Positions 1 to 33,576 of a stretch of 33,576 nucleotides of DNA are shown here, one piece after another. Made by a program: the position numbers and the translations under genes. Position 1 is the stretch's first letter, and the number at the start of each line of letters is the position of its first letter. The DNA lies in assembly GCA_005878095.1 (NCBI GenBank), contig VBNH01000071.1:1-33576 (forward strand), read 5' to 3'. The DNA comes from Gammaproteobacteria bacterium. GTDB taxonomy: Bacteria; Pseudomonadota; Gammaproteobacteria; Steroidobacterales; Steroidobacteraceae. The notes beneath the pieces are model-generated. The model was not told the DNA's origin. It made no database searches and saw nothing but the letters and a program-made list of their open reading frames with translations.

Positions 1-303
1 GCCCATCAGCATGATGGTCGCGGTGCCCGCGTTCCAGCACTCACCGATGTTGGGACACTTCGCCTCCTCGCAGACCGTGGCGAGCCGGTGCTCCCTGACG
101 AGCGCCCTGACGCGGGCGAAGGCAGCGCCGGTCGGCGCCTTCGCCTTGAGCCACGGCGGCTTGGGCGCCGGGCCGCGCCCACTGTCGGCGCCGCGCTTGA
201 TGCCGTCACGGATGGCGGTAAACCCTTGAGCCGTCAGGTATTTCTCGCCACTGGCGGCACGCGCGACCTCCGCCACCACCGGGATGCCCCTCAGATCCGA
301 CAT
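1..303 (-). CDS. lipA: Lipoyl synthase, N-terminal part (cut by window edge)
   Basis: Lipoyl synthase is a radical-SAM enzyme that inserts two sulfurs into protein-bound octanoyl groups to make lipoyl cofactor. Only the first 101 codons lie in the window, read on the minus strand from an ATG at 303. The frame contains the family's N-terminal signature: [10 protein letters not shown], then an arginine-rich helix, then [13 protein letters not shown]. That last stretch holds the three cysteines of the auxiliary 4Fe-4S cluster at the expected C-x4-C-x5-C spacing. The radical-SAM CxxxCxxC motif lies beyond the window. The start is 4 bases downstream of the murU stop, so lipA is probably the third gene of an amgK-murU-lipA unit. 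A TACAAT hexamer just upstream could also give it its own promoter. Identification is firm. Confidence 0.93.
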
Positions 304-307
304 GGAC

Positions 308-976
308 TCATTGTACCGCACGCACGCGTGCATCCAGGCTCGCCAGGCGCTCTGTGGTGCCGACATCGCACCACTCGCCGCGATGCACGTGCCCGCGCAC
401 CAGGCCTGCGGCGATGGCGCGATTCAGCAGCGGCAGCAGCGGAAACCTCTCCGCGGTGCAGCCGCCGAAGAACTCCGGCCGGTACACGCCGACCCCGGAG
501 TAGGTGAAGCGGTCGCTCTCGCGGCTGACCACGCGCCCCCCCTCGAGCCCGAAGTCCCCGCGCGGATGATGCGGCGGGTTGGGGATCAGCACCAGGTGCG
601 CGTGCGCCGCGTCCTCGAGCTCGAGGTTCGCAAAATCGACGTCGGTCCAGATGTCGGCGTTCACCACCAGGAACGGCCCCGGCCCGAGCAGCGGCACCGC
701 CTTGAAGATGCCACCGCCGGTCTCGAGCGGCACCGGCCCCTCGTCGCTGTACGTGATCGACACGCCGTAGTCGCGGCCGTCGCCGAGCGTCGCGGGCACC
801 TGGTCGCCGAGCCAGGAGAGGTTGATGACCACCTCGCGAATGCCGGCGCGCGCCAGTGCCGCGAGGTGCCAGGCAATGAGCGGCTTGCCGCCCACCCTCA
901 CCAGGGGCTTGGGGAGCGAGTCGGTGATCGGGCGCATGCGCTCCCCGCGGCCCGCCGCCAGCAGCATCGCCTTCAT
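308..976 (-). CDS. murU: N-acetylmuramate alpha-1-phosphate uridylyltransferase (MurU)
   Basis: Predicted to transfer UMP to MurNAc alpha-1-phosphate, giving UDP-MurNAc in the peptidoglycan recycling route that bypasses de novo synthesis. The 222-residue protein is a sugar-phosphate nucleotidyltransferase. Residues 1-25 carry the [10 protein letters not shown] nucleotide-binding loop followed by the LPKPL lysine motif, and VVNADIWTD supplies the metal-binding aspartate. The short length fits MurU rather than GlmU or RmlA. The ATG at 976 overlaps the stop of the upstream kinase gene by four bases (ATGA), indicating translational coupling. Pairing with AmgK makes the assignment stronger than sequence alone. 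A general mannose- or glucose-1-phosphate transferase is the main alternative. Confidence 0.9.
310..315 (-). promoter_or_regulatory. Candidate -10 hexamer for lipA (TACAAT)
   Basis: On the minus strand TACAAT overlaps the stop codon of murU and ends 6 bases before the lipA ATG. Transcription from it would begin at or next to the start codon. No good -35 was identified, so this is only a candidate. Confidence 0.3.
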
Positions 977-2028
977 GCGCGCGCGTCCCGCGCGTGCTTC
1001 GTGCCCGCGGCGACCCGCGCGTTGGCGCGCGGGAGCTGCGCGACGACGCGCTGCTCGAGAAAGCGTCCGAGCGCGGCCAGCTCAGGGTAGCGCGCGCAGG
1101 TGTCACGCACATATTCGAGCGTGCGCGGCAGGTCGGGCAGGTAGCCCGGCTTGCCGTCGCGATACCACAGGCGGCAGAAGATCCCGAGCACCTTGATGTG
1201 CCGCTGCACGCCGATGAGATCGAACCAGCGCAGGAACTGCTGCTCGCTCTCGCCCGCGGGGCCGCCCTGCGAGCGCAGCAGCCCGCGGTAGCCATTCACC
1301 CACTCGAGCACGCGCGCGCGCGGCCAGGCGATGTAGCAGTCCTTCAGCAGCGACACCAGGTCGTAACCCACCGGCCCGGCGAGCGCGTCCTGGAAGTCGA
1401 TGATCCCGGGATTGCGCTCCTCGAGCACCATGAGATTGCGGGCGTGATAGTCGCGGTGCACGAACACCACCGGCTGCCCGAGCGCTTCCGCGCTCAGAAA
1501 CTCGAACGCGGCCTCGATGAGCCGCGCTTCATCGGCCGCGGGCGTCAGCGCCAGGTGCCGGTCGAGGAACCATTGCGGCATCAGCGCCATCTCGCGCAAC
1601 AGCTCCGCGCGGCCGTAGGGCGCGAGCTGCGCGCAGGCCGCGCCACCGCCCACCTGGATGCGCGCCAGCACCTGCAGCGCATCCGCGTACAGCCGCTCGG
1701 GGTCGTCGCCGGCCTCGAGCCGCTCGAGATACAGCGTCGCACCCAGATCCTCGAGCAACAGCAGGCCGCGCTCGGCGTCGGCCGCATGCACGTGCGGCAC
1801 GTGCGCGCCGAGCGACTCGAGCAGGCGCGACACCTTCAGATACGGACGCACGTCCTCCTTGCCCGGAGGCGCATCCATCACGACGTAGGTGGCACCGCTG
1901 CAGAACACGCGGAAGTAGCGCCGGAAACTCGCGTCGCTCGATGCCGGCTCGATGCGCGCCGCGGGCCGGCGCAGCTCGCGCGCCAACCAGTCCCCAATCA
2001 GCGCGACTCGCGCGTCGGTCTCGAGCAT
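973..2028 (-). CDS. amgK: N-acetylmuramate/N-acetylglucosamine kinase (AmgK), phosphotransferase family
   Basis: AmgK phosphorylates the anomeric hydroxyl of MurNAc or GlcNAc, giving the substrate for MurU. The 351-residue protein has the aminoglycoside-phosphotransferase fold. The catalytic loop HRDYHARNLM begins near residue 191 and the Mg-binding IDFQDA near residue 210, followed by GPVGYDLVSLLKD. The N-terminal part has the SSDASFRRYFR loop seen in this family. The ATG at 2028 opens 50-62 bases from the divergent lptD start, an arrangement known from pseudomonads. The gene overlaps murU by four bases. In pseudomonads this pair supports intrinsic fosfomycin tolerance; that it does so here is inferred. 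Confidence 0.9.
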   Translation of the reverse strand: MLETDARVALIGDWLARELRRPAARIEPASSDASFRRYFRVFCSGATYVVMDAPPGKEDVRPYLKVSRLLESLGAHVPHVHAADAERGLLLLEDLGATLYLERLEAGDDPERLYADALQVLARIQVGGGAACAQLAPYGRAELLREMALMPQWFLDRHLALTPAADEARLIEAAFEFLSAEALGQPVVFVHRDYHARNLMVLEERNPGIIDFQDALAGPVGYDLVSLLKDCYIAWPRARVLEWVNGYRGLLRSQGGPAGESEQQFLRWFDLIGVQRHIKVLGIFCRLWYRDGKPGYLPDLPRTLEYVRDTCARYPELAALGRFLEQRVVAQLPRANARVAAGTKHARDARA

Positions 2029-2061
2029 GTGAGCTTTACGGGCCCTCGCAGGGCGCGTGGC

Positions 2062-2080
2062 AATGGCGCGCCATTATAAT
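2062..2080 (+). promoter_or_regulatory. Palindrome plus consensus -10 (TATAAT) at the lptD start
   Basis: A 14-bp perfect palindrome, AATGGCGCGCCATT (2062-2075), runs straight into a consensus TATAAT (2075-2080). The hexamer overlaps the first possible lptD ATG (2079) and lies 10 bases before the second (2091). A second inverted repeat, GCCCT-CGC-AGGGC, sits at 2042-2054. No -35 of good quality lies at 16-18 bp. The gap also serves divergent amgK. Confidence 0.45.
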
Positions 2081-4520
2081 GCTGCTCTTCATGCCGCGTT
2101 CGAGCGCATTCTGGATCGTGATCGTCGTCTCGCTTGGCGGCATGTTGCCGGCGGCCCGGGCCGAGGACCCTCCCTGTCCGACGCAAGTCGCTGCCGCGGG
2201 TGCGCCGACCTCTGCCGCGGGTGCGCCGACCTCTGCCGCGGGTGCGCCGACCTCTGCCGCGGGTGCGCCGACCTCTGCCGCGGGCGCGCCGACCTCTGCC
2301 GCGGGCGCGCCGACCTCTGCCGCGGGCGCGCCGCCGACCGCGAAGCCGTTGCCGGGCGAAGGCAACATCTACGTCGCCAGTGACCGGGCGACACTCGGCG
2401 TCGATGGCAACGCGACGCTCAAGGGCAACGTGGTCGTGCGCCACGGCGAGCGCGAGATCCGCGCCAACGAGCTTGAATACGACGCGCATAACACCTCGGT
2501 GCACACCGCGGGCCACATCGACTACAGCGACCCCCTCGTGCGTGTAACGGGTGCGGGCGGCAGCTACTCGGCGGCGGCCGGCGCCGAGTTCAAGTCGGCC
2601 GAGTTCGCTCTGCGCCAGCGTGCCGCACGCGGCGCCGCGCAGGACATGACGCTCACGCCCCAGGGCGTGATTCGACTGCGGGCAGTCATGTTCACGACCT
2701 GTCCGGCGCAGGATAGCTCCTGGCAGCTGAAGGCCGACAGCATCATGCTCGACACACGCAACCGGCTCGGCGCCGGCACCGATGCGCAGATCCGCTTCAT
2801 GGGCGTGCCGCTGATCTACCTGCCGTGGGTGTCGTTTCCGCTGGGCAACGAGCGCAAGAGCGGCTTTCTGTTTCCGGGCATCGGCAACACCTCCTACGGG
2901 GGGCTGCAGCTGTCGGTGCCGTACTACTGGAACATCGCGCCCAACGCCGACTTCACCTTCCAGCCCGTCGACTACAGCCGCAGCGGGCCCGATCTGGGCG
3001 GCGACCTGCGCTTTCTCACGCAGCACCAGCGCGGCGAGGTGGACTGGAACTATCTGCCCTACGACGGCGCCTTCCACGGCAGCCGCAGCCGTGTGCGGCT
3101 GTCCGACGTGGCCGAGCTGCCGGATGACTTCCGCCTGAGCGTGAAAGCGGAGAACGTCAGCGATCCGTTCTACTTCGAAGACTTCTCCCAGGGACCCGAA
3201 GGCACCAGCACCGCCTTCATCGAGCGGCGCGCCGCGCTCTCGTACCGCGGCGAGCACTGGAGCGTCGATGGCGAAGCACAGCAATACCAGACCATCGACT
3301 ACACGCTGGCGGTGAACGATCGCCCCTACGCGCGTGTGCCGCACATTGCGGTGAGCGCCGACTACGGCCTGGGTCCGGCCGGACGGCTGCGCTACGGTTT
3401 CGATTCCGAGCTGGTCGACTTCCAGCGCCCGGCCGGCGCCACCGGGGTCACCGGCTGGCGGGCGGATGTCATGCCGGGGGTTCTGCTGGACCTCACCGGC
3501 CCGGGATATTTCCTGCGCCCCGCGCTCGCCTGGCGCGCGACCGGCTACCAGCTCGACAACACCCCCCCGGGTGAACCGCGCTCGCCGTCGCGGACGCTGC
3601 CGATCGCGAGCTTCGACGCCGGCCTGGTGTTCGAGCGCGACAGCGGCTCGCGCAAGCAGCGCAAGCTGACGCTCGAGCCACGCATCCAGTACCTCGACGT
3701 CCCCTATCGCAACCAGGACCAGCTGCCGGTGTTCGACAGCGCGCTTCCGGACCTCAATCCCGTGGAGCTGTTTCGCACCAACCGCTATGTCGGCGCCGAC
3801 CGCGTCGGCGATGCCAACCAGGTGAGTGCCGGGCTCACCAGCCGGCTGCTGGATGCGCACAACGGCCGCCAGTTCCTGGCCGCCACCTTCGGGCAGTCCT
3901 ACCACTTCGAGACCCCGCGGGTGATCCTGCCCGGGGAAGCTCCGGCGAGCGGCAAGCACTCGGATTTCGTGGCGCAGCTTGCCCTGACGGCCTTTCAGGA
4001 CTGGAGCGCGGACGCCGGGGTGCAATGGGATCCGCAGAATGAGCGCAGCGAACGCACCACGGTCAATCTGCAGTACAAGGCCGCCAGCGATGCCGTGCTC
4101 AACCTCGCCTACCGCTACAAGCGCTTCGTACTGGTGCAGCAGCTGGTGCAGGGGGTCGCGCAGCCGTTCCAGCAGGGGTTCGACCAGGTGGAGTTCTCGG
4201 CGGCCTGGCCTATCCGGCGCCAGTGGAACGTGTTCACGCGGGACGTCTACTCGCTGCGCGATCACACCCCACTGGAGCGCTTCGCCGGCTTCGAGTACCG
4301 TGCGTGCTGCTGGCGGGTGAGGCTCGGCGCACGCCGGTTCGTGAACAGTCACGACCCAACCGCCAGCCAGGAGACCGGCGTCTGGCTGCAGCTGGAACTT
4401 GCCGGTCTCGCCAGTGTCGGATCGGCGTCGGACGCCTCCCTCACCGAGGCGATCCGGGGATACACGCCTCCCGAAACGATACCTTCGAAGAGTCAGGGCC
4501 CGCTGAAGGGCACCTGGTAG
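2079..4520 (+). CDS. lptD: LPS-assembly outer membrane protein LptD
   Basis: LptD forms, with LptE, the outer-membrane translocon that inserts lipopolysaccharide into the outer leaflet. Numbered from the ATG at 2079 the protein is 813 residues, near the usual length. A signal peptide (hydrophobic FWIVIVVSLGG, ending PAARA) is followed by a proline- and alanine-rich repeat tract, an OstA/LptA-like domain (NIYVASDRATLGVDGNATLKG onward), then a long beta-barrel. The four cysteines of the LptD disulfides are present: near 33, near 208 (TTCPAQ) and the adjacent pair near 743-744 (RACCWR). The reading frame stays open upstream to 1941, but the signal peptide argues against that start. An ATG at 2091 is an equally good start, because a TATAAT overlaps the ATG at 2079. 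It heads the lptD-surA-pdxA-rsmA block. Confidence 0.95.
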   Translation: MLLFMPRSSAFWIVIVVSLGGMLPAARAEDPPCPTQVAAAGAPTSAAGAPTSAAGAPTSAAGAPTSAAGAPTSAAGAPTSAAGAPPTAKPLPGEGNIYVASDRATLGVDGNATLKGNVVVRHGEREIRANELEYDAHNTSVHTAGHIDYSDPLVRVTGAGGSYSAAAGAEFKSAEFALRQRAARGAAQDMTLTPQGVIRLRAVMFTTCPAQDSSWQLKADSIMLDTRNRLGAGTDAQIRFMGVPLIYLPWVSFPLGNERKSGFLFPGIGNTSYGGLQLSVPYYWNIAPNADFTFQPVDYSRSGPDLGGDLRFLTQHQRGEVDWNYLPYDGAFHGSRSRVRLSDVAELPDDFRLSVKAENVSDPFYFEDFSQGPEGTSTAFIERRAALSYRGEHWSVDGEAQQYQTIDYTLAVNDRPYARVPHIAVSADYGLGPAGRLRYGFDSELVDFQRPAGATGVTGWRADVMPGVLLDLTGPGYFLRPALAWRATGYQLDNTPPGEPRSPSRTLPIASFDAGLVFERDSGSRKQRKLTLEPRIQYLDVPYRNQDQLPVFDSALPDLNPVELFRTNRYVGADRVGDANQVSAGLTSRLLDAHNGRQFLAATFGQSYHFETPRVILPGEAPASGKHSDFVAQLALTAFQDWSADAGVQWDPQNERSERTTVNLQYKAASDAVLNLAYRYKRFVLVQQLVQGVAQPFQQGFDQVEFSAAWPIRRQWNVFTRDVYSLRDHTPLERFAGFEYRACCWRVRLGARRFVNSHDPTASQETGVWLQLELAGLASVGSASDASLTEAIRGYTPPETIPSKSQGPLKGTW
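2193..2318 (+). repeat. Six 21-bp in-frame tandem repeats in lptD (AAGAPTS heptapeptide)
   Basis: Six consecutive 21-bp units encode the heptapeptide AAGAPTS, followed by a partial seventh unit to about 2333 that breaks into APPTAKP. Units 1-4 carry GGT for glycine and units 5-7 carry GGC; otherwise the six full units are identical. The unit length is a multiple of three, so changes in copy number would keep the frame. The tract lies between the first LptD cysteine and the OstA-like domain. Confidence 0.95.
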
Positions 4521-4535
4521 AGGAACGGCAATCAC

Positions 4536-5942
4536 ATGCAGCGGATGTTGACTTCAGCCCTGATGCAGCTCGCGGTGATCGCGGCGGCCCTCACTCTGCA
4601 GCAGGCGGCGCAGGCGCAAACCCGCGAGCTGGCCACCAAGGGTGAACTGCTCGACCGCGTGGCGGCCATCGTCAATGACGGCGTCGTGCTCAACAGCGAG
4701 CTCGACGCGCAGGTGGAGGCCGTGAGTGGGCGGCTGCGCCAGCAGAAGCTCGAGCTGCCGCCGCAGAACGTCCTGCGCCAGCAGGTGCTCGAGCGCCTGG
4801 TACTGCAGGAAATCCAGATGCAGCGCGCCAATCGCGCCGGCGTCAAGGTGTCGGACGAGACCGTGAACGCAGCGCTCGTGGACGTGGCGAAGCGCAACGG
4901 CCTGACGCTCTCGCAGCTGCCCGACGCCCTCGCCAAGCAGGGCGAAGACTACGCCTCCTACCGCGATGACCTGCGCAAGGAAATCACGCTGTCGCTGCTG
5001 CGCCAGCGGGATGTGCTGCAGCACATCAGCGTCACGCCACGCGAGATCGATCAGTTTCTCGAGAAGCAGGCCAAGACCCCTTCCGAGCGCAAAGAGTACA
5101 ACGTGTCTCACATCCTGATCGCCGTGGCCCAGGAAGCGAGCCCCGCGCAGCTCGAGCAGGCCGCCAAGCGCGCCGCGGACGTTTATCAGCGCGCCAAGGG
5201 CGGCGAGGATTTCGCCAAGCTCGCGGTAGCCTATTCGAACAGCCAGACCGCCCTCGAGGGCGGCGCGCTGGGCTGGCGCAAGGGCGGCGAGCTGCTCGCC
5301 AAGCTCGCGGTAGCCTATTCGAACAGCCAGACCGCCCTCGAGGGCGGCGCGCTGGGCTGGCGCAAGGGCGGCGAGCTGCCCACGTTCCTCAGCGACGTGA
5401 TCGCCGCACTCAAGCCGGGCGAGGTGAGCGAGCCGCTGCGCACCCCGACCGGGTACCACATTATCCGGCTGAATGAGGTGCGCGGCGCCACCGAGAAGGC
5501 GGTGGAGGATCAGATCCACGTGCGACACATCCTCATGAAGACCACCGAGCTCGCCGACGATGCGACCGTGCGGCTAAAGCTCACGGCGCTGCGCGAGCGG
5601 ATTCTCAAGGGCGAGGACTTCGCCGGCCTCGCCCAGACCACTTCCCAGGACCCGGGATCCGCCGCCGAGGGCGGTGACCTGGGTTGGGCGGGGCCGGGAA
5701 CCTTCGCCCCGGAGTTCGAGCAGGCGATCGCCGGTCTGAAGGACAACGAGATCAGCGAGCCGTTCCACACGCAGTTTGGCTGGCATATCGCGCAGGTGCT
5801 CGGGCACCGCCGCTTCGACAACACCGACGAGCTCAAGCGCCGGCAGGCCATGGAAGCAATCCGCGCCGGCAAGGCGGACGAGGAGACGGAGCTGTGGCTG
5901 CGCCGCATGCGCGATGAGGCGTTCGTCGAGTTCAAGTCATAG
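4536..5942 (+). CDS. surA: Periplasmic chaperone and peptidyl-prolyl isomerase SurA with a duplicated segment
   Basis: SurA escorts unfolded outer-membrane proteins, LptD among them, across the periplasm. The protein has 468 residues, about 40 more than the E. coli precursor. A signal peptide (residues 1-28, ending QAAQAQ) precedes the chaperone domain starting RVAAIVNDGVVLNSEL. Two parvulin domains follow: P1 from about 188 (EYNVSHILIAV) to 312, and P2 from about 327 (IHVRHILMK) to 430, then a short C-terminal helix. Inside P1 a 28-residue stretch, 226-253, is repeated exactly at 254-281, explaining most of the extra length. The start has a purine-rich site (AGAGGA) 11 bases upstream and follows lptD by 15 bases. 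Identification is secure; whether P1 still folds is open. Confidence 0.96.
   Translation: MQRMLTSALMQLAVIAAALTLQQAAQAQTRELATKGELLDRVAAIVNDGVVLNSELDAQVEAVSGRLRQQKLELPPQNVLRQQVLERLVLQEIQMQRANRAGVKVSDETVNAALVDVAKRNGLTLSQLPDALAKQGEDYASYRDDLRKEITLSLLRQRDVLQHISVTPREIDQFLEKQAKTPSERKEYNVSHILIAVAQEASPAQLEQAAKRAADVYQRAKGGEDFAKLAVAYSNSQTALEGGALGWRKGGELLAKLAVAYSNSQTALEGGALGWRKGGELPTFLSDVIAALKPGEVSEPLRTPTGYHIIRLNEVRGATEKAVEDQIHVRHILMKTTELADDATVRLKLTALRERILKGEDFAGLAQTTSQDPGSAAEGGDLGWAGPGTFAPEFEQAIAGLKDNEISEPFHTQFGWHIAQVLGHRRFDNTDELKRRQAMEAIRAGKADEETELWLRRMRDEAFVEFKS
5212..5379 (+). repeat. Perfect 84-bp tandem duplication within surA
   Basis: Bases 5212-5295 and 5296-5379 are identical over all 84 positions, with divergence immediately outside. 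The duplication is in frame and repeats 28 residues covering the second helix and the following GGALGW turn of the first parvulin domain. Absence of any silent difference implies a recent event or an assembly error. Confidence 0.97.
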
Positions 5943-5944
5943 AC

Positions 5945-5960
5945 GCGCGCGGGAGCGCGC
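5945..5960 (+). other. Short hairpin between surA and pdxA
   Basis: GCGCGC-GGGA-GCGCGC can form a 6-bp GC stem with a four-base loop. It lies between the surA stop and the pdxA ATG at 5971. The only purine-rich stretch available as a ribosome site is in its loop. No T-run follows, so it is not a typical terminator. Confidence 0.3.
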
Positions 5961-5970
5961 ACATCACACT

Positions 5971-6959
<989 letters not shown>

Positions 6960-6960
<1 letters not shown>

Positions 6961-7766
6961 TGCCCGGCGTGGCGAGAGCGCACCCGGCGCCGCGCCGCAA
7001 GCGCTTCGGCCAGCATTTCCTGCACGACCCGGCGGTGATCGCCCGCATCATGCGCTCGCTTAGCCCCCGCGCCGGCGAGCACCTGGTCGAGATCGGACCG
7101 GGACACGGTGCGCTCACCGGCGAGCTGCTCGCGTGCGAGGGCTGTACGCTCGATGCCATCGAGATCGATCGCGATCTCGCGGCGCTGCTGCGTGAGCGCT
7201 TCAACCCGCCGCGCTGCGTGCTGCACGATACTGACGCGCTGCAGTTCGACTTCACCGCCCTGGCGCGTGAGCGCGGCGGGCGGCTGCGCATCGTCGGCAA
7301 CCTGCCCTACAACATCTCCACGCCGCTGCTGTTCCGGCTGCTGGCGCACGCGCCCGCGATCCTCGACCTGCACCTCATGTTGCAGCGGGAGGTGGCGGCG
7401 CGCCTCGCCGCGCAGCCCGGGGATGCGGACTACGGGCGCCTGGGCGTCATGCTTGCTCCCCAGGTCCGGGTGGAGCGGCTGTTCGAGGTCGGTCCCGGAG
7501 CCTTCCAGCCGGCCCCGAAGGTGTGGTCCGCGGTGGTGCGCCTCACCGTGCGGGCGCAGCCACTGTTTGCGGTGAGTGCGCACTACCCGGCCGTGGTGGC
7601 CGCGGCCTTCATGCAGCGCCGCAAAACCCTGCGCAACGCCCTCAAGCCGCTGCTCACCCGCGAGCAGATCGAGGCCTGCGCGGTCGATCCCGGTGCCCGC
7701 GCGGAGACGCTCGCGCCGCAAGCATTCAACACCCTGGCACGGGCCCTCGACCGCGCGCGTCCGTGA
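6960..7766 (+). CDS. rsmA: 16S rRNA (adenine-1518/1519-N6) dimethyltransferase RsmA (KsgA)
   Basis: RsmA dimethylates two adjacent adenines in the 3' terminal helix of 16S rRNA and acts as a late 30S assembly checkpoint. The 268-residue protein has the expected order of motifs: KRFGQHFL near residue 14, SAM-binding [10 protein letters not shown], the acidic EIDRDL, and catalytic GNLPYNIS. The C-terminal helical domain includes [14 protein letters not shown]. The ATG at 6960 shares its A with the pdxA TGA stop, which decides the start over the long upstream extension of the frame. In many relatives apaG follows directly; here a stress-protein gene intervenes. Confidence 0.96.
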
Positions 7767-7804
7767 CGTTAGTCTTCCCGGCAGCGGTGCAGGGGGGACT
7801 CGTC

Positions 7805-8242
7805 ATGACAGTTTACCGTCGCATCCTGCTGGTTGTTGACCTGACGGAAGGCAGCGTCGGGATCGGGCGCAAGGCACAGGCGCTCGCCGCGGCGCTCGGC
7901 GCCGAAGTCGAGCTGCTGCATGTGGTGGAATTCGTGCCGGTCGAGCCCATGGGCGAGACCCTCATGCCCTCGGTGCAGATCGAGGAGGAGCTGCTCGAGC
8001 GCGCCCGGCAGCGCCTGGCGGGACTCGCGGCCGAGCTCGGCTTGAGCGGCGCTACCTGCCGGGTCGAGAGTGGCAATGTCAAATCCGAGATCGTGCGCGT
8101 AGCGCGCGAGCGCCGGGCCGACCTCATCATTCTCGGCAGTCGCGAACGTCACGGACTCTCGATCCTGGTAAACCTCACCGAGGACACCGTGCTGCACGCC
8201 GCGCCGTGCGATGTGCTCGCAATGCGCGCCGGCCGCAGCTAG
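7805..8242 (+). CDS. Universal stress protein (UspA family)
   Basis: The 145-residue protein has a single Usp domain: an N-terminal YRRILLVVDLTEGS strand-loop, and a C-terminal segment with RRADLIILGSRERHG followed by LHAAPCDVLAMR. The G-x2-G-x9-G-S/T signature of ATP-binding Usp proteins is not present in that last segment, so it resembles the UspA-like class that does not bind ATP. The ATG at 7805 has a strong purine site (GGGGGG) about 6 bases upstream. It sits 38 bases after rsmA and 30 before apaG, interrupting the usual rsmA-apaG adjacency. Its cellular role cannot be read from the sequence. Confidence 0.88.
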   Translation: MTVYRRILLVVDLTEGSVGIGRKAQALAAALGAEVELLHVVEFVPVEPMGETLMPSVQIEEELLERARQRLAGLAAELGLSGATCRVESGNVKSEIVRVARERRADLIILGSRERHGLSILVNLTEDTVLHAAPCDVLAMRAGRS

Positions 8243-8259
8243 TCGGCCGGGCACTCCGG

Positions 8260-8265
8260 TAGAAT
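8260..8265 (+). promoter_or_regulatory. Candidate -10 hexamer for apaG (TAGAAT)
   Basis: TAGAAT lies 7 bases before the apaG ATG at 8273. Transcription from it would start at or next to the A of the ATG, giving a leaderless apaG-apaH message. No Shine-Dalgarno site is visible in the intervening bases, and no strong -35 is seen. Confidence 0.35.
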
Positions 8266-8272
8266 CGCGCCC

Positions 8273-8653
8273 ATGAGCCCCCTCGAGCACAAGATCCGCG
8301 TCGACGTCGAGACCAGTTATCTGGACGAGCAGTCCGACCCGCGCGAGAGCCGTTACGTCTTCTCCTACACCATCACTATCCGCAACGAGGGCCAGGTGCC
8401 GGCGCGACTGCTGACCCGCCATTGGGTCATCACGGATGCCAACGGCAAGGTGGAGGAGGTGCGCGGCGACGGCGTGGTGGGCGAGCAGCCGTACCTGAAG
8501 CCGGGCCAGGGGTTCCGCTACTCCAGTGGCGCGGTGCTGGAGACCCCGGTCGGTTCCATGCAGGGCAGCTACCAGATGCTCGCCGACAACGGCGCGCACT
8601 TCGATGCGCCCATCCAGCCGTTCCGGCTCGCGATGCCCGGAATTCTGCAGTGA
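8273..8653 (+). CDS. apaG: ApaG protein (Co2+/Mg2+ efflux-associated, FN3-like fold)
   Basis: ApaG is a small beta-sandwich protein of uncertain biochemical role, linked genetically to apaH. The 126-residue product has the family's conserved core: [11 protein letters not shown] near residue 13, [22 protein letters not shown], the glycine-rich [12 protein letters not shown], and [12 protein letters not shown]. Length matches homologues. The ATG at 8273 lies only 7 bases after a -10-like TAGAAT. The stop TGA overlaps the GTG start of apaH, so the pair is co-translated. Confidence 0.95.
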
Positions 8654-9534
8654 CCCGCTATGCCATCGGCGACGTACAAGGCTGTGACGAGGAGCTGGGG
8701 GCTCTCCTCACGCGGCTGAAGTTCTCGCCGGATCGCGACCGCTTGTGGTTCGTCGGGGATCTGGTCAACCGCGGCCCCGCATCGCTCGCGACGCTGCGGC
8801 GCGTGCGCGCACTCGGCGACAACGCGGTCGTGGTGCTCGGAAACCACGATCTGCATCTGCTGGCGCTTGCGCACGGTGCCCACCGGCGCCGCGAGTCCGA
8901 CACCCTGGACGAGGTGCTGGCGGCGCCGGACCGGGACGTGCTGCTCGAGTGGCTCCTCACGCGCCCCCTGGCGCACGCGGAAGGGTCGGATCTCATGGTG
9001 CACGCGGGGCTGGTGCCGCAATGGACCGTCGCCCTGACCCTGAGTCTGGCGCTCGAAGTCGGCAGCGCGCTGCGGCGCGATCCGCGCGCGCTGTTTGATC
9101 GCATGTATGGCAATGAGCCGGACCGCTGGCACCCGCTGCTTGCCGGCATGCAGCGACTGCGCTTCGCCATCAACGTGCTGACGCGGCTGCGCGTGTGCAC
9201 CGCCGACGGACGGGTGGACTTCACCATGAAGGGCGAGCCGCCTCCGCCCCCTTCGCCGCTGCGTCCCTGGTTCACGCACGCGCAGCGCGAGAGCCGCGAG
9301 GCGCGCATCATCTTCGGCCACTGGTCGGCGCTCGGCCTGGTGCGCGACCACGGCGTCATCGGCCTCGATACCGGTTGTGTGTGGGGCGGCGCGCTCAGCG
9401 CCGTGGACCTGGATGCCGAGCGGGCGCCGGTGCGTGATGGGCAGGATGAGACGCTGATCCGCGCGTACCTCCAGGATCCCGATCGCCCCCGGTGTGACCC
9501 GCAAGGCGAGCCGCACCGGCCAGGCGGCCCCTGA
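8650..9534 (+). CDS. apaH: Symmetrical diadenosine tetraphosphatase (ApaH)
   Basis: ApaH hydrolyses Ap4A to two ADP and, in E. coli, also removes Np4 caps from RNA. The 294-residue protein shows the metallophosphatase motifs in order: YAIGDVQGC near residue 4, [26 protein letters not shown], and a late GHWSALG. The GTG start at 8650 overlaps the apaG stop and puts GDVQGC at the normal distance from the N-terminus; there is no nearby ATG in frame. After [14 protein letters not shown], where family members usually end, about 30 charged and proline-rich residues follow. This tail overlaps, on the opposite strand, a lipoprotein reading frame. Confidence 0.95.
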
Positions 9535-9798
9535 CGCCGGCTGCAGGGTGATGCTGCCCGAACCGCTGGCGGCGGTGAGGTCGACCACCAGGGCATTGCG
9601 CTTCCAGTACTGCCGGAAGGAGTCCGCGACGCCCGCGGCGGCGCTGATGTCGAGCTCATGCACGGGCGCGGCCGGGGGCGCCGGCCGCTGATGCCAGGGC
9701 CAGTGCATGGCCGGCAGGTGGCCGCAGCCGGCCGCCAACAGCACCAGCGCCGCCGCGCCTGCGCGCCCCGCGCTCGCTCCTCCGGACCCTGACCGCAT
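9535..9798 (-). CDS. Putative small lipoprotein; stop codon not resolved (portion outside apaH)
   Basis: On the minus strand an ATG at 9798 has a good GAGGAG ribosome site 6 bases upstream. It opens a frame with a short signal region and a lipobox LAAGC, the cysteine at residue 25. Residues 47 onward read [34 protein letters not shown], which looks like real protein. The frame does not stop here: it continues antisense through apaH to 8569, giving a nominal 409 residues, and everything past about 9450 is most likely a shadow. Either the true end overlaps the apaH tail or a frameshift has removed the stop. I do not recognise the family. This frame accounts for most of the gap between apaH and nbaC. 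Confidence 0.45.
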
Positions 9799-9825
9799 CG
9801 CGCGCTCCTCGCTCCAGCCTTGCTG

Positions 9826-9840
9826 CGCGTAACATACGCG
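9826..9840. promoter_or_regulatory. 15-bp inverted repeat upstream of nbaC
   Basis: CGCGTA-ACA-TACGCG is a perfect inverted repeat with 6-bp arms, 17 bases upstream of the nbaC ATG. It sits in the gap between the divergent lipoprotein frame and the kynurenine operon. The position and symmetry suit a dimeric regulator, but no regulator gene lies next to it. Confidence 0.35.
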
Positions 9841-9857
9841 AACGGCACGGAGGAGAC

Positions 9858-10370
9858 ATGCAATCCCTGCAAGCGTTCAATTTCCGGCAATGGATCGATG
9901 CCAACCGCGCGCAATTGAAGCCGCCGGTGGGCAACAAGCGCGTGTTTCGCGATGGCGATTTCATCATCATGGTGGTGGGGGGGCCGAACGCCCGCAAGGA
10001 CTACCACGTCGACCCGGGGCAGGAATTCTTCTACCAGCTCGAGGGCGACATGGTGCTCAAGACCATGCAGGAGGGCCGTGCGGTCGACGTGCCGATCAGA
10101 GCGGGCGAAGTCCTGCTGATTCCGCCCAATATGCCGCATTCGCCGCAACGACCTGCCAGCACCGTGGGCCTGGTGATCGAGCGTGCACGCCGCCCGGGCG
10201 AGCTCGATGGCTTCCAGTGGTACTGCGAGCACTGCGGCCAGCGCCTGTACGAGGAGTTCTTCCCGCTCACCGATATCGAAAAGCAGTTTCCGCCGGTATT
10301 CGAGCGCTTCTTCGCGAGCAGCGCCAAACGCACCTGCGCGCGCTGCGGCAAGGTCATGGAGCGCTCGTGA
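9858..10370 (+). CDS. nbaC: 3-hydroxyanthranilate 3,4-dioxygenase
   Basis: This iron enzyme opens the ring of 3-hydroxyanthranilate to aminocarboxymuconate semialdehyde, which cyclises to quinolinate. The 170-residue cupin carries the Fe ligands H50, E56 ([16 protein letters not shown]) and H94 ([11 protein letters not shown]), with substrate-binding arginines at about R46 and R98. The C-terminus has a rubredoxin-like second metal site, C123-x2-C126 and C160-x2-C163, typical of bacterial forms. The ATG at 9858 has a strong GGAGG site. It is the first gene of a four-gene kynurenine operon with overlapping ends, consistent with NAD synthesis from tryptophan. Confidence 0.96.
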
Positions 10371-11191
10371 ATGCCCGCATCGCGGTCGGCGGCCGCGAGT
10401 TCGATATCGATGTGTCGCGCCCGGTGATGCTGGCCCTGGCGCTGGATTTCGCGGGCCCGCAGCCGCGTCATTTCGGAGCGCCGCGCGCCACCTCGCAGCC
10501 CTTCGAGGCGGCGGGGTTCGAGGGCTCGGTCGAGCGCGGCGCGAGCTGCAATTGCGAGCTCATCACGCTCATCCCGCATTGCAACGGCACGCACACCGAA
10601 TGCGTCGGACACCTCACGCGCGAGCCTCTCGATGCCTGGCGGGTGGTTCCGGCGGGATTTCTGCCGGCGCTGTTGCTGTCGGTCAGCGCGGAAGCACCGG
10701 GCGCGGCCGGTGAGGGGAGCGAGCCGGCGCCGCGCCCGAACGACCGGCTCATCACGCGCCGCGCCCTGGAGCGCGGCTGGCCGGCAAACGCCCCGTTCGA
10801 GGCGCGGGCGCTGCTCATCCGCACCCTGCCTAACACCGCGGACAAGCGCGCGCGCGACTACAGCGCGACAACGCCCCCTTACCTGTCGCAGGAGGCGGCG
10901 CGGCTGCTCGTCAGCCGCGGCATCCTGCACCTCATCGTCGACATGCCTTCGATCGATCGCGCGCACGATGAGGGCCGGCTCACGGCGCACCGCATTTTTT
11001 TCGGGCTGCCGCCGGGCTCGGTGCAGCTCGGCGCCGCGGCGCGGCCCGGCGCCACCATCACCGAGCTGGCCTTCATGCCGGACGAGCTGGCCGACGGCGC
11101 CTACCTCCTCGAGCTGCAGGTGCCGGCGCTCGGCGGGGATGCGGTGCCGAGCCGTCCGTTGCTGTACCGGTTGGTGACGCCGGCGTCATGA
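10367..11191 (+). CDS. Cyclase-family metal-dependent hydrolase, likely kynurenine formamidase role
   Basis: The 274-residue protein resembles the cyclase family that includes KynB, which deformylates N-formylkynurenine. The metal motif is visible as [12 protein letters not shown] at residues 71-82: it keeps the H, GTH and final H, but has E where the family usually has D, and lacks the usual proline. SCNCE sits just upstream. The protein is longer than typical KynB (about 210 residues). The GTG at 10367 overlaps the nbaC stop; the adjacent ATG at 10371 is out of frame. The stop overlaps the kynU ATG. The operon supplies every later step to quinolinate, so a formamidase here makes sense, but the function is inferred from context. 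Confidence 0.8.
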
Positions 11192-12495
11192 GCGGGGAAT
11201 CGACCCTGGAGGCCGCGCGGGCCCGCGATGCGCTCGACCCGCTGCGCGGCTTTCGCGAGCGCTTCGCTCTGCCCCGCGATGTGCACGGCGAGCCGCTCGT
11301 CTACCTGTGCGGTCATTCATTGGGGCTGCTGCCGCTCGCGGCCCGCGAGCTGGTGATCGAGGAGCTCGATGAGTGGGCGCGGCTCGGCGTGGCCGGCCAC
11401 GAGCACGCGCGGCGGCCGTGGGTGCCGTACCACGAGAACCTGACCGCCGGGCTCGCAGCCTTGAGCGGCGCGCACCCGACCGAAGTGGTCGCCATGAATT
11501 CACTCACGGTGAACCTGCACCTGATGCTGGCGAGCTTCTACCGGCCCACGGGCCGGCGCACCCGCATCCTGATGGAAGCGGGCGCGTTCTCCTCCGACCG
11601 CCACGCGGTCGCTTCCCAGATCGCCTGGGCTGGCCTCGATCCTGCCTCTGCGTTGCTCGAGCTGGCGCCGCGCGCGGGCGAAGACACCGTGCCGGAGGAG
11701 GCCATCGAGGCCTGCCTCAGGGAGCACGGCGAGGAGATCGCCCTGGTGTTGTGGCCGGGAGTGCAGTTTCGCACCGGCCAGGCGTTCGACCTCGCGCGCA
11801 TCGTCCGCGCCACGCACCGCCACGGCTGCATTGCCGGCTTCGACCTCGCGCATTCCATCGGCAATACGCCCCTGGCGCTGCACGAGGCCGGAGCGGACTT
11901 CGCGGTGTGGTGCAGTTACAAGTACCTGAACGGCGGCCCCGGTGCCATCGGCGGCTGCTTCGTCCACCAGCGTCACGTGGACGCGCAACCGCGCCAGCAC
12001 CACAGCGGCGGCCTGCCGGGCGCGCGGCTCGCCGGCTGGTGGGGGCACGAGCAGACGACCCGTTTTCTGATGGAGCCGCAGTTTCGCGCCGCCGCCGGGG
12101 CGGCCGCCTGGCAGATCAGCAACCCGCCGATCCTCGCCGCCGCGCCGCTCATCGCCTCGCTGGCAATCTTCACCGAGGCGCGCATGGAGCGGCTGCGCGC
12201 GAAGTCGGTGCAGCTCACCTACTTTCTCGAGCAGCTGCTGCGGCCGCTGCAGGAGCAGGTGCACCTCATCACGCCGCGCGACCGGGCGCGGCGCGGCTGT
12301 CAGCTGTCGCTGCGCATCGAGGGCGGTGCTGCGCGCGGCGCGCGCGTGTTCGCGGCACTCGCCGCACGCGGCATGGTGTGCGACTGGCGCTCGCCCGACA
12401 TCATCCGGGTGGCGCCGGTGCCGTTATACAACCGCTTTGAAGACCTCTGGCGGTTCGCCGAGGCGCTCGGCGAAGTGCTGCGGGAGAGCGCTTGA
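11188..12495 (+). CDS. kynU: Kynureninase
   Basis: Kynureninase is a PLP enzyme that cleaves 3-hydroxykynurenine to 3-hydroxyanthranilate and alanine. The 435-residue protein shows family motifs in order: FRERFALP and YLCGHSLGLLP near the N-terminus, VVAMNSLTVNLHLMLASFY for cofactor phosphate binding, GFDLAHSIGN with the PLP aspartate, and SYKYLNGGPG with the Schiff-base lysine at residue 245. Length matches bacterial kynureninases. The ATG overlaps the stop of the upstream cyclase gene (ATGA), and its stop overlaps the TTG start of kmo, so the operon is tightly coupled. Confidence 0.96.
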   Translation: MSGESTLEAARARDALDPLRGFRERFALPRDVHGEPLVYLCGHSLGLLPLAARELVIEELDEWARLGVAGHEHARRPWVPYHENLTAGLAALSGAHPTEVVAMNSLTVNLHLMLASFYRPTGRRTRILMEAGAFSSDRHAVASQIAWAGLDPASALLELAPRAGEDTVPEEAIEACLREHGEEIALVLWPGVQFRTGQAFDLARIVRATHRHGCIAGFDLAHSIGNTPLALHEAGADFAVWCSYKYLNGGPGAIGGCFVHQRHVDAQPRQHHSGGLPGARLAGWWGHEQTTRFLMEPQFRAAAGAAAWQISNPPILAAAPLIASLAIFTEARMERLRAKSVQLTYFLEQLLRPLQEQVHLITPRDRARRGCQLSLRIEGGAARGARVFAALAARGMVCDWRSPDIIRVAPVPLYNRFEDLWRFAEALGEVLRESA

Positions 12496-13847
12496 GCCCG
12501 CAGGCGCGGCGGGCGGTCAACATTGTCGGCGCGGGCCTGGCCGGGTCGCTGCTCGCACTGCTGCTGGCGCGGCGCGGACTGTCCGTGAGGCTGCATGAGC
12601 GCCGGCCCGATCCGCGGCAGGCGCGACCCGAGCGCGGGCGCTCCATCAATCTGGCGCTGGCCGCCCGCGGCATGCGCGCCCTGGAGCGCGCCGGAGTCCT
12701 GGAGCGCGTGCGTCCGCTGCTGATCCCGATGCGCGGACGCATGGTGCACGAGCTGTCCGGGCAAACCGCCCTGCAACCCTACGGCCAGCGCGAGCACGAA
12801 GTCATCTGGTCGGTCGGCCGCGCCGCTCTCAACCGGGTTCTGATCGAGGAGGCGGCGCGCCACGCGGGTGTGAGCGTGCGTTTCAACCAGCTGTGCCTGG
12901 GCGCGGATGTGGGTGGGGATCGGCTGCGCTTTCGCGATGAGGCGAGCGGCGCGCTGCACGAGAGCGCCCTCACGCCCACCATCGCCGCCGACGGCGCGGG
13001 CTCCGCGGTGCGCGCCAGCCTGGCAGCCGCCGGGCTCGTGAGCGTGCGCGAGGAGTGGCTCGACCACGACTACAAGGAGCTCAGCGTGCCGCCCGCGGCC
13101 GCCCGGCAGGCGCTCGAGCGCCACGCGCTGCACATCTGGCCGCGCGGCGGCTTCATGCTGATCGCGCTGCCCAACACCGACGGCAGCTTTACCGCGACGC
13201 TGTTCCTGGCGCGCAGCGGCGCGGTCAGCTTCGCCGCGCTCGCCACGCAGCCGGCGGTCGCGGCGTTCTTCGACCGCCAGTTCGCGGACGCGGTGCCCCT
13301 CATGCCGGACCTGCTCGCCGAGTTCGCGAGCCACCCGCAGGGGCAGCTCGGCACCGTACACGCCTCTGCCTGGCAGGTCGCGGGCCGCGTGCTGTTGCTG
13401 GGCGACGCCGCCCACGCCATCGTTCCCTTTCACGGCCAGGGCATGAATGCCGCGTTCGAAGACTGCGCGGTGCTCGATGCGCTGCTCGAGCGGCAGGCGG
13501 ACTGGCCGGCCGTGTTCGCGCAGTTCGAGCAGTCGCGCCGCCCGAACGCCGCGGCAATTGCGCAGATGGCGCTGGAGAACTACACCGAGATGCGCGATGC
13601 GGTGCTGGACGCGCGCTTCGTGCGCCGCCGGGACCTCGCCCTGGGGCTGGAGCGGCGCTTTCCCGATCGCTTCATCCCGCGCTATTCGATGGTGATGTTT
13701 CACCCCGAGATTGCGTACGCCGAGGCGCTGCGTCGCGGGGCGGTGCAGGCGCAGCTGCTGGATGAGCTGGACCCGGGACCGGGCGGGGACCCGGATCCGG
13801 CGCGCGCCGAACAGCTGGTGCGGGAGCGCCTGCCGCCGATAAGTTGA
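12492..13847 (+). CDS. kmo: Kynurenine 3-monooxygenase
   Basis: This FAD- and NADPH-dependent aromatic hydroxylase converts kynurenine to 3-hydroxykynurenine. The 451-residue protein has the FAD GAGLAGSLLALLLARRG motif near residue 13, the family's RSINLALAARG, and the second FAD motif GDAAHAIVPFHGQGMNAAFED from about residue 304. The start is TTG at 12492, with GGGAG about 5 bases upstream; no ATG lies early enough to include the FAD motif. The TTG overlaps the kynU stop. Together the four genes would convert formylkynurenine to the quinolinate precursor; tryptophan 2,3-dioxygenase must be encoded elsewhere. Confidence 0.95.
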   Translation: MSPQARRAVNIVGAGLAGSLLALLLARRGLSVRLHERRPDPRQARPERGRSINLALAARGMRALERAGVLERVRPLLIPMRGRMVHELSGQTALQPYGQREHEVIWSVGRAALNRVLIEEAARHAGVSVRFNQLCLGADVGGDRLRFRDEASGALHESALTPTIAADGAGSAVRASLAAAGLVSVREEWLDHDYKELSVPPAAARQALERHALHIWPRGGFMLIALPNTDGSFTATLFLARSGAVSFAALATQPAVAAFFDRQFADAVPLMPDLLAEFASHPQGQLGTVHASAWQVAGRVLLLGDAAHAIVPFHGQGMNAAFEDCAVLDALLERQADWPAVFAQFEQSRRPNAAAIAQMALENYTEMRDAVLDARFVRRRDLALGLERRFPDRFIPRYSMVMFHPEIAYAEALRRGAVQAQLLDELDPGPGGDPDPARAEQLVRERLPPIS

Positions 13848-13859
13848 GCGCGTCCGGGC

Positions 13860-14387
13860 CTAGTGATGCCGCGGCGCCTGCGGTGCGTTGCGGCGCTCGA
13901 GCGTCACGAACGTGACCGGATAGGCGTGATCCTCATCCGCCGGATGCGTGCTGCATTCGACGTCGGCCCATTGCGCGGCATCGAAACCGGGAAAGAAGGT
14001 GTCGCCCGGCACGTCGGCCTGCACGTGGGTGAGATAGATGCGGCGCGCAATCGGCAGCACCAGACGATAGACCTCCGCGCCGCCTATCACCACCACCTCA
14101 GCGCAGCCGCCGCTGTGCGCGAGCGCCTCCTCCACCGAGTGCACGGCGATCACGCCGGCGGCCAACCAGCCGCGATCCCGTGTCAGCACGAGATTGGCGC
14201 GCTCGGGAAGCGCGCGGCCGATGGATTCGAAGGTCTTGCGGCCCATGAGGACGGGCTTACCGAGCGTGAAGGCCTTGAAGCGCTTGAGATCCTTCGGCAG
14301 ACGCCACGGCAGCGCATTGCCGCGGCCGATGACGCCGTTCTGCGCCATCGCAACGATCAGCGAAACCAACGGTTGCACGACCCCCAT
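13860..14387 (-). CDS. folA: Dihydrofolate reductase
   Basis: Reduces dihydrofolate to tetrahydrofolate with NADPH, serving thymidylate synthesis by ThyA. The 175-residue protein has SLIVAMAQNGVIGRGNALPWRLPKDLKRFK (active-site W and D regions), VLMGRKTFESIG for NADPH binding, and VVVIGGAEVY. Length is slightly above E. coli FolA owing to a short C-terminal tail. The ATG at 14387 lies 60 bases downstream of kup, in the same orientation as thyA, lgt and others. A TAATAAT sequence 5 bases before the ATG could serve as its own -10. Confidence 0.95.
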   Translation of the reverse strand: MGVVQPLVSLIVAMAQNGVIGRGNALPWRLPKDLKRFKAFTLGKPVLMGRKTFESIGRALPERANLVLTRDRGWLAAGVIAVHSVEEALAHSGGCAEVVVIGGAEVYRLVLPIARRIYLTHVQADVPGDTFFPGFDAAQWADVECSTHPADEDHAYPVTFVTLERRNAPQAPRHH

Positions 14388-14392
14388 TACAC

Positions 14393-14399
14393 ATTATTA
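14393..14399 (-). promoter_or_regulatory. Candidate -10 for folA (TAATAAT)
   Basis: On the minus strand TAATAAT ends 5 bases before the folA start codon, in the kup-folA gap. A start site at the usual distance would leave no leader. A weak TTTCCA lies upstream with spacing shorter than usual for a -35. Confidence 0.3.
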
Positions 14400-14447
14400 C
14401 CAGCGCGGCGCCTGGAAAGCCACCCGCCGTGCGTCGCCTACGGCCGA

Positions 14448-16307
14448 TCAGATCTCCACCGCGGTGTTGAGGATGACGACGTCGCGGAACGGCATGCGGA
14501 AGAACTCCGCCGCCTGCGTGCTGTATTGCTGCATGCGCGCGAACAGGCGGCGCTGCAAGCCGCGCAGCCCCGGCAGGGGTCGGGCGCGCACCACGTGGCG
14601 GCCGACGAAGAAGGAGCTGTCCTCGGTGAACACGCGCAGGCCGCGCGCGCGGCACGCCTTGAGGGCTTCGGCCACGTCCGGAGTCTCCATGAAGCCGAAG
14701 CGCGCGGTGATCCAATGCACGCCCGGCAGCGGCTCCTCGATACGCAGCCGCCGCACCGGATCCTGACGCGGGGTGTCGGCGATCTCGACGTTGAGGATGA
14801 TGACACGCTGGTGCACGACGCAGTTGTGCTCGATGTTGCGAATCAACGCCGACGGCACCAGACCGGCATTGCTGGCGAGGAACACGCCGGTGCCCGGGAC
14901 GCGCTGCACCCCCGCGACCAGCTTCGCCAACTCGCTGCGCGGCACGGCCATCTTCGCCAGCGCCGCGCGCAGCTCGAGCCGCCCGTTGCGCCAGGTAGTG
15001 AATATCAGGCACAGCGCGGCCCCGAGCGTCAGCGGAATCCAGCCCCCGGTTGGCACTTTGGTCAGGTTGCCAGCGACGAACGCGCTGTCGGCCACCAGCA
15101 TCAGCCCGAACAGCGCCGCCACCTGCCATTTCGGCCAGTTCCACTGCGTGGCGGCGACGAACGCGCCCAGGATCGTGGTGACGACCATGGTGCCGACCAC
15201 CGCGGCGCCGTACGCACCGCCCAGGGCGTCCGCGGAGCCGAAGCCGACCACGAAGGCGCTAACGGCCAGGAACACCAGCCAGTTCACGATCGGCACGTAA
15301 ATCTGGCTCTGCTCGAGCGCCGAGGTCTGCAGCACGCGCAGCCGCGGCAGCAGGTCCAGGTGCACCGCCTGGCGGGCCATGGAAAAGGCGCCTGAGATCG
15401 TGGCCTGCGAGGCGATGATCGCGGCGGCGGTCGCCAGCATCACCATCCACGGCAGCACCGCGGCGGATACCAGGTGGTAGAGCGGATGCGCGACGGGTTT
15501 GCCGAGCTCGAGCAGCAGGGCGCCCTGCCCGAAGTAGTTGATCACCAGCGCCGGCCCCACCAGCGCGAACCAGGCGATACGCACCGGGCGCCGGCCGAAC
15601 TGGCCCATGTCCGCATACAGGGCCTCGCCGCCGGTGATCGCCAGGAACACCGCCCCGATGATCGCCAGCGCCACCGGCGCGCGATGGACCAGCAGACCGA
15701 TGCCGTGCAGGGGATTCAGGGCCAGCAGGATCTGCGGGCTGCGGACGATGGGAATGACGCCGATGACCCCGATCACCACGAACCAGAGCAGCATGACGGG
15801 CCCGAACAGGCGGGCCACCCTGGCGGTACCGTGGCGCTGATAGGCAAACAGCACGGCGATGACGATGATCGTGACCGGGACCACGCCACTCTTTAAGCCC
15901 GGGTTCAGCACCTCCAGGCCCTCGACGGCGCCCAGTACCGAGATCGCCGGCGTGATCAGCGCATCGCAGAAGAAGAACGCGGTGCCGATCAGCGCCAGCG
16001 CCACGGCCACTTTCGCCCAGGTGCTGCCGGTGATGAGGCGCCGCTGTGCCAGCGCGAACAGCGCCAGGATCCCGCCCTCCCCCTCGTTGTCGGCCCGCAT
16101 GATGACCGTTACGTACTTGAGGGTGACGGAGATGGCGAGGCTCCAGAAGACCAGCGACAGCACGCCCAGCACCACCTCGGCGTCAAAACCGCCGGCGGCA
16201 TCGAGCGCCGACTGAAGCGCGTACAGCGGGCTGGTGCCGATGTCGCCGTAGACGATCCCCATGGCGCCGATCACCGCGGACACACTGAGGCGACGCGAGT
16301 TGTTCAT
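14448..16307 (-). CDS. kup: Low-affinity potassium transport protein Kup
   Basis: Kup is a proton-coupled potassium importer in the inner membrane. The 619-residue protein has the family's N-terminal GAMGIVYGDIGTSPLYAL, about twelve hydrophobic segments, and loop motifs such as NEGEGGILALFAL and GGEALYADMGQFGRRPVR. The last 150 or so residues form the hydrophilic cytoplasmic tail. Full length matches the family. The ATG at 16307 lacks a clear ribosome site. The SET-domain gene ends 24 bases upstream and folA begins 60 bases downstream, so kup appears to sit within a minus-strand run with thyA and folA. Confidence 0.95.
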   Translation of the reverse strand: MNNSRRLSVSAVIGAMGIVYGDIGTSPLYALQSALDAAGGFDAEVVLGVLSLVFWSLAISVTLKYVTVIMRADNEGEGGILALFALAQRRLITGSTWAKVAVALALIGTAFFFCDALITPAISVLGAVEGLEVLNPGLKSGVVPVTIIVIAVLFAYQRHGTARVARLFGPVMLLWFVVIGVIGVIPIVRSPQILLALNPLHGIGLLVHRAPVALAIIGAVFLAITGGEALYADMGQFGRRPVRIAWFALVGPALVINYFGQGALLLELGKPVAHPLYHLVSAAVLPWMVMLATAAAIIASQATISGAFSMARQAVHLDLLPRLRVLQTSALEQSQIYVPIVNWLVFLAVSAFVVGFGSADALGGAYGAAVVGTMVVTTILGAFVAATQWNWPKWQVAALFGLMLVADSAFVAGNLTKVPTGGWIPLTLGAALCLIFTTWRNGRLELRAALAKMAVPRSELAKLVAGVQRVPGTGVFLASNAGLVPSALIRNIEHNCVVHQRVIILNVEIADTPRQDPVRRLRIEEPLPGVHWITARFGFMETPDVAEALKACRARGLRVFTEDSSFFVGRHVVRARPLPGLRGLQRRLFARMQQYSTQAAEFFRMPFRDVVILNTAVEI

Positions 16308-16331
16308 GTGAATCGTGCGCCGCTGCGCTGC

Positions 16332-16847
16332 TCAGCGGCGGCGGCTGCGTCGCCCCTGGCTCCTCGACCGCGGCGCGCGCGGCGGCGGCCACAGCATGCT
16401 GCCGCGGCAGCCCTGAACGCCGCAGCGGCACGCGAAGATGGCGTCGATGTCGGGCGGGTCGTCCGCTTCGCGCTTGATCTGGTAATCGTAAGTGAGCTCC
16501 TCGCCCGGCTCGATGGTGCGGATCGCGTCGATGTACACGCGCTGATTCTCGATCACCGACTCGCAGTTCGGCTCGCACGAATGGTTGACGAAGCGCGCCT
16601 CGTTGCCATCGACACCGGCGTCGATCACGGTGCGCTCATCGACGATGAACAGGAAGGTGTGGTTATCGCCTGCGTCCTTGTGAACGTAACGGCGATCCGC
16701 CTCGGCGTGTGAAACGCGCTCGCCCCGGTACTCGATGACGCGCGTGCCGCGCGGGATGCGCCGCGCGGCGAATACACCCAGGCCGTGCAGCGGCGAAGCG
16801 CGCACCTCGATCAGTGGCGCCTGAGCGCCGGTGACCGACGCGCTCAC
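16332..16847 (-). CDS. SET-domain protein lysine methyltransferase homologue
   Basis: The 171-residue protein is essentially one SET domain. The SAM-binding start is [18 protein letters not shown] (residues 18-35), followed by the pseudoknot motif [11 protein letters not shown] (86-95), the catalytic ELTYDY (117-122), and a post-SET cysteine cluster CRCGVQGC (140-147). The tail is rich in arginine, serine and proline. SET proteins transfer methyl groups to lysines; the substrate here is unknown, ribosomal or nucleoid proteins being possible. The frame is open upstream, but the GTG at 16847 overlaps the thyA stop (GTGTGA) and gives a normal SET start, so I chose it. Confidence 0.88.
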
Positions 16848-17638
16848 ACCGCCACCGGCGCCCTGATCGGCGCATGGTGCTGGTAATTCACGAACTCGAA
16901 GTCCTCGTACCGATAGGCGAAAATGCTCGCCGGCCGGCGGCGGATCAGCAGCTGCGGCAGCGCGAACGGCGTGCGCGACAGCTGCAGGTCCGCCTGCTCG
17001 AGATGATTCAGGTACAGGTGGCAGTCGCCGCCGGTCCAGATGAGCTCGCCGGGCTCGAGATCGCATTGCTGCGCGAACAGGTGCGTGAGCAGCGCGTAGC
17101 CGGCGATGTTGAACGGTACGCCGAGAAACACGTCCGCGCTGCGCTGGTAGAGCTGACAGGACAGACGTCCCGCGGCCACGTAGAGCTGGAAGAACGCATG
17201 ACAGGGCATGAGGCGCATGCGCTCGAGCTCACCCACGTTCCAGGCGCTGACCATGATGCGGCGCGAATCAGGGTCGCTCCTGAGCCGCTCGACGGCCTGG
17301 GCGATCTGGTCGATGGTACGTCCGTCGGCTGCCGGCCAGGCACGCCACTGCCGGCCGTAGACCGGGCCGAGCTCCCCGTGCTCATCCGCCCATTCGTCCC
17401 AGATCGTGACCTCGTGCTCACGCAGCCAGGCGACGTTGGTGTCGCCGCGCAGGAACCACAGCAGCTCGTAGACCAGCGACCGCAGGTGGATCTTTCTGGT
17501 CGTCACCAGCGGGAAGCCGCGGGCGAGATCGAAGCGCATCTGGTGCGCAAACACCGACAGGGTGCCGGTGCCGGTGCGGTCGCCCTTGCGCACGCCCTCG
17601 GTCCGGATCCGGCGCATCAGCTCCAGGTACTGTTTCAT
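16844..17638 (-). CDS. thyA: Thymidylate synthase
   Basis: ThyA methylates dUMP to dTMP, turning methylenetetrahydrofolate into dihydrofolate. The protein has 264 residues, the same as E. coli. Visible motifs are [10 protein letters not shown], the catalytic cysteine C146 in [28 protein letters not shown] and the dUMP-binding DCHLYLNH. The ATG at 17638 overlaps the lgt stop (ATGA), which decides it over an upstream in-frame ATG. The 3' end overlaps the SET-domain gene. folA lies two genes downstream. Confidence 0.97.
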
Positions 17639-18435
17639 TGTGCGATGGCGAAATTGCCCGAGGGCGCGCGCATCCGGTACGCCCACGCCAGCAGCGCGCC
17701 GCCGGCGATGATCATCGGCGCCGTCAGCAGTTGCCCCTCGGTGAGCCAGCCGCCGGCGAGATAGCCGATGTGCTCATCGGGCAGCCGCACGAACTCCACC
17801 AGAAAGCGTGACACGCCGTAGAGAGCCAGGAACAACCCCGAGGGCGCGAGCCGCGGCCGCGGGCGTGCGGTGAACCACCACATCACGGTGAACAGCAGCA
17901 GCCCTTCGAGGGCCGCCTCGTAGAGCTGTGAGGGGTGGCGCACCTCGCCGTTGACGCGAAATCCCCACGGCACGCTCGTAACCTTACCCCACAGCTCGCT
18001 GTTGATGAAGTTACCGATGCGGCCGAAGAACAGGCCCAGCGCCGGCAGCGGCACGGTGAAATCGTAGACGTCGGCGGGATGACGGCCGCGGCGCCAGGCA
18101 AACAGCGTGAGCGCGGTGGCGACACCGAGCATCCCGCCGTGAAAGGACATGCCGCCTTCCCAGAGCCTGAGTGGATACCACGCGTCGTTTGCCCAGAACG
18201 TCAGGCCGTAGAACAGCACGTAGCCGATGCGCCCGCCGAGAATCACACCGAGCATGGCGAAGAAAATCACATCGTCGACATCGTTCTTCTTCCAGGTCGA
18301 GCCGGACTGTGCGGCGCGCCGGCGCGCCAGCCACCAGGCCGCCGCGAACCCGAGCAGGTACATGATGCCGTACCAATGCACCTTGATCGGGCCGAGCTCG
18401 AAGGCCACCTTGTTGAAGCCGGGGTAGGTCAGCAT
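17635..18435 (-). CDS. lgt: Phosphatidylglycerol-prolipoprotein diacylglyceryl transferase
   Basis: Lgt transfers a diacylglyceryl group to the lipobox cysteine of lipoprotein precursors in the inner membrane. The 266-residue protein has about seven hydrophobic segments, the HGGM motif with essential histidine at residue 99, and the Lgt signature [13 protein letters not shown] with arginine at 139. HPSQLYEA and a final [11 protein letters not shown] are also family features. The ATG at 18435 lies 12 bases after the RlmI-family gene, and the gene overlaps thyA, an lgt-thyA order common in gammaproteobacteria. Confidence 0.97.
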
Positions 18436-18447
18436 GAGGCGCGAAGT

Positions 18448-19674
18448 TTAGCCGACCTCGCGCGTGACGCGGCAGAAGAACGCCTTGAGATAGCGGGTCT
18501 CCGGGATCGCCGGGTGTACGGGGTGGTCGGGCGACTGGCCGCCGGCTTCCAGGATCTGGACGAAGCGCCCGCTATGGCGCGCAGCGCTCTGGATCGCGCT
18601 GACCAGCTCCTCGGGCGCGAGATGGTACGAGCAGGAGCAGGATACGAGCAGTCCCTCGTCCGCGAGCAGTCCCAGGGCCAGCTGATTGAGCTTGCGGTAC
18701 GCCGCCTGCCCCTGTGGGATGTCCTTCTTGCGCTTGATGAACGCGGGCGGGTCGAGAATCACCAGGTCGAACCGCTCGCCCTGCTCCGCAAGGCTCTTCA
18801 GTGCCTCGAACGCGTCGGCGCGCAGCACCTGCACCGCGGTGCCGTTGCGCGCTGCGTTGAGCTGCGCAAACTCCAGCGCCGCCTGCGAGGTATCCACGCA
18901 GTGCGCGCGCGCGGCTCCGTGGCGCAGCGCCGTGACCGCCCAGGCTCCCACGTACGAGCACACATCGAGCACGCGCGCGCCCGCCGGGACGTAGCGCGCC
19001 AGCCGCGCGCGGTTGGCGCTCTGGTCGTAGAACCAACCGGTCTTCTGTCCCTCGGCGAGGGGCGCCGTGAACGACAGAGCGCCTTCGGTGACTTCGATGT
19101 TGGCCGGGACCGCGCCGAACGCCGCCGCCGCAACCCGAGGCAGGTGCTCGAGCTCGCGCGCCGCGGAGTCGTTCTTCCAATACAGCACCGCCGGTGCGAG
19201 CACGGCGCGTACCGCCGCGGCGACCTCCTCGCGCAGCGCCTCCATGCCGGCGGTGGCGATCTGACCGACGATCACGTCGCCGTAGCGATCGAGCACCAGT
19301 CCCGGCAGCTGGTCCGACTCGCCGAATACCCAGCGGTAATGGGGCGCCGCGCCCAGCCGCCGGCGCAGCGCCAGCGCCGTCGCGAGTCGCCGCTCGAGCA
19401 GCGCCCGGTTCACGGGTTGCGCCGGGTCGCGCGACAGGATGCGCGCACAGATGAGTGCGTGCGGGTTGACGCAGGCGTAGCCGACGAACGCGTCGCGCTG
19501 GGTGCGCACCTGCGCCAGGACCCCGGGCGCGAATGCCGTCAGCGGCGTGCTGCCGGTGTCGATCTCATTGCTGAACACCCACACGTGCCCAGCCGCCAGG
19601 CGCCGTTCCTCGCCACGCTTCAGGCGCAGCACGCGCGCGGCGGGCTCGGCGTGGGAGTCAGGGGGATTCGACAT
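18448..19674 (-). CDS. Class I SAM-dependent rRNA methyltransferase, RlmI family
   Basis: The 408-residue protein has an N-terminal PUA domain (HVWVFSNEID), a central RlmI-like domain ending in GQKTGWFYDQSANRARLARY, and a Rossmann methyltransferase domain. That last domain has SAM motif I VLDVCSYVGAWAVTA, motif DPPAFIKRKKD, and a late SCSCSYH. This layout and length match RlmI, which makes 5-methylcytosine 1962 in 23S rRNA; the exact target here is inferred. The ATG at 19674 is chosen because the upstream extension (to 19824) lacks homologous features and would overlap the divergent gene at 19730. lgt follows 12 bases downstream. Confidence 0.88.
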   Translation of the reverse strand: MSNPPDSHAEPAARVLRLKRGEERRLAAGHVWVFSNEIDTGSTPLTAFAPGVLAQVRTQRDAFVGYACVNPHALICARILSRDPAQPVNRALLERRLATALALRRRLGAAPHYRWVFGESDQLPGLVLDRYGDVIVGQIATAGMEALREEVAAAVRAVLAPAVLYWKNDSAARELEHLPRVAAAAFGAVPANIEVTEGALSFTAPLAEGQKTGWFYDQSANRARLARYVPAGARVLDVCSYVGAWAVTALRHGAARAHCVDTSQAALEFAQLNAARNGTAVQVLRADAFEALKSLAEQGERFDLVILDPPAFIKRKKDIPQGQAAYRKLNQLALGLLADEGLLVSCSCSYHLAPEELVSAIQSAARHSGRFVQILEAGGQSPDHPVHPAIPETRYLKAFFCRVTREVG

Positions 19675-19729
19675 GAGTCCGGGACGGTGAGGGGCAGGCG
19701 CGAGTATACAATCGGGACCGGAGACCCGG

Positions 19730-21835
19730 ATGAAAGTCAGCCACCTCAACCCCGACGGCACGCCGAAGTACACCAACCGCCTCGCCACCGAGACCAGCCC
19801 GTACCTGCTGCAGCACGCCCACAACCCCGTCGAGTGGTATCCGTGGGGCGATGAAGCACTCGAGCGGGCACGTGCCGAGAAAAAGCCGATTCACCTGAGC
19901 GTGGGATACCACGCCTGCCATTGGTGCCACGTCGCGGCCGACGAGAGCTTCGAGGACGAAGCCACCGCGCGACTTCTCAACGATCACTTCGTCAACATCA
20001 AGGTGGACCGCGAGGAGCGGCCGGACATCGATCGCATCTATCAGATTGCGCAACAGATGCTGACCCAGCGCGGCGGCGGCTGGCCGCTCACCATGTTCCT
20101 GACGCACGACGACCAGCGCCCGTTCTTCGGCGGCACCTACTTCCCGAAGGAGGCGCGCTACGGCCTGCCGGCGTTTCGCGACGTGCTGCTGCGGGTGGTG
20201 AAATACTATCGCGATCATGCGGCGGAGCTGCGCTCGCAGAACGACGCGCTGATGTCGGCATTCGCCCAGCTCAATCCACCACCGGCCGCGGCCGACACCG
20301 AGCTCGGCGATGCGCCGCTCAGGAGCTGCCGCGCGCAGCTGGCGCGCGCCTTCGACTCGCGTCACGGCGGCTTTGGCGGCGCGCCGAAATTTCCGCATCC
20401 GCTCACTATCGAGCGTCTGCTGCGCGACTGGCACGCGAGCGTCGCCGCTCCCGAGCCCGATCTGCAGGCGCTGCACATGGCGACGCTGACACTGCGCCGC
20501 ATGGCCGAGGGCGGGATCAACGACCAGCTGGGCGGGGGCTTCTGCCGTTACTCGGTCGATGAGTACTGGATGATCCCGCACTTCGAGAAGATGCTGTACG
20601 ACAACGGCGCGCTGCTGGCGGTGTACGCGCAGGCGGCGCTCGCCGGCGACGATCCGCTGTACGCGCGCGTGGCGCAGGAGACCGCCGCCTGGACCTTGCG
20701 CGAGATGCAGTCCCCGCAGGGCGGCTACTACTCGAGCCTCGACGCCGACTCCGAGGGTCACGAAGGCAAGTTCTACGCCTGGGATCGCGCCGAGGTCGAG
20801 GGGCACCTGAGCGCCAAGGAATTCGCGGTGTTCGCGCCGCGCTTCGGCCTCGAGCGGCCGGCGAACTTCGAAGGGCGCTGGCATCTGCATGTGGCCGCCG
20901 CGGTGGACGAGATTGCAGCTCGCATCGGCGGCAGCAGCGAGGCGGTCGAGGCGCTGCTGGCATCGGCGCGCGCGCGCCTCCTCGAGGTGCGCGCGCGGCG
21001 CGTGCGTCCGGCGCGCGATGAGAAAGTGCTGACGTCGTGGAACGCGCTGATGATCCGCGGCCTGGCGATCGCAGCGCGCGCCCTGGGGCGGGACGAGCTC
21101 GGCGAGTCCGCCGGCCGCGCGCTCGATTTCATCCGCGGCACGCTGTGGCGCGACGGGCGCCTGCTCGCGACCAGCATGGCCGGCCGCGCGCACCTGAACG
21201 CCTACCTCGACGACTACGTGTATCTCGTTGATGCGGTGCTCGAGCTGCAGCAGCTGCGCTTCGCCAGCGGCGAGCTGGAGTTTGCGCGCCAGTTGCTCGA
21301 GGCGGTGCTGCAGCATTTCCCCGACCGCGAAGCGGGCGGCTTCTTCTTCACCTCCGCGGATCACGAAGCGCTCATCCACCGCTCCAAGGTGTTCGGCGAC
21401 GACGCCACGCCGTCCGGCAACGGCATTGCCGCGCGCGTGCTGCTGCGCATGGGGCATCTGCTCGGGGAACCCCGCTACCTCACGGCCGCCGAGCAGACCC
21501 TGCGGGCCGCCTGGCCGGCCCTGGTGCAGCACCCGCAGGCGCACGTCGCACTGCTCAACGCGCTCGAGGAGCTGTTGCATCCGGCCGAGATCGTCATCCT
21601 GCGCGGTGCGGCGCCAGCGATCGAGGGCTGGCGTCGCGAGCTCGCGCGGCTTTACGCCCCGCGCCGGCTGGTGCTGGCCATACCGGCGGATGCGCCGGAC
21701 CTGCCGCCGGCGCTGGCGGACAAGACCGCGCACGCGGCCGCGGTTGCGTACGTGTGCCGGGGCGGCAGCTGCGCGGCACCGGTCGAGTCTCTCGAGGCGC
21801 TCACCGAGCAGCTGCGCGCCGGCGATCGGCGGTGA
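19730..21835 (+). CDS. DUF255 / SSP411-type protein (thioredoxin-like plus six-hairpin glycosidase-like fold)
   Basis: The 701-residue protein matches the YyaL/SSP411 family in layout. The N-terminal thioredoxin-like domain begins [26 protein letters not shown] and has [10 protein letters not shown] near residue 65, followed by DREERPDID and [11 protein letters not shown] long helical domain follows, with [35 protein letters not shown] and a glycine-rich [16 protein letters not shown]. Family function is unsettled; bacterial members are often called thioredoxin-domain proteins. Here the motif after CHWCH reads VAADESFED where many members have VMAHESFED. The ATG at 19730 is 55 bases from the divergent methyltransferase gene. 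A TACAAT at 19707-19712 could be its -10. Confidence 0.9.
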
Positions 21836-21868
21836 GCCGGGCCGAGGTGCCGGGCCGGGCGGCGCGCC

Positions 21869-22609
21869 ATGTGCTACCGTGCACGGGCCGTGGCCGTGCC
21901 ATCGCGGGAAAACATCCGCCTCTACGAGCTGGTGCTGGAGAATGGAATCTCCGCCAGCCCCTATGTGTGGCGCACGCGTTTCGCTCTGGCGCACAAGGGC
22001 CTGGCCTGCCAGCCCGTGCCGCTTGGTTTTACCGAGATTGCTGCGGCATTTTCCGGTGAGCTGAGGACCGTTCCCGTCATCGAGGATGGGGAGGAGCGCG
22101 TTGGCGATAGCTGGCACATCGCCGATTATCTGGAGCGCAGGTACCCGGCCCGCCCGGCCCTGTTCTCCGGGTCCGCGGAGTACGCCATGGTGCGCCTCTT
22201 CGATGCGTGGTTTTCCGCGGAAATCCTGCGGCGAATGTTCAGGATCTACGTGCTGGACATCCACAACGCCGCACGCCCCGCCGACCGCCCCTACTTCCGC
22301 AAGAGCCGTGAGGCGCGGCTGAACGGTACCAGCCTGGAAGCCTCTGTCGCCGATCGGGTATCGAGGCTCCCGGAATTGCGCGACGCCCTGAATCCGCTGC
22401 GCGCACACCTCGAGCGTGGCCCGTTCCTGGGCGGTGCATCGCCCAACTATGCGGACTACCTCGCGCTCGGCGCGTTTCGGTGGGTGGCCAGCGTCAGCAC
22501 GATCCCGCCGCTGGCGCAGGGCGACCCGCTGCTCGCATGGCTGGAGCGGGGATTCGACCTCTACGGCGGCCTCGCGCGGGACGCGCGACTCAAGCCGCTG
22601 GCGCAATGA
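21869..22609 (+). CDS. Glutathione S-transferase family protein, LigE beta-etherase-like
   Basis: The 246-residue frame is a two-domain glutathione transferase. The N-terminal domain contains LYELVLENGISASPYVWRTRFALAHKG, then VPVIEDG, and DSWHIADYLERRYPARPALF. The C-terminal half has PNYADYLAL and RWVASVSTIPPLAQGDPLLAWLERGFDLYGGLAR. As I recall them, these segments track sphingomonad LigE, a glutathione-dependent beta-aryl etherase acting on lignin-derived dimers, better than they track common bacterial GSTs. Substrate remains unknown and no lignin genes lie nearby. The start is uncertain: alignment with LigE favours GTG at 21896, while ATG at 21869 gives nine extra residues. It follows the DUF255 gene by 33 bases and converges on putA. 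Confidence 0.85.
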   Translation: MCYRARAVAVPSRENIRLYELVLENGISASPYVWRTRFALAHKGLACQPVPLGFTEIAAAFSGELRTVPVIEDGEERVGDSWHIADYLERRYPARPALFSGSAEYAMVRLFDAWFSAEILRRMFRIYVLDIHNAARPADRPYFRKSREARLNGTSLEASVADRVSRLPELRDALNPLRAHLERGPFLGGASPNYADYLALGAFRWVASVSTIPPLAQGDPLLAWLERGFDLYGGLARDARLKPLAQ

Positions 22610-22663
22610 GCCGGCGCCCCGGGGCGACCTGCCCGGCCACCGTCGCCGCCACAATCCGGCCGG

Positions 22664-25600
22664 TCAGGACAGCAGCTCGACGTTGCCGCCGATGGCGGCG
22701 GTGTTGATGGTCAGGGTGCGCTCGGTGGCGAAGCGCAGCAGGTAATGCGGCCCGCCGGCCTTGGGGCCGGTGCCCGAGAGGCCCTGGCCGCCGAACGGCT
22801 GCACGCCGACTACCGCGCCGATCATGTTGCGGTTCACGTAGGTGTTGCCCACCGGCAGCGATCGGAACACGTGCCGGGCGACGCTCTCGAGGCGGCTGTG
22901 AACCCCGAGCGTCAGCCCGAAACCGGTGCTGCGGATCGCCTCGAGCACCTGCGGCAGCTCCCCGCTGCGATAGCGCGCCAGGTGCAGGATCGGTCCGAAC
23001 TCCTCGCTCCTGAGCTGATCGAGGCTGTGCAACTCGAACAACTGCGGCGCAAAGAAATGTCCCGGCGCCAGGCTGGCATCGAGTTCGCAGGCGTACAGCA
23101 GTTTCGCCTCGGCGCGCATGCGCGCGGCATGCTGCTGCAGGCGCTGCTGCGCGGCCTGCGAGATCACCGGCCCGACATCGGTGGCCAGATCCGCCGGCGC
23201 GCCGATCTTCAGACAGCGCATCGCGCCGATGAGCATCGCGATCACCCGCTCGGCGATCTCTTCCTGCAGGTACAGCACGCGCAGCGCCGAGCAGCGTTGG
23301 CCTGCGCTCGTAAAAGCAGAGGTGAGGACGTCGTCGACCACCTGCTCGGGCAGCGCGGTCGCATCGACCACCATCGCGTTGACACCGCCGGTCTCGGCGA
23401 TGAGCGGCACGATCGCACCGTCGCGGTTGGCGAGGGTGCGGTTGATGGTGGCGGCGGTCGCGGTCGAGCCCGTGAACGCGACACCGGCGAGCGCCGGGTG
23501 GGTGAGCGCCACCCGGCCGAATGCCGGGCCATCGGCCGGAGTGAGCTGCAGGGCCGCGGCCGGCACGCCCGCCTCGTGCAGCAGGCAGGTCATGGCATGA
23601 GCGATGAGCGGCGTCGCCGGCGCCGGCTTCGCCACCACGGCGTTGCCGGCTACGAGCGCCGCGGTAATCTGCCCGGTGAAGATCGCCAGCGGGAAATTCC
23701 ACGGGCTGATGCACACGAACACGCCGCGGCCGTGCAGGGAGAGCGTGTTGCTCTCGCCGGTCGGCCCGGGCAGGTCGAGCGGCGCGCCGAACAGCTCCGC
23801 GCCGCGCGCCGCGTAATAGCGGCAGAAATCCACCGCCTCGCGCAGCTCCGCCACCGCATCGGGCAGCGTCTTGCCGGCCTCGCGCACCAGCAGGCTGAGG
23901 AACAGTCCGCGTCGCTGCTGCAACAGGTCCGCGGCACGCGTGAGACAGGCGGCGCGCTCGGCCGCAGGCCGCGCATCCCAGTGCGGCTGCGCCTCATGCG
24001 CCGCCTGCATCGCGTGACGGATCTGCGCGGCGCTCGCATCGCGCGTCAGCCCCACCGTCTCGCGGGTGTCGGCCGGCGAAGTGACCGGCGTGCGGGCATC
24101 GCGGGTGCGGCGGCCGCTCAGGATCGGTCCGCCGACGTAAGTCTCGCCGGCGTGCTGCTGCACCTGCGCCTGCAGCGCAGCGAGCGCCGCCGGGTCGCCG
24201 AAATCCTGCCCTTCCGAGTTGGCGCGCTCGGCGCCAAAGAGCGCGTGCGGCTCGCGCACCCGCGTCGGCCGCGAGGCGTGGCTGCTCAGGGAAGAGACCG
24301 GATCGCGCACCACCTGCTCCACGGGGATCTGGGTATTCATGAACTGATGGACGAAGGAGCTGTTGGCGCCGTTCTCGAGCAGCCGCCGCACCAGGTACGG
24401 CAACAGGTCCTCGTGCGTGCCCACCGGCGCGTACACCCGCACCGGCGGCAGCGCGGGAACTTCCGCGCGCGCCGCCTCGTACAGCGCCTCGCCCATGCCG
24501 TGCAGGCGCTGGAACTCGTACGCCGCGCTTGCCGGGGCCAGCTCAAGCATCGCGGCAACCGTGTAGGCGTTGTGGGTGGCGAACTGCGGGTAAATCACCT
24601 GGCCGGCGGCGAACAGCTGCCGCGCGCACTCGAGGTAGCTGGCGTCGGTGGCGGCCTTCGAGGTGTAAACGGGGAAGCTGGCGAGGCCGCGCTCCTGCGC
24701 GCGCTTGATCTCGCTGTCCCAGTACGCCCCCTTGACCAGCCGCACCGTCATGCGTCGCCCGCTGTCGCGGGCCAGCGCCGCCACCCAGTCGAGCACCAGC
24801 GGCGCGCGGCGGCCGTAGGCCTGCACCGCGAGTCCGAGCCCCTCCCAGGAGCGCGTGGCCGGGTCCCGCGAGAGCTTCTCGACGATGTCGAGCGACAGGT
24901 CGAGCCGATCGGCCTCTTCGGCGTCGATGGTGAAGCCGATGCCGGCGCGCGCCGCACGGCGCGCCAGCTCCAGCATGCGGGGGCCAAGCTGCTCGTTGAC
25001 CCGCGCGCTCTGCAGCTGCGTATAGCGCGGCTCGAGCGCCGAGAGTTTCACGGAGATGCCCGAGCGCGCGTGCACCGCGCCGGCCGCCTGAGCGCTCAGG
25101 GCCCCGATCGCGTGCGCATAGGAATCGTAATAGCGCTGCGCGTCCGCCTCGGTACGCGCGCCCTCGCCCAGCACATCGAAGGAGCACAGCGCCAGTCCCG
25201 GTTCGCAGCGGCCGCGCGCCAGCGCGGCGTCGATGGTCTCGCCGACGATGAAGGCGTGCCCCAGCAGCTGCATCGACTGGCGCAGCGCCGCACGCACGAT
25301 GGGCGCGATCATCGGCCGAGCGAGGCTGGCGGCCGAGAACTCCCCCGACAGCTCTGCCGACACTTCCGGCAGCAGCCGCCCGGCCGCACCGAGCAGCGTG
25401 AACCCGGTCCGCAGCAGCAGGTCGGTGTCGCCCGGAACGCCGGCAGCGCGCACCGATGCGAGCCGTTCGGCGATCAGCTGGTCGGCGCGCCTGGGATCGG
25501 GCGTGCGCAGCAGCGCCTCCGCCAGGCTCATGAGCGCCTTGCCCTGGGCGCTGTCGAGCGGGAACTGCTCGAGCATCTTGTCGACGAGCGGCCGGGAGCG

Positions 25601-25801
25601 CTCATCCGCACGGGCGCTCTCGACCCAGCGCGCGGCGCGGGTCGCGGCGCGCTCGAGCGCCGCCTGCGCGACCGACAGGTCGGCGAGCAGCTCCCCGGAT
25701 GCGTCGGCCTCCGGGCGCAGCGTCGCCGCGCGCAGCTGCGCACGCAGCGCCGCAAGCCCGGTCCGGGGGTGATTCAGCTGTTGGGCCGTCGCTCGGTCCA
25801 T
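22664..25801 (-). CDS. putA: Bifunctional proline dehydrogenase / L-glutamate gamma-semialdehyde dehydrogenase
   Basis: PutA oxidises proline to P5C with FAD, then to glutamate with NAD. The 1045-residue protein starts directly with the arm and helical region. The FAD proline dehydrogenase barrel follows, seen in VKGAYWDSEIKRAQERG and YPQFATHNAYTVA. The aldehyde dehydrogenase domain has CISPWNFPLAIFTGQ, AETGGVNAMVVDATA with the general-base glutamate, and the catalytic cysteine near 837 in SAGQRCSALR. The ribbon-helix-helix DNA-binding domain of E. coli PutA is missing, so this copy cannot repress itself. An Lrp-type gene is encoded divergently 91 bases away and probably controls it. The ATG is at 25801. 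Confidence 0.97.
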   Translation of the reverse strand: MDRATAQQLNHPRTGLAALRAQLRAATLRPEADASGELLADLSVAQAALERAATRAARWVESARADERSRPLVDKMLEQFPLDSAQGKALMSLAEALLRTPDPRRADQLIAERLASVRAAGVPGDTDLLLRTGFTLLGAAGRLLPEVSAELSGEFSAASLARPMIAPIVRAALRQSMQLLGHAFIVGETIDAALARGRCEPGLALCSFDVLGEGARTEADAQRYYDSYAHAIGALSAQAAGAVHARSGISVKLSALEPRYTQLQSARVNEQLGPRMLELARRAARAGIGFTIDAEEADRLDLSLDIVEKLSRDPATRSWEGLGLAVQAYGRRAPLVLDWVAALARDSGRRMTVRLVKGAYWDSEIKRAQERGLASFPVYTSKAATDASYLECARQLFAAGQVIYPQFATHNAYTVAAMLELAPASAAYEFQRLHGMGEALYEAARAEVPALPPVRVYAPVGTHEDLLPYLVRRLLENGANSSFVHQFMNTQIPVEQVVRDPVSSLSSHASRPTRVREPHALFGAERANSEGQDFGDPAALAALQAQVQQHAGETYVGGPILSGRRTRDARTPVTSPADTRETVGLTRDASAAQIRHAMQAAHEAQPHWDARPAAERAACLTRAADLLQQRRGLFLSLLVREAGKTLPDAVAELREAVDFCRYYAARGAELFGAPLDLPGPTGESNTLSLHGRGVFVCISPWNFPLAIFTGQITAALVAGNAVVAKPAPATPLIAHAMTCLLHEAGVPAAALQLTPADGPAFGRVALTHPALAGVAFTGSTATAATINRTLANRDGAIVPLIAETGGVNAMVVDATALPEQVVDDVLTSAFTSAGQRCSALRVLYLQEEIAERVIAMLIGAMRCLKIGAPADLATDVGPVISQAAQQRLQQHAARMRAEAKLLYACELDASLAPGHFFAPQLFELHSLDQLRSEEFGPILHLARYRSGELPQVLEAIRSTGFGLTLGVHSRLESVARHVFRSLPVGNTYVNRNMIGAVVGVQPFGGQGLSGTGPKAGGPHYLLRFATERTLTINTAAIGGNVELLS

Positions 25802-25892
25802 GTCCGCCTGCCTAGTCGATTACCCTTATGTTATGCTCTTATTTAGAGAATAATCGTCCGTTTTAGCAACTTTAATAGCGAAATCAACTGTC
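25802..25892. promoter_or_regulatory. AT-rich divergent control region of putA and the Lrp-type gene
   Basis: This 91-base gap is strikingly AT-rich against its surroundings. It holds a perfect inverted repeat TTATT-TAGAG-AATAA at 25839-25853, the size and base composition expected of an Lrp/AsnC site. TTATGTTATG (25826-25835) and TTTAAT (25871-25876) are possible -10 regions for the two directions. Regulator binding is inferred from gene arrangement. Confidence 0.6.
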
Positions 25893-26396
25893 ATGAGCCC
25901 GAAATCGGCGTCCGCGGCGGCCGGCGAGCGCACTCTCGACCGCATCGACCGGCGCCTGCTCTGGCGGCTGCAGCAGGACGGCCGTGCGGCGGTCTCGCAG
26001 CTCGCGCGCGAGGTGAACCTCACCGTCACACCGACGCTCGAGCGGGTGCGGCGCCTGGAGTCGGCCGGCTACATCGAGGGATACTTTGCGCGCCTGAACC
26101 CGGGCCGGCTCGGGCTCGGCCTGCTCGCCTACGTGGAGGTGTTACTGGACCGCACCACGCCCGACGCCTTCGAGCGCTTCAAGCAGGTGATGCTGGCGCA
26201 CGATGAGGTGATGGAGTGCCACATGGTGGCGGGCGGGTTCGATTACCTGCTGAAGGTACGCGTAAAGGATATGGAGAGTTATCGCCGCTTCCTCGGCGAT
26301 CGCATCGCCGCGGTGCGCGGCGTGCAGCAGACGCACACCTACTTCGTGATGGAGGAGGTGAAATCCACGCACCGCATCATCGTGCCGGAGAGCTGA
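25893..26396 (+). CDS. Lrp/AsnC family transcriptional regulator, probable PutR
   Basis: The 167-residue protein has an N-terminal winged helix-turn-helix (about residues 14-70: LDRIDRRLLWRLQQDGRAAVSQLAREV followed by VTPTLERVRRLESAGYIEGY) and a C-terminal RAM ligand domain with VMECHMVAGGFDYLLKVRVKDMESYRRFL. This is the layout of Lrp-type amino-acid sensors. The extra N-terminal 13 residues are low complexity. Divergent placement beside a PutA that lacks its own DNA-binding domain suggests a proline-responsive activator, as with PutR of alphaproteobacteria. The 3' end overlaps the convergent aminotransferase gene by 20 bases. Confidence 0.93.
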   Translation: MSPKSASAAAGERTLDRIDRRLLWRLQQDGRAAVSQLAREVNLTVTPTLERVRRLESAGYIEGYFARLNPGRLGLGLLAYVEVLLDRTTPDAFERFKQVMLAHDEVMECHMVAGGFDYLLKVRVKDMESYRRFLGDRIAAVRGVQQTHTYFVMEEVKSTHRIIVPES

Positions 26397-27582
26397 GGAC
26401 CGCGGCGGTGGCACGCGCGAAATACTCGAGGTTCTGCGCGCGCAGTCCGGCGATATTCATGCGGCTGTCGTCGGTCATGTAGACGTGATGGCGCTCGCGC
26501 AGCTCGCGCACCTGCCCGGCGCTGATGCCGAGGAAGGAGAACATGCCGCGCTGCGTGGCGATGAAACCGAAGTCACGCTGCGGGCAGTGCTGCCGCAGCT
26601 GCTTCACCACCTCGTGGCGCAGGCCCTGGATACGCTGGCGCATGGCGGCGACTTCCGCCTGCCAGCTCGTGCGCAGCGTCGCGTCGGCGAATATCCCGTG
26701 CACGATCGCCGCGCCATGATCGGGCGGCATCGACCAGATGCCGCGGGCGATACGCACCAGGTGGCTGAAGGCGGCGTCCGCCGCCGCCGGCGTCTCGTTG
26801 ATCACCTGCAGCGCGCCGGTGCGCTCGCGGTACAGGCCGAAGTTCTTCGAGCACGACACGGCGCACAGCACCTCGGGAAGCTCGGCGCTGAACAGGCGCA
26901 TGCCGTACGCGTCCGCCTCGAGCCCCTCGCCCAGGCCCTGGTAGGCCATGTCGATGAATGGCAGCAGTTGCCGCCGCTTCAGCAGCTCGAGCAGCTCGCG
27001 CCATTGCGCCGGCGACAGGTCCGCGCCGGTCGGGTTGTGGCAGGAGGCGTGCAGCAGCACTACCGCGCGCGCCGGCAGCCGCGCGAGCGCCGCCGTCATG
27101 GCGGCAAACTGCACCCCGCCGGTGGCGGGATCGAAATACGGATAGGGTGCGAGCTTGAGGCCGCTGCCCGACAGCAGCGGGCTGTGGTTGGCCCAGGTAG
27201 GCGTACTCACATACACCACCGAATCGGGCGAGACGGCGCGAATCAGCTCCGCGCCCAGGCGCAGCGCGCCGCACCCGCCGGGTGCCTGCACGGTGCGCAC
27301 CCGTGCCGTGAGGCGCGTCGGGTGCTCCTCGCCGAGCACCAGCCGCTCGATGGCCTCGTTGAATGCGGGGTTGCCCGCCGGCCCGACGTAGGTCTTGGTG
27401 CTCTGGCGCGCCAGCAGCGCACTCTCCGCCCGGCGCACCGCCTCCAGCACCGGCGTCTCGCCGCGATCGTCGCGATACACCCCGACACCCAGGTCCACCT
27501 TGCGGGGATCCGGGTCGGCGCGAAACGCCGCCATGAGGCCGAGGATCGGATCGGGAATGACGGACTCGAGCCGCTCGAACAT
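26377..27582 (-). CDS. Class I aminotransferase, aspartate/aromatic type (AspC/TyrB family)
   Basis: PLP-dependent transfer of amino groups between aspartate or aromatic amino acids and 2-oxoglutarate. The 401-residue protein has VDLGVGVYRDDRGETPVLEAV near the start, KTYVGPAGNPAFNEA, the PLP-pocket CHNPTGAD, IDMAYQGLGEGLEADAYGMR and SCSKNFGLYRER with the Schiff-base lysine at about residue 246. These features define the subgroup Ib family; sequence alone does not tell AspC from TyrB. The ATG at 27582 puts FERLESVIPDPILGL at the N-terminus, as in homologues; the upstream 33-codon extension is rejected. The M28 peptidase gene ends 19 bases upstream. Confidence 0.93.
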   Translation of the reverse strand: MFERLESVIPDPILGLMAAFRADPDPRKVDLGVGVYRDDRGETPVLEAVRRAESALLARQSTKTYVGPAGNPAFNEAIERLVLGEEHPTRLTARVRTVQAPGGCGALRLGAELIRAVSPDSVVYVSTPTWANHSPLLSGSGLKLAPYPYFDPATGGVQFAAMTAALARLPARAVVLLHASCHNPTGADLSPAQWRELLELLKRRQLLPFIDMAYQGLGEGLEADAYGMRLFSAELPEVLCAVSCSKNFGLYRERTGALQVINETPAAADAAFSHLVRIARGIWSMPPDHGAAIVHGIFADATLRTSWQAEVAAMRQRIQGLRHEVVKQLRQHCPQRDFGFIATQRGMFSFLGISAGQVRELRERHHVYMTDDSRMNIAGLRAQNLEYFARATAAVLSSPAR

Positions 27583-27601
27583 GCTTTCTGACTCCGCGGG
27601 T

Positions 27602-29281
27602 CTACTTGCCGGCCAGTGCGCCGAGTGCCTGCTTGCGCGCCGCCTCGAATTCATCGCCGGGCTTCCACGTCGGCATGGCATCGGCCTGGGCGATGAGCCA
27701 CGCGGACAGCATATCGAGCTGCGCGTCCTGGATCATGCCGTCGAAGTTCCAGCTGTCGTCGAGCTTGTCGGCCGGCTGATGGTATTTCCTCAGCTCCCAC
27801 TCCTCGATCTGCTGCCTGCCCCAGAGCGCCGGCCGGCCGATGAAGTCCGTGCCGTCCGCGAAGAACAGGGCCGGCACGCCGATCTTGGCGAATGAGAACT
27901 GATCCGAACGGTAGTAGTAGCCGCGGTCGGGGAACTGATCGGGCTTGAGCACCCGGCCCTGGCTCTTCGCGACGCGCGCGGCGATCTCGTCGAGCGAGGA
28001 CTTGCCCATGCTGATCAGGGTCGCATCACGGGTGCGGCCGAAGATGTTGCCGCCGTCGATGTTGATGTCGGCCGCGATGCGGCCGGCCGGGAACGAGGGA
28101 TGCTGCGCGTAGTAGCTCGAGCCGAGGAGCCCGCGCTCCTCGCCGGCGACGAACAGCGCCAGTATCGAGCGGCGCGGCCGCTGCGGCAGCGCCGCCAGTG
28201 TACGCGCGATCGCCAGCACCTGCGCGCAGCCGGAGGCGTTGTCCACGGCGCCGTGATAAATGCGATCGCCGCCGGCATCCGGCTCGCCGATGCCGAAATG
28301 ATCGTGATGCGCCGACAGCACCACGACTTGCGCGCCGAGGCTTGGATCACTTCCGGGTAGCAGCCCGCCGACGTTGGCGGTCTGCACGTGCGACAGTGTG
28401 TTGGTGAAGGCGACCGAGGTGCGGATGCCGAGCGGCAGCGGTTTGAAATCGCGCGAGCGCGCGGCTGCGAGCAGCTTGTCCAGGTCCTGACCACCCGCCT
28501 GCAGCAGGCGCCGCACCGCCTGCTCGGTGGCCCAGGCCTTCAGGCGCAGCCGCGCCTCGCTCCCCGCCGGCAGCTCGAATTGCTCACCGCCCCAGGAGCT
28601 CTGCACCACCTGCCAGGGATAGCCCGCGGAGGGTGTGGTGTGGATGATGATCGCGCCGGCGGCCCGGTGGCGTGCCGCGCTCGCGTACTTGTAGTCCCAG
28701 CGGCCGTAGTACAGGCGGCGCTTGCCGGCGAACAGATTCGGATCCCAGTCCGGATCGTTGTTCATCATCACCAGGATCGTGCCGGCGACATCCACGCCCT
28801 TGAAGTCGTCCCACTGGTATTCCGGGGCCTGGATCCCGTAACCGACGAACACCAGCTCGGCGTCGGTGAGCGCGACCTTGTCACTCTGCAGACCGCTCGC
28901 GGCGATGTAGTCGTCACGCCAGGCGAGGTCGACTCGCTGGCCCCTGACCTGGAAGCTCCAGCTCTTGGGGAACTGCGACTTGATGCCGACGATGTCGAAC
29001 GGCTGCTGCCAGCTGCCGCCGGCGAAGGCGGCGCTGTAGCCCATGCTCTCCAGCCGAGTCTGCAGATACAGCCGCGCCAGCTGATCGGCGCGTGTGCCCG
29101 GCCCCCGGCCCTCCAGCAGGTCCGAGGACAGGAAGCGGACCGCAGCCTCGAGCGCGCCGCGCGTGATGTAAGTGCGTGCCGCCTTCTCGACGGGGGCGGT
29201 AAGCGCCGGGGACTGGGCCATGCCCACTGCCGCCACGGCTGCGGTAAACACCAGGCCGAATCGCCCAAGAACTGCAATCAC
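27602..29281 (-). CDS. Secreted M28-family zinc aminopeptidase
   Basis: The 559-residue protein has an N-terminal signal peptide (hydrophobic VFTAAVAAVGM). A protease-associated region with VGYGIQAPEYQWDDFKGVDV leads into the M28 catalytic domain. Zinc ligands are recognisable: H in LSAHHDHFG (about 325), D in GAVDNASG (about 346), E in VAGEERGLLGSSYYA (about 382), D in NIDGGNIFG, and H in KYHQPADKLDD. It probably trims peptides outside the cytoplasm; specificity is not clear. The start is GTG at 29281 with a GAGAGGAG ribosome site about 6 bases upstream, directly beside the 16-bp repeat array. It ends 19 bases before the aminotransferase start. Confidence 0.92.
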   Translation of the reverse strand: MIAVLGRFGLVFTAAVAAVGMAQSPALTAPVEKAARTYITRGALEAAVRFLSSDLLEGRGPGTRADQLARLYLQTRLESMGYSAAFAGGSWQQPFDIVGIKSQFPKSWSFQVRGQRVDLAWRDDYIAASGLQSDKVALTDAELVFVGYGIQAPEYQWDDFKGVDVAGTILVMMNNDPDWDPNLFAGKRRLYYGRWDYKYASAARHRAAGAIIIHTTPSAGYPWQVVQSSWGGEQFELPAGSEARLRLKAWATEQAVRRLLQAGGQDLDKLLAAARSRDFKPLPLGIRTSVAFTNTLSHVQTANVGGLLPGSDPSLGAQVVVLSAHHDHFGIGEPDAGGDRIYHGAVDNASGCAQVLAIARTLAALPQRPRRSILALFVAGEERGLLGSSYYAQHPSFPAGRIAADINIDGGNIFGRTRDATLISMGKSSLDEIAARVAKSQGRVLKPDQFPDRGYYYRSDQFSFAKIGVPALFFADGTDFIGRPALWGRQQIEEWELRKYHQPADKLDDSWNFDGMIQDAQLDMLSAWLIAQADAMPTWKPGDEFEAARKQALGALAGK

Positions 29282-29292
29282 GTCCGCTCCTC

Positions 29293-29356
29293 TCTATCAG
29301 GCAGCGCGTCTATCAGGCAGCGCGTCTATCAGGCAGCGCGTCTATCAGGCAGCGCG
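29293..29356. repeat. Four perfect 16-bp tandem repeats
   Basis: The unit TCTATCAGGCAGCGCG occurs four times without a mismatch. The array fills nearly the whole gap between the beta-propeller stop (29360) and the ribosome site of the M28 peptidase, both read on the minus strand. Because 16 is not a multiple of three and the repeats are non-coding, copy number can change without harming a protein. Confidence 0.97.
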
Positions 29357-29359
29357 CTT

Positions 29360-30406
29360 CTAAGGGCCAACGACCACGCCCCAGGGACCGTGGCCGACCG
29401 TCACCTTGCCGACGACGGTGAGCGTGTCGGTATCGACGACCGACACATCCCCCGAGGGGCCGTTGGCCGTGAGGAGGCGGGTGCCGTCGGCGCTCAGAGC
29501 CAGCCCCCAGGGTCGTGCGCCCACGGCGACCTCGCCGATCAGCTTGCCGTCCTGCGGCGAGATCACCGCCACGGTACCGCCGCGCCCGGTGCTCACGTAC
29601 AGCCGCCCGCGTGCCGCATCGAGCGCGACGCCCATGGGGCGCGCCTCCTTGCGCAGCTGCACGAGCTGCGCGCTGGGCGCACCACTCGGAAGTGAGATGC
29701 GATACACCGACGCATCGGCTTCCCCGGACACGTAGGCGCTGCGGCTGTCCGGTGTAAAGGCGAGATCGCGCGGGCGCATGCCCACCAGGACCGTGTGCAG
29801 CAGGGCGTGGGTGTGCGCATCGATGATGGCCACGGAATTGCCGCTCTCGCTGGTCACCAGCACCCAGCGGCCATTGGGCGAGGCGCGCACACCTTCAGGC
29901 TCGCGCCCGACCGCAAGCCTGGCGACGACGCGGCCGCGCAGCACGTCCAGAACGCTGAGCCGCGCGGCATCCTCATCGGTGACGAACAGCGAGTGTCCGT
30001 CGTGGCTGATCTCGACGCGTTCGGGATCGGAGACTTCCTTCAGCAGCCGTGTCTGCTTGAGCGTCGCGGTGTCGATGACCGCCACGCCGTCGGCCTGCCG
30101 GTCCCGCGGCAGCTTGGCACACTTCTCCTCCGGGATCGGCGGCGGGCACTTGGGGAGCCCCGTGAGCGCCACGTACAGGCTCGCACCGTCAGGACTGAGC
30201 ACCAGTCCCCTGGGCCGCTTGCCCACCGTCACGGTTGCAAGCGCCGCCAGGCGCTGCGTATCGATGACCGTCACGGTGCCGTCGTCCTCGTTGGAAACAT
30301 AGGCCCGCGTCGCACGAGCACCCACGGGCAAGAGGAAGACCACCAGCGCCAGCGAGGCGGTAAGCGCGCCACGCAGGATCGCCGGGCGTAGAGGGATCCA
30401 CGTCAT
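29360..30406 (-). CDS. YVTN-family beta-propeller repeat protein, exported
   Basis: The 348-residue protein begins with a signal peptide (residues 1-32, ending PVGARA). It continues as a repeated unit of about 40 residues resembling the YVTN propeller: AYVSNEDDGTVTVIDTQ, RPRGLVLSPDGASLYVA, LFVTDEDAARLSVLD, WVLVTSESGNSVAIIDA, AYVSGEADASVYRI and GPSGDVSVVDTDTL. The result is probably a seven-bladed propeller in the periplasm. A loop with two cysteines (LPKCPPPIPEEKCAK) interrupts an early blade. Similar propellers sit beside PQQ-dependent alcohol oxidation genes, but none are seen here, so function is open. I chose the ATG at 30406 because it gives a normal signal peptide; the frame extends to 30469. 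Confidence 0.85.
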   Translation of the reverse strand: MTWIPLRPAILRGALTASLALVVFLLPVGARATRAYVSNEDDGTVTVIDTQRLAALATVTVGKRPRGLVLSPDGASLYVALTGLPKCPPPIPEEKCAKLPRDRQADGVAVIDTATLKQTRLLKEVSDPERVEISHDGHSLFVTDEDAARLSVLDVLRGRVVARLAVGREPEGVRASPNGRWVLVTSESGNSVAIIDAHTHALLHTVLVGMRPRDLAFTPDSRSAYVSGEADASVYRISLPSGAPSAQLVQLRKEARPMGVALDAARGRLYVSTGRGGTVAVISPQDGKLIGEVAVGARPWGLALSADGTRLLTANGPSGDVSVVDTDTLTVVGKVTVGHGPWGVVVGP

Positions 30407-30487
30407 AGAATCGAGCTCACACAGGGTGCCGCAGGGGCGCAGCATACTCAAAAACGACTTAAGTCCCACCTCGGGAGCTCAGGCGTG

Positions 30488-30497
30488 ATAAATTTAT
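30488..30497. promoter_or_regulatory. AT palindrome upstream of the desaturase gene
   Basis: ATAAATTTAT is a perfect 10-bp palindrome in an AT-rich patch 27 bases before the desaturase ATG. It could be an operator or part of a promoter for the desaturase. There is no nearby regulator gene to pair it with. Confidence 0.25.
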
Positions 30498-30524
30498 GGG
30501 CTCCATTTAACACCCTGGCTGCGC

Positions 30525-31676
30525 ATGTCCGACACTACCCGCGACGAACAGACGCCCCCCCTGGTCTGGACCAATGCCCTGATGTTCGCGCTGACCTTCG
30601 CCGCCGCCGCGATCCTCGTGCCGTGGTATGGCCTGACGCGCGGCTTTTCGCCCGCGGCCTGGGCGGCGTTCGTGCTGTTCGCCGGCGCCAACGGCATGGC
30701 GATCACGGCGGGCTATCACCGCTTGTGGGCGCATCGCACCTACGAGGCGCACTGGAGTCTGCGGCTGCTCTACCTGGTGTTCGGCACCATGGCGCTGCAG
30801 AACAGCGTCTTCGCGTGGTGCAGCGGCCACCGCGCTCACCACCTGCACGTCGACGACGTCGACCGCGACCCGTACTCGGCGCGGCGCGGGTTCTGGTTCT
30901 CGCACATCGGCTGGATGCTGCGCCACTACCCGAGCGGCAAGCCCGACTTCTCCAACATCCCGGACCTCAGGCGCGATCCGCTGCTGGCGTTCCAGCACCG
31001 CTACTACGTGCCGCTCGCGCTGGCGACCAACATCGGCCTGCCCGTCATCGTAGGCGTCCTGTTCCACGACCTGTGGGGCATGTTCATCCTCGCCGGCGTG
31101 CTGCGGCTGGTGTGGAGCCATCACGTCACCTTCTTCATCAACTCGTTCGCCCACATGTGGGGCAGCCGGCCGTACACCGAGGACAACAGCGCACGCGACA
31201 ACCCGGTGCTCGCGGTCATCACCTACGGCGAGGGCTATCACAACTTCCACCACAACTTCGCGCACGACTATCGCAACGGCGTGCGCTGGTGGCAGTGGGA
31301 TCCGACCAAGTGGCTGATCGCGGGCCTGCAGCTGTTCGGCCTGACCCGGCGCCTGAAGCGCACGCCGGTGTTCCAGATCCAGCGCGCGCTGCTCGCCATG
31401 CAGTTCACGCGTGCCCGCGAGCGGCTGGCGAAGACCCCGGACGCGGGTCACTCGCACATCGAACAGCTGCGCGCGCGCCTGGCGCACGAGTACGACAGCT
31501 TCCTCGCCGCGGTGGCCGACTGGGCGCGCGTCAAAGAGCAGTGGCTGGGCGAGAAGAAGCGCGCGGTGCTGGAGCAGTGGGAGCACGTGGACCTGCAGAG
31601 CAAACTGCGGGAGATCGAGCGCCGCCTCTCCCTGCAGCTGCGGCGCATGCGCATGCTGCAGGCGCAGCTCGCGTAG
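30525..31676 (+). CDS. Membrane fatty-acid (acyl-CoA type) delta-9 desaturase
   Basis: A di-iron membrane enzyme that puts a cis double bond into acyl chains. The 383-residue protein has hydrophobic segments near 15-60 and 165-200. Three histidine boxes are present: HRLWAH (65-70), HRAHH (102-106) and HNFHH (239-243), with extra histidines in SHHVTFFINSFAHMWG. After about residue 285 a charged helical tail of roughly 100 residues continues (RARERLAK onward, ending LRRMRMLQAQLA) and looks like coiled coil. Whether the substrate is acyl-CoA or phospholipid cannot be told. It is a single gene with its own upstream AT-rich patch. Confidence 0.93.
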   Translation: MSDTTRDEQTPPLVWTNALMFALTFAAAAILVPWYGLTRGFSPAAWAAFVLFAGANGMAITAGYHRLWAHRTYEAHWSLRLLYLVFGTMALQNSVFAWCSGHRAHHLHVDDVDRDPYSARRGFWFSHIGWMLRHYPSGKPDFSNIPDLRRDPLLAFQHRYYVPLALATNIGLPVIVGVLFHDLWGMFILAGVLRLVWSHHVTFFINSFAHMWGSRPYTEDNSARDNPVLAVITYGEGYHNFHHNFAHDYRNGVRWWQWDPTKWLIAGLQLFGLTRRLKRTPVFQIQRALLAMQFTRARERLAKTPDAGHSHIEQLRARLAHEYDSFLAAVADWARVKEQWLGEKKRAVLEQWEHVDLQSKLREIERRLSLQLRRMRMLQAQLA

Positions 31677-31685
31677 TTGAATTGG

Positions 31686-31710
31686 CCGACGCGGGCTGCG
31701 CCCGCCTCGG
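31686..31710. other. GC hairpin after the desaturase gene
   Basis: CCGA-C-GCGGGC-TGC-GCCCGC-C-TCGG forms a 6-bp stem and an outer 4-bp stem around one mismatch. It begins 9 bases after the desaturase stop. No T-run follows, so it is a weak terminator candidate at best. Confidence 0.35.
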
Positions 31711-31773
31711 CAGGCCAGGCCATCGTCCCCCGGCGGCTGGCAGGCCCGGCGCTGTTGATGCACCATGCGCGCC

Positions 31774-32496
31774 ATGGGACGCATCTTCGAAGTCAGAAAG
31801 CACACGATGTTCGCGCGGTGGAACCGCATGGCGAAGCAGTTCGCCCGCATCGCGAAGGACATCACCATGGCGGTGAAGGCCGGCGGCACCGACCCGGCGT
31901 CCAATCCCGTGCTGCGGCGGACCATCCAGAACGCGCGCGCCGTCAACATGCCGAAAGACCGGATCGAGGCGGCGATCAAGCGCGCCGCGGGACGCGACGC
32001 CGCCAACTACCAGCAGGTGCTGTACGAGGCTTATGCGCCGCACGGCGTGGCGCTGCTGGTGGAAACGGCGACCGACAACCCGACGCGCACCGTCGCGGCG
32101 GTGCGCAACATCGTCACCAAGGGCGGCGGCAATCTCGCCACCACCGGCAGCGTCAGCTTCCTGTTCCGCAAGATGGGGGTGTTTCGACTGAATCCCGCGG
32201 GGATCGACCAGGACGATCTGGAGCTGTACCTCATCGACCACGGACTCGAGGAGATGGGCGAGAGCGCTGGCGAGAAGGGCGAGCCGCAGCTGGTGATCCG
32301 CTGTGCGTTCGCCGATTTCGGCCGGCTGCAGGAGGCGCTGGAAGCGCGCGGCCTCGCGCCGTTGTCCGCCGAGCATGAGTACATCTGCACCGTGCCGAGC
32401 GAGCTGCCGGAGGATGAGGCGACCGAGGTCCTGACGGTGATCGACCGCCTGGAGCAGGACGAGGACGTTCAGCACGTGTTTCACACCCTCGCCTGA
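31774..32496 (+). CDS. YebC/PmpR-family (TACO1) translation or transcription factor
   Basis: The protein, 240 residues from the ATG at 31774, belongs to the YebC family, whose members bind ribosomes or DNA. YebC was recently tied to relief of polyproline stalling. The N-terminus reads [21 protein letters not shown] rather than the usual MAGHSKWANIKHRK, followed by [35 protein letters not shown]. Then come [30 protein letters not shown] and the C-terminal ferredoxin-like domains. The MGR-FE variant is one I associate with Bacteroidetes homologues. Another ATG at 31765 would add three residues. A canonical yebC, usually beside ruvC, would be expected elsewhere. Confidence 0.9.
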
Positions 32497-32531
32497 ACGC
32501 GCCGGCCGGGCGCCGCGTCCCCGCCCGCGCT

Positions 32532-33035
32532 ATGCTCGATGTCGTGTACCAGTATCGCCTCGAGCCGGCCCGGATCGCGGATGCCGCGTTGCTGGCGGGG
32601 ATGTCGCAGGAGTTGGTGGAGAGCGGGCTCAGGCCCGCGTGGGATGCGGCGCGCATCGCCTGGCACATCCGCCATCCGGACAGCGTGGTGCTTGCGGCGC
32701 GGGCCGGGACCGCCATCGTCGGTTTCGCCATCATGCGCTACGCCGATGACTCCGCTCACCTGAACCTGCTGGCGGTCGCGCCTGAGCACCGCCGCCGCGG
32801 TATCGCGCGGCGCCTGGTAGCGTGGCTCGAGGACACCGCACTCACCGCCGGCACCTTCACGATCGCGCTCGAGCTGCGCGCGGGAAACGCCGGCGCCCGC
32901 GCCTTCTATGCGGCGCTCGGCTACCGCGAGCTGGCGCGCGTTCCCGGCTACTACCAGGGGCGAGAGTGCGCCATCCGCATGGTGCGGGACGTGGCGCGTC
33001 CGCCGCGCAGCGACGCCGCGCCACCGGCATTCTGA
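32532..33035 (+). CDS. GNAT-family N-acetyltransferase
   Basis: The protein of up to 167 residues has the GNAT fold with the acetyl-CoA loop VAPEHRRRGIARRLVAWLE at about 77-95 and a late NAGARAFYAALGYRE typical of RimI-like enzymes. That resemblance suggests an alpha-amino acetyltransferase of proteins, but the substrate is not decidable. The start is uncertain: ATG at 32532 lies inside a TATGCT -10-like hexamer, and a GTG at 32544, 7 bases downstream of it, would fit a leaderless start. It ends 10 bases before the convergent DUF3224 gene. Confidence 0.85.
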   Translation: MLDVVYQYRLEPARIADAALLAGMSQELVESGLRPAWDAARIAWHIRHPDSVVLAARAGTAIVGFAIMRYADDSAHLNLLAVAPEHRRRGIARRLVAWLEDTALTAGTFTIALELRAGNAGARAFYAALGYRELARVPGYYQGRECAIRMVRDVARPPRSDAAPPAF

Positions 33036-33045
33036 CGGCGCGACT

Positions 33046-33459
33046 TCAGCCTGCCTCTGGCTCGACGCGGAAATCGAACTCGTAGGAGTGCGAGCCGTCC
33101 GCGGCGACGACGATATTCATCTTGCCGCTGAGTCCCTTGAGCTCGCCGGTGCCGGAATCCGGCACCACGGTGACGGAGGACACGGGCTTGCCCCGATTCA
33201 TGGTGGCGCTGTGCTGCAGGACGAAGCTGCCGCTGCGCCCTTTGAGCGTTCCGGTCACGCGTTCCAGGGCCACATAGGCGGCGGAACCCTTCACCTCGGT
33301 CTGGGTGGCCAGCATTTCGCCCTTGCTGATCGCCTCGAGCTCGCCGTGAAAGCGCTTGTCGATGGTCAGCCGGCCCAGGTTTGCGGCTCGGGCGATCTGG
33401 GTGTCGGGTTTCTGCGGCGTGACTTTCACCTCGAAGGGTCCCGTGACGCGCTGACTCAT
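33046..33459 (-). CDS. DUF3224-family protein
   Basis: The 137-residue protein resembles the DUF3224 family of small beta-barrel proteins of unknown function. Visible family features are GPFEVKVTPQ near the start, LTIDKRFHGELEAISKGEML, YVALERVTGTLKGRSGSFVLQHSATM and VVPDSGTGELKGLSGKMNI, then the C-terminal SYEFDF. No signal peptide or membrane segment is visible. The ATG at 33459 has an AAGGAG ribosome site about 8 bases upstream, and the stop of another minus-strand gene lies 18 bases upstream, so the two are probably cotranscribed. Confidence 0.85.
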   Translation of the reverse strand: MSQRVTGPFEVKVTPQKPDTQIARAANLGRLTIDKRFHGELEAISKGEMLATQTEVKGSAAYVALERVTGTLKGRSGSFVLQHSATMNRGKPVSSVTVVPDSGTGELKGLSGKMNIVVAADGSHSYEFDFRVEPEAG

Positions 33460-33477
33460 GTGGGCGGTCTCCTTAAG

Positions 33478-33576
33478 TCAGTCCGGCATCGGCGTCATGT
33501 GCCCGGTGAGCGCATCCTCGAAGCCGAAGTTGCGCAGATCCCGCACCCGTTGCGGAAACAGGATGCCGTCGAGGTG
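33478..33576 (-). CDS. C-terminal fragment of an unidentified gene (cut by window edge)
   Basis: The last 32 codons of a minus-strand frame end at a TGA at 33478, 18 bases before the DUF3224 gene. The readable residues include FPQRVRDLRNFGFEDALTG and end HMTPMPD. I do not recognise the family from this short piece. The other minus frames close sooner or read as low-complexity. A plus-strand frame is also open here, so orientation rests mainly on the operon-like spacing. Confidence 0.5.
   Translation of the reverse strand, partial: HLDGILFPQRVRDLRNFGFEDALTGHMTPMPD

Follow-up and report, generated by a model that had tools for sequence, protein, structure and literature searches.

A heptapeptide repeat array in the predicted flexible linker of LptD from a member of the Steroidobacteraceae

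We describe a tandem array of six 21-bp units, each encoding AAGAPTS, near the 5' end of lptD in a 33,576-nucleotide stretch of contig VBNH01000071.1 (the window), from a soil bacterium. The array is most probably (about 75%) a young in-frame coding minisatellite that grew by slippage or unequal recombination in a length-tolerant, predicted-disordered tether of LptD, and it is probably near-neutral. The segment between the first cysteine and the jellyroll of LptD would thus be one whose length can expand fast while this essential protein stays in frame. Should unit number vary among strains, these natural variants would probe the permissible slack of the tether; otherwise, the array is a clean case of ordinary linker repeat growth.

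The host gene lies at 2079..4520 on the plus strand and encodes 813 residues. Profile matches above cut-offs were obtained for both the LptD barrel domain (PF04453, E 9.3e-93) and the LptA-like N-terminal domain (PF03968, E 1.9e-7). When the modelled protein was searched with Foldseek, the best 38 matches were all LptD structures, and the fold matched the solved LptDE complex 8h1s at 29% identity. A signal peptide with cleavage after ...AARA (2079..2162, plus strand) was predicted from the sequence by eye. It is followed on the same strand by the first cysteine codon (precursor residue 33, 2175..2177), whose cysteine aligns in relatives G063, G062, and others. The OstA-like jellyroll (PF03968, residues 99–227) spans 2373..2759, and the second conserved cysteine (mature C180, precursor C208; 2700..2702) occupies an invariant alignment column. 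The C-terminal Cys-Cys pair (mature 715–716, precursor 743–744; 4305..4310) sits in an ACCW motif, and C716 is nearly invariant in the alignment. C33, C208, and the adjacent cysteines 743–744 form the four-cysteine layout of LptD. On this sequence evidence, the protein is LptD, with a predicted role in LPS export together with LptE and LptA.

The array occupies 2193..2318 on the plus strand, with units starting at 2193, 2214, 2235, 2256, 2277, and 2298. All six translate to AAGAPTS, as originally predicted, and a seventh, degenerate unit (AAGAPPT, 2319..2339) that had been overlooked follows directly. The glycine codon is GGT in units 1–4 and GGC in units 5–7, in line with the earlier claim. 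The placement of the array between the first-cysteine codon and the OstA-like domain, which begins at residue 99, was also borne out. Tandem Repeats Finder (TRF) reported 2191–2333 with period 21, 6.8 copies, 99% matches, and a score of 265. When the sequence was compared with itself at an offset of 21, the sole mismatch ahead of the degenerate end was the T-to-C step at position 2264. The units therefore differ at one synonymous site only, in two blocks, and this pattern supports the proposed stepwise copying of units.

The array is real, as no shuffled control approaches its score. Dinucleotide shuffling of the window (30 replicates) gave a score of 69 at best, and codon shuffling of LptD residues 1–110 (2000 replicates) gave 77. 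Its tandem units are a multiple of 3 bp, score 265 against a control maximum of 77, and leave the frame intact, as expected of a coding minisatellite. In the 3.43 Mb genome, 18 bases of the unit had six perfect matches, all inside the lptD array. Allowing up to 2 mismatches gave 33 matches versus 22 for a backwards control; 2-mismatch matches outside the array were scattered, and no second array of the unit was found in the genome. A mobile or dispersed repeat was ruled out, since the unit builds no other array genome-wide.

We compared the linker across 58 genomes of the same genus, including the window's own. LptD was found in 56 of them, and its N-terminus was readable in 55; G022 and G034 gave no match, and the match in G079 begins at residue 288. 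The array was present in one of these 55 proteins and in none of the other 54, whose best TRF score was 68 versus 265, although nearly all of them carry Ala/Pro-rich linkers at the same site. The insert is thus lineage-specific, a point raised earlier as a check, and, because a single LptD of 55 has it, relatives do not share an identical repeat number, the outcome named beforehand as speaking against the prediction. The nearest relative, G063, is about 95% identical to the window at the nucleotide level and 91% identical in LptD; in this stretch it is the same sequence as L054 (VBMV01000048.1, titled MAG). At the array site, G063 reads PTQV-V-PAGAPPA-AAGAAPE-AKPL, with two degenerate heptads between flanks that match those of the window, PTQV-A-(AAGAPTS)x6-AAGAPPT-AKPL. 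The cysteine-to-jellyroll distance is 63 residues in the window and 28 in G063, a difference of 35 residues or exactly five heptads. Five heptads were therefore gained in the window lineage or else lost in its sister, and gain is favored because the window units are near-identical at the DNA level. Copy number is accordingly unequal between related genomes (seven versus two degenerate units), in a species-level comparison with one genome per species.

The next relative, G062, has an Ala/Pro linker of 39 residues that is arranged differently. The distance from the first cysteine to the jellyroll ranges from 25 to 47 residues in the 31 genus members besides the window that were judged by eye to have a mature first cysteine; by the same judgment this cysteine is absent from 22 of the 55, with G080 ambiguous. 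A strong requirement on the tether is therefore unlikely, and the array site is, from these alignments, tolerant rather than special. Sequences lacking the mature first cysteine include L013, L014, L017–L019, L021, L023, L026–L031, L034, and L164, among others. Where the other cysteines of such genus members were read, the second was kept, as was the C-terminal pair when not cut.

AlphaFold2 modeling of mature LptD with 49 homologues gave a mean pLDDT of 85.6. The original prediction of a flexible linker is supported by pLDDT values below 50 over mature residues 6–62, which fit disorder without proving it; the first jellyroll strand was modeled at pLDDT 69. In E. coli LptD, the N-terminal cysteines are described as bonding to the C-terminal cysteine pair (PMC4353691). 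The pairs are given in one place of that paper as C31–C727 and C173–C726 and in another C173–C727 is called essential, so the statements differ. LptA is reported to bind LptD only once a native disulfide has formed (PMC3944529). In LptD from the gonococcus, cryo-EM does not show the first 63 residues, which are described as likely flexible, and the N-terminus of the structure is without a disulfide bond (PMC8983717). By homology, the array would lengthen the tether between the first-cysteine bond and the jellyroll. The originally proposed effect of the linker on how the periplasmic domain meets LptA is hypothetical.

Our favored explanation starts from an ancestor that, judging mainly from the one sister G063, would have had roughly two units. 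Slippage during replication, or unequal recombination of one 21-bp unit with another, would then have multiplied one heptad. The lengthened linker would serve as a slack tether from the cysteine, which by homology with E. coli would bond to the barrel, to the jellyroll, where LPS arrives from LptA. The extra length would be tolerated and near-neutral, and unit number probably drifts among strains. This is ordinary repeat growth and no new system; its place in LptD is new within the literature searched. No published repeat, linker, or N-terminal extension of LptD matching this one was found in the open literature searched (titles and abstract starts).

The closest known analogues are the repeat tracts of TolA and PilQ. 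In E. coli tolA, too, the repeats keep the frame and lie in a segment that connects parts of an envelope protein, with copies that vary between genomes. TolA repeats are Lys/Ala-rich and lie in a long helical domain, whereas the LptD array lies in a linker without predicted structure. TolA was reported with 8 to 16 copies across 234 isolates and with phenotypes for repeat-number variants (PMC3477136), whereas the LptD array is known from one genome. The small basic repeats of neisserial PilQ are likewise of low complexity and lie between domains, on the periplasmic side of a transport protein of the outer membrane. A six-residue duplication in P. aeruginosa LptD reportedly sits inside the periplasmic domain. 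This tandem duplication is drug-linked, accompanying lowered murepavadin susceptibility (PMC11659217), and it differs in this and in its length from the window array, which has no drug context.

The gene next to lptD, surA, encodes a periplasmic chaperone (4536..5942, plus strand) with SurA_N and Rotamase domains. Two exact 84-bp copies, 28 residues each, lie in its first parvulin domain (5212..5379, plus strand), as detected by TRF and by comparisons that place the duplication in this genome alone. Neither G063 nor any other SurA locus checked (144 altogether, some of them duplicates or cut) has it. AlphaFold2 gave SurA a low-confidence stretch around the duplication (mature residues 214–239), with the remainder mostly confident. 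For SurA, no published duplication in the first parvulin (P1) domain was found in the open literature searched.

Selection could also have produced the array, if a longer tether alters how readily disulfides rearrange or LptA docks; the array might then be a contingency tract of tunable length. The dependence of LptA docking on a native disulfide (PMC3944529), the altered stress tolerance of E. coli tolA repeat-number variants (PMC3477136), and the private duplication in adjoining surA point that way, but linker length and sequence vary throughout the genus and 22 of 55 members lack the cysteine by eye, and we consider such tuning unlikely. A stronger version, in which LptD and SurA changed together, with tether expansion and the 28-residue duplication as linked adjustments of the LPS exporter and the tether as a tunable length module, appears very unlikely. 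That the heptads are ancient and were lost in relatives is scarcely credible: G063 retains two degenerate ones, but the near-perfect DNA identity of the units points to recent copying and the 54 other readable LptDs of the genus all score 68 or less.

The unit number could also be miscounted, or the expansion false, through assembly. The genome is in 191 contigs, the titled same-genus records are MAGs, and the identical tract measures 94 bp, from a self-match of 73 bases at offset 21. Short k-mers are reported to fail in resolving such repeat tracts (PMC6868369). Three perfect arrays in 33.6 kb also exceed the prediction from the genome sample (lambda 0.43, P(≥3) 0.01, post hoc). However, the GGT and GGC units are ordered rather than clones of one unit, the reading frame is intact, and collapse, named as the usual error (PMC6868369), would make six an undercount. 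An artifact is quite improbable. The young, near-neutral minisatellite thus remains our preferred reading.

Beyond the genus, 155 loci, some N-terminally incomplete, yielded 134 distinct LptD N-termini, of which one besides the window had a TRF score above 100. This is L079, from a distant gammaproteobacterium, whose array at about 2620–2880 has 42-bp units (score 205) encoding a 14-residue Pro/Glu/Val/Ala/Lys repeat. Unlike the window array, it lies upstream of the first cysteine; repeat growth around the first cysteine of LptD therefore took place at least twice, at different places.

Just past the array, LptD residues 96–155 share only 63% amino acid identity between the window and G063. 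Residues 116–155 are 89% identical at the nucleotide level to G015 versus 78% to G063, and residues 336–455 are 97% identical to G063 versus 86% to G015. The start of the jellyroll (2367–2543, residues 97–155) is thus a mosaic partly nearer G015 than G063, and the barrel is nearest G063. This pattern suggests recombination at the N-terminal end of lptD and a mixed history there. The array comparison is unaffected, as its flanks align to G063 on either side.

Almost all of the window aligns collinearly with G063, in blocks of 92 to 97% identity; stretches 21836–22623 and 16308–16750 have no good match in this otherwise collinear region. A noncoding perfect array of four 16-bp units lies between two minus-strand genes (29293–29356); like the surA duplication it is private to the window, and G063 has one partial copy only. 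Tandem-repeat density per 100 kb was 14.2 in 618 kb of the genome outside the window, 8.6 in G063, and 12.8 in G002; for near-perfect arrays, the corresponding values were 1.29, 0.59, and 1.02, with 8.93 in the window. Genome-wide repeat richness was considered as the cause and set aside; the outside density is above that of G063 and close to that of G002, and the excess in the window is a post hoc figure based on three arrays.
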